Origin: Rubrivivax sp.
GTDB taxonomy: Bacteria > Pseudomonadota > Gammaproteobacteria > Burkholderiales > Burkholderiaceae_C
Length of the DNA: 41,083 bases
Reading direction: 5' to 3'
Assembly (NCBI GenBank): GCA_026785885.1
Contig: JAJAZC010000018.1
Location: 1-41,083, forward strand
Shown here piece after piece: positions 1-41,083 of the stretch (positions are counted from its first letter, which is position 1; every line of letters starts with the position of its first letter). The notes under the pieces are model-generated. The model saw only the letters and a program-made list of their open reading frames with translations. It had not been told where the DNA came from and ran no database searches. The translations under genes were made by a program, and so were the position numbers.

Positions 1-280
1 CCCCGGCGCGGGCGGGTTGCGGGTGGCGCACGCCGACCGGCCGCGGCGTATGCCGCGGCCGAGCAGCCACCCGTGGCAGGGCAAAGCCCTGCAACGGGTG
101 AAACGGGCAATCTCTACGCGCAGCAACACCAAGTAGGCCGGCGTTGACGTGGCTCGCGGAGCCGGCGGGTAGGTGGCATCGAGCCGGAGGGTGACTTTCG
201 GCCCAGAGGAATGGCGGTCACGGCGGGGCCTGGCAACAGGTGCCGCCGCACAGAATCCGGCCTATCGGTCTGCTTCACAC
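1..280 (+). ncRNA. rnpB: RNase P RNA, 3' part (5' end outside the window)
   Basis: This is the 3' portion of the catalytic RNA of RNase P, which matures tRNA 5' ends. The diagnostic 3' sequence CAGAATCCGGCCTATCGG, followed by TCTGCTTCACA, lies at about 251-280 and matches the conserved bacterial type A end. Upstream are GGGTGAAACGGGCAATCTC (about 95-115) and GCAACACCAAGTAGGC (about 123-138), which correspond to the conserved inner core, and the paired arm around 60-90 is visible. A run of five T follows at 281-285. The gene enters from the left edge, so its 5' half is missing. rnpB close to mraZ is an arrangement I recall from Burkholderiales. The exact 3' end is uncertain by a few bases. Confidence 0.9.
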
Positions 281-312
281 TTTTTGTTCAGAGCCTGGGA
301 GTTTTTTGGGCG

Positions 313-427
313 TGCCCGAGCAGCGCGTCCGAAGGTGGCCGATCTAGGCGCAAAGCACAGCCATAGCTTGCGCTATGGCGAGCATTTGCAACGACGAGCG
401 GGTGCCTTCGGGCGTGATGGGCGGGCA
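313..427. repeat. Imperfect palindromic intergenic repeat, copy 1
   Basis: The element has outer arms that pair almost completely: TGCCCGAGCAGCGCGTCCGA with its continuation AGG on the left, against CCTTCGGGCGTGATGGGCGG with its continuation GCA on the right. Inside are the core words GGCGCAAAGCACAG and CGAGCATTTGCAACG, around an apical hairpin CCATAGC-TTGC-GCTATGG (361-378). The same core words surround a different apical stem in the copy at 32959-33125. I see no coding potential. Its role is unknown; a folded RNA or DNA element between transcription units is the simplest reading. Confidence 0.75.
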
Positions 428-449
428 TGAACGAAAGACGCTCAGGCCC

Positions 450-1121
450 TTAGGTCGGCACGATCAGGCGGTGCTGCGCCAACCAGCGCAGGCCGCGCGC
501 CGCATCGGGCGGGGCCGGCTGCAACTGCAGTGACAGCGCCGTGCGGTCCGCATCCGGCAACTGGCGCCATAAAAAGTCGCGTGCATTGCCGGGCTCGTCG
601 GCGACAAACAACTGCGTCGACAGCTCACCGAAGGCAGCATGCCGCAGCTTGACGTGGATGTGCGGTGTGCGCCCCGGGTAGGGCACCGGCTTGATCGTGC
701 GCAGCGTGAGCTGCCCGTCACGGCCGCTGCGCAGCGCGCCGTAACCCTGGAAGCCGGCGTCATAACGCCCGGATGGTTGCAGCGCGACGTCCGGGTGGCG
801 GTATTGCTGGTGGCTGTCGCACTGCCAGAACTCCGCCTCGGCACCGTCTACGGCGCGGCCCTGCGTGTCCAGCACCTGGGCCTGCAGCAGCAGGTGCTCG
901 CCCTGCGCGACGGTCACACGGCCCTGGCGCTCGACGCGGGTCAGGTCGGCGTCCCAGTCGCCGGCCAGCGGGCCGCTGTTGCGCCAGGCGGTGGGCGGAT
1001 AGAAGGGCCCGTCGGTCATCCCTGCCAGCGCACGCTGCGCTGCAGCCAGGGCCGGCGCGTGAATTGCCGCGGCGGTGCCGGCAGTGGCAATGACGATCAG
1101 GTGTCTGCGAAACGGCTTCAT
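450..1121 (-). CDS. Exported intradiol ring-cleavage dioxygenase-like protein
   Basis: The 223-residue protein has an N-terminal signal peptide (about residues 1-27, MKPFRRH then a hydrophobic stretch ending AHAPALAAA-like) and one intradiol dioxygenase domain related to protocatechuate 3,4-dioxygenase beta. The expected non-haem iron(III) ligands are visible: a Tyr in QQYRHPD, a Tyr in PVPYPGRTPHIHVK, and the two His of HIH. The family splits catechols between the two hydroxyls; an exported member is usually of unknown substrate. A good ribosome site (AAGGAG, seven bases before ATG) supports the start. It is divergent from the MFS gene and shares about 104 bp of promoter region with it. The substrate cannot be told from sequence. 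Confidence 0.85.
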   Translation of the reverse strand: MKPFRRHLIVIATAGTAAAIHAPALAAAQRALAGMTDGPFYPPTAWRNSGPLAGDWDADLTRVERQGRVTVAQGEHLLLQAQVLDTQGRAVDGAEAEFWQCDSHQQYRHPDVALQPSGRYDAGFQGYGALRSGRDGQLTLRTIKPVPYPGRTPHIHVKLRHAAFGELSTQLFVADEPGNARDFLWRQLPDADRTALSLQLQPAPPDAARGLRWLAQHRLIVPT

Positions 1122-1225
1122 CGAGCAATCTCCTTGGTTGACGGACGCGACACTAGCCTGCCCCGCATCACCCCACCCGTCTCTTCACCCGCCTGTCTTC
1201 CCGTCTCTCTACTCATTCCCCGACG

Positions 1226-2479
1226 ATGAACCCCCACGCTGCCACCCTCTGGCGCGGCCCGCGCTGGACGTTGGCGCTGCTGTTGGCATGCCTCGGAATG
1301 ATCGGGCCGTTCTCGATCGACACCTATCTGCCGGCCTTTGCCGGCATTGCGCAATCGATAGGTGCCACGCCGGTGCAGATGCAGCAGACGCTGTCGAGCT
1401 ACCTGCTCGGTTTTGCGTTGATGAACCTGTTTCACGGTGCGTTGTCCGACAGCTTCGGGCGCCGGCCGGTGGTGCTGTTCGGCATCGGGTTGTTCACGCT
1501 GGCTTCGGTGGGTTGTGCGCTCAGCGATTCGATAGGCGCGCTGGTGTTCTGGCGCGCGCTGCAGGGTGTGTCGGCCGGTGCCGGCATGGTGGTGTCGCGC
1601 GCCATCATTCGCGACATGTTCCCGCCGGCTGACGCGCAACGCGTGATGTCGCAGGTGACGATCTACTTCGGCGTGGCGCCGGCAGTGGCGCCGATGGTCG
1701 GCGGCTTCATCTTCGTGTACGGTGACTGGCACGCCATCTTCTGGCTGCTGGCGGTGCTGGGTCTGGCGCTGCTGTTGGCCACCGCACGCTGGCTGCCGGA
1801 AACTTTGCACGGCCCGGCGCGCCAGTCCTTCAACGTGCGCAACCTTTTTCGTGGTTATGCCGGCCTGCTGCGCAACCGGACGTTCGTTGCGCTGGTGTTC
1901 GCCAGCGGCGTGCCTTTCAACGGCATGTTCCTGTACGTGCTGTCGGCACCGGTGTGGCTGGGCGACATCCTGCAGCTCAGGCCGACGCAGTTCTTCTGGT
2001 TCTTCATGCTCTCGGTGAGCGGCATCATGGCCGGTGCCTGGCTGTCCGGGCGCATGGCCGGGCGCATCAAACCGCGGCATCAAATCCGCCACGGCTTCGT
2101 CATCATGCTGGCCACCACGCTGATCAACGTGGTGCTCAACCTGACGCTGCAGCCGCACTGGGCCTGGGCACTGCTGCCGGTGGCGGTGTTCTCCTTCGGC
2201 TGGGCGCTGATGGTGCCGGTGGTCACGATCATGGCGCTCGATCAGGCGCCCGAGCGGCGCGGCATGGCCTCATCGGTGCAGGCCTGCGTCGGCAGCCTGG
2301 CCAACGCCGGTGTGGCCGGCGTGCTGGCGCCGCTGGTGATGCATTCGGCGCCCGCGCTGGCGCTGACGTCGGGCGGCATGTTGATGGTGGGAATCGTGGC
2401 CTGGCTGTGGGTCAAGCCGCGGCTGGATACCGGGCTGTCTGCGGGCGCCGATCAAGTCGGAGTCGCCAGCGGCCGATAA
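1226..2479 (+). CDS. Bcr/CflA-type MFS drug exporter
   Basis: This 417-residue inner membrane transporter has about twelve hydrophobic segments. The loop between helices 2 and 3 carries the MFS signature as GALSDSFGRRPVVL, and the start of helix 1 has GPFSIDTYLPAF, typical of the Bcr/CflA branch (DHA1 proton-coupled drug efflux). SRAIIRDMFP and FGVAPAVAPMVGG are further family motifs. It probably exports small hydrophobic compounds with proton influx; the substrate is not visible. It is divergent from the dioxygenase gene and followed after 19 bp by the carbonic anhydrase gene, so the two may share a transcript. The ribosome site before the ATG is weak. Confidence 0.88.
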   Translation: MNPHAATLWRGPRWTLALLLACLGMIGPFSIDTYLPAFAGIAQSIGATPVQMQQTLSSYLLGFALMNLFHGALSDSFGRRPVVLFGIGLFTLASVGCALSDSIGALVFWRALQGVSAGAGMVVSRAIIRDMFPPADAQRVMSQVTIYFGVAPAVAPMVGGFIFVYGDWHAIFWLLAVLGLALLLATARWLPETLHGPARQSFNVRNLFRGYAGLLRNRTFVALVFASGVPFNGMFLYVLSAPVWLGDILQLRPTQFFWFFMLSVSGIMAGAWLSGRMAGRIKPRHQIRHGFVIMLATTLINVVLNLTLQPHWAWALLPVAVFSFGWALMVPVVTIMALDQAPERRGMASSVQACVGSLANAGVAGVLAPLVMHSAPALALTSGGMLMVGIVAWLWVKPRLDTGLSAGADQVGVASGR

Positions 2480-2498
2480 AGCGGGCAGGAGCCCCGCA

Positions 2499-3671
2499 AT
2501 GCCGCCGTCCTTGAGCCCGCCTCTCCGCACATCCCTGCGCCCGTTTTTTGGCTCGTCCAGTGGCCGGTCTTGCCGATGGCTGGCCGGCATGGCTGCCGCT
2601 GTGGTGGTGCTGACTGCTGCGTCACCGGGCGCCGCATCAGCGTCCGGACCGGCGGTCAAGGCAGTGCCGTCTGCCGCCAAGGCACAGCCGCTGGCGGCTG
2701 ACGATCCGCCGCTGGCTGACACGTCCGCACCGGCTTCGCGGTCGTCCCGTTCCGCGCCGTCAACATCGGCAGCATCGAGTGCGGCCGCCGCGCGCATGGC
2801 ACCTGCAGCGACCGATCCGCTGGAGCAACTGCGCCAGCGCCTGGCCGCCCGCTTGAGCGGCCAGGCCGCGCTGGAAGTGCCCAACCCGCACGAGCTGCGC
2901 GTCGTCGGCCGCGCTGCGCTCACACCGGCCGTTGTTGCACCCACGCGTGCAGCCAAGCCGGTGGCCGCGCGCGCTGTTGCGGCGGCCGGCAACAGCCAGG
3001 CGGCATGGGCTTACCAGGGCGCGGCAGGTCCGCAAACCTGGGGCGGCCTGAAGCCGGAATTCAACCTGTGCGGCAACGGGCAGCGCCAGAGTCCGATCGA
3101 CATCCGCGGCGGCCTGGCCGTCGATCTGGACCCGATCAACTTCGACTACCAGGCGGCGCGCTTCGGCGTCATCGACAACGGCTACACGGTGCAGGCCAAC
3201 ATCGCGCCGGGCAGCAGCATCGAGCTCGGCGGCAAGCGCTTCGAGCTGGTGCAGTTCCACTTCCATCGGCCGTCGGAAGAGCGCATCGACGGGCGCCAAT
3301 TCGAGATGTCGCTGCACCTCGTGCACAAGGACGCGCAGGGCCGCCTGGCCGTGGTGGCGGTGCTGCTGGACAAAGGCCCGCCGCAGCCCGCGGTGCAAAG
3401 GGTCTGGAACAACCTGCCGCTGGAAAAGGGCGAGGATCTGGCCGCCCGCCTGCCGCTGGACCTGGCCGCGCTGCTGCCCACCGACCGCCGCTACTTCACC
3501 TACATGGGCTCGATGACGACACCGCCGTGCAGCGAGGGCGTGCAGTGGGTCGTGATGCGCCAGCCGGTGACGATGTCGCTGGAGCAGATCGAACTTTTCG
3601 CGCGCATCTATCCGATGAATGCAAGGCCGCTGCAGCAGGCCGCGGGGCGGCGCATCCTGCAGTCGCAGTAG
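2499..3671 (+). CDS. Periplasmic alpha-carbonic anhydrase with long N-terminal linker
   Basis: The enzyme interconverts CO2 and bicarbonate using zinc. The C-terminal domain (about residues 165-390) starts with WAYQGAAGPQTWGG and has the alpha-class zinc ligands: two His in QFHFHRPSEE and one in MSLHLVHKD. QSPIDI and GSMTTPPCSEGVQW are also class hallmarks. The N-terminal 160 residues hold a hydrophobic export segment (about 28-46) and then a low-complexity Ala/Pro/Ser stretch with a possible helical piece around residues 105-140. Bacterial alpha enzymes are usually about 250 residues, so the linker is unusual. A ribosome site GCAGGAG precedes the ATG. The signal points to the periplasm. Confidence 0.92.
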   Translation: MPPSLSPPLRTSLRPFFGSSSGRSCRWLAGMAAAVVVLTAASPGAASASGPAVKAVPSAAKAQPLAADDPPLADTSAPASRSSRSAPSTSAASSAAAARMAPAATDPLEQLRQRLAARLSGQAALEVPNPHELRVVGRAALTPAVVAPTRAAKPVAARAVAAAGNSQAAWAYQGAAGPQTWGGLKPEFNLCGNGQRQSPIDIRGGLAVDLDPINFDYQAARFGVIDNGYTVQANIAPGSSIELGGKRFELVQFHFHRPSEERIDGRQFEMSLHLVHKDAQGRLAVVAVLLDKGPPQPAVQRVWNNLPLEKGEDLAARLPLDLAALLPTDRRYFTYMGSMTTPPCSEGVQWVVMRQPVTMSLEQIELFARIYPMNARPLQQAAGRRILQSQ

Positions 3672-3682
3672 TTGCTGCGCAG

Positions 3683-4000
3683 TCAACTGGCTGGCGGCTT
3701 GCGGGCCACCAGCAGCAGCGCCGGCCACAACCACAGGCTGGCCAGCCACGTCAGCACACGGCCGCCGTTCAAGGGCCGCGTCTCGAAGCGCGCGACCTTG
3801 ATGAACAGCACCACCGCGCCGATCACCACGTGCAGCAGCAGCACGCCGTAGATCGCCACACGCGTGCCGTACTCGCCGCCGAAGGCATCGCCCAGCACAC
3901 GCCCGGCCAGTGCCGCGGCCAACACCGACAGCAGCAGCGCCAGCGCCAGGCCGGCCAGCGCATGGCGCATGCGGTAAAGCGGGTCGTTTTCTTGCACCAT
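3683..4000 (-). CDS. Small predicted membrane protein
   Basis: The 105-residue product has three hydrophobic segments, at about residues 15-35, 48-70 and 82-98, separated by short charged loops (ARFETRPLNGG). It ends close to the end of the carbonic anhydrase gene, with which it is convergent. I do not recognise the family and give no function. The clean alternation of hydrophobic segments and loops argues for a real gene rather than a shadow frame. The start ATG has no strong ribosome site. Confidence 0.6.
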   Translation of the reverse strand: MVQENDPLYRMRHALAGLALALLLSVLAAALAGRVLGDAFGGEYGTRVAIYGVLLLHVVIGAVVLFIKVARFETRPLNGGRVLTWLASLWLWPALLLVARKPPAS

Positions 4001-4387
4001 GGGGTTGGGTTGCTGGTGGTTGCAGCGGGTTGCTGTCAGTGGTTGTCAGCTGCCGTGAGGCGCCATAAGTCGCCGTCGATGGCTGTCGATGGCTGCGTAT
4101 GAATGTCCATGGCCACCTGTGGCCGACATGGCCGTCATCCAGGTAGCCAGAGGTCGGGCACGGCCCGCCGCGTTGTGCGCTGCACGTCGCGCCGCTCGCC
4201 ACGCCGCGCCGGCCCGCCCAGAGAGACGACATCACCGACTTTGCACACCAGCCGGCCAAGGGGCGGCAGCGGCGGCGGTGAGGCTGGCGCTTCGTCGAAG
4301 ACTGCATCGATCGTGGGCGCCGTCGAGGTCGTGTCCGTGTTGGTGGTCGGCATGGCCCGATATTGTCCACAGTGTGTGCCCGTACCT
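4001..4387. other. Gene-poor stretch with no supported gene
   Basis: No convincing gene is visible here. The left end (about 4003-4050) is a degenerate run of GGTTGCTG-like words, and 4078-4096 holds a short direct repeat, GATGGCTGTCGATGGCTG. A 72-codon minus-strand frame (4135-4353) exists but lacks a ribosome site and recognisable motifs. The stretch separates the small membrane gene from the dhaK relic and probably results from past deletions. Confidence 0.5.
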
Positions 4388-4574
4388 GATGGTCAATGCC
4401 GTACACAAGGTGCTGGCCGGCGCCGGGGTGTCCGTGGTGCGCCACCCCACCGGCGCCTATGTGACGTCGCTCGAGAAGTCGGTCTGCTTGGCCACCGTCG
4501 GCGCGGTCGACGCCGCCATGCCGGCCCTGTGGGACGCGCCAGTGCACACCGCGGCGCTGCGCTGGGGCGTGTAG
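4388..4574 (+). pseudogene. 3' relic of dihydroxyacetone kinase subunit DhaK
   Basis: The frame ending at 4574 encodes about 60 residues that resemble the C-terminus of DhaK (DAK1 domain). The pattern is GAYVTSLEKS then LWDAPVHTAALRWGV, which I recognise as the end of one branch of dihydroxyacetone kinases. The ATP- and substrate-handling parts, including the covalent His region, are absent, and upstream DNA in this frame does not look like DhaK. It is therefore a truncated gene, not a functional small protein. It sits directly upstream of the mraZ promoter and probably marks a deletion edge. Confidence 0.7.
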
Positions 4575-4738
4575 ACGCGGGTCAGCGGTGTCAGCCAGTC
4601 AGCAGGCTGTCGGCTGCTCACAAAGCACTTGCAAGCCGACCCTCAAGTCCTTGTCCCGGCACACTTTTTGGTCAGAACGGTCTTCGAAATGCGGCTGTAA
4701 GTAGTTGATTTGACTGATTTTTTCCACGCCTGACGGCA

Positions 4739-4767
4739 TTGACCCCGCCGGTTGCGCTCGGTTAGAG
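4739..4767 (+). promoter_or_regulatory. Candidate sigma-70 promoter of mraZ and the dcw cluster
   Basis: A TTGACC box (4739-4744) is followed after 17 bp by TTAGAG (4762-4767). The -35 box is close to consensus, the -10 box is weak. It lies about 30-40 bp upstream of the mraZ start and in front of a cluster with no other clear entry point. I infer the promoter from spacing alone. Confidence 0.45.
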
Positions 4768-4785
4768 TGCAACTCGGTGCAGATT

Positions 4786-4800
4786 AGTGGGTTTTTGTGT
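4786..4800 (+). promoter_or_regulatory. Possible MraZ operator boxes
   Basis: MraZ is known to bind direct GTGGG-type repeats of 10-bp period upstream of its own gene. Here there is one good box, GTGGG (about 4787-4791), and ten bases further a degenerate GTGTC. Only one clean box is present, so this is a weak operator assignment. Confidence 0.3.
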
Positions 4801-4805
4801 CAGTC

Positions 4806-5240
4806 ATGGTCTTCAGAGGCGGTCCGGTGTTGGTACTGGACGGGAAGGGGCGCATCACTGTGCCCGCCCGCTGGAAAGACCTGCTCATCGCCAACGTGAA
4901 TGGCCAGCTCGTGGTGGCCAAAAATCCGGACGGCTGCTTGTCGCTGTTTCCGCTGCCGGTGTGGGAAAAGTTCGAGGCTGAGCTGCTGGAGCTGCCGCAG
5001 GCGCACGACGGCTGGCGCCGCATCTTCATCGGCAGCGCCACCGATGTGGAGATCGACAGCGCCTCCCGGGTGCTGATCCCGCCGGAGTTGCGCAGCTGGG
5101 CCGGCCTGGAGCGCGAGGTCAAGTTCATGGGCATCGGCTCGCACTTCGAGCTCTGGGACATGGTCCGCTACGACGCCGATGAAGCGCAGAAGATCGCTGC
5201 CGGCCGGCCCCAGCCGCTGGCTGACATGGTCATCCGGTGA
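4806..5240 (+). CDS. mraZ: MraZ transcriptional regulator of the dcw cluster
   Basis: MraZ is a SpoVT-AbrB-fold DNA-binding protein that represses the dcw operon. Two copies of the fold are visible: one around [17 protein letters not shown], the other around [19 protein letters not shown]. The usual MraZ beginning is a short M-F/V-x-G stretch, so I choose ATG 4806 (MVFRGG, 144 residues); a GTG at 4797 would add three residues. The gene is first in the dcw cluster and its stop overlaps the rsmH GTG start by four bases. Residues [11 protein letters not shown]-like near the C-terminus are typical (here [11 protein letters not shown]). Confidence 0.95.
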
Positions 5241-6214
5241 ACAGCGTTGCCACGGGTTCCCACACCCCGGTGCTGCTGACCGAAGCCGTGCAGGCGCTGG
5301 TGACGCAGCCCGACGGGTTCTACGTCGACGGCACCTTCGGCCGCGGCGGCCATGCGCGCGCGGTGCTGCAGCGCCTGGGTCCGCAAGGCCGGCTGGTGGC
5401 CTTCGACAAGGATCCGCAGGCGGTGGCCGCGGCTGCTGCCATCGACGACCCGCGCTTCACGATCCGCCACGCCGGCTTTGCCGACATGGCCGCCGAGTTG
5501 AGCGGCATGCAAAGCGGCATGGGGGCCGACCAGGGCGGCGCCATGGCGCCCGTGCACGGCGTGCTGCTGGACCTGGGTGTCAGCTCACCGCAGATCGACG
5601 ACGCGGCGCGCGGCTTCAGCTTTCGCCATGACGCGCCGCTGGACATGCGCATGGACACCACGCGCGGCGAGACCGCGGCCGAGTACCTGGCGCGCGCCGA
5701 CATGCGCGATATCGAAGGCGTCATCCGGGACTTCGGCGAAGAGCGGTTTGCCGGGCCCATAGCGCGTGCCGTGGTGGCCCGCCGCGAATCCGGCTCGGCC
5801 GTGCGCAGCACCGGTGAGCTCGCCGCGCTGGTGGCCGGCGCCGTGAAGACGCGCGAGCCGGGCAAAGACCCGGCCACGCGCACATTCCAGGCGCTGCGCA
5901 TCCACATCAACGCCGAGCTGGAGGCGCTGCAGCAAGGCCTGCGCGCGGCGCTGCTGCTGCTGGCGCCGGGCGGGCGGCTGGTCGTCATCAGCTTTCATTC
6001 GCTGGAAGACCGCATCGTCAAGACCTTCATCGCTGCTGAGAGCCGCGACGTGGTCGACCGCCGCGCGCCGATGGCGCCGCCGCGGCCTTTGCTGCTGCAC
6101 GCCTTGGGCCGTATCAAGCCGGGCGCGGGCGAGCTGGCAGCCAACCCGCGCGCACGCTCTGCCGTGCTGCGCGTGGCCGAACGCACCGCCGTGCCGGCAG
6201 GGGTGCGCCAGTGA
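5237..6214 (+). CDS. rsmH: 16S rRNA m4C1402 methyltransferase RsmH
   Basis: RsmH (MraW) methylates N4 of C1402 of 16S rRNA with S-adenosylmethionine. Visible family motifs are [10 protein letters not shown] near the N-terminus, the SAM-binding [30 protein letters not shown], and [11 protein letters not shown] towards the end. At 325 residues it is of normal length, with a short Gly/Met-rich insertion (about residues 90-105, [13 protein letters not shown]) before the DLGVSS motif. The start is GTG, overlapping the mraZ stop as GTGA, and the end overlaps the ftsL start in the same way, so translation is coupled on both sides. Confidence 0.97.
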
Positions 6215-6501
6215 CACGCATCAACGTGCTGCTGCTGATGGCGCTGCTGGCCAGCTGCCTGGCGCTGGTGCGCAGCGCCTACGAATCACGCCGTGTCTTC
6301 ACCGAGCTGGACCGTGCGCAACGCGAGCAGCGCCAGCTCGACGCCGACCACACGCGCCTGGACGCTGAGCGTCAGGCGCAGGCCACACCGCGCCTGGTGG
6401 AAAAGGTGGCGCGCGAAAAGTTGCGCATGAGCACCGCCACACCGGCCATCACTGCGTACGTCGAAGACGTGCCGGCCAACACCGCCACGGCCCCTCGATG
6501 A
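6211..6501 (+). CDS. ftsL: Cell division protein FtsL
   Basis: This 96-residue bitopic membrane protein is the division scaffold that works with FtsB and FtsQ. A membrane segment (about residues 4-21, [17 protein letters not shown]) is followed by a periplasmic coiled coil rich in Glu, Arg and Leu (about 24-70), ending with [17 protein letters not shown], typical of FtsL. The start is GTG, overlapping the rsmH stop; the stop overlaps the ftsI ATG. Position between rsmH and ftsI confirms the identity, which the low sequence conservation of this family would not. Confidence 0.93.
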
Positions 6502-8357
6502 CCAGCCACCGCCAGGCCCGCCCAGCCCGCCAAGCCCGGCAGGCTGCCACGCCGGTGCGCAGCGTCAATTACGCCACCAGCCCGCTGCTGGCGAGCAAGA
6601 CGCCGCTGTGGCGATCGCGCCTGGTGGTGATGCTGGTGGGGCTGGCTTTCCTGGCGCTGCTGGGTCGCGCGGTGCACCTGCAGATCCTCAACACCGACTT
6701 CTATCAAGCGCAGGGCGAAAAGCGTTTCGTGCACCGCGAGCCGCTGCCTGCCAGCCGCGGCCGCATCCTCGATCGCAATGGCTTGGCGCTGGCCAGCAGC
6801 GTGGCGCTGCCTTCGGTGCAGGTCGAGACCCAAACCTTCAGCGCAGATGCAGACGCGCGCAAGCAGTTCGCCCGGCACTTGGGCATCAGCCCGCTGGAGC
6901 TGGCCGAGCGGCTGGATGGCACCAGCGGCACGGTCATGCTCAAGCGCCATATCGAGGAGCCGGCGTGGGCGCAGATCAAGGCGCTGGGCCTCAAAGGTGT
7001 GCGGGAGGTGCGCGAGTACAAACGCCGCTACCCCGAAGGCGAGGCCGCGGCGCATGTCGTCGGCTTCACCGACCCCGACGGCAAGGGCATCGCCGGCATG
7101 GAGCTCGTTTTCGACGCTGCTTTGACCGGCCAGGCCGGCCAGCGCACCGTGGTACGCGACCGCCTGGGCCGTGTCGTCGAAGACGTGGGCGACCAGACCC
7201 TCCCGGTCCACGGCAACGACGTGTTGCTGGCTATCGACTCCAAGGTGCAGTTCTTCGCCTGGCAGCGCCTGCGCGACGCGGTGCAGCAGCACGGTGCGCT
7301 CGGTGGCAGCGCCGTGGTGCTGGACGTCAACACCGGCGAGGTGCTGGCCCTGGCCAACTACCGCAGCGAAGCCGCCATGCGCGCGGCGCGCTCGCGCCTG
7401 CTGCGCAACAGCGCGCTGGCCGACACCTTTGAGCCCGGCTCGACGATGAAGCCCTTTACCGCGGCGCTGGCACTGGAGCGCGGGCCGTGGACGCCCACCA
7501 CGCGCATCGACACCGCGCCGGGCCGCATCGTCATTGCCGGCGCGCCGATCAGCGACGCGCATCCGCACGGTGTGTTGAGCGTGGCTGAGGTGATCCAGAA
7601 GTCCAGCAACGTCGGCACCGTCAAGATGGCGATGCAGATGCCGGCACGTGAGATGTGGGAGCTGTACACCGCCATCGGCCTCGGCCAGCGCCCGCCGATC
7701 GACTTCCCCGGCGCCGCCGCCGGGCGCCTGCGTCCGTACAAGACCTGGCGCCCGGTCGAGCAGGCCACCATGAGCTACGGCTACGGCCTGTCGACGAGCC
7801 TGTTTCAGCTGGCGCGCGCCTACACCGTGTTTGCGCGCGACGGCGAACTGATCCCGCTGACGCTGCTGCGGCCAGAAAGCGATGCGGCCACTGCAGCCGC
7901 CGGCGGCCTGCTGCCGGTGGTGTTGCGCGACGCATCCGGCGCTGCTGCTGCACCGGTGCCGGGCCAGCGTGTGATCTCCGCTGCCACCGCGCAGGCCGTG
8001 CGCGAAATGCTGCGCATGGCCGCCGGCCCGGGCGGCACGGCGCCCAAAGCGCAGGCCCTGGGCTACAGCGTCGCCGGCAAGACGGGCACTGCGCGCAAGC
8101 ACGAAGGCAAGGGCTACGCGCAGGGCAAGTACCTGTCGTTCTTCGTCGGCCTGGCGCCGGCCAACCGGCCGCGCATCGTCGTGGCGGTGATGCTGGACGA
8201 GCCCAGTCGCGGCAGCTACTTCGGCGGTGACGTCGCGGCACCCGTGTTCAGCCAGGTCGTGCAGCAGACCCTGCGCATGATGAACGTCGCGCCCGATCTG
8301 GATGTCAAGGCGCAGATCAACGTCAAGCCGGTGGCGGCCGAGCAAGAAAGTATTTGA
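6498..8357 (+). CDS. ftsI: Septal peptidoglycan transpeptidase FtsI (PBP3)
   Basis: FtsI is the class B penicillin-binding protein that cross-links septal peptidoglycan. It has a cytoplasmic tail, one membrane segment (about residues 36-57), a pedestal domain beginning EPLPASRGRILDRNG, and a transpeptidase domain. The active-site triad motifs are intact: STMK with nucleophile Ser315, SSN at 369-371 and KTG at 528-530. At 619 residues the length is slightly above the E. coli protein. The ATG overlaps the ftsL stop. The stop codon is shared with the ATG of an insert reading frame (TGATG at 8355-8359), so murE is no longer directly coupled to ftsI. Confidence 0.97.
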   Translation: MTSHRQARPARQARQAATPVRSVNYATSPLLASKTPLWRSRLVVMLVGLAFLALLGRAVHLQILNTDFYQAQGEKRFVHREPLPASRGRILDRNGLALASSVALPSVQVETQTFSADADARKQFARHLGISPLELAERLDGTSGTVMLKRHIEEPAWAQIKALGLKGVREVREYKRRYPEGEAAAHVVGFTDPDGKGIAGMELVFDAALTGQAGQRTVVRDRLGRVVEDVGDQTLPVHGNDVLLAIDSKVQFFAWQRLRDAVQQHGALGGSAVVLDVNTGEVLALANYRSEAAMRAARSRLLRNSALADTFEPGSTMKPFTAALALERGPWTPTTRIDTAPGRIVIAGAPISDAHPHGVLSVAEVIQKSSNVGTVKMAMQMPAREMWELYTAIGLGQRPPIDFPGAAAGRLRPYKTWRPVEQATMSYGYGLSTSLFQLARAYTVFARDGELIPLTLLRPESDAATAAAGGLLPVVLRDASGAAAAPVPGQRVISAATAQAVREMLRMAAGPGGTAPKAQALGYSVAGKTGTARKHEGKGYAQGKYLSFFVGLAPANRPRIVVAVMLDEPSRGSYFGGDVAAPVFSQVVQQTLRMMNVAPDLDVKAQINVKPVAAEQESI

Positions 8358-8629
8358 TGGGGCCCCCGAACTCGCTAACGCTAGCTACCCCCCAAGGGGG
8401 GCCAGCCGGACAAGTAACAGTCCCGGCGGACTGTTCCTCGCCTGCGGGCGCGGGCGGGCGGGGCCCCCCCCGCCCCCCCCCCCCCCCCCCCCCCCCCCCC
8501 GCCGGGGGGGCGGGGCGCCCGGGGCGGGGGGGGCCGGCGCGCCCCCCCCCCCCCCCCCCCCCCCCGACGGCCCGGCGCAGCCGGTTCCGTGGCGGGATGC
8601 TTGATCGCGACTTGGTCGTCGGCGGATGA
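8357..8629 (+). CDS. Insert reading frame between ftsI and murE (linker 1)
   Basis: An ATG that shares its A with the ftsI stop (TGATG) opens a 90-codon frame that closes at TGA 8627-8629, one base before the murE ATG at 8631. The predicted peptide is Pro/Gly-rich because it reads through long C runs and has no recognisable domain. The DNA begins with a palindromic repeat (8358-8403). The frame depends on homopolymer lengths that may be wrong, so I am unsure that it is translated as read. It resembles three other junction frames at 12773, 15788 and 17001. Confidence 0.3.
   Translation: MGPPNSLTLATPQGGPAGQVTVPADCSSPAGAGGRGPPRPPPPPPPPPAGGAGRPGRGGPARPPPPPPPPTARRSRFRGGMLDRDLVVGG
8358..8403. repeat. 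Palindromic repeat with GCCCCC/GGGGGC arms at the ftsI/murE junction
   Basis: The arms GGGGCCCCC and CCCCCCAAGGGGGGCC flank an inner inverted pair GCTAACGCTAGC. The layout (C-run, TCGCTNNCGCTNGCT, C-run, G-run) recalls short intergenic hairpins that are common in Burkholderiales, and a related piece lies at 12779-12802. It could act as a terminator or pausing hairpin, but here it lies inside an operon. Confidence 0.6.
8461..8565. other. Extreme C/G homopolymer tract, possible assembly artefact
   Basis: The stretch has a run of 28 C (8473-8500), a G-rich middle (8504-8530) and a run of 24 C (8542-8565). Nothing else in the window looks like this. Such runs are a classic site of sequencing or assembly error, so lengths, and hence the reading frame of the insert, should be treated as unknown. 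Confidence 0.8.
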
Positions 8630-8630
8630 C

Positions 8631-10229
8631 ATGCTGAGTGTGCTCGATACCCCCCAAGCCGCAGCTGCGTGGCTGGCTGCCCAAGTGAGCGGCACGCTGC
8701 AGACCGACAGCCGCCGGCTGCGCGCGGGTGACGGCTTCATTGCCTGGCCGGGTTACGCCACCGACGGCCGCCGCTTCGTGCCCGATGCGCTGGCCGCGGG
8801 TGCTGCGGCCTGCCTGGTCGAAGCGGATGGCGCAGCGGCCTTCGGCTTCGATGACGAACGCATTGCCGCGCTGCCGGGCCTGAAGGCCGCCACCGGCACC
8901 ATCGCGCACACCTTCTTCGGCCAGCCCAGCGCAGCGCTGCAGATCAGCGCCGTCACCGGCACCAACGGCAAGACCAGCACCGCGTGGTGGACTGCGCAGG
9001 CGCTGAGCCGGCTGGGCCGGCGCTGCGGTGTCGTCGGCACGCTGGGGGTCGGCGAGCCCGATGCGGTGGTGGCCACCGGCTTGACCACGCCCGACCCGGT
9101 CACGCTGCACGGCGCTTTGCGCAGCATGGTCGATCAGGGCTTTGCAGCCTGCGCACTGGAGGCCTCGTCGATAGGCCTTGTCGAGCACCGGCTCGATGCG
9201 CTGCACATCGACGTTGCGCTGTTCACCAACTTCACGCGCGACCACCTGGATTTTCACGGCAGCATGGACGCTTACTGGGCCGCCAAGCGCGCGCTGTTCA
9301 GCTGGCCTGGCTTGCGCGCTGCGGTCGTCAACATCGACGATGCACAGGGCGCCGCGCTGGCGCTTGAGCTGGCGGCCGGGCCGCAAGCACATGCGCTCGA
9401 TCTGTGGACGGTGTCGATGCGAGCGCCAGCGCGGCTGCGCGGTGAACGCTTGCAGCACGCGCAGGACGGGCTGACCTTCGACGCCGTGGAAGGCGCCGTG
9501 CGCATCGGCGTGCAGACCCGGCTCGTCGGCGACTACAACGCCAGCAACGTGCTGGGCATGCTGGCGGGCTTGCGCGCTTTGGGCGTGCCGCTGGCGGATG
9601 CGGCGGCGGTGGCGGCCACGTTGACGCCGGTGCCTGGGCGGCTGCAGCGGGTAACTGGCGTCGACGTTGGCGTCAGCGCCAACGACAGCGCCAAGATCAG
9701 CGCCAAGATCAGCGCCAACCCCAGCGCCGACAACACCGCCGACAACACCGTCGACGTCATCGTCGACTACGCCCACACCCCCGACGCGCTGGACAAAGCG
9801 CTGCAGGCGTTGCGCCCGCTGGCCGCTGCGCGTGGCGGGCTGCTGTGGTGCGTCTTCGGTTGCGGCGGTGACCGTGACATCACCAAGCGCCCGTTGATGG
9901 GCGCCATCGCGGCGCGGCACGCGGACCATGTCGTGATCACCAGCGACAACCCGCGCGCCGAAGTGCCGGCCACGATCCTGTCGCAGATCCTGGCCGGTGT
10001 GCCCGCGCACCGGGCGGTCGAGGTGATCGAGGACCGCCGCGAAGCTATCCACCACGCGGTGCAACGCGCCGCCGCCGGCGACGTGGTGTTGCTGGCCGGC
10101 AAAGGCCATGAGGACTACCAGGAGGTGGCCGGCATCCAGCGCCCGTTCTCCGATGTCGCCGAAGCGCAGGCCGCGCTGCAGTCGCGCAGCGCTGCAACGG
10201 CCCTGTCGGCAGCCGAGGCCGCCCGATGA
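8631..10229 (+). CDS. murE: UDP-MurNAc-L-Ala-D-Glu:meso-diaminopimelate ligase MurE
   Basis: MurE adds the third amino acid of the peptidoglycan stem. The ATP-binding P-loop TGTNGKTST and the acceptor motif DNPRAE are visible; DNPR indicates meso-diaminopimelate rather than lysine. I place the start at ATG 8631 (MLSVLDTPQAA), since upstream in-frame codons come from the insert; a GTG at 8589 is possible but unlikely. The 532-residue protein is longer than usual partly because of a six-fold tetrapeptide repeat (SAND, SAKI, SAKI, SANP, SADN, TADN; DNA 9675-9746) just before VDVIVDYAHTPDAL. The stop overlaps the murF ATG (ATGA). Confidence 0.96.
   Translation: MLSVLDTPQAAAAWLAAQVSGTLQTDSRRLRAGDGFIAWPGYATDGRRFVPDALAAGAAACLVEADGAAAFGFDDERIAALPGLKAATGTIAHTFFGQPSAALQISAVTGTNGKTSTAWWTAQALSRLGRRCGVVGTLGVGEPDAVVATGLTTPDPVTLHGALRSMVDQGFAACALEASSIGLVEHRLDALHIDVALFTNFTRDHLDFHGSMDAYWAAKRALFSWPGLRAAVVNIDDAQGAALALELAAGPQAHALDLWTVSMRAPARLRGERLQHAQDGLTFDAVEGAVRIGVQTRLVGDYNASNVLGMLAGLRALGVPLADAAAVAATLTPVPGRLQRVTGVDVGVSANDSAKISAKISANPSADNTADNTVDVIVDYAHTPDALDKALQALRPLAAARGGLLWCVFGCGGDRDITKRPLMGAIAARHADHVVITSDNPRAEVPATILSQILAGVPAHRAVEVIEDRREAIHHAVQRAAAGDVVLLAGKGHEDYQEVAGIQRPFSDVAEAQAALQSRSAATALSAAEAAR
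9675..9746 (+). repeat. Six 12-bp tandem repeats inside murE
   Basis: Six copies of a 12-bp unit, AGCGCCAACGAC and variants, lie in frame within murE and encode SA[N/K/D]x units. The second and third copies are identical. They add about 24 residues between the central and C-terminal domains, directly before the conserved VDYAHTPDAL motif. This is probably replication slippage in a tolerant loop. Confidence 0.85.
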
Positions 10230-11602
10230 TGACGCTGGCCCAGGCCCACGCGCTGCTACCCGGCAGCACGCTGGTGGGCGACGCTGCGCTGGTCTTCGAG
10301 CGCGTGCACACCGACACGCGCACGCTGCAAGCAGGCGATCTGTTTGTGGCACTCCAGGGCGACCGTTTCGACGGCAACGACTTCCTCAGCCAGGCGCAGG
10401 CCCAGGGCGCGGTGGCCGCGTTGGCAATGCGCGGGCTCGGGGCCGCAATGCCGGGCTTGCTGGTGCCCGACCCGCTGGCTGCGCTGCAGCAACTGGCAGC
10501 GGCTTGGCGCGCGCGGTTTCACCTGCCGCTGATTGCGGTCACGGGCAGCAACGGCAAGACCACGGTGACGCAGATCGTGGCGGCCATCCTCTGGGCCTGG
10601 CAGCAGGAGCACAGCCTGGCCACCGCCGGCAACCTCAACAACCACATCGGCGTGCCGCTGATGCTGTTGCGCTTGCGCCAGGACGACGGCTGCGTGCACC
10701 GCGTGGCCGTGCTCGAACTTGGCATGAACCACCCGGGCGAGATCGCCCGGCTCGCACGCTGGGCTGCGCCGACGGTGGCGCTGGTCAACAACGCGCAGCG
10801 TGAGCACCAGGAATTCATGGCCGGTGTCGACGCGGTGGCGCGCGAGAACGGCGCTGTCATAGCGGCTCTCGGCGCAGGCGGCACCGCCGTGTTCCCGGCC
10901 GACGACCCCTACACATTGCTGTGGCGGGGCATGGCCGGCAGCCGGCGCGTCGTCACCTTCGGCGCAGGCGGCGACGTGAGCTGCGATGCGCAATGGTCGG
11001 GCACAGCCTTGCACTGGCAGCTGGCGCTGCAGACGCCGGCCGGCGCCGTCACGACCGTGCTGGCTTTGCCGGGTGAGCACAACGTGCGCAATGCGATGGC
11101 CGCCGCCGCTTGCGCGCTGGCAGCAGGCGCACCGCTGCGGGCAATCGAGACCGGCATGGCCGCCTTCCGCCCGGTGGCCGGGCGCTCGCACGTCGTCCGG
11201 CTCCGGTGGCGCGGCCGTGACGTGACGCTGATCGACGACAGCTACAACGCCAACCCCGATTCGGTGCTCGCCGCCATCGAGCTGCTGGCCGGTTTGCCGG
11301 GCCCGCGCTGGCTGATCCTGGGCGACATGGGCGAGGTGGGCGTGCAGGGCCCGCAGTTCCACGCCGAGGTGGGTGCGCGGGCGCATCAGCGCGGCATCGA
11401 GCAGGTGTGGGCCGTGGGTGCACTGTCTGTCCACACCGCAGCTCACCGGCACTTCGTGGACATAAGCGCGTTGCTGGCGGCGCTGCACCACGCATACGCA
11501 CAGGCGCCGGCTGCAGCGTCGGTGCTGGTCAAGGGGTCGCGATTCATGAAGATGGAGCAGGTGGTGCAGGCACTGCAAAAAGAGGCAGCCGATGCTGTTT
11601 AG
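10226..11602 (+). CDS. murF: UDP-MurNAc-tripeptide:D-Ala-D-Ala ligase MurF
   Basis: MurF attaches the D-Ala-D-Ala dipeptide to the UDP-MurNAc-tripeptide in the cytoplasm. The P-loop [13 protein letters not shown] lies at about residues 110-122, followed by [13 protein letters not shown] and [11 protein letters not shown], which are specific for MurF, and [10 protein letters not shown] in the C-terminal part. Its length of 458 residues is normal. The ATG overlaps the murE stop (ATGA). The last eleven bases overlap the start of mraY, so the three genes are translationally coupled. Confidence 0.97.
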
Positions 11603-12773
11603 CCTGAGCCAGTGGCTGGTGCAGCAATGGCCCGATCAGCTGGGCTTTTTGCGCGTCGTGCAGTACCTGACCTTCCGCGCGGTGCTGGCGGCGATGACCT
11701 CGCTGCTGATCGGCCTGGCCTTCGGCCCCTGGGTTATCCGCAAGCTGACCGAGCTGAAGATCGGCCAGCCGATCCGCGAGTACGGCGTGCAGGCGCACCT
11801 GGGCAAACGCGGCACGCCGACGATGGGCGGTGTGCTGGTGTTGATTGGCATCGCGGCCAGCACGCTGTTGTGGTTTGACTGGAGCAACCGCTTTGTCTGG
11901 GTCGTGATGCTGGTGACCTTCGGCTTCGGCGCCATCGGTTGGGTCGACGACTACCGCAAGGTCGTGCACAAAGATCCGGAGGGCATGCGCAGCCGCGAGA
12001 AGTTTTTCTGGCAGACGCTGATCGGCGTCATCGCTGCGCTGTACCTGGCCTTCAGCGTCAGCGAAACCAGCAACCTGCGCGTGCTGGAGTTGTTCATCCG
12101 CTGGGTCACCAGCGGCTTTTCCAACGAGCTGCCGCCGCGGGCCGACTTGATGGTGCCGTTCTTCAAGACCGTGAGCTATCCGCTCGGTGTCTTCGGCTTT
12201 ATCTTCCTGACCTGGTTCGTGATCGTCGGCACCAGCAACGCGGTCAACTTCACCGACGGGCTGGACGGCCTGGCGATCATGCCGGTGGTCATGGTGGGCA
12301 GCGCTTTAGGCGTCTTTGCCTACGTTGTCGGCAACGCCAACTTCAGCCGCTACCTGCTGTTTCCGTACATCCCCGGCGCAGGTGAGCTGCTGGTGTTCTG
12401 CGCTGCGATGGCCGGCGCTGGCCTGGCGTTCTTGTGGTTCAACGCCAACCCGGCGCAGGTCTTCATGGGCGACGTCGGCGCGCTCGCGCTGGGCGGCGCA
12501 CTCGGGACCATCGCCGTCATCACGCGGCAGGAAATTGTGCTGGGCATCATGGGCGGCATCTTCGTGGCCGAGATGCTCAGCGTGATGCTGCAGGTGGCCT
12601 GGTTCAAGTACACCAAGCGCAAGTACGGCCAGGGCCGGCGCATCTTCTTGATGGCGCCGCTGCACCACCACTTCGAGAAAAAAGGATGGGCCGAAAGCCA
12701 GGTCGTGGTGCGCTTCTGGATCATCACGATGCTGCTGTGCCTGATCGGCCTGGCGAGCTTGAAACTCAGGTGA
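11592..12773 (+). CDS. mraY: Phospho-MurNAc-pentapeptide transferase MraY
   Basis: MraY transfers phospho-MurNAc-pentapeptide to undecaprenyl phosphate, making lipid I in the inner membrane. The 393-residue protein has about ten hydrophobic segments. Family motifs are GTPTMGG (about residues 74-80), GWVDDYRKV with the DD pair, [11 protein letters not shown], and [13 protein letters not shown] on a cytoplasmic loop. The start lies inside the end of murF. The TGA stop shares its A with the ATG of an insert reading frame (TGATG, 12771-12775). Confidence 0.97.
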
Positions 12774-12889
12774 TGAAGCCCCCACGCTCACTGCGTTCGC
12801 TGCTTTCCGAGGCGGCTCATGCTGCGGCCCGGCAAAGCCGGGTCCACGCATGGCCTTGGTCGGGCAGGCCGGAAATGCGTCTGTCATGA
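12773..12889 (+). CDS. Insert reading frame between mraY and murD (linker 2)
   Basis: An ATG sharing its first base with the mraY stop opens a 38-codon frame ([11 protein letters not shown] at its start, RLS at its end). It closes at TGA 12887-12889, which overlaps the murD ATG as ATGA. The DNA contains a repeat piece (12779-12802) and a hairpin CCCGGC-AAA-GCCGGG (12828-12842). The peptide is basic and has no known domain. The coupling geometry on both sides suggests that the insert is translated, or at least tolerated only in this phase; no other evidence for a function is visible. Confidence 0.4.
   Translation: MKPPRSLRSLLSEAAHAAARQSRVHAWPWSGRPEMRLS
12779..12842. repeat. Repeat-derived DNA with hairpin at the mraY/murD junction
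   Basis: CCCCACGCTCACTGCGTTCGC (12779-12799) resembles the inner part of the palindrome at 8358-8403 and a short repeat I recall as common in Burkholderiales intergenic DNA. Its right half is followed not by the usual G-run but by a second hairpin at 12828-12842. It may be a mosaic of two elements or a decayed copy. Confidence 0.5.
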
Positions 12890-14511
12890 GCTGGCTTGCA
12901 GGACTTCCGGTGCTGGTGCTGGGCCTGGGTGACAGCGGCTTGGCGATGGCGCGCTGGTGCGTACGCCACGGCGCGCAGGTACGCGTGTGGGACAGCCGCG
13001 AAACGCCGCCCGGCCAGGCCGCGCTGCAGGCCGATCTGCCCGGCACGCCGCTGGTCACCGGCACGCTGGATGTAGCACTGCTGCACAGCGTGCAACTGGT
13101 GCTGAAGAGCCCCGGCCTGTCACCGCGCGATGAACGCATTGCACCGTTGCTGCAGGAGGCACGCGCCATCGGCATTGCGGTGCAGGGCGAGCTCGATTTG
13201 TTTGTGCGTGCGCTGGCCGACCTCAAAGCCGCGCAGGGCTACACACCGCAGCTCTTGGCCATCACCGGCACCAACGGCAAGACGACGACCACGGCGATGA
13301 CCGCGCTGCTGGTGGACCGTGCCGGCAAGCGCGTGGCCACCGCCGGCAACATCGGCCCGACGCTGCTGGACACGTTGAGCGCGCGGCTGGATGACCTGCC
13401 GGAGGTCTGGGTGCTGGAGCTGTCGAGCTTTCAGCTCGAAGGCGGCGGCACCGGTGTGCGCGGCTTCGAGCCCAGCGCCGCGGTGGTGCTGAACATCAGC
13501 GAAGACCACCTGGATTGGCACGGCACGATGGCGGCTTACACGGCAGCCAAAGCGCGGGTGTACGGCACCGGCAAGCGCACAGGCAACGGCGGCGGCCAGG
13601 ACGATGGCAGCGCCACGCTGGCACTCATCAACCGCGACGACCCGCGGGTCGAAGCGCTGGCTTCGTCGCTGGTCTCGGCGCCAGCACCGGAAACGTTGTC
13701 GGCCAAGGGCAAAACCAAGCCCAAGCTGGTCAGTCGCCCGGTGCTGCGCTTTGGCCTTGACGCGCCGCGCCAGCCCGGCGACTTCGGCCTTATCGAAGAA
13801 AACGGCATGGCCTGGCTGGTGCGTGCGCTGCCGCTCGAGGAGCCCAGCCGCCGCCGCCGTGCCGACGACGAAGCGCTGCACCTGCAGCGCCTGATGCCGG
13901 CCGATGCGCTGCGCGTGCGCGGCCGCCACAACGCTGCCAACGCGCTGGCCGCACTGGCGCTGGCCAGCGCCATCGGCTGTGGCCTGGCGCCGATGCTGCA
14001 TGCGCTGCGCGACTACGCAGGCGAGCCGCACCGCGTGCAGTTCATCGCGCGGCTGCCCTTGCTGTTGTCACCTGCGGGCGGCGAGGCCGAGGCCTTCGAC
14101 GACAGCAAGGGCACCAATGTCGGCGCCACCGTCGCCGCGCTGCATGGCCTGGGTGCCGACAAGCGGCCCGGCAAGCTGGTCGTCATCCTGGGCGGTGATG
14201 GAAAGGGCCAGGATTTCCAGCCGCTGGCGGCGCCGCTGCAGCAACACGCGCGTGCGGTGGCCACCATCGGCCGCGACGCGCCGTTGATCGAGGCCGCGCT
14301 GGCCGCCGCCGGCCTGCACGGCCTGCCGGTGCAGCGCTGCGCGACGCTGCCCGAGGCCGTGGCCTGGTGCTTCGAGCAAGCCCGCGGTGGCGATGCGGTG
14401 CTGCTGAGCCCGGCCTGCGCAAGCCTGGATATGTTCCGCAATTACGTGCACCGCGCGGAGGTCTTTGTCGGCGCCGTGCAGGCCCTGGCGGCCGATCGGG
14501 GGCAGGTTTGA
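12886..14511 (+). CDS. murD: UDP-MurNAc-L-Ala:D-glutamate ligase MurD
   Basis: MurD adds D-glutamate to UDP-MurNAc-L-alanine. I choose ATG 12886 ([21 protein letters not shown]), which gives the normal nucleotide-binding N-terminus; an upstream ATG at 12850 would add twelve residues derived from the insert. The P-loop [23 protein letters not shown] and [11 protein letters not shown] are diagnostic. At 541 residues it is longer than the E. coli enzyme, with extra sequence at about residues 225-240 (Gly/Lys-rich) and 265-285 (KGKTKPK). The TGA stop overlaps a TTG start of ftsW. Confidence 0.95.
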
Positions 14512-15791
14512 ACGCGGTGCTGAAAAGCGGCTTGGAAAGCGCGCTACAAACCGTCAAAGCCTGGCTCGCGCGCCAGGCGCCGGCGCGCCGGGCGCAAGCG
14601 GCGGCCGAGTTGCCGGTGCGCGCGCATGTCGACGCTGGCGGCGCGCGCCCGGTGCGGCTGATGGCTTTCGACCAGGCCCTGGTGGCGGTGGTCGGCACGC
14701 TGTTGGCGCTGGGCGTGGTAATGGTCTATTCGGCCACCATCGCGATGCCGGACAACCCCAAGTTCGCCAACTACTCGCATCTGCACTTTCTGCAGCGCCA
14801 CGTGTTGTTCATCGCCATCGCTTTTGTCGCTGCACTGGCCACGGTGCAGTTGCCGATGACGTTTTGGGAAAAGAACGCACCCTACGTTTTCATCGTCGCG
14901 CTGGTGCTGCTAGTGGCGGTGCTGCTGCCCTTCATCGGCAAGGTGGTCAACAACTCGCGGCGCTGGATTCCGTTGGGGCTAATGAGCTTCCAGCCCAGTG
15001 AGCTGGCCAAGCTGGCGATCACGCTGTACGCCGCCAACTACATGGTGCGGCGCATGGACTCGCGCGAGCGCTTCTTCCGCGCCGTGACGCCGATGGTGGT
15101 GGCGGTGGGCATCGTCGGCGCGCTGCTGCTGCGCCAGCCCGACATGGGCGCTTTCATCGTCATCGCGACGATTGCCATGGGCGTGCTGTTTTTGGGCGGC
15201 GTTAACGCACGCATGTTCTTTTTGATCGCGCTGGTGATGATCATCGTGCTGGGCTTGTTTCTGGCCTTCGACGACCTGCGGCGCGAGCGCATCCTGGCTT
15301 ACCTGGACCCCTGGAACCCGAAGTACGCGCAGGGCAAGGGCTACCAGCTGACGCACAGCCTGATCGCACTCGGCCGCGGTGAAATCTTCGGCCAGGGCCT
15401 GGGCTCGTCGATCGAAAAACTGCACTACCTGCCGGAGGCGCACACCGACTTCCTGCTCGCCGTCATCGGCGAAGAGCTCGGCTTCGTCGGCGTGGCCGCG
15501 GTGATCGTGCTGTTCTTCTGGCTCACGCGGCGCGTGTTCCTGATCGGCCGCCAAGCCATCGCACTGGACCGCGTCTTCGCCGGCCTCTTGAGCCAGGGCA
15601 TCGGCATCTGGATCGGCTTCCAGGCCTTCATCAACATGGGTGTGAACCTGGGGCTGCTGCCGACCAAAGGTTTGACATTGCCGTTGATGAGCTATGGCGG
15701 CAGCGCGATCCTGATGAACCTCGTCGCATTGGCATTGGTGCTGCGCGTGGATATCGAGAACAGAGCACTCATGCGCGGAGGCCGCGCATGA
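14508..15791 (+). CDS. ftsW: Septal peptidoglycan glycosyltransferase FtsW
   Basis: FtsW is the SEDS-family polymerase that works with FtsI at the septum. The protein has about ten membrane segments. Conserved pieces are [55 protein letters not shown] and [14 protein letters not shown]. The start is not certain: a TTG at 14508 overlaps the murD stop as TTGA and fits the coupling seen elsewhere, GTG 14517 is close by, and an ATG near 14661 is nearest the first membrane segment. The end encodes RALMRGGRA and lies in a perfect hairpin that also holds the next start codon. Confidence 0.93.
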
Positions 15792-15932
15792 ACGGTATGC
15801 GCAGCATGACGTCGGCGCGAAGTGCGGGTGCGCTGTTTCGGCGCAGGCTCAGATCGCGAAGCGATGTGAAGGGTGTGCAGCACCCGGGCCGAAACCAAAA
15901 TAGAGCACTCATGCGCGGAGGCCGCGCATGAA
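15762..15932 (+). repeat. 31-bp direct repeats flanking a 109-bp insert at ftsW/murG
   Basis: The 31 bases at 15762-15792 (AGAGCACTC through CGCATGAA) recur exactly at 15902-15932. Copy 1 ends ftsW; copy 2 starts murG. Each copy contains a perfect 10-bp stem TCATGCGCGG-AGG-CCGCGCATGA whose loop carries the Shine-Dalgarno bases AGG. The DNA between (15793-15901) holds a second fold: GTTTCGGC (15835-15842) pairs with GCCGAAAC (15888-15895) and encloses hairpins ATCGC-GAA-GCGAT and GGGTG-TGCAG-CACCC, which gives a three-way junction. Confidence 0.9.
15788..15931 (+). CDS. Insert reading frame between ftsW and murG (linker 3)
   Basis: The ATG overlaps the ftsW stop (ATGA, 15788-15791). The frame runs 47 codons without a stop and ends at TGA 15929-15931, which overlaps the murG ATG (ATGA, 15928-15931). 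The peptide is basic, begins [14 protein letters not shown] and ends with the same RALMRGGRA as FtsW because of the duplicated repeat. A Shine-Dalgarno GGAGG lies six bases before the ATG, exactly as for murG. No known domain is present. The coupling is visible in the sequence; translation and function are not shown. Confidence 0.45.
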
Positions 15933-17004
15933 GCACCTCGTCATCATGGCCGCGGGCACCGGTGGGCACATCATGCCGGGCCTGGCTGTTGCGCACGAGA
16001 TGCAGGGCCGTGGCTGGAGCGTCAGCTGGCTCGGCACCGCGCACGGCATGGAAAACAGGCTCGTGCCGGCGGCGCATATTCCGCTGGACATCATCACCTT
16101 CAGCGGCCTGCGCGGCAAGGGTCTGCTGCACACCGCCACCGGCGGGCTGCGGCTGTTGAAGGCGATGTGGGACTGCCTGGGCATCCTGCGCCGCCGCGGT
16201 GCCAGCGCGGTGCTGGGCATGGGCGGCTACGTGTGTTTTCCGGGCGGCCTGATGGCCAGCGTGCTGAACAAGCCGCTGCTGCTGGTGAATGCCGATGCAG
16301 CCCTGCTGCTGTCCAACAAGAGCCTGCTGCCGGTGGCCGACCGCGTGGCTTTCGGCTTCGAAGGCCGCGCCGCTGCAACGACCAAAAATTCTGTGGTCAC
16401 CGGCAACCCGGTGCGGGCCGAGATCGAAGCCATCGCACCGCCGGCCGAGCGCTTTGCAGGCCGCACCGGCGCGCTGCGTCTTCTGGTGGTCGGCGGCAGC
16501 CTGGGCGCGCAGGTGCTGAACCAGATCCTGCCTGCTGCGCTGGCGCTGCTGCCGGCCGAGCAACGCCCGCAGGTCACGCACCAGACCGGCAGCGCGCAGG
16601 CCGACGCGGTGCGCGCAGCGTATGCACAGACCGGCATCGCGGCCGAGGTGCTGCCGTTTATCGACGACATGCCGCGGCATCTGGCTGATTGCGACGTGAT
16701 GGTCTGCCGCGCCGGCGCCATCACGGTCAGCGAGCTGTGTGCCGCTGGTGTCGCGGCCGTGCTGGTGCCGCTGATCGTCAGCACCACTTCGCACCAGCGC
16801 GACAACGCACAGTGGCTGGCGGCAGCCGGTGGTGCGATTCATTTGCCGCAACAGGAATTGAGCGCGGCGGCGTTGGCCGACACGCTAGGCCAACTCAATC
16901 GCCCGGTCCTGTTGGCGATGGCAGAAAGGGCACGTGCTCAAGCCCGCCCGCGGGCTGCAGCGCGGGTCGCCGACGAGCTGCAGACACTGGTGGCCCGCGC
17001 ATGA
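15928..17004 (+). CDS. murG: Lipid II synthase MurG (UDP-GlcNAc transferase)
   Basis: MurG adds GlcNAc to lipid I at the inner face of the inner membrane, giving lipid II. The N-terminal [13 protein letters not shown] loop, [34 protein letters not shown] and the donor-binding [23 protein letters not shown] are visible. At 358 residues it has the usual length. The start ATG is preceded by GGAGG (15918-15922) in the loop of a perfect hairpin. The stop overlaps a copy of the murC start (ATGA, 17001-17004) that opens a short insert frame. Confidence 0.96.
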
Positions 17005-17087
17005 AGCACGCCATCAAGCACATCGACTTCATCGCGAACTGGCGGGTGCCGATGAAGCACCGTGGCGCGTTGGGCAGTCGTGCATGA
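17001..17087 (+). CDS. Insert reading frame between murG and murC (linker 4)
   Basis: The ATG overlaps the murG stop (ATGA) and the 28-codon frame ends at TGA 17085-17087, overlapping the murC ATG at 17084 (ATGA). Its first ten codons, [10 protein letters not shown], are a near-copy of the murC start ([10 protein letters not shown]), so it is a duplicated start followed by about 50 bp of other DNA. That DNA contains GGTGC-CGATGAA-GCACC (17045-17061). The product is too short for a domain; coupling, not peptide function, is the likely reason the frame is open. Confidence 0.4.
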
Positions 17088-17118
17088 AGCACGCCATCAA
17101 GCACATCCACTTCATCGG
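17001..17118 (+). repeat. Direct repeat of the murC start, 83 bp apart
   Basis: Bases 17001-17034 recur at 17084-17117 with one mismatch (GAC for CAC) before the two diverge. The arrangement parallels the ftsW/murG junction: a gene start is doubled around a short insert, and the unit length (83) leaves remainder 2 on division by 3, as does 140 at ftsW/murG. Confidence 0.85.
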
Positions 17119-18466
17119 CGTCGGCGGCGCCGGCATGAGCGCGATCGCCGAGGTGCTGCACGGCCAGGGCTTGCGCGTCAGCGGCTCCGATCAAAGCGAC
17201 AGCGCGGTGACGCGCCGCCTGGCGCAACTCGGGCTTGCGATCTTCATCGGCCACGACGCACGACACATCGCCGGCGCGCAAGCCGTCGTCACCAGCACTG
17301 CGGTGCAGCCCGACAACCCCGAAGTCGTGGCAGCGCGCGCTGCGCGCATTCCGGTGGTGGCGCGGGCGGTGCTGCTGGCCGAGCTGATGCGGCTGAAACA
17401 GGGCGTGGCCATCGCCGGCACGCACGGCAAGACGACGACGACCTCGCTGGTGGCCAGCGTGCTGGCCGAAGCCGGGCTGGACCCGACCTTTGTCATCGGC
17501 GGGCAGCTCAAGAGTGCCGGGGCCAACGCGCGGCTGGGCAGCGGTGACTGGATCGTCGTCGAAGCCGACGAAAGCGACGCGTCTTTCCTGCACCTCAGCC
17601 CGGTCATCAGCGTCGTCACCAATATCGACGCCGACCACATGGAAACCTACGGCCACGACATCGGCCGTCTGCACAGCGCGTTTGTCGACTTCATCCACCG
17701 CCTGCCTTTCTACGGCCGCGCGGTGCTGTGCAGCGACGACGCCGGTGTGCAGGCCGTGTTGCCGCGGCTGCAGCGGCCTGTGACCACCTACGGCCTGGCC
17801 GTCGGTGCCGACTTGCGCGCCATCGACGTGCAGGCCCTGCCCGGTGGCCGCATGCATTTCACCGCGCAGCAAGCCAGGCATGCCGATCTACGGCTAACGC
17901 TCAACCTGGCTGGCCGGCACAACGTGTGCAACGCGCTGGCCGCCTTGGCCGTGGCGCGCGAACTGCAGGCGCCTGACGAAGCCAGCGCGCAGGCCCTGCA
18001 GCACTTTGCCGGTGTCGGCCGCCGCTTCGAATGCCTGGGCGATGTGCCGTGCGATGGCGGCCACTACACACTGATCGACGACTACGGCCACCACCCCGTG
18101 GAGATGGCCGCCGTGCTCGAAGCAGCGCGCGGCGCTTACCCCGGCCGGCGTGTGCTGCTGGCCTTTCAGCCGCACCGCTACACGCGCACACGCGACTGTT
18201 TCGACGGCTTCGTCACGGTGCTGCAGCAAGCCGACGGCGTGTTGCTGTGCCCCGTCTACGCCGCCGGTGAAGCGACTATTGTCGGTGCCGACAGCGCGGC
18301 GCTGGCCGCCGCTGTGCCGCGTGCCGTGTTGGTCGACAGCATCGCGGCGCTGCCCGCGGCCATTGCGCGCCAGGCCCACAACGGCGATGTCGTCATCACG
18401 CTGGGCGCAGGCTCCATCGGCCAGGTACCACGTCAGTTGATGGACACCGCAGGAGCCAGCGCATGA
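17084..18466 (+). CDS. murC: UDP-MurNAc:L-alanine ligase MurC
   Basis: MurC adds the first amino acid of the stem peptide. The N-terminus [18 protein letters not shown] is the UDP-binding Rossmann part, [14 protein letters not shown] the P-loop, [10 protein letters not shown] and [11 protein letters not shown] the central domain, and [10 protein letters not shown] the C-terminal motif. At 460 residues the length is normal. Of the two copies of the start, only ATG 17084 is in frame with the enzyme. The stop overlaps the ddlB ATG (ATGA). Confidence 0.97.
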
Positions 18467-19437
18467 ATGCCAGCGTCGAGAGCCTGGGCCGTGTGGCCGT
18501 GCTGATGGGCGGCAGCAGCGCCGAGCGCGCGGTGTCGCTGATGTCCGGTGCCGGCGTGCTGACGGCGCTGCAGTCGCAAGGCGTGGACGCGCATGCCTTC
18601 GACCCGGCCGGACGGGATTTGGGCGAGCTCAAGCGGGACGGCTTCAAGCGCGTGTTCATCGCGCTGCACGGCCGCCACGGCGAAGACGGCACGGTGCAGG
18701 GTGCGCTGGAGCTGATCGGCATCCCCTACACCGGCAGCGGCGTGATGGCCAGCGCCATCGCGATGGACAAGGTGATGACCAAGCGTGTGTGGGCAGCCGA
18801 AGCTTTGCCGACGCCGCGCTGGGTGTGGCTGGCGCCGGATCAGCAAGCCCACGATCAGGTGATGCAGGTGCCCGACACGCTGGGCCTGCCGCTGATCGTC
18901 AAGCCGCCACGTGAGGGATCGTCGATCGGCATCACCAAAGTGATTGCTTATTCCCAGATGCACAACGCCGTGGCTCTGGCCGCGCAATACGACGCCGACG
19001 TGCTGTGCGAGGAGTTCATCGAAGGCATCGAGCTGACCTGCCCGGTGCTCGGCCAAGGCCGGGCAGCACGTGCGCTGCCGGTGGTTGCCATCGAAGCGCC
19101 GGGCGGCAACTACGACTTTCAGAACAAGTACTACACCGACGTCGTCAAGTACCGCGTGCCCAGCGGCATCAGCGCCGCTGAAGAAGCCGAGGTGCAGCGC
19201 CTGACGCTGGCCGCGTACCGCACGCTGGGCTGCCGCGGCTGGGGCCGCGCCGACCTGATGCTGCGCGCGGGCGGGAAAGAACAGGACCGCAAGATTTTCC
19301 TGCTCGAGATGAACACCAGCCCCGGCATGACCAGCCATTCGCTGGTGCCGATTTCGGCGCGCGCTGCCGGCATCAGCTATGAAGCGCTGTGTCTGCAGCT
19401 GCTGCAGCACGCGGCGCTGGACGGACGCGGGCCCTGA
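18463..19437 (+). CDS. ddlB: D-alanine:D-alanine ligase
   Basis: This ATP-grasp enzyme makes the D-Ala-D-Ala dipeptide used by MurF. The N-terminal [67 protein letters not shown] and the C-terminal [16 protein letters not shown] are all family signatures. At 324 residues it is complete. Position between murC and ftsQ supports ddlB. The stop (TGA, 19435-19437) is one base before the ftsQ ATG. Confidence 0.96.
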
Positions 19438-19438
19438 C

Positions 19439-20284
19439 ATGGCCACCCTGCGCCGCGGCATCGCCCCCGCATCGGCCCTGGCCGTGCCGGGCGACGTGCG
19501 CCTGATGAACGCGGTGGCCGACACCGTCTTCGTGCTGGCTGCAGCAGCCGCCGTGGTGGCCGCGGTGCTGTGGCTGATGCGCAGCCCGCTGTTCCCGATC
19601 CGCGGCATTCAGCTCGATGGTGAACTGGCGCGCAACAGCGTGCCGACCATCCGCGCCAACGCCGCGCCGCGGCTGGCTGGCAACTTCTTCAGCGTCGACC
19701 TGCAGGCCGGCCGACGTGCTTTCGAGGCCGTGCCCTGGGTGCGCCGTGCGGTGGTGCGCCGTGTCTGGCCAGACCGTTTGGCCGTGCGCTTGGAAGAGCA
19801 CCAGGCCGCTGCGCTGTGGGACGCCAGCGGCGACGACAACGGCAACGAACTGCGCCTGGTCAACCGGCAAGGCGAGGTCTTCGACGCCAACGTCGGTGAT
19901 GTCGAAGACGATGGCCTGCCGACGCTGGCCGGCCCCGACGGCAGCGCCGCTGCCATGCTGGCGCTGGTGCAGCGGCTGCAGCCGGTGCTGGCAGGGCAGG
20001 GCATGGTCATCACGCGGCTGCACCTGTCGGGCCGCGGCAGCTGGCGCGCCGAGCTGGACAGCGGTGCCGCCATCGAACTCGGCCGTGGCACCGAAGAAGA
20101 ATTGATGGCGCGCAGTGAACGTTTTGTGCGCACGCTGACCGCAGCCACCGAGCGCTGGCACGCGCCGCTGGTGTCTGCCGACCTGCGCCACGCCGGTGGT
20201 TACGCGGTGCGGTTGCGCGGCGTCGGCACCACGCCCATCGGCGGCAAGACACCCGCGCCCCACGGCGCGGCCAGGAACAACTGA
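19439..20284 (+). CDS. ftsQ: Cell division protein FtsQ
   Basis: FtsQ is a bitopic division protein linking FtsL/FtsB to the ring. The 281-residue product has a cytoplasmic tail of about 25 residues, a membrane segment (about 26-47) and a POTRA domain starting FPIRGIQLDGEL, with FFSVDLQAGRRAFEAVPWV, followed by the beta domain (WPDRLAVRLEEHQAAALW). I choose ATG 19439, directly after the ddlB stop; an ATG further in (19506) would leave too short a tail. It precedes ftsA by 22 bp. Confidence 0.94.
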   Translation: MATLRRGIAPASALAVPGDVRLMNAVADTVFVLAAAAAVVAAVLWLMRSPLFPIRGIQLDGELARNSVPTIRANAAPRLAGNFFSVDLQAGRRAFEAVPWVRRAVVRRVWPDRLAVRLEEHQAAALWDASGDDNGNELRLVNRQGEVFDANVGDVEDDGLPTLAGPDGSAAAMLALVQRLQPVLAGQGMVITRLHLSGRGSWRAELDSGAAIELGRGTEEELMARSERFVRTLTAATERWHAPLVSADLRHAGGYAVRLRGVGTTPIGGKTPAPHGAARNN

Positions 20285-20306
20285 AAGAGGATCGAGGGGC
20301 ACCCGC

Positions 20307-21539
20307 ATGGCCAAGGAATTCAAGGACATGGTGTTCGGCCTGGACATCGGCACCGCCAAGGTCATGGTGGTCGCGGCCGAGGTGCTGCCCGAAGGCGGCC
20401 TGCGCTTGGCCGGCCTGGGTGTGGCGCCCACCCATGGGCTCAAGCGCGGCGTCGTCGTCAACATCGACGCCACGGTGGCCAGCATTCAACAGGCGCTCAA
20501 AGAGGCCGAGATGATGGCCGCCTGCAAGATCACCAGCGTCTACACCGGCATCACCGGCAGCCACATCCGCGGCCTCAACAGCACAGGCATGGTCATCGTG
20601 CGCGACAACCGCGAAGTCACGCCGGTGGACGTGGCGCGGGTGGTGGAAACGGCCAAGGCCATCAACATCCCGAATGACCAGCGGCTGCTGCTGGTGGAGC
20701 CGCAGGAATTCATCATCGACGGGCACGAGGTCAAAGAGCCCATCGGCATGAGCGGCAGCCGGCTGGAGGTCAAGGTGCACATCGTGACCGGTGCGCAGAG
20801 CGCGGCCGAGAACATCCTGAAGTGCGTGCGCCGCTGCGGGCTGGAGGTCGAGCGCCTGGTGCTCAACCCCAGCGCCAGCAGCGCCGCGGTGGTGACCGAA
20901 GACGAAAAGATGCTCGGCGTGGCGGTGGTGGACATCGGCGCGGGCACCACCGACGTGCAGATCTACACAGACGGCAGCGTGCGCCACACCGCAGTCATCC
21001 CGATTGCGGGCGATCTGATCACCAGCGACATCGCGATGGCGCTGCGCACACCGACCAAGGACGCCGAGGAGATCAAGGTCGAACACGGCGTGGCCAAGCA
21101 ACTGCTGGCCGACCCCAATGACCAGGTCGAGGTGCCGGGCCTGGGCGACCGCCCGCCGCGCATGTTGTCTAAACAAGCGCTGGCCGGCGTTATCGAGCCG
21201 CGGGTGGAAGAGATCTTCTCGCTCGTGCACCAGGTGATCCGCGAAAGCGGCTACGAGGAGCTGCTGTCCAGCGGCATCGTGCTCACCGGCGGCAGCGCCG
21301 TGATGCCGGGCATGGTGGAGCTCGGTGAAGACATTTTTCTCAAGCCCGTGCGCAAGGGCCTGCCGACTTACGGCGGCGCGCTCTACGACATGGTGGCCAA
21401 CCCGCGCTCGGCCACCGTGATGGGCTTGCTGGAGGAAGCCCGCGTGGCGCGGACACGCGGGCACAAGGCGGCGGCGCAGGCCGGCTCGATGAAGAACCTG
21501 GTCGGCCGCGCGAAGGACTGGTTTTTAGGCAATTTTTAG
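20307..21539 (+). CDS. ftsA: Cell division protein FtsA
   Basis: FtsA is the actin-like ATPase that tethers FtsZ to the membrane. The phosphate-binding GLDIGTAKVMVV lies at the N-terminus, VVDIGAGTTDVQIY is the second phosphate loop, and LTGGSAVMPGMVEL the adenosine motif. The last residues, MKNLVGRAKDWFLGNF, form the expected amphipathic membrane-targeting helix. At 410 residues the length is normal. The ATG is preceded by AAAGAGGATCGAGG. An 83-bp gap separates it from ftsZ. Confidence 0.97.
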   Translation: MAKEFKDMVFGLDIGTAKVMVVAAEVLPEGGLRLAGLGVAPTHGLKRGVVVNIDATVASIQQALKEAEMMAACKITSVYTGITGSHIRGLNSTGMVIVRDNREVTPVDVARVVETAKAINIPNDQRLLLVEPQEFIIDGHEVKEPIGMSGSRLEVKVHIVTGAQSAAENILKCVRRCGLEVERLVLNPSASSAAVVTEDEKMLGVAVVDIGAGTTDVQIYTDGSVRHTAVIPIAGDLITSDIAMALRTPTKDAEEIKVEHGVAKQLLADPNDQVEVPGLGDRPPRMLSKQALAGVIEPRVEEIFSLVHQVIRESGYEELLSSGIVLTGGSAVMPGMVELGEDIFLKPVRKGLPTYGGALYDMVANPRSATVMGLLEEARVARTRGHKAAAQAGSMKNLVGRAKDWFLGNF

Positions 21540-21622
21540 AAGACGCCCGCAAGAGGCGCCGCGTGGCTCATCACGCACTTTCAAACCCACGGCAACTGCA
21601 GTTAATTTCCCAGGAGGCTCAC

Positions 21623-22927
21623 ATGCCCATCGAAATGATTGACGAATTCGACCAAGGCACGCAGATCAAGGTGATCGGCGTCGGCGGCGGCGGCGGCAAC
21701 GCTGTCGAACACATGATCAACCAGGGTGTCCAAGGCGTGGATTTCATCTGCGCCAACACCGATGCGCAGGCCCTGCACCGCAGCAGCGCCGGCACGCTGG
21801 TGCAGCTGGGCCACAGCGGCCTGGGTGCCGGCAGCAAACCCGAGATGGGGCGTGTTTCGGCCGAAGAAGCCGTCGAGCGCATCAAGGAAAACATCGCCGG
21901 CGCGCACATGCTGTTTATCACCGCCGGCATGGGTGGCGGCACCGGCACCGGCGCTGCACCGGTGATCGCACGCGTGGCCAAAGAGATGGGCATCTTGACG
22001 GTGGGTGTCGTCACCAAGCCGTTCGAGTTCGAAGGCAAACGCCGCCGCAAACAGGCCGACGACGGTGTCAGCGAACTCGAAGCCAACGTCGACAGCCTGA
22101 TCGTGGTCCTCAACGAAAAGCTGCTCGAAGTGATGGGCGACGACGTGACGCAAGAGCAGGCCTTTGCACACGCCAACGACGTGCTGAAAAACGCCGTCGG
22201 CGGCATCAGCGACATCATCCACATCCCGGGCTTGGTCAACGTCGACTTCGAAGACGTCAAGACCGTGATGAGCGAGCCCGGCAAAGCCATGATGGGCACC
22301 GCAGTGGCCGGCGGCCCGGACCGCGCCACCAAAGCCGCCGACCTGGCGGTGGCCTGCCCGCTGCTGGAAGGCATTGACCTGAGTGGTGCACGCGGCGTGC
22401 TGGTGTTGATTGCGGCCAGCAAACAAACGTTCAAACTCGCCGAGAGTCGCAACGCGATGAACACCATCCGCCGCTACGCCGCCGACGAAGCCCACGTGAT
22501 CTACGGCACCGCGTACGACGAAACGCTGGGTGACCAGCTGCGCGTGACCGTCATCGCTACCGGCCTGAGCAGCAGCCGCCGCGCGCAGCAAAGCCCGCCG
22601 CTGAGCGTGGTGCAGCAGCAGCCGCATCAGCAGCCCCATCGGCACGCACAGCACCAGCCGCAACAGCACCTGCGCACCGGCACCGACAACATCCCGGTGT
22701 TGAACCATGTCGCGCAAACCGGCCTGTCCGGTACCGCGGCCGGCCTGCACACGCCCAGCAACACGCCGCACACCACGCAACCACCGCAGCACAGCTACGA
22801 AGGGCTCAACACCCCAAGCGTGTGGCGCACCAACCGCACGCACGCGGCTGCGAAGGTGGATGCGCTGGCGAGCAACGGGATGGATGAGATCGAGATTCCG
22901 GCGTTCTTGAGGAAGCAGGCGGATTGA
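21623..22927 (+). CDS. ftsZ: Cell division GTPase FtsZ
   Basis: FtsZ is the tubulin-like GTPase that forms the division ring. The GTP-binding signature GGGTGTG is at residues 104-110, preceded by GVGGGGGNAVEHM (19-31), and the T7-loop region reads NVDFEDVKTVM. The C-terminal linker (about residues 335-415) is rich in Gln, His and Thr, and the tail DEIEIPAFLRKQAD binds FtsA and ZipA-type partners. ATG 21623 has a strong AGGAGG ribosome site eight bases upstream. It is the last gene of the dcw cluster and is followed by a terminator. Confidence 0.98.
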   Translation: MPIEMIDEFDQGTQIKVIGVGGGGGNAVEHMINQGVQGVDFICANTDAQALHRSSAGTLVQLGHSGLGAGSKPEMGRVSAEEAVERIKENIAGAHMLFITAGMGGGTGTGAAPVIARVAKEMGILTVGVVTKPFEFEGKRRRKQADDGVSELEANVDSLIVVLNEKLLEVMGDDVTQEQAFAHANDVLKNAVGGISDIIHIPGLVNVDFEDVKTVMSEPGKAMMGTAVAGGPDRATKAADLAVACPLLEGIDLSGARGVLVLIAASKQTFKLAESRNAMNTIRRYAADEAHVIYGTAYDETLGDQLRVTVIATGLSSSRRAQQSPPLSVVQQQPHQQPHRHAQHQPQQHLRTGTDNIPVLNHVAQTGLSGTAAGLHTPSNTPHTTQPPQHSYEGLNTPSVWRTNRTHAAAKVDALASNGMDEIEIPAFLRKQAD

Positions 22928-22965
22928 CGTTTGCAGCGCGGCGGTCGCGCGTGCGTTGATACGGC

Positions 22966-22996
22966 AGGGCCCGGGTTGTCCGGGCCTTTGTCGTTT
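22966..22996 (+). terminator. Rho-independent terminator after ftsZ
   Basis: GGCCCGG (22968-22974) pairs with CCGGGCC (22980-22986) over a five-base loop, followed by TTTGTCGTTTT. It lies 40 bp after the ftsZ stop and closes the dcw cluster. The T tract is interrupted but adequate. Confidence 0.75.
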
Positions 22997-23351
22997 TCAG
23001 TTGTCTGTCTGGTCAATGACGGCGATCAGCCATGAACTGACGCTCGCGTTCGGATGATTTCAGGGCGCTTATCGCCGCCTTTGCTTCTGGCGCTTTGCGC
23101 GCCAGTTCGCGCCCCGGAAGACAGCTCCGCGAGGCGTGTGGAGCCATCGTCAAAGCAAATGTGACTGGTTTCTCTTCTGCAGCGCGGGGCCGCGCCGATC
23201 ACGCTCAAGCCAGGAAAGAACTGCGCCGAAAAGAGGGCGGAGCGATCCAGCAATCGCTGGCTGGTCGTGCAAGTGCACGACTTGATGCGACCGTCATACC
23301 GCCGCGGGCAGCGCCGTGCGCGCCTACTCAACATCACTTTAGGGCCCCCAA
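22997..23351. other. Intergenic region upstream of the chemoreceptor gene
   Basis: About 350 bp without a supported gene. A 103-codon minus-strand frame at 23026-23337 has no recognisable motif and looks like GC-rich chance. I see no clear sigma-28 flagellar promoter, although chemoreceptor genes are often under one. The start of base composition change towards less GC-biased DNA begins here. Confidence 0.5.
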
Positions 23352-24941
23352 ATGAATCTTTCTCAAATGACCCTTAGCAAGCGCTTGTATGCAGGCTTCG
23401 GTCTGATCCTGGTTGTCATGGCGATCGTCACGGCAGTGGCAATTTTCAAGGTACAGGCAATCGAGACGGCGTTGCGCGCCAATAGCGAGGAACATGGCTC
23501 GATCCAGCGCTATGCGATCAACTTCCGCGGGTCGGCACATGACCGGTCGATCGCTACGCGCGACGTCGTGCTGGCCAGCACTGCAGGCGAGCGGCAGAAG
23601 GAAATCGCCGCCATCGACACGCTGGCGAAGTTTTACCTCGACTCTGCTGCGCCGTTGGAAAAGCTGATCGGCCGTGCCGGCAGCGCGTCTGAACTCGGCC
23701 ATTTGTATGGCGCCATCAAAGAGATCGAGAGCCAGTCGGTCGCGACGACGAAAGCCGTGATTGCGGCCGTCGAAAAGGGCGACACCGCCGCCGCGCAAAC
23801 GCTGCTCTGGTCGCAGGCCAAGCCGCAGTACGTGCAGTGGCTGGCATCGATCAACAAATTGATCGACTTCGAGGAAAGCCGCATCCAGGAAAAGACCAAG
23901 ATCGCGATTTCGCAAGCGGCCAGTTTCCTGGCTGTGATGCTGTCCGCTCTGGCTCTGGCGCTGGCCGTTGGCATCGGCTTGGCCCTGGTGATTTCGCGTG
24001 GGATCGTCCGTGAACTTGGAGCCGAACCCGACGCGCTGCGCAATGCCGCTCGGCGCGTCTCTGAGGGCGACCTGAGCGAAGTGCCGGGCGCTGTGCTGGC
24101 TCCGGCCGGCAGTGTGCTGGCATCGCTGGGCGCTATGCAGGCCAGCCTGGCCCATGTCGTGGGACAGGTGCGCCATGCCTCCGACTCGATTGCCACCGGA
24201 TCGGTGCAAATTGCCAGCGGAAACTCGGATCTCTCTCAACGCACCGAGCAGCAAGCGAGCAATTTGCAACAAACCGCTGCATCCATGGAGCAGATGAACG
24301 TGACGGTGAAGTCCAACGCCGACACTGCGCGTCAGGCCACGCTACTCGCAACCTCGGCCAGCGCCGCCGCAGAAAAGGGCGGGCAAGTGGTCAGCCGTGT
24401 CGTCGCGACGATGGACGACATCACGAGCAGCTCGAAGAAGATCGCCGACATCATCGGTGTCATCGACGGCATTGCTTTCCAGACGAATATATTGGCGTTG
24501 AACGCCGCAGTTGAGGCGGCGCGAGCAGGCGAGCAGGGCCGAGGCTTCGCAGTTGTCGCCAGCGAAGTACGTAGCCTCGCCCAGCGTAGCGCCGAGGCCG
24601 CCAAAGAGATCAAGTCGCTGATTGGCAGCAGTGTCGAGACCGTCGAGGCTGGTTCGAAGCTCGTCGGGGATGCTGGCGCGTCGATGGTCGACATCGTGGC
24701 GCAGGTCAAGCGCGTTTCTGTGCTCATCGGCGAGATCAGCTCTTCGACGCTCGAGCAGACGACGGGGATTGGCCAGGTCAGCGCTGCGGTGACGCAACTC
24801 GACCACTCGACGCAGCAGAACGCTGCGCTGGTGGAACAGAGTGCGGCCGCCGCCGAAAGCCTGAAGCAGCAGGCCGCGCAGTTGGCGAACGTGGTCGGCA
24901 TCTTCAAGCTTGGCCGACGGAACGCGCTCGCGGCAGGCTGA
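23352..24941 (+). CDS. Methyl-accepting chemotaxis protein
   Basis: This 529-residue chemoreceptor has a membrane segment at about residues 13-33, a four-helix-bundle type periplasmic domain (about 34-190), a second segment (about 192-215), a HAMP domain ([21 protein letters not shown]) and a signalling domain. The signalling hairpin tip reads [24 protein letters not shown] with [18 protein letters not shown], which contacts CheA and CheW. No CheR-binding pentapeptide (NWETF type) is present at the C-terminus. The ligand is not predictable. No chemotaxis genes are adjacent, so it is an isolated receptor. Confidence 0.95.
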
Positions 24942-25009
24942 AGCCCGCGTCAGCCCCGGCCTCCTTCCTTCGGCCACTTGAGCGTCAATCGACTGACTGG
25001 TTTTAGACA

Positions 25010-25029
25010 GGCGGGCCTTCCGGCCCGCC
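25010..25029. other. Perfect hairpin downstream of the chemoreceptor gene
   Basis: GGCGGGCC-TTCC-GGCCCGCC is a perfect 8-bp stem with a stable tetraloop about 70 bp after the chemoreceptor stop. No T run follows on either strand, so it is not a textbook terminator, though it could stabilise a 3' end. Confidence 0.5.
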
Positions 25030-25082
25030 GCGGCAGGCCAGTTGCAGCTATCTGCCTAGACCTGCAGATCGCGCCGCAGCGT

Positions 25083-25112
25083 TTGAACGGACAGCCGTCG
25101 GCTGCCGTTCAA
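25083..25112. repeat. Inverted repeat upstream of the ftsZ relic
   Basis: TTGAACGG-A-CAGCC (25083-25096) pairs with GGCTG-CCGTTCAA (25100-25112) with one bulged base and a three-base loop. It stands 12 bp before the ftsZ-derived DNA and may mark a recombination edge. It lacks the core sites expected for an integron attC. Confidence 0.55.
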
Positions 25113-25124
25113 CGTTGCCGCTTT

Positions 25125-25275
25125 GCCTAATCGTCGTGCTCGACGAAAAGCAGCTTGCAGTGATGGGCGACGACGTGAGGCAGGAGCAGGCTTTTGCACA
25201 CGCCAACGACGTGCTGAAAAACGCCGTCGGCGGCGAGCCGGCAAAAGCGGCGACATCATCCGCATCCCCGGCGCT
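25125..25275 (+). pseudogene. Internal ftsZ fragment (relic)
   Basis: The DNA closely copies ftsZ 22095-22240: the protein frame reads LIVVLDEKQLAVMGDDVRQE and AFAHANDVLKNAVGG, against LIVVLNEKLLEVMGDDVTQE in the intact gene. After GGCGGC an extra 11 bp shift the frame, then GCGACATCATCC continues to match. The GTP-binding and C-terminal parts are absent. It may come from a second, diverged ftsZ gene or from a copy of the neighbouring one, about 2.9 kb away. It is fused in frame to the DNA before the methyltransferase but should not be read as part of that enzyme. Confidence 0.85.
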
Positions 25276-25672
25276 CGAACTGCTGCTGCGCTGGATTGCC
25301 AGCTTCGTTACGCACGACTGGCAAGTCGGTGACGATCCTCTGGTGGACAGGACCTTCAATACATTTCGCCCCCCGGTGCAGCCCTTGTGGCTTCCCAAGA
25401 CTTACAACCGAATGGCCCAGCTGTCGCACCACTGGGCCGAGGTGCCGAACGCTGCGGTCGTGATCGAGCATCACTATGCCGGAGGCAGCCACCGCCTAAG
25501 CCGGGATCAGCCTGCGGCGGGGCTTCAACCAATTACGGCCGACCCGAATCGCGAATCGGGGCAAGCGGAGCTCACGCAAGGGGTCACGCACCAGGTCGCG
25601 CCAAACCTTCAAGACCGTCAACCTGCTGAGCCGACTGCTTCGGTGACCAGCCCCGTACAGACAATCGCCGTC
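25276..25672. other. Open but unrecognised DNA between the ftsZ relic and the methyltransferase
   Basis: The plus-strand frame stays open from the ftsZ relic into the methyltransferase gene, but the roughly 130 residues in between (for example VDRTFNTFRPPVQPLWLPKT) match no family I know. The minus strand also holds a frame (25256-25492). One of these may be another gene fragment; I cannot decide which. Confidence 0.4.
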
Positions 25673-26305
25673 ATGCAGTCTCCGGCTGTGGCCGGCGCCG
25701 AGTTCAGCAACAACTGGTTCCAGACCACCGCGCGCGGCAACTGGGACCACCTCGTTCCCAAGTTGCGGCCCCGACGGATCCCCGAAATCGGGTCCTACGA
25801 GGGGGCAAGCACCTGTTACCTGATCGACGAGCTTGCCGGCGAGCAAGCGGTTGAGATCTACTCGATCGACACCTGGCAGGGCGGCGTCGAACACTCGGGT
25901 ATCGACATGGGAGCGGTTGAACTGCGCTTCGATCGCAAGGTTGCGCGGTCGATGGCCGCGGCCAACCACCCGGTCGATGTGATCAAGTGCAAAGGCAGCA
26001 GCGCCCTCATGCTCTCGCAGCTGCTTGCGCAGGGGCACACGGAGACATTCGACTTCGTCTATGTCGATGGTTCGCATCAGGCTCCAGACGTTCTGTGCGA
26101 CGCGGTGCTTGCATTCAGACTGCTCCGCACCGGCGGCATCATCGGATTCGACGACTACCTGTGGTCAGAGCCGCTGGCCGGCGGCACCGATCCCGTGCGC
26201 TGCCCAAAACCGGCCATTGACGCTTTCACCACCTTGTATTGCCGCAAGCTGCAGGTGCTGTCGATGCCCCTGTACCAGCTTTATGCGCTGAAGACCGCGG
26301 CTTAA
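25673..26305 (+). CDS. Class I SAM-dependent methyltransferase
   Basis: The 210-residue product fits the Methyltransf_24 type. The SAM-binding loop reads IPEIGSYEGASTCYLID (about residues 36-52), the second strand ends IYSIDTWQGG, and the FDFVYVDGSHQAPDV and LLRTGGIIGFDDYLW motifs are typical. I take ATG 25673 as the start, because the long open frame upstream begins in ftsZ-derived and unrecognised DNA; an earlier start is possible. The substrate is unknown; relatives are often found in glycan or natural product clusters, but no such genes are adjacent here. Confidence 0.78.
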   Translation: MQSPAVAGAEFSNNWFQTTARGNWDHLVPKLRPRRIPEIGSYEGASTCYLIDELAGEQAVEIYSIDTWQGGVEHSGIDMGAVELRFDRKVARSMAAANHPVDVIKCKGSSALMLSQLLAQGHTETFDFVYVDGSHQAPDVLCDAVLAFRLLRTGGIIGFDDYLWSEPLAGGTDPVRCPKPAIDAFTTLYCRKLQVLSMPLYQLYALKTAA

Positions 26306-26378
26306 GGCGCGGCTGCGATGTGTGCCTGCGCGGTGGCAGGGCGAATACGCTGCATCGGCTGTATCGGCTGCACCAGCT

Positions 26379-26693
26379 TCAGTGATGGTCCTCTTCACGC
26401 TGGTCGCGCGACATCAGCAAGACGACTTTCGACGCACTGACGATCTCGTACAGCGCGACATATCCGGTGCCTCCAAACGGAATGATCAGTTCCCTATGAG
26501 TAGGGTCTTGAGCCGCCTTGCGAAAGCTGACGGGCGTGATCGCCAGCCGGTGTTGCGCCGTCGCCAGGATCGCGTCGATCGCAGCTCGAGCGCGATCGAG
26601 ATCTTCGGTCGTCTTGCAACGGTCGACTAAGGAATCAAACAGGCGTTCGAGGTCGGCCTCGGCCGTCGGAGACAGCTCGACGATGAAGCTCAT
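26379..26693 (-). CDS. RelE/ParE-family toxin
   Basis: The 104-residue protein begins MSFIVELSPTAEADLERLFD and continues with a helix-rich N-terminus and the beta strands YVALYEIVSASKVVLLMSRDQREEDHH, the ParE/RelE-superfamily pattern. Family members act on gyrase (ParE) or ribosome-bound mRNA (RelE). The last strand carries an Arg, and the end is Asp/His-rich. I choose ATG 26693, which overlaps (ATGA) the end of the putative antitoxin frame upstream, rather than the much longer open frame from 27002. It is convergent with the methyltransferase gene. Confidence 0.8.
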   Translation of the reverse strand: MSFIVELSPTAEADLERLFDSLVDRCKTTEDLDRARAAIDAILATAQHRLAITPVSFRKAAQDPTHRELIIPFGGTGYVALYEIVSASKVVLLMSRDQREEDHH

Positions 26694-26890
26694 CGGCCAA
26701 GCTTTTTGCGCTTGGCGCCCAGCTTGGATTGCAGTCATGCGAGGACGGTCTTGACGGGCACCGAAACGCCCGTGCGGTGGTACCCCTTCGATGCCGCTTG
26801 TGCCCGGGCCTGGAATGCGGTCTGGACACGCCGGAAGACGATAGCGTTTCGCACAGTCGCTTCGGGCTTCGTGGCATGCGTCTTGAACAT
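26690..26890 (-). pseudogene. Putative antitoxin gene with an in-frame stop codon
   Basis: From ATG 26890 the minus strand encodes MFKTHATKPEATVRNAIVFR and continues to VSVPVKTVLA, where a TGA (26735-26737) ends a 51-residue frame. The same frame then continues LQSKLGAKRKKLGR and stops at TGA 26690-26692, overlapping the toxin ATG as ATGA. The geometry and the Lys/Arg-rich end suggest one antitoxin of about 66 residues broken by a nonsense change (for example CGA or AAA to TGA). A functional 51-residue form cannot be excluded. I do not recognise the antitoxin family. Confidence 0.5.
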
Positions 26891-27050
26891 GACGGGAGAG
26901 GTTGCGCGCCAATACGGAGTCGGATGAAACCAACTTTGGGCTGCGGGAGTAGGCGATGCAACTGTCCGAATAGGGATGTGGCACGCTCACCCCCCACCAC
27001 ACAATTTCCGCTTAGGTGCCACCGCGCCCGCAAGTGAAGGAGTCGACACC

Positions 27051-28046
27051 ATGGGGGCCATCTTCATCAGCTACCGCCGTGACGACACCGAAGGTCAGTC
27101 GGGCCGCCTGTTCCAGGAACTGCGACTGGCTTTTGGCGCCGAGAACGTGTTCATGGACGTGGCCACGATCGAGCCGGGTGCCGACTTTCGCCGCGTCATC
27201 GAAAAGAACACCGCTGCTTGTGGCGTGCTGCTTTCGGTAATCGGGCGCAATTGGCTGACGCTGGCTGATGCGCGCGGCCAGCGTCGGCTGGATGACCCCA
27301 ATGACTTCGTGCGCCTGGAGACCGCCGCGGCACTGCGACGCGACATCCCCGTGATTCCGGTGCTGGTGCAGGGCACCCCGATGCCGCGCGCCGAAGAGTT
27401 GCCCGAAGACCTGCGTGAGCTGGCCTACCGCAACAGCGTGGAGCTGACGCATGCGCGCTGGGATTCCGACGTGCAGCTGCTCGTTGCGGCGTTGAAGAAA
27501 CTGCTGGCCCGTGCGCCCGGCGCAGCGCCGGGGCCGGCGGCGGTGGCGCCGGCGGCAGGAGCAGTGCTGCAGGTGCCTGCAACGCCGGCTGCTGCATCCC
27601 GTCACTCTGTGCCGTGGCGGTGGCTTGCTGTGGGCGGCAGCGTCGCGGCACTGGCACTGGCACTGGCACTGGCCCTGGGCAGTTGGCTAATGCTGCGTCA
27701 GCCCGCGCTGGAGGCAGAGCGTGAGGCAGAGCCGCGCCGCCAGGCGCAGATTCGCGCTCACTACGGCGGCATCTGCCGCAATGGCTTTGTGTGGCGCGAA
27801 GCGCGGCCGGGCGACAAAGTGTGCGTAACGCCCGAAGTGCGCAGCCGCACCGTGACCGAGAACCAGGCTGTGGCATCGACCCGTTCGCCCACCGGAGGTG
27901 CCTACGGGCCCGACACCTGCAAGTCGGGATACGTCTGGCGCGAGTCGCGGGCCGACGATGTCGTCTGCGTAGTGCCGTCATCCCGACAGCAGGCCGCCAA
28001 CGACAACGCCCTGGGGCGGCAGCGCGTGGTGCCGCTGCCGGGATGA
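27051..28046 (+). CDS. Membrane-anchored TIR-domain protein with repeated C-terminal motif
   Basis: The N-terminal TIR domain (about residues 1-150) starts MGAIFISYRRDDTEGQSGRL, with NVFMDVATIEPGADF and the NDFVRLE motif holding the probable NAD-hydrolysing Glu90. An Ala/Pro-rich linker, a membrane segment (about 188-213) and a C-terminal part follow. The last part has two copies of C-x-x-G-[FY]-V-W-R-E-[AS]-x3-D-x-V-C-V-x-P, beginning ICRNGFVWRE and TCKSGYVWRE. The ATG at 27051 has a GAAGGAG site. Bacterial TIR proteins often act in phage defence or signalling; the role here is inference. Confidence 0.88.
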   Translation: MGAIFISYRRDDTEGQSGRLFQELRLAFGAENVFMDVATIEPGADFRRVIEKNTAACGVLLSVIGRNWLTLADARGQRRLDDPNDFVRLETAAALRRDIPVIPVLVQGTPMPRAEELPEDLRELAYRNSVELTHARWDSDVQLLVAALKKLLARAPGAAPGPAAVAPAAGAVLQVPATPAAASRHSVPWRWLAVGGSVAALALALALALGSWLMLRQPALEAEREAEPRRQAQIRAHYGGICRNGFVWREARPGDKVCVTPEVRSRTVTENQAVASTRSPTGGAYGPDTCKSGYVWRESRADDVVCVVPSSRQQAANDNALGRQRVVPLPG

Positions 28047-28138
28047 CGGGAGGGGCTGACGCGCAGCTTCGTCATGTAGGCGTGGCCAGGCGTGGGTATT
28101 GCTCTGCCAACGACAGCGCATGACCAGGGAACACTTGC

Positions 28139-28365
28139 ATGGCTGAAGGCCCGTCCATCGTCATCCTCAAGGAAAGAGCCGGTGTCTTCATCGGGCACGA
28201 GATCGTGCGTGTGGAAGGCAATGCGCCGTTCACGAAAGAGCGCCTGCTTGGCCAGCGTGTCGTGGGCCTGCGCAGTTGCGGCAAGCACTTAATGGTCGAG
28301 TTGCCAACGTTCTCGTTGCGCGTTCATTTGCTGATGCTCGGCAGCTACTGCATCAATCAACGCAA
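28139..28365 (+). pseudogene. 5' fragment of a Fpg/Nei-type DNA glycosylase gene
   Basis: The frame begins MAEGPSIVILKERAGVFIGH and continues with HLMVELPTFSLRVHLLMLGSY, the N-terminal domain of an endonuclease VIII-like glycosylase that removes oxidised bases. The family needs Pro as residue 2, which forms the Schiff base; here it is Ala (GCT). The helix-two-turn-helix and zinc finger are absent. At about 28365 the match ends and DUF4384-like DNA begins in another frame. It is therefore a truncated, probably dead gene. Confidence 0.82.
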
Positions 28366-28770
28366 AGGTACCGGCCGGGCGATGCGGTGGAGTTGCAGGC
28401 CAGCGCCTCGCAGGCGGCCTATGTGTACTGCTATGTGCAGAGCCCTGCCAGCGGCCAGATCCAGCGCATCTTTCCCAACCGTTTTGCGCGTGATCCACGC
28501 ATCGAGGCCAACACGCCGCTGTTGTTTGCAGGCGCGCAGGGCTTTCAGGTGGCGGCCGGCGGCGACGGTGCGAAGCAGCAAGTTCTCGGCTGCCTGGCAA
28601 CAGAGCGCGAGGTCTACAACGACCTGCCGCCGCCGCTGCGCTGGGGCGACTTCGAAGACATTCGACCGGGCAGCTTCGAAGCCATTCGTGATGCTTTTCA
28701 GCAGGCGGCCAAAACGCCGGTCGCGCTGGAAGGTGCCTTCATCGAAGTCGCGCCCGAGGCCGCGCGATGA
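28366..28770 (+). pseudogene. 3' fragment of a DUF4384-like gene
   Basis: The frame ending at 28770 reads YRPGDAVELQASASQAAYVY and continues with GQIQRIFPNRFARDPRIEAN and FIEVAPEAAR, like a DUF4384 beta domain, often found C-terminal to kinase, caspase or TIR modules. Its beginning is missing, since 28139-28365 upstream belongs to a glycosylase gene. A 164-codon frame from 28276 would produce a chimera of no known family. The TGA overlaps the ATG of the sigma factor gene (ATGA), suggesting one former operon with the sigma and anti-sigma genes. Confidence 0.65.
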
Positions 28771-29333
28771 CGCTGGACATCTTGATGTCACGCGTGGCGT
28801 TGCGCGATCAGGCGGCCTTCAGGCAGTTGTACGACGACACCTCGCGCTGCCTCTTCGGCATTGCGCTGCGCATGCTGCGCGAGCGGTCGTGGGCCGAAGA
28901 GGTTGTGCAGGAGGTTTACGTCAGCATCTGGAACACGACGCCCGGCTATTCAGCTGCCAAAGCGCAGCCGATGACCTGGCTGATGACGGTGGCGCGCAAC
29001 AAGAGCCTGGATGCACTGCGCAGCCGGCGCGGTGAACGGGCCTGCATGGCGCAGCCAGCCATGCCCGACGGCCAGGACGGTGACGATGTCGCCACGCTGC
29101 CCGACCCCGCCGACGAAGGCCTCGGCCCGCTGCAGCAGCTGTGCGACGCGACCGAGGCCAAGCGCCTGCGCCACTGCCTGCAAGAGCTGGCAGCAGCGCA
29201 GCGCCAGGCCATCGCGCTGGCTTTTTACGACGGCATGACGCATGCCGAATTGGCGGCCCACCTGCACCAGCCGCTGGGCACGGTGAAGGCCTGGGTGCGG
29301 CGCGGTCTGGAGCGGCTCGTGCCCTGTTTGTAG
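28767..29333 (+). CDS. ECF sigma factor
   Basis: The 188-residue protein has region 2 (QAAFRQLYDDTSRCLFGIAL through EVVQEVYVSIW and PMTWLMTVARNKSLDALRSR) and region 4 (LQELAAAQRQAIALAFYDGM, then HAELAAHLHQPLGTVKAWVRRGLERL). These bind core RNA polymerase and the -10 and -35 boxes. The arrangement with a RskA-like anti-sigma gene 32 bp downstream resembles the SigK/RskA type. The start ATG overlaps the end of the DUF4384 fragment. Its target promoters are not visible. Confidence 0.93.
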   Translation: MTLDILMSRVALRDQAAFRQLYDDTSRCLFGIALRMLRERSWAEEVVQEVYVSIWNTTPGYSAAKAQPMTWLMTVARNKSLDALRSRRGERACMAQPAMPDGQDGDDVATLPDPADEGLGPLQQLCDATEAKRLRHCLQELAAAQRQAIALAFYDGMTHAELAAHLHQPLGTVKAWVRRGLERLVPCL

Positions 29334-29365
29334 CGCCACGCGGCACGTGCGGCGCAGCCTGCCGC

Positions 29366-30121
29366 ATGAAGCTGCAGCCGCATCACGACGGGCTCGTTGC
29401 GGAGTACGTGCTGGGCACGCTGCGCGGGCCAGCGCGCGCGCGCCTGGAGCAGTTGCTGCTGCATGACGCGGCTTTGCGCGAGCGCCTGCGCTTTTGGCAA
29501 CAGGCGCCGGTGCCGATGGCGGCTTCGTTGTCCGCCGTGCCATCGCCAGCGGTATGGCGTGCGATTGCGGCCCGGGTCGCACCGCAGGGGAGGCCGGCGC
29601 CGCACGGCAGCGCGCCGCAGCCCGGTTGGTTCAAACGCTGGTTCGGCGCTCGCACGTTCGCGTCGCTGGCCACCGGGTTGATGCTGGGCGTCACGCTGAG
29701 TTGGTTGGGGCCAGGCTGGATCGGCGGCCGCGACGCACCGGTGGCCGAGACGCAGCTGCCTGAGAGTTATGTCGGCGTGCTGGCCGCTGCGAATGGCAAA
29801 CCCGGCCTCATCGTGTCCAGCCGGCGCTACGGCAGCGTGATGGATGTGAAGCAGGTGCAACCCGTTGCGGTCGCGCCTGGGCTCACGCTGTTCTTGTGGG
29901 TCATCGAAGCCGATGGCAGCACACGCCCGATCGGCCCGGTGCCGGCCGGCCCGTTCGTGCAAGTCAGCCTGCCGGCGCCGTCGGAGCAGCTGTTTGCCAA
30001 AGCCGTTGAACTGGCGGTGTCGATCGAAGCCGTTGGCACAACACCTACTGCGCCAACGCAAGCGTTGGCCCACCGCGGCCTGTGCGGCAAGTTGTGGCGC
30101 GTGCCTGCGCCCGAAAAATAG
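29366..30121 (+). CDS. RskA-type anti-sigma factor
   Basis: The 251-residue protein begins MKLQPHHDGLVAEYVLGTLR, the anti-sigma N-terminal helical domain, with RARLEQLLLHDAALRERLRFWQ. A membrane segment is at about residues 103-123 (FASLATGLMLGVTLSWLGP), followed by a periplasmic domain with LFLWVIEADGSTRPIGPVP, typical of the RskA C-terminal domain. It is expected to hold the ECF factor at the membrane until an outside signal triggers its proteolysis. It starts 32 bp after the sigma gene, so the pair is probably co-transcribed. Confidence 0.9.
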   Translation: MKLQPHHDGLVAEYVLGTLRGPARARLEQLLLHDAALRERLRFWQQAPVPMAASLSAVPSPAVWRAIAARVAPQGRPAPHGSAPQPGWFKRWFGARTFASLATGLMLGVTLSWLGPGWIGGRDAPVAETQLPESYVGVLAAANGKPGLIVSSRRYGSVMDVKQVQPVAVAPGLTLFLWVIEADGSTRPIGPVPAGPFVQVSLPAPSEQLFAKAVELAVSIEAVGTTPTAPTQALAHRGLCGKLWRVPAPEK

Positions 30122-30308
30122 ACAGGGGGTGATTCGAAAAGCTGCGTCCAAATCGAACCCGGGCCCGAATGTCCAGAACGACAGCACGCCGATGCACACC
30201 GCACTGAACACCATCGCAGGCCGTCGATCACCGTCACCCCCCGTTTTTTCGTTCGTTATTTCGCTCGTCATTTCATCCATCAGTCCACCTTCCTCAAAGG
30301 CTCCATCG

Positions 30309-30743
30309 ATGAAATCGATTCTTCAATCCAGCGTCTATGCGCTTGCCACAGCCGCTTGCCTGGTCACCACCCAAGCCCGGGCGCAGCGGCCCGCCGACCT
30401 GACCGGCACCACCTGGACGCTGCAGGCCAACCGCACCACGGCGCAGCTGGTGATCAACACGCAGGGCGGCGCCGGTGCGCCCGGTGCGGCGGTGTGCCAA
30501 CACATCGACGCCAACCTGAACACCACGCCCGACATCAAGGCCACCGGCTGGTACTGCCCGGCCACCGGCCGCATCTACCTCGTGCACCGCAACCTGGATT
30601 CGAAGATTGCCGTGCGCGTGTTCACCGGCAACGTGTCCGACCAGGTCATCGGCCAGCCGCTGTACATGGTCGGGACGATGACGGTGTTGATCTCGGCCTT
30701 CGGTGATGTTGGCGAGTACAACTTCTCGGCCGTCAAGCAGTAA
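30309..30743 (+). CDS. Small exported protein of unknown function
   Basis: The 144-residue product has a clear signal peptide (MKSILQSSVYALATAACLVT then TQARAQ, cleavage after about residue 25). The mature part has two Cys (CQHIDAN and WYCPATG) that could form a disulphide and a beta-rich sequence. It lies 187 bp after the anti-sigma gene in the same direction and may be a target or partner of that system, but this is only inference from position. I do not recognise the family. Confidence 0.75.
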   Translation: MKSILQSSVYALATAACLVTTQARAQRPADLTGTTWTLQANRTTAQLVINTQGGAGAPGAAVCQHIDANLNTTPDIKATGWYCPATGRIYLVHRNLDSKIAVRVFTGNVSDQVIGQPLYMVGTMTVLISAFGDVGEYNFSAVKQ

Positions 30744-30795
30744 GCGCCTGCGGCTGGTGCCGATGGCTTGGCCCGCACCGACCCGTGAGCTGACG

Positions 30796-31068
30796 ATGAA
30801 CGACACCGATGCAATGGGCTATCTGGCTTCACTGCTGGTGCTGGCCAGCTTCAGCATGTGCGACATGGTGGCGCTGCGGGTGCTGGCCATCGCCAACAAT
30901 CTGGCTTTCATCGGCTACGCGGCGCTGGCGCACATCCACCCGGTGCTGCTGCTCCACGCGCTGCTGTTGCCGATGAACGCCTGGCACCTGCTGGCCGCGC
31001 TGCGCGGCCGCGGCCTTGCGTGCAGCACGCCGTGCCCGGAGACGGGCCGGCAGGCAGAGCCGTCGTGA
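30796..31068 (+). CDS. Small three-segment membrane protein
   Basis: The 90-residue protein is mostly hydrophobic: segments at about residues 7-27, 30-47 and 50-66, the latter with HPVLLLHALLLPMNAWHLLA. Proteins of this pattern (GY-A-S-LVLA-F-M then NLAFIGYA) are common in proteobacteria next to cyclic-nucleotide or CBS regulators, with no assigned role. I choose ATG 30796. The TGA stop overlaps a GTG that could start the next gene. Confidence 0.7.
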   Translation: MNDTDAMGYLASLLVLASFSMCDMVALRVLAIANNLAFIGYAALAHIHPVLLLHALLLPMNAWHLLAALRGRGLACSTPCPETGRQAEPS

Positions 31069-31433
31069 CTGGCGTAATTGACGCGCGTAGCGATGCGCCG
31101 GCGGCGGCGGATCGTTCTCATTCCCCGGCGAATCTGCCAGCATCCGCGCATGCAAAAGCCCGCACCCGACTCACGGCGCAAGGCCTGGTGTCCGTCCCGG
31201 CGGCGGTGCGCCACTTCCTGCATTTGATTCCGGGCTCGGTGTTGGTGTGGTCGCAGGACGGTGACCGCATCGTCGTCGAGCGGGCCACGCGAAACAGCAC
31301 TGCCGATGTGCACCGGGTGCTGTTTGCGGGCGATCCACCGGCAAGCATGCCCGGCAAGACCCCGGCCGAGCTGAAGCAAGGCCTTGAACAAGGCGTCCGC
31401 CAGCGCACGCAGCGCCGACATGCGGGCCGTTGA
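31065..31433 (+). CDS. AbrB-type antitoxin (VapB-like), start doubtful
   Basis: The core KARTRLTAQGLVSVPAAVRH with SVLVWSQDGDRIVVERA is the AbrB/MazE swapped-hairpin DNA-binding fold of VapB antitoxins, followed by a tail that would wrap the toxin. In this frame the only start is GTG 31065, which adds about 28 unlikely residues. An ATG at 31150 would give MQKARTRL if the A run at 31154-31157 had one more base, so a one-base deletion (or sequencing error) is likely. The gene overlaps vapC by 14 bp. Confidence 0.7.
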   Translation: MTGVIDARSDAPAAADRSHSPANLPASAHAKARTRLTAQGLVSVPAAVRHFLHLIPGSVLVWSQDGDRIVVERATRNSTADVHRVLFAGDPPASMPGKTPAELKQGLEQGVRQRTQRRHAGR

Positions 31434-31800
31434 CGCCAACGTATTGGTGCGCCCGCTGGCCCGTGACGACGCCAAGCAGGTAGCGGCCGCAGACGCCGCG
31501 GTGGCAAAGGGCGCCTGGGTTTCGCAGCTGGTTCTGGCCGAGGCGATGTGGGTGCTCGACGCCGTGTACGAGCGCACGCCAGGCCAATTAAGGGCCGCGC
31601 TGGGCTTGCTGCTGGCACACGAAAGCCTGGTGCTGCAGGACGCAGACGTGGTGGCTGCAGCGCTGGCGCAGTACCGCACCAAGCCGGCTTTGGGCTTCTC
31701 GGACTGCCTGGTGCTCGAGATCGCCCGCAAGGCCGGCCACCTTCCACTGGCCACTTTCGACAAGGCCCTGGGCCACCTGGACGGGGCGCAACGCCTGTAG
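31420..31800 (+). CDS. vapC: VapC-type PIN-domain toxin
   Basis: This 126-residue PIN ribonuclease has the expected acidic residues: Asp in AVDANVLVR at the start, Glu in LVLAEAMWVLDA, Asp in GFSDCLVLEIARKAG and Asp in LATFDKAL. VapC toxins cleave tRNA or rRNA. I choose ATG 31420, inside the end of the antitoxin gene, as usual for coupled VapBC pairs, rather than 31384. The next 76 codons in the same frame after its TAG belong to a different, truncated toxin. Confidence 0.88.
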   Translation: MRAVDANVLVRPLARDDAKQVAAADAAVAKGAWVSQLVLAEAMWVLDAVYERTPGQLRAALGLLLAHESLVLQDADVVAAALAQYRTKPALGFSDCLVLEIARKAGHLPLATFDKALGHLDGAQRL

Positions 31801-32028
31801 GAGAACGAGCGCAGCGACATCGACAAGGACGAAACCGAAGCGTTGAAGGCGTTGGCGGCGCACCTGTTGTCACTGACCCCGCAGGCGATTGCCAAGGCTC
31901 AGAGGGCTGGCGAACTGATATGGGTGGATTGCAATGCGGAAGACCAAATCTCCGATCCTTGCCGCCATTCACGGCACGGCCAGGGGCCTGCACAAGGCGG
32001 GAGTGATGGATCAGCTCACGCTGCGTGA
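31801..32028 (+). pseudogene. Headless HigB/RelE-type toxin gene
   Basis: Directly after the vapC stop and in the same frame, the DNA reads ENERSDIDKDETEALKALAA and QAIAKAQRAGELIWVDCNAE, which matches the C-terminal half of toxins that precede HigA-like antitoxins. The first half, including the catalytic core, is missing, so a deletion has joined it to vapC. The frame runs on to 32028 through the start of the antitoxin gene. Confidence 0.75.
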
Positions 32029-32248
32029 ATTTGACCAGCTGTGCCTCCCGCCGGTCGAGTCATTGGACCCCGAGCAAATCAAGCACATCCGCCAAACCAC
32101 GCGGGTCAGCCAGGCTGTCTTCGCCTGTCTGCTGAACACCAGCCTCTCGACGGTGCAGAAGTGGGAGATCGGCCAGAAGAAGCCCACGGGCACCGCTCTC
32201 AAGTTGCTGCACCTGATGCAAAAGCGCGGCCTCGAAGTTGTCGCCTGA
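31934..32248 (+). CDS. HigA-like helix-turn-helix antitoxin
   Basis: The 104-residue protein has an XRE-type helix-turn-helix: IRQTTRVSQAVFACLLNTSL then STVQKWEIGQKKPTGTALKL. The N-terminus MRKTKSPILAAIHGTARGLH is typical of antitoxins of the RelE/HigB-XRE type. Such antitoxins repress their own operon. Its toxin partner is truncated, so it is now an orphan antitoxin. The start overlaps the toxin remnant, as in intact pairs. Confidence 0.85.
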   Translation: MRKTKSPILAAIHGTARGLHKAGVMDQLTLREFDQLCLPPVESLDPEQIKHIRQTTRVSQAVFACLLNTSLSTVQKWEIGQKKPTGTALKLLHLMQKRGLEVVA

Positions 32249-32304
32249 TCAGGCAGCCGCCCAGGCACCTCAAATCACGCACTGGCCCCACGCCCGCCAC
32301 GCCA

Positions 32305-32943
32305 TCACCGCGCCGCCAACAAGCACCGCAGCTTGATGAACGCCAGCCCGGCCATCACCGCGTCGTTGAGCGCATCGTGGGCATCGCGCAGTGGCAGATC
32401 GAGCTGGTTCATCATGGTCGTGAAGCGCAGGTCGATGGTGCCGCCGCGTTCGTGCGCCGGCAGCTGGCGGTTCTTGAAGTCGTAGTACATGGCTGAGACA
32501 TCGATCTTCGGCTGCGGCAGGCGCACACCGAGCAGGGGCCAGATCTCGCGGTTGAGCATGGCGACGTCGAACTCGAGGTAGTAGCCCACCAGCGGGCGGC
32601 TGCCGACAAATTCCAGCAGCCGGCGCATCGCATGCTCGGGGTCCATGCCCTGCGCGACATCGCTTTCGCGCAGCCGGTGCACGCGCACGGCGGCGGCTTT
32701 GAGCGCGCGCTCGGGGCGCACCAGCAGCTCCAGCCGCTGGCTCGTCAACAAACGGTTGCCGACGATGCGCACCGCGCCTATCGAGATGATCTGATCGCGG
32801 TGCATGTCCAGGCCGGTGGTCTCGCAGTCCAGCGCCACCCACTCGCCATCGGGTGGCGGTTCGTAGAGAAACGCGAAGTGCGGATCGGCCAGGTGATAGA
32901 GCATCCAGGCGCGGTGCACCGATTGGAGCCAGCGCGGGCGCAT
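32305..32943 (-). CDS. DnaQ-like 3'-5' exonuclease (DEDDh)
   Basis: The 212-residue protein has the three exonuclease motifs: VALDCETTGLD (Asp and Glu), YYLEFDVAMLNRE (Asp) and RDAHDALNDAVM with the His and Asp of DEDDh enzymes. It probably degrades DNA or RNA from the 3' end; the short length excludes a polymerase. It lies downstream of, and in the same direction as, the cNMP/CBS gene. This pair commonly accompanies acs/actP genes in proteobacteria. Its start codon is 16 bp from the edge of a large palindrome. Confidence 0.92.
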   Translation of the reverse strand: MRPRWLQSVHRAWMLYHLADPHFAFLYEPPPDGEWVALDCETTGLDMHRDQIISIGAVRIVGNRLLTSQRLELLVRPERALKAAAVRVHRLRESDVAQGMDPEHAMRRLLEFVGSRPLVGYYLEFDVAMLNREIWPLLGVRLPQPKIDVSAMYYDFKNRQLPAHERGGTIDLRFTTMMNQLDLPLRDAHDALNDAVMAGLAFIKLRCLLAAR

Positions 32944-32958
32944 GGTGGATGGCCGGCG

Positions 32959-33125
32959 CTAGTACGCCAACACGGAGATATCGAAACATGATGAAAGCGA
33001 TGGATTCGGGCCGAGGGCAAGGCGCAAAGCACAGCGATGCTCTTTTGCATCGCGAGAATTTGCAACGCCGCCATCGGCCCGAAGACGCGCTTTCATGTTT
33101 CGATATCTCCGTGTCGGGGTACTAG
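32959..33125. repeat. 167-bp palindromic repeat, copy 2
   Basis: The ends are CTAGTACGCCAACACGGAGA on the left and the matching TCTCCGTGTCGGGGTACTAG on the right; the arms continue with TATCGAAACATG and AAAGCG, then CGGGCCGA against TCGGCCCG. The core is GGCGCAAAGCACAG, apical hairpin CGATGC-TCTTTT-GCATCG, and CGAGAATTTGCAACG, as in the copy at 313-427 but with a different stem. The right end includes the stop codon of the CBS gene (33122-33124). It separates the two genes of a minus-strand unit and would form a large RNA hairpin. Confidence 0.9.
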
Positions 33126-34942
33126 GCCGCCCCCAGGTGGAACTGGTGGCGCACCAGCACCTTAAAGCGCTTGACGACGGCCAGCGCGTCTTTCAGCAGG
33201 TCGCGCTCCAGGCTGCTCAGCCGGTCGGTGGCAACGCCGCCGCTGACGGGCCGGCCGGTGTCCAGCTCGGCCAGGCCGGCCTTGAGCCTGAGCGCCATCA
33301 GGAAGTGCAGGCTGTCGGCCAGGTCGGTTGCCAGTGCGGCCTGCAGGCGGCCTTTGGCGACCAGTGCGTCGAGCCGCGCCACCGTGCCGGTGGCCGCAAC
33401 ATGGTCGCGCAGCGCCAGACTGCGCACGCCGTGCACGATGGGGAAGATGCCGCCTTTCTTCAAGTCGAGCATCGTCTTGCCGGGCTCGCCGATCAGCAGC
33501 AGCCGGTTCCACCAGCCGGCTGACTCGTCGGGGAAGGAATCGATGGCCGCGGCGAAGCGGCCCAGCAATGCGTCATCGGCCGAGATCAGCCCATCGGTCT
33601 CAGCGCGCACCTGGGCCAGCAGCGCCGCGTCGCCGGCCACCGCATGCGCATCGATGAAGATCGCCAGCGCCATCAGGCCTTCAGCCTCGGGCCGCAGTAG
33701 CCAGCGCCGCACGGGGGCGGCAAAGTCGCTTGCACTGCGCCGCCACGCCGGGTTGCTGACCATGATGCCGCCCGGGCAATCGGGGTAGCCGAAGTCGCGC
33801 AGCGCGGCTGCGAAGCGCAGGCAGGCCTGGTCCACCCCGGCCGCGCTGACGGCAGTGCCGTTGCGCAGGATCAGGCCGTTGTCCTGGTCCGTCTTCAGCA
33901 GTTGTTCACCGCGTCCTTCGCTGCCCATCACGAACAGGCAGCTGTCGGCCAACAGCGCGGGCGGCGCGATCAGTTGCCACGCGCGCTCGAACAGCTTGGC
34001 GTTGAGCGCCTGCACCAGCTTGCCGATCTGGCTGACCTTGGTGCCGCCGCGATAAAGCAAAGCCACAAAGCGGGTGATGCGCTCGGCAGCCGAGTGCAGC
34101 GCAGCCAGGTCGCGGGCCTGCGCAATCTGCACCGCGATCACGTACGAGTGGTTGGACAAGAAGCTCAGCAGATCGAGCTGCTCCAGCAACCCGGTGATGT
34201 GCTCACCGTCGGCGACCACCAGGCGGTGCACCTGGTGTTCGATCATCAGCGCCAGCGCATCGAACAGCGGCGCATCCGGCGAGATGGTCACCAGCTTGAA
34301 GGTCGCCAGATCACGCACCGGCAGCGTCGCCAGCGGCCGGCCGTCGACGATGGCGCGCTGCAGCCCGGTGTTGGTGAAGATGCCGAGCCGCGGGCCGTCG
34401 CGCACCAGCACGCTGCTGCTGTGCTGCGCCTGCATCACGGCAGCCACGCCGACGATGCCCGTGCCACCGTCGACCACGTGGGCCTGGCGCAGAAACGCTT
34501 CGGCTACGCGCGACATCGTCAGCGCCTGCATCTCGCGCTGGCTGTGGCGCTGCGCCAGCGCGCCGAGCTTGATCGACAGGTCAGAGAACAGCAGCGCGCC
34601 GAAGGTCGCGTTGCGCGAGATCAACTCGTTGACCGCGGCTTTGGCCAGCTGATAGGCCAGCACCTCCTCCGAAGCGACGAAGCGGCTGCTGGCCCGGCCG
34701 GCCACCAGTGAGCGGCCGTCGAAACAGTCGCTCGGGCCGAAGGTGGCCACCGGCTCGTCGCCGTCGTACTGCGTGACATGGCCCTTGATGACGACGAACA
34801 GGTGCGACGGCGCCATGCCGGGGTCCAACAGCGTCTCGTCGGGGCGGAAGTAGGCGATGTCGACGCTGTCGCGCACGATGCGCTGCTCGGCCGCGTCCAG
34901 GCAATCAAAGGGCGAAGCCGAGAAGTCGAAAGCGCTGGGCAT
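33122..34942 (-). CDS. cNMP-binding/CBS/nucleotidyltransferase-like regulator
   Basis: The 606-residue protein has a cyclic-nucleotide-binding-like domain (about 10-125, SHLFVVIKGHVTQYDGDEPV), two CBS domains (about 160-275, LVRDGPRLGIFTNTGLQRAI and HQVHRLVVADGEHITGLLEQ), a DUF294 GlnD-like nucleotidyltransferase part (about 305-440, FVMGSEGRGEQLLKTDQDNG) and a C-terminal substrate-binding part (DUF294_C). The GlnD-like GS and D-x-D residues are present. It probably senses adenine nucleotides and regulates acetate use; neighbouring acs/actP genes support this. The stop codon lies within a palindrome. Confidence 0.9.
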   Translation of the reverse strand: MPSAFDFSASPFDCLDAAEQRIVRDSVDIAYFRPDETLLDPGMAPSHLFVVIKGHVTQYDGDEPVATFGPSDCFDGRSLVAGRASSRFVASEEVLAYQLAKAAVNELISRNATFGALLFSDLSIKLGALAQRHSQREMQALTMSRVAEAFLRQAHVVDGGTGIVGVAAVMQAQHSSSVLVRDGPRLGIFTNTGLQRAIVDGRPLATLPVRDLATFKLVTISPDAPLFDALALMIEHQVHRLVVADGEHITGLLEQLDLLSFLSNHSYVIAVQIAQARDLAALHSAAERITRFVALLYRGGTKVSQIGKLVQALNAKLFERAWQLIAPPALLADSCLFVMGSEGRGEQLLKTDQDNGLILRNGTAVSAAGVDQACLRFAAALRDFGYPDCPGGIMVSNPAWRRSASDFAAPVRRWLLRPEAEGLMALAIFIDAHAVAGDAALLAQVRAETDGLISADDALLGRFAAAIDSFPDESAGWWNRLLLIGEPGKTMLDLKKGGIFPIVHGVRSLALRDHVAATGTVARLDALVAKGRLQAALATDLADSLHFLMALRLKAGLAELDTGRPVSGGVATDRLSSLERDLLKDALAVVKRFKVLVRHQFHLGAA

Positions 34943-34975
34943 GGCGCATCATGAAGCAGCTGCCGAGGATCGCGT

Positions 34976-36658
34976 ATGAGCCAGCGCAAACCACATGAGC
35001 CCATGCCTGCCGAGCACCGCAAGCTGATCTTTGCATCCAGCCTGGCGGCATTGTTCGCGTGGTACGACTTCTATCTGTACGGCGTGTTGGCGCCGGTGTT
35101 TGCGCTGCATTTCTTTGCCGGCGCGGGTACGGGCGCGGGAGAGCGCAGTGCGCTGGTGGCCACGCTGCTAGCTTTTGCCGCGGGCTTTGTCGTGCGCCCG
35201 GTCGGTGCGCTGGTATTCGGGCGGCTGGGCGACGTGATCGGGCGCAAGTACACCTTCCTGGTCACGCTGCTGCTGATGGGCGCGGCGACCTTTGCCATCG
35301 GTGTGCTGCCCGGGTACGCCAGCATCGGCATCGCTGCGCCGATCGCACTGGTGTTGCTGCGGCTGCTGCAGGGCCTGGCTATCGGCGGTGAGTACGGTGG
35401 CGTCGCGACCTACGTCGCCGAGCATGCGCCGCAGGGTCGGCGCGGTTTCTACACCGGCTGGATCCAGTCCACCGCGTCGCTCGGCCTGTTGCTGGCGCTG
35501 GTTGTGATTGCAGCGCTGCGCAGCCTGCTGGGCGAAGCGGCGTTTGCCGATTGGGGCTGGCGCGTGCCGTTTCTGTTGTCGGCCGTGCTGCTGGCCATCG
35601 GCGTGTGGGTGCGGCTGAGCCTGCAGGAGTCACCGTTGTTCAGGCAACTGAAGTCGGCCGGCGGCGCATCGCGCGCGCCGCTGGCGGAGGCCTTCGGCCG
35701 CTGGCGCAACCTGCGGCTGGTGTTGATCGCGCTGTTCGGCCTGGTGGCCGGGCAGGCGGTGGTTTGGTACACGGGCCAGTTCCAGGCGCTGTTCTTCATG
35801 ACGCTGCAACTGAAGGTGGATGCCACGCACGCCAGCCTGATGTTGTGTGCGGCGCTGGCGCTGGCGGCGCCGCTGTTCGTGGGCTTCGGCGCGTTGTCCG
35901 ATCGCATCGGCCGCAAGCCGATCATCCTGACCGGCTGCCTGCTGGCCGCGCTGTCGTACATGCCGTTGTTCCATGCGCTCACCGCAGCGGCCAACCCGGC
36001 ACTGGCCGATGCGCAGCAGCGGGTGCAGACCACGCTCACCGCCGATCCGGCCGCATGCGCCTGGCAGTGGGGCCTGACCGCCGCAGGCGCCAGTGGGAGT
36101 GGAGCCGCAGGCGCGGGCGAAGCCGAAGGCGCAGGAGGAGGGGGCAGCACCTGCGACGCCGCCAAGCGCTGGCTGTCGGACCGCTCGGTGCGCTTCAGCT
36201 TGCTGGATGGCAGCGGGCCGGCAGTGATCAGCATCGGCGCTGAACGCTTGGTATTTGCCGCCGCCGACGCGCCCACGCGGCAGCGGCTGGATGCGGCGCT
36301 GGATGCGGCCGGCTACCCGAGACACGCCGATCCGGCGCGCATCGATTCGCTGCGCGTGGTCGGCATCCTGTTCATCCTGGTGGTCTTCGTGACGATGGTC
36401 TACGGCCCGATGGCGGCCTTGCTGGTGGAGATGTTTCCGACGCGCGTGCGCTGCACGTCGGTGAGCCTGCCATATCACATCGGCAATGGCTGGTTCGGCG
36501 GCCTGCTGCCGAGCGCGGCATTCGCCATCGTTGCCAGCACCGGCAACATCTACAGCGGCTTGTGGTTTCCGATTGGCATTGCGCTGGCCTGCTGTGTGGT
36601 CGGCATCGTGTTCGTGCGCGAGGCCAGGCAGGTCGATCTCGCGGCAGTCGGCCGCTGA
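34976..36658 (+). CDS. MHS-family MFS transporter
   Basis: The 560-residue permease has an MFS fold with the metabolite:H+ symporter pattern: FASSLAALFAWYDFYLYGVL, RPVGALVFGRLGDVIGRKYT and GLAIGGEYGGVATYVAEHAP. Extra sequence (about residues 340-455) between helices 8 and 9 has a Gly/Ala/Ser-rich piece and a soluble-looking segment before SLRVVGILFILVVFVTMVYG. The family moves organic acids, proline or related solutes. It is divergent from the CBS regulator (33 bp apart), suggesting a shared control region. A GAGGAT site precedes the ATG. Confidence 0.88.
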   Translation: MSQRKPHEPMPAEHRKLIFASSLAALFAWYDFYLYGVLAPVFALHFFAGAGTGAGERSALVATLLAFAAGFVVRPVGALVFGRLGDVIGRKYTFLVTLLLMGAATFAIGVLPGYASIGIAAPIALVLLRLLQGLAIGGEYGGVATYVAEHAPQGRRGFYTGWIQSTASLGLLLALVVIAALRSLLGEAAFADWGWRVPFLLSAVLLAIGVWVRLSLQESPLFRQLKSAGGASRAPLAEAFGRWRNLRLVLIALFGLVAGQAVVWYTGQFQALFFMTLQLKVDATHASLMLCAALALAAPLFVGFGALSDRIGRKPIILTGCLLAALSYMPLFHALTAAANPALADAQQRVQTTLTADPAACAWQWGLTAAGASGSGAAGAGEAEGAGGGGSTCDAAKRWLSDRSVRFSLLDGSGPAVISIGAERLVFAAADAPTRQRLDAALDAAGYPRHADPARIDSLRVVGILFILVVFVTMVYGPMAALLVEMFPTRVRCTSVSLPYHIGNGWFGGLLPSAAFAIVASTGNIYSGLWFPIGIALACCVVGIVFVREARQVDLAAVGR

Positions 36659-36720
36659 CCGCCGGTCCGCCGGTCCGCCGCTCCGCCACTCCGCCACTCC
36701 GCCACTCCGCCACTCCGCCA
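36659..36720 (+). repeat. 8-bp tandem repeat upstream of acs
   Basis: Nearly eight copies of an 8-bp unit: CCGCCGGT twice, CCGCCGCT once, CCGCCACT four times, then CCGCCA. It starts just after the MHS transporter stop and lies about 140 bp before acs. The identical copies suggest recent slippage, so the copy number may vary between strains. Confidence 0.9.
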
Positions 36721-36862
36721 GCACCGCTGCGCCACCGCGCGCGTGCGACTGCTGGCTTGCGCCCGATCAAGGTTTGAGGCCGGCCAGGTGCGCACACTAC
36801 GGCCCTGACGGCATGTCGTGCCAGAGCGGCATGGCATAAAGAAGCGCCAGACGGAGACTCGC

Positions 36863-38824
36863 ATGAGCAGCAGCAATCCTTACCCGCCGCCAGACAGCGT
36901 GGCCCAGGGCGCGGTGGTGTCCGGCATGGCGGCCTACCGCAAGCTGGTGGCCGAGTCCGAGGCTGACTACAGCGGCTACTGGTCGCGCCTGGCACGCGAA
37001 TTCGTCACCTGGAAGACGCCCTTCACCCGCGGGCTGGACGACAGCCAGGCGCCGTTTTTCAAGTGGTTCGAGGACGGCACGCTGAACGTCTCCTACAACT
37101 GCCTGGACCGCCAGGTCGAGCGCGGTCTGGGCGACAAGACGGCGCTGATCTTCGAGGCCGACGACGGCCAGGTCACGCGCACCAGCTATGCCGAGCTGCT
37201 GGCGCGCACCTGCCAGCTGGCCAACGCACTGCGCGCGCGCGGCGTGCAGCGCGGTGACCGTGTCGTGATCTACATGTCGATGAGCGTGGAGGGCATCGTT
37301 GCGATGCAGGCTTGTGCGCGCATCGGCGCGCCGCACTCGGTGGTCTTCGGCGGCTTCTCTGCACTCAGCCTGCGCGACCGCATCGCGGGTGCCGGCGCGG
37401 TGCTGGTGATCACCGCCGACGAGCAACTGCGCGGGGGCAAACCGCTGCCGCTGAAGGCCATCGTCGACGAGGCGTTGGCCCTCGGTGGCTGCGAGACGGT
37501 GAAGAACGTCATCGTCTACCGCCGCACCGGCGGTGCCGTGGGTTGGGACGCATCGCGCGACCACTGGCTGCACGATGAGATGCAGGCGCAAGCCACGCAC
37601 TGCGAGCCCGAATGGGTCGGCGCCGAGCACCCGCTGTTCCTGCTGTACACCAGTGGCTCGACCGGCAAGCCCAAGGGTGTGCAGCACAGCAGCGGTGGCT
37701 ACCTGCTGCATGCGGCGCTGACGACGCAGTGGACCTTCGACCTCAAAGCCGACGATGTGTTCTGGTGCACGGCCGACATCGGCTGGGTCACCGGCCACAC
37801 CTACATCGCCTACGGCCCGCTTGCGCTGGGCGCCACGCAGGTGGTGTTCGAAGGTGTGCCGACCTATCCCGACGGCGGCCGCTTCTGGCAGACCATCCAG
37901 AAGCACAACGTGAGCATCTTCTACACCGCGCCTACCGCCATCCGCTCGTTGATCAAGATTGCCGAGGGCAACGCGGCGGTGCACCCGGACCGTTACGACC
38001 TCAGCAGCCTGCGCATCCTCGGCACGGTCGGCGAGCCGATCAACCCGGCCGCCTGGACCTGGTACCACCAGCACATCGGCGGCGGCCGCTGCCCGGTCGT
38101 CGACACCTTCTGGCAGACCGAATCCGGCGGCCACATGATCACGCCGCTGCCGGGTGCGACGGCGCTGGTGCCGGGCTCCTGCACTTTGCCCTTCCCCGGC
38201 ATTACGGCCGCCATCGTCGACGAGACCGGCAACGACGTACCCGACGGCCAGGGCGGCATCCTGGTGGTCAAGAAGCCCTGGCCCAGCATGATCCGCACCA
38301 TCTGGAGCGAGCCCGAGCGCTTCAAGGTCAGCTACTTCCCGAGTGAGCTCAAGGGCTACTACCTGGCTGGCGACGGCGCCATCCGCGACAAGGACACCGG
38401 CTACTTCACGATCACCGGGCGCATCGACGACGTGCTCAACGTCAGCGGCCACCGCATGGGCACGATGGAGATCGAATCCGCGCTGGTATCGCACACCGCG
38501 CTGGTGGCCGAAGCCGCGGTGGTGGGCCGGCCCGACGACACCACCGGCGAGGCGATCTGCGCTTTCGTCGTGCTCAAGCGCGCGCGGCCGACCGGCGACG
38601 AGGCCAAGCGGATTGCCACCGAATTGCGCAACTGGGTGGCCAAGGAAATTGGCCCGATCGCCAAGCCCAAGGACATCCGCTTCGGCGACAACTTGCCCAA
38701 AACACGCAGCGGCAAGATCATGCGCCGGCTGTTGCGGCAGGTCGCCAAAGGCGAAGCGGTGACGCAGGACACGAGCACGCTGGAGAACCCGGCCATCCTC
38801 GAACAGCTGGCCGAGAAAAATTGA
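36863..38824 (+). CDS. acs: Acetyl-CoA synthetase
   Basis: Acs activates acetate through acetyl-AMP to acetyl-CoA. The 653-residue protein has the adenylate-forming signature [74 protein letters not shown] and the C-terminal [10 protein letters not shown] with the regulatory, acetylatable Lys. I choose ATG 36863, which follows GGAGA; an upstream in-frame ATG at 36818 is less likely. It is followed by DUF485 and actP genes, a common arrangement for acetate uptake and activation. Confidence 0.97.
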
Positions 38825-38876
38825 CTTTTCATCCGGGCCGCCCAGCCGGCGCCCGAGGTTCAACGAGGAGACGCCC

Positions 38877-39185
38877 ATGGACACCGACCTGATCAAACGC
38901 ATCGCCAACCACCCGAGCTACCAAGAGCTCAAGGCCAAGCGCACAAGCTTCGGTCTGTGGCTGACGCTGGCGATGATGGTCGTCTACTACGGCTTCATCT
39001 TGCTGGTGGCATTCAACAAGCCGTTTCTGGCCACGCGGCTGGGTGCGGGCGTAACGACATTTGCGATCCCGATCGGCTTCGGCGTCATCGTTTTCACGGT
39101 GTTGATCACCGCCATCTACGTGCGGCGCGCCAACCGCGAATACGACGATCTGGCCGAGCAGGTCAGCAAGGCGGTGCTGAAATGA
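38877..39185 (+). CDS. DUF485 membrane protein (YjcH-like)
   Basis: This 102-residue inner membrane protein has a short cytoplasmic N-terminus ([20 protein letters not shown]) and two membrane segments (about residues 24-46 and 60-82). It belongs to DUF485, which is nearly always upstream of actP in the acs operon and is thought to help the symporter. The ATG follows ACGAGGAG. The TGA stop overlaps the actP ATG (ATGA). Confidence 0.93.
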
Positions 39186-40930
39186 GCCGCTTCTTTTCGT
39201 CGCTGTTGCCGCTGCCGCCAGTCCTGCGCCAGTTGCTGACGCTGGCCGCGCTGTTCGGTGTTTCAGCATCGCTGTGGGCTGCCGGTGCCGATATCGGCCA
39301 GGCTGAAAAACAGCCCACCAACTGGACTGCGATCGGCATGTTCGCGGTCTTCGTGCTGTTCACCTTCGGCGTCACCAAATGGGCCGCCGCCAAAACCAAA
39401 TCGGCGGCTGACTTCTACACCGGTGGCGGCGGCATCACCGGGTTCCAGAACGGCCTGGCGATCGCCGGCGACTACATGTCGGCGGCCTCGTTCCTCGGCA
39501 TCTCGGCGGCGGTAATGGTCGGCGGCTTCGACGGCTTGATCTTCTCGATCGGCTTTCTCGTCGGCTGGCCGGTGGTGACCTTTTTGCTGGCCGAGCGGCT
39601 GCGCAACCTGGGCAAGTTCACCTTTGCCGATGTCGTCTCTTTCCGCTTCGCGCAGACGCCGGTGCGCATCTTTGCGGCCTCCGGTACGCTCGTGGTAGTT
39701 GCTTTCTATTTGATTGCGCAGATGGTCGGCGCGGGCCAGTTGATCAAGCTGCTGTTCGGCCTGGAGTACTGGATCGCGGTTGTGCTCGTCGGCTCGCTGA
39801 TGATGGTCTACGTGCTGTTCGGCGGCATGACGGCAACCACCTGGGTGCAGATCATCAAGGCCGTGTTGCTGCTGGGCGGCGCGTCGTTCATGGCGCTGAT
39901 GGTGCTGGCGTCCTTCGGCTTCAGCCCGGAGGCGATGTTCGCCAAGGCGGTCGAGGTCAAGACCGGCATTGCCGCGGCTGCCGGCAAGCCACCGCCCGAA
40001 GCTGCAGCGCAGGGCTTTTCCATCATGGGCCCGGGCGGCTTCATCAAAGACCCGATCTCGGCCATCAGCTTCGGCATGGCGCTGATGTTCGGCACGGCAG
40101 GGCTGCCGCACATCCTGATGCGCTTCTTCACCGTGCCTAACGCCAAGGAAGCGCGCAAGTCGGTGCTGTGGGCCACCACCTGGATCGGCTACTTCTACCT
40201 GCTGACTTTCATCATCGGTTTCGGCGCCATCAGCTTCGTGCTGACCAACCCGCAGTTTCTCGACGCCAAGGGCGGGCTGCTGGGCGGCGGCAACATGGCA
40301 GCCATCCACCTGGCCGACGCGGTCGGCGGCAACGTGTTTCTCGGCTTTATTTCGGCAGTGGCGTTTGCGACCATCCTGGCCGTGGTGGCCGGCCTCACGC
40401 TGGCCGGGGCTGCAGCCGTCTCGCACGACATCTACGCCGTGGTCATCAAGCGCGGTAAGGCCGACAGCGCGGCTGAGTTGAAGGTGTCGCGGCTGACCAC
40501 CGTCGCGCTGGGCATCATCGCGGTGCTGCTGGGCATCGCCTTCGAGAAGCAAAACATTGCGTTCATGGTCTCGTTGGCGTTTGCGATTGCGGCATCGGCC
40601 AACTTCCCGGTGCTGTTGATGTCGGTGCTGTGGAAGGATTGCACGACGCGCGGCGCGGTGATCGGCGGCTTCCTGGGCCTGGTCTCGTCGGTGGCGCTGA
40701 CCATCGTTTCGCCGTCGGTGTGGGAGGTCACGCTCGGCAATGCCAAAGGCTCGGCGCTGTTCCCCTACCAGTCACCGGCGCTGTTCTCGATGACGCTGGC
40801 CTTCGTCGGCATCTGGCTGTTCTCTATCCTCGACAAGAGCCCGCGCGCGGCGCAGGACCGCGCTGGATTCGAAGCGCAGCAGGTGCGCTCGGAAACTGGC
40901 ATCGGCGCGTCGGGTGCGTCCGGGCATTGA
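39182..40930 (+). CDS. actP: Acetate/cation symporter ActP
   Basis: ActP is a sodium:solute symporter family protein that takes up acetate. The 582-residue protein has a signal-like first segment, then [74 protein letters not shown] and [20 protein letters not shown]. About thirteen membrane segments are visible. The start ATG 39182 overlaps the DUF485 gene. It completes the acs-DUF485-actP unit. No clear terminator follows before the window ends. Confidence 0.96.
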
Positions 40931-41083
40931 GCGTCGGGTAGGCCGCGCGGTGCCGTGTCGCGTCACCCGCGGCCACCGTTGCCGCCTGGCGCCGCGGGCT
41001 TTTCCGCCCCGGCGGCCGGCGCAGAGGAAGCCGGTGTTAAGCGGTGTTAGGGGCTGTGCCCTGAAGCCGGGCTGGCCGGGCGG

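Follow-up and report, generated by a model that had tools for sequence, protein, structure and literature searches.

Why does a dcw cluster in which neighbouring genes otherwise overlap or nearly overlap carry extra DNA at four junctions, and why does this DNA read as short open frames? The question is raised by a stretch of 41,083 nt from Rubrivivax sp. (contig JAJAZC010000018.1), hereafter the window. The original prediction placed inserts at ftsI/murE, mraY/murD, ftsW/murG and murG/murC and saw each of them coupled to both neighbouring genes. All four inserts are real, and inserts 2, 3 and 4 lie exactly as described.

Inserts in the dcw cluster

The inserts and the genes around them are located as follows.

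8357..8629, + strand: insert 1, ftsI/murE; 90 codons; ATG 8357 on the ftsI stop (TGATG)
12773..12889, + strand: insert 2, mraY/murD; 38 codons; TGATG at one end, ATGA at the other
12886..14511, + strand: murD; Mur ligase domains, MurD-like N domain; follows insert 2 and precedes ftsW
14508..15791, + strand: ftsW; PF01098, TIGR02614; TTG start overlaps the murD stop
15759..15791, + strand: ftsW tail; predicted 10-bp hairpin TCATGCGCGG-AGG-CCGCGCATGA; copied at 15899-15931
15788..15931, + strand: insert 3, ftsW/murG; 47 codons; ATGA at both ends
15928..17004, + strand: murG; TIGR01133
17001..17087, + strand: insert 4, murG/murC; 28 codons; ATGA at both ends
17084..18466, + strand: murC; TIGR01082
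17084..17118, + strand: murC head; matches the start of insert 4

Insert 2 begins with ATG 12773 on the mraY stop and ends with TGA 12887-12889 on murD ATG 12886. The corresponding codons are ATG 15788 on the ftsW stop and TGA 15929-15931 on murG ATG 15928 for insert 3, and ATG 17001 on the murG stop and TGA 17085-17087 on murC ATG 17084 for insert 4. Frame reading found the window inserts open between the overlaps. Inserts 2 to 4 overlap both of their neighbours. Insert 1 overlaps a neighbour at its 5' end only; one base separates its TGA (8627-8629) from murE ATG 8631, and its frame is untrustworthy. It contains C runs of 28 nt (8473-8500) and 24 nt (8542-8565), the sole G or C runs of at least 12 nt in 255,867 bases of the own genome that were scanned. 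No comparable poly-C was present in the loci of relatives (40 + 80 examined, 6 of them duplicates). The poly-C is likely an assembly artefact, so neither the length of insert 1 nor its phase is evidence.

The remaining junctions from mraZ to ftsQ had been described as overlapping or touching. They overlap or nearly do so, with 11 nt shared by murF and mraY; 'touching' is slightly generous because a one-base gap separates ddl and ftsQ.

Origin of the insert sequences

The first 43 nt of insert 1 are part of a dispersed repeat. At E <= 0.01, this 5' part has four other copies in the own genome, and the next part has one. Insert 2 is a copy of a dispersed repeat. Counting the insert itself, the own genome has 46 matches at E <= 10, many of which are partial, and 17 remain at E <= 1e-4. 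The 3' end of insert 3 copies the ftsW tail (15759-15791) with 97% identity, including GGAGG and ATGA; the own-genome search at E <= 0.01 gave no match besides this tail. In the predicted fold of the tail, the tip of the hairpin presents a Shine-Dalgarno core, and the stem includes the linker start codon. Insert 4 copies the murC head at its 5' end (32/33 nt); a portion of this murC-head copy recurs within the insert in inverted orientation (CGATGAAG).

Across genomes, the insert material consists of dispersed palindromic repeats or was copied from the tail of ftsW or the head of murC. The sequences are unrelated: 105 inserts fall into 24 clusters even at the loosest setting. A single mobile family was rejected as the source, given insert 3 without another own-genome copy, the dispersed insert 2 and the at least 24 clusters. 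On a MurG tree of 87 genera, the insert state changed at least 22 times at ftsW/murG and at least 15 times at murG/murC. At any one junction, linkers are absent from the majority of genomes.

Phase and openness of inserts in relatives

A strict chain was defined as a single open frame or a run of two or three; each frame starts on the preceding stop and ends on the following start, and a linker has at least 6 codons. Set A comprised the window and 40 genomes of the same genus. Set B comprised 74 named loci, after 6 further named loci were dropped as duplicates of set A. Set C comprised 88 genomes, each from a different genus of the family, and was fetched once the rule was fixed; 19 of 107 other-genus genomes with a match were left out of it. 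From one further list of 70 genomes, 40 were fetched, largely the best-scoring ones, and some second members of a family were skipped. Rows with poor start or end alignment, genes too far apart or N runs in the junction were dropped. The choice of the three main junctions, murD/ftsW, ftsW/murG and murG/murC, followed inspection of sets A and B and preceded the fetching of set C. Some organisms occur in both B and C (e.g., L135 and F045 have identical linkers), so the counts of these two sets must not be summed. 'In-frame' and 'loose' are classes introduced once exceptions had been seen, and they were not scored as successes.

At the main junctions, strict chains accounted for 19/19 inserts in set A, 33/36 in set B and 46/50 in set C; a cut-off of 8 codons gives the same 46/50. 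A null model with shuffled interior, random length and retained ends predicts about 8.6 of 50 in set C (murD/ftsW 0.8, ftsW/murG 4.7, murG/murC 3.1), compared with 25/28 observed at ftsW/murG and 18/19 at murG/murC. Single linkers in relatives keep a length of 2 mod 3. All eight phase 1 inserts of set C are two-linker chains, and its four phase 0 inserts are one three-linker chain, two in-frame murG extensions and one unexplained case. The four non-chains of set C are two in-frame extensions of murG and two short unexplained gaps. Exceptions at the main junctions are F096, F077, L166 and L167, with gaps of 24-26 nt, and L129, which ends one base early. Beyond the family, unexplained inserts made up 6/13 at murG/murC and 1/16 at ftsW/murG. 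The rule recurs in unrelated sequences, as chains occur in 20 of the 24 clusters (P = 2e-12 at p 0.17, 7e-7 at p 1/3).

The rule is nearly absent at the comparison junctions ddl/ftsQ, ftsQ/ftsA and ftsA/ftsZ, with strict chains in 0/10 (set A), 2/78 (set B) and 0/29 (set C). Fisher's test of main versus comparison junctions gave p values of 5e-8, 8e-23 and 1e-17, respectively; ddl/ftsQ is itself coupled in 34/60 members of set C. The expectation that inserts in relatives stay open and keep 2 mod 3 thus passes at the three main junctions, and the 46/50 of set C support the first reading offered for the window, that inserts survive only if ribosomes keep moving from gene to gene.

Other junctions and the genome-wide pattern

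The scope of the rule differs from that of the original prediction: it applies at three junctions, is weak elsewhere in the cluster, even where neighbours are in some cases usually coupled, and is not confined to the dcw cluster. Strict chains at murC/ddl were 2/8 in set B and 0/4 in set C, although 56/64 members of set C are coupled there. At mraY/murD they were 3/4 in set A, 0/15 in set B and 0/13 in set C (9 in-frame); a looser filter yields 9 instead of 4 inserts in set A, 8/9 of them in phase 2. Sets A and B together gave 4/12 at ftsI/murE, 3/5 at rsmH/ftsL, 1/3 at ftsL/ftsI, 0/1 at murE/murF and 0/5 at murF/mraY.

Outside the cluster, the rule holds at fliL/fliM. Behind an NTGA stop, 14/17 inserts are chains (4.2 expected, P = 7e-7) and 3/17 are exceptions. 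The four inserts behind a TAG or TAA stop include no strict chain, but they are no control because such stops hardly meet the definition and 3/4 are nonetheless in phase 2. The genome-wide excess of chains is only about two-fold (34/306 versus 14.8 in part of G098, 16/105 versus 8.1 in part of the own genome). Genome-wide phase counts are uninformative when taken apart from the chain test; only the class of 21-60 nt leans to phase 2 (G098 55/124, own genome 14/32), for which miscalled starts may be the cause.

Linker minicistrons as a model

The inserts are probably linker minicistrons (probability about 0.7): where stop and start codons overlap, duplications and insertions of repeats would have occurred again and again and been filtered by selection for termination-reinitiation. 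Translation of the linkers, reinitiation as the property under selection and the way in which duplications arise are inferences. DNA would be added repeatedly where the stop and start codons of an operon overlap. One source would be a second copy of junction sequence (the ftsW tail or the murC head) that brings along ATGA and often a Shine-Dalgarno core; the other would be insertion of dispersed palindromic repeats. A ribosome ending the upstream gene would restart on the linker start, translate the insert, end on the downstream start and restart again. An insert that is out of phase or bears a stop would leave a gap that the terminating ribosome cannot cross. The start-codon hairpin at ftsW/murG would then stay closed, and untranslated RNA could be exposed. 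Alleles that make such gaps would be lost, so that the surviving inserts are chiefly open and in the correct phase. The same rule would apply to arrays of two or three linkers because each unit brings its own overlaps. The linker peptides would be by-products.

A Shine-Dalgarno core of at least 4 nt, located 4-17 nt upstream of the downstream start, was counted in sets A, B and C pooled, which are not independent. It was present in 47/58 chains versus 87/125 insert-free junctions at ftsW/murG, in 23/34 versus 69/145 at murG/murC and in 3/6 versus 126/176 at murD/ftsW. Rfam at the gathering score gave no match over L138, L151, L080, L069 and L084, and just two weak miRNA hits far under the cut-off in window positions 8300-17200.

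Alternative explanations

Open frames are common in DNA of high G+C content, and a favourable choice of starts might do the rest; a single case would then arise about once in six. Phase is independent of the start chosen, however, and every strict chain at the main junctions in sets A to C except G009 (set A) uses the first-choice downstream start. The shuffling null leaves chance with 8.6 expected chains against the 46 of 50 found in set C, all with the first-choice start; a chance origin is contradicted by these counts, was rejected and retains a negligible probability. The insertion or duplication process might itself create both overlaps and the phase, with no selection involved. A duplicated junction has ATGA at either end, coupling is preserved when a coupled unit is copied in tandem, and a process specific to certain junctions would fit the breakdown of the rule at murC/ddl. 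Duplicated ends, however, fix neither length modulo 3 nor openness, and inserts of many different lengths and of unrelated sequence obey the rule, both at the three junctions and at fliL/fliM. A purely mutational origin is improbable. A second reading offered for the window, that the small peptides are themselves used, found little support. Microproteins with a function in the divisome or in peptidoglycan synthesis would agree with the similarity of some linkers in related genomes (window, G037, G035 and G022 at ftsW/murG). Other genera have unrelated repeats at the same place, most genomes are linker-free at any one junction, and neither Pfam nor NCBIfam matched any of the four window peptides. 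Differences by codon position in 16 pairs each are near even, with 78/65/68 at murG/murC and 71/86/106 at ftsW/murG; murG as a yardstick gave 117/74/159, from a rough alignment that is indicative only. The third-position bias at ftsW/murG is weak (106/263) and leaves room for some peptide constraint. Peptide function was rejected as the main reading on the codon-position counts and the lack of a family match, and is very improbable.

Linkers might instead act as regulators. The inverted copy in a linker would pair with the upstream or downstream copy and thereby open or close a start codon, and the number of linkers would set the FtsW:MurG:MurC ratio in the manner of a translational attenuator. 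In one group, the linker head is an inverted copy of the species' own ftsW tail. At least 13 of 15 positions pair in 13/56 linker windows versus 1/126 windows without a chain, and both sides have changed at 8/21 pairs. Start-codon hairpins of at least 9 bp occur at 34/55 first linker starts versus 29/121 insert-free junctions, and in murC-head linkers the inverted copy matches the downstream murC head over at least 8 nt in 21/26 rows. Yet the covariation test, whose 13 rows had been selected for their pairing, is partly circular, and two of the measures it yields are unremarkable (pairs with change 14/500 shuffles, pair types 106/500). The murC-head arms match their own target hardly longer than that of other species (mean 6.9 versus 6.5), arms are absent from many linkers, and linkers are gained and lost between genera. 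Quasi-palindrome correction or template switching also produces inverted arms without selection. Regulation as the main role is unlikely. The hairpin arms over the start codon in 13/56 linker windows hint at a role beyond passive continuity. A bolder version, in which operons carry self-propagating attenuators, is likewise doubtful. Junction duplications with their own hairpin, Shine-Dalgarno core and overlaps would pile up to one to three copies and set the flow of ribosomes from FtsW to MurG to MurC. If this were true, expression ratios within operons would evolve through linker gain or loss.

Relation to known systems

Palindromic repeats are also tolerated in open frames of coding context in Rickettsia, where palindromic elements are located within genes and become part of the encoded protein. 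The linkers described here form cistrons of their own. Termination-reinitiation coupling at ATGA and TGATG uses the same overlaps and explains why a gap would break coupling (PMC6728339, PMC10666635). About 20 nt between genes nearly abolished coupling in the six pairs tested (Huber et al. 2023, PMC10666635). In their available text, both studies deal with gene pairs (Huber et al. 2019; Huber et al. 2023), and the terms 'linker' and 'small ORF' are absent from the main text of the former (PMC6728339). In the axe-txe operon, a very short ORF boosts translation of the next gene, and frame and distance matter. Unlike the linkers, it has two codons, belongs to a toxin-antitoxin system and possibly acts via mRNA protection; the available text does not mention an insertion history (PMC8708949).

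The original prediction knew of no description of such linker frames in this cluster. A close precedent is in print: at integron attC sites and with ORF-11 of attI1, a short ORF bridges palindromic DNA between genes by termination-reinitiation, and ribosomes pass from the upstream stop through the short ORF to the next gene (PMC8876359). These ORFs are tied to cassettes, recombination sites and resistance genes (PMC8876359), whereas the present linkers occur in housekeeping operons, derive from several unrelated repeat types and junction duplications and form arrays of up to three. For housekeeping operons, a limited open-access literature search found no description of linker frames.

Implications

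Repeated natural insertions would let evolution itself assay translational coupling. A junction that accepts phase-correct linkers only probably depends on handed-over ribosomes; one that accepts any insert probably does not. An experiment-free map of obligatory coupling could follow, and it points to murD-ftsW-murG-murC and fliL-fliM, not to murC-ddl. The linkers would show a way for palindromic repeats to become established within essential operons, and they predict a class of short frames that are translated.

Inserts in the division and cell wall (dcw) cluster

The genes from mraZ to ftsZ form a single row in the window, which stems from a draft genome of 3.33 Mb in 227 contigs. Extra DNA is present at four junctions. 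The original prediction described all four inserts as short open frames coupled to both neighbours, the one at ftsI/murE closing one base before murE.

Insert 1, ftsI/murE, 8357..8629: 90 codons open, closes one base short of murE
Insert 2, mraY/murD, 12773..12889: 38 codons open, ATG on the mraY stop, TGA on the murD ATG
Insert 3, ftsW/murG, 15788..15931: 47 codons open, ATG on the ftsW stop, TGA on the murG ATG
Insert 4, murG/murC, 17001..17087: 28 codons open, ATG on the murG stop, TGA on the murC ATG

Stop and start codons overlap at both ends of inserts 2, 3 and 4, but only at the 5' end of insert 1, which has a one-base gap before murE and poly-C runs of 28 nt (8473-8500) and 24 nt (8542-8565). 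These are the sole G or C runs of at least 12 nt in 255,867 scanned bases of the own genome, and the loci of 40 + 80 relatives contain none. They are probably an assembly artefact. Insert 1 was therefore given no weight as evidence.

Further repeats were seen in the window. The interior of murE has consecutive 12-nt direct repeats (9680-9768). A 110-nt stretch of ftsZ (22095-22204) recurs 3 kb downstream (25125-25234) with 91% identity; the copy is perhaps a piece of a second ftsZ-like gene. An inverted repeat with arms of 33 nt (32959-32991 and 33093-33125; 94% complementary, 101 nt apart) may be a small mobile element.

Phase and coupling in relatives

A linker is a short open frame between two genes that starts on the upstream stop and stops on the downstream start. 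In a strict chain of one to three linkers, every linker starts at -3 or 0 from the preceding stop, and the same offsets apply between the end of the last linker and the start of the downstream gene. With NTGA or TGATG overlaps, the position of the downstream start relative to the upstream stop (mod 3) is 2 for one linker, 1 for two and 0 for three, independent of the chosen start codon. The junctions murD/ftsW, ftsW/murG and murG/murC were chosen from set A (window and 40 same-genus genomes) and set B, which comprises 74 named loci. A third set, C, was fetched after the definition; its 88 genomes each represent a different genus.

The expectation that inserts in relatives keep a remainder of 2 without stops was borne out at these three junctions, with strict chains in 19/19 inserts of set A, 33/36 of set B and 46/50 of set C (murD/ftsW 3/3, ftsW/murG 25/28, murG/murC 18/19). 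Phase 2 was found in 11/11 ftsW/murG inserts >20 nt of set A. All eight phase-1 inserts of set C are two-linker chains, and its four phase-0 inserts comprise one three-linker chain (genome F084), two in-frame inserts and an unexplained one. Locus L118 of set B also has three linkers. Two or three linkers stand in tandem, every unit having overlaps of its own, at ftsW/murG in L118, L138, L149 and L151 and at murG/murC in F084. Where set C members lack a long insert, the two genes are coupled (-3 or 0) in 73/74 cases at murD/ftsW (a single row without a called start entered as not coupled), 58/59 at ftsW/murG and 65/68 at murG/murC.

In set C, the non-chains are two in-frame N-terminal extensions of murG (F044, F120) and two inserts without explanation (F096, 26 nt; F077, 24 nt). 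Those of set B are two related 24-nt inserts without explanation (L166, L167) and a linker closing one base short of murC (L129).

Control gaps of the same loci (ddl/ftsQ, ftsQ/ftsA, ftsA/ftsZ) had strict chains in 0/10 (A), 2/78 (B) and 0/29 (C); they are not wholly uncoupled, since ddl/ftsQ is coupled in 34/60 set C members. Shuffled interiors of random length between unchanged ends, scored with the single chosen start, predicted 4.7 chains at ftsW/murG in set C versus 25 observed, and 3.1 at murG/murC versus 18. The chains used the first-choice start in 18/19 (A), 33/33 (B) and 46/46 (C) cases.

Other junctions have fewer chains. Strict chains at murC/ddl were 2/8 (B) and 0/4 (C), despite the usual coupling there, and at mraY/murD 3/4 (A), 0/15 (B) and 0/13 (C; 9 in-frame). 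Sets A and B together had 4/12 at ftsI/murE, 3/5 at rsmH/ftsL, 1/3 at ftsL/ftsI, 0/1 at murE/murF, 0/5 at murF/mraY and 0/1 at mraZ/rsmH. Outside the family (the Burkholderiaceae_C lineage), 40 of 70 genomes were sampled. Their 16 ftsW/murG inserts were 10 chains, 4 in-frame, 1 loose and 1 of none of these classes; the 13 murG/murC inserts were 5 chains, 2 loose and 6 of no class.

Origin of the inserts

Insert 2 is one copy of a repeat dispersed in the own genome (46 matches at E <= 10 including itself, 17 at E <= 1e-4). A different dispersed repeat, with four other copies, supplies the first 43 nt of insert 1. Insert 3 ends with the last 33 nt of ftsW repeated at 97%, including GGAGG and ATGA; beyond this tail, the own-genome search gave no match at E <= 0.01. 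The start of insert 4 repeats the opening 33 nt of murC (32/33 identical). Duplication of junction sequence thus explains the ATGA found at either end of inserts 3 and 4. It leaves their phase and openness unexplained; random length and a shuffled interior satisfy both in ~1/6 of cases. Relatedness does not account for the chain rule: at the loosest linkage, the 105 inserts from sets A, B and C fall into 24 clusters, and chains occur in 20 of these. A MurG tree covering 87 genera likewise requires at least 22 changes of insert presence at ftsW/murG and at least 15 at murG/murC.

In one group of genera, the ftsW/murG linker opens with a stretch that repeats, in inverted orientation, the ftsW tail of the same species. 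Pairing at >=13/15 positions was found in 13/56 distinct linker windows versus 1/126 windows without chain. In these 13, the whole 45-nt stretch can fold into a hairpin of 21 bp that has the GGAGG core at the tip and the start codon in the stem. Changes on both sides occur at 8/21 pairs (38 cells versus 11.5 in shuffles, with a bias towards structure as rows were selected for pairing). Hairpins of >=9 bp span the start codon in 29/121 ftsW/murG junctions without insert, 34/55 first linker starts and 24/56 murG starts after a linker. Two readings fit: the hairpins may render the region duplication-prone and keep the start shut unless ribosomes come from upstream, or they may be retained for regulation. 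The murG/murC linkers of the window, same-genus genomes G036 and G038, set C genomes F084, F136 and F141, and others hold an inverted copy, e.g., CGACGAAG or CGATGAAG. It matches the downstream murC head over at least 10 nt in 16/26 rows.

Linkers beyond the dcw cluster

With genes called by a simple codon model, strict chains filled 34/306 codirectional gaps of 21-400 nt in 800 kb of a relative's genome, G098 (14.8 expected), and 16/105 in the own genome (256 kb; 8.1 expected), three of the 16 from the window cluster. Repeat-like coupled linkers in G098 precede an ABC transporter permease gene, hisG and a third gene (loci L310:7937-8692 plus 130 nt upstream, L310:10441-11085 and L334:11223-12302). 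Among 30 genera, 21 have >20 nt between fliM, confirmed by NCBIfam, and its neighbour, which we take to be fliL from its position. Behind an NTGA stop, 14/17 of these inserts are strict chains versus 4.2 expected (P = 7e-7).

Meaning of the linkers

That the small peptides are themselves used found little support. Differences per codon position between equal-length linkers are near-even (ftsW/murG 71/86/106, murG/murC 78/65/68; 16 pairs each, not independent). The four window peptides match no Pfam or NCBIfam family, and five linker-bearing loci match no Rfam family. From these comparisons, the conserved property appears to be coupling, not the peptide.

Linker frames in housekeeping operons or the dcw cluster were not found described in open-access literature, mostly titles and abstract openings, which is weak evidence of absence. 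The nearest precedent is a short ORF in integron attC sites, which is said to block stem-loop formation and to hand ribosomes on by termination-reinitiation (PMC8876359).

Termination-reinitiation at short overlaps is established: 13/14 tested pairs were strictly coupled, bioBF of E. coli being uncoupled (PMC6728339), and about 20 nt between genes nearly abolishes coupling (PMC10666635). An insert at an overlap junction therefore either is translated in a coupled manner or severs the downstream gene from the ribosomes of the upstream gene. Surviving inserts at the three main junctions would almost always be of the coupled type, and the linkers are presumably translated. The prediction that insertions survive only if ribosomes keep moving from gene to gene agrees with these junctions (46/50 in set C), but not with murC/ddl, mraY/murD and others. 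Because murC/ddl and some other junctions deviate, confidence is slightly lowered; filtering of insertions by selection for termination-reinitiation is the best reading, with a probability of roughly two in three. The chain rule is strongest within the family, at murD/ftsW, ftsW/murG and murG/murC.
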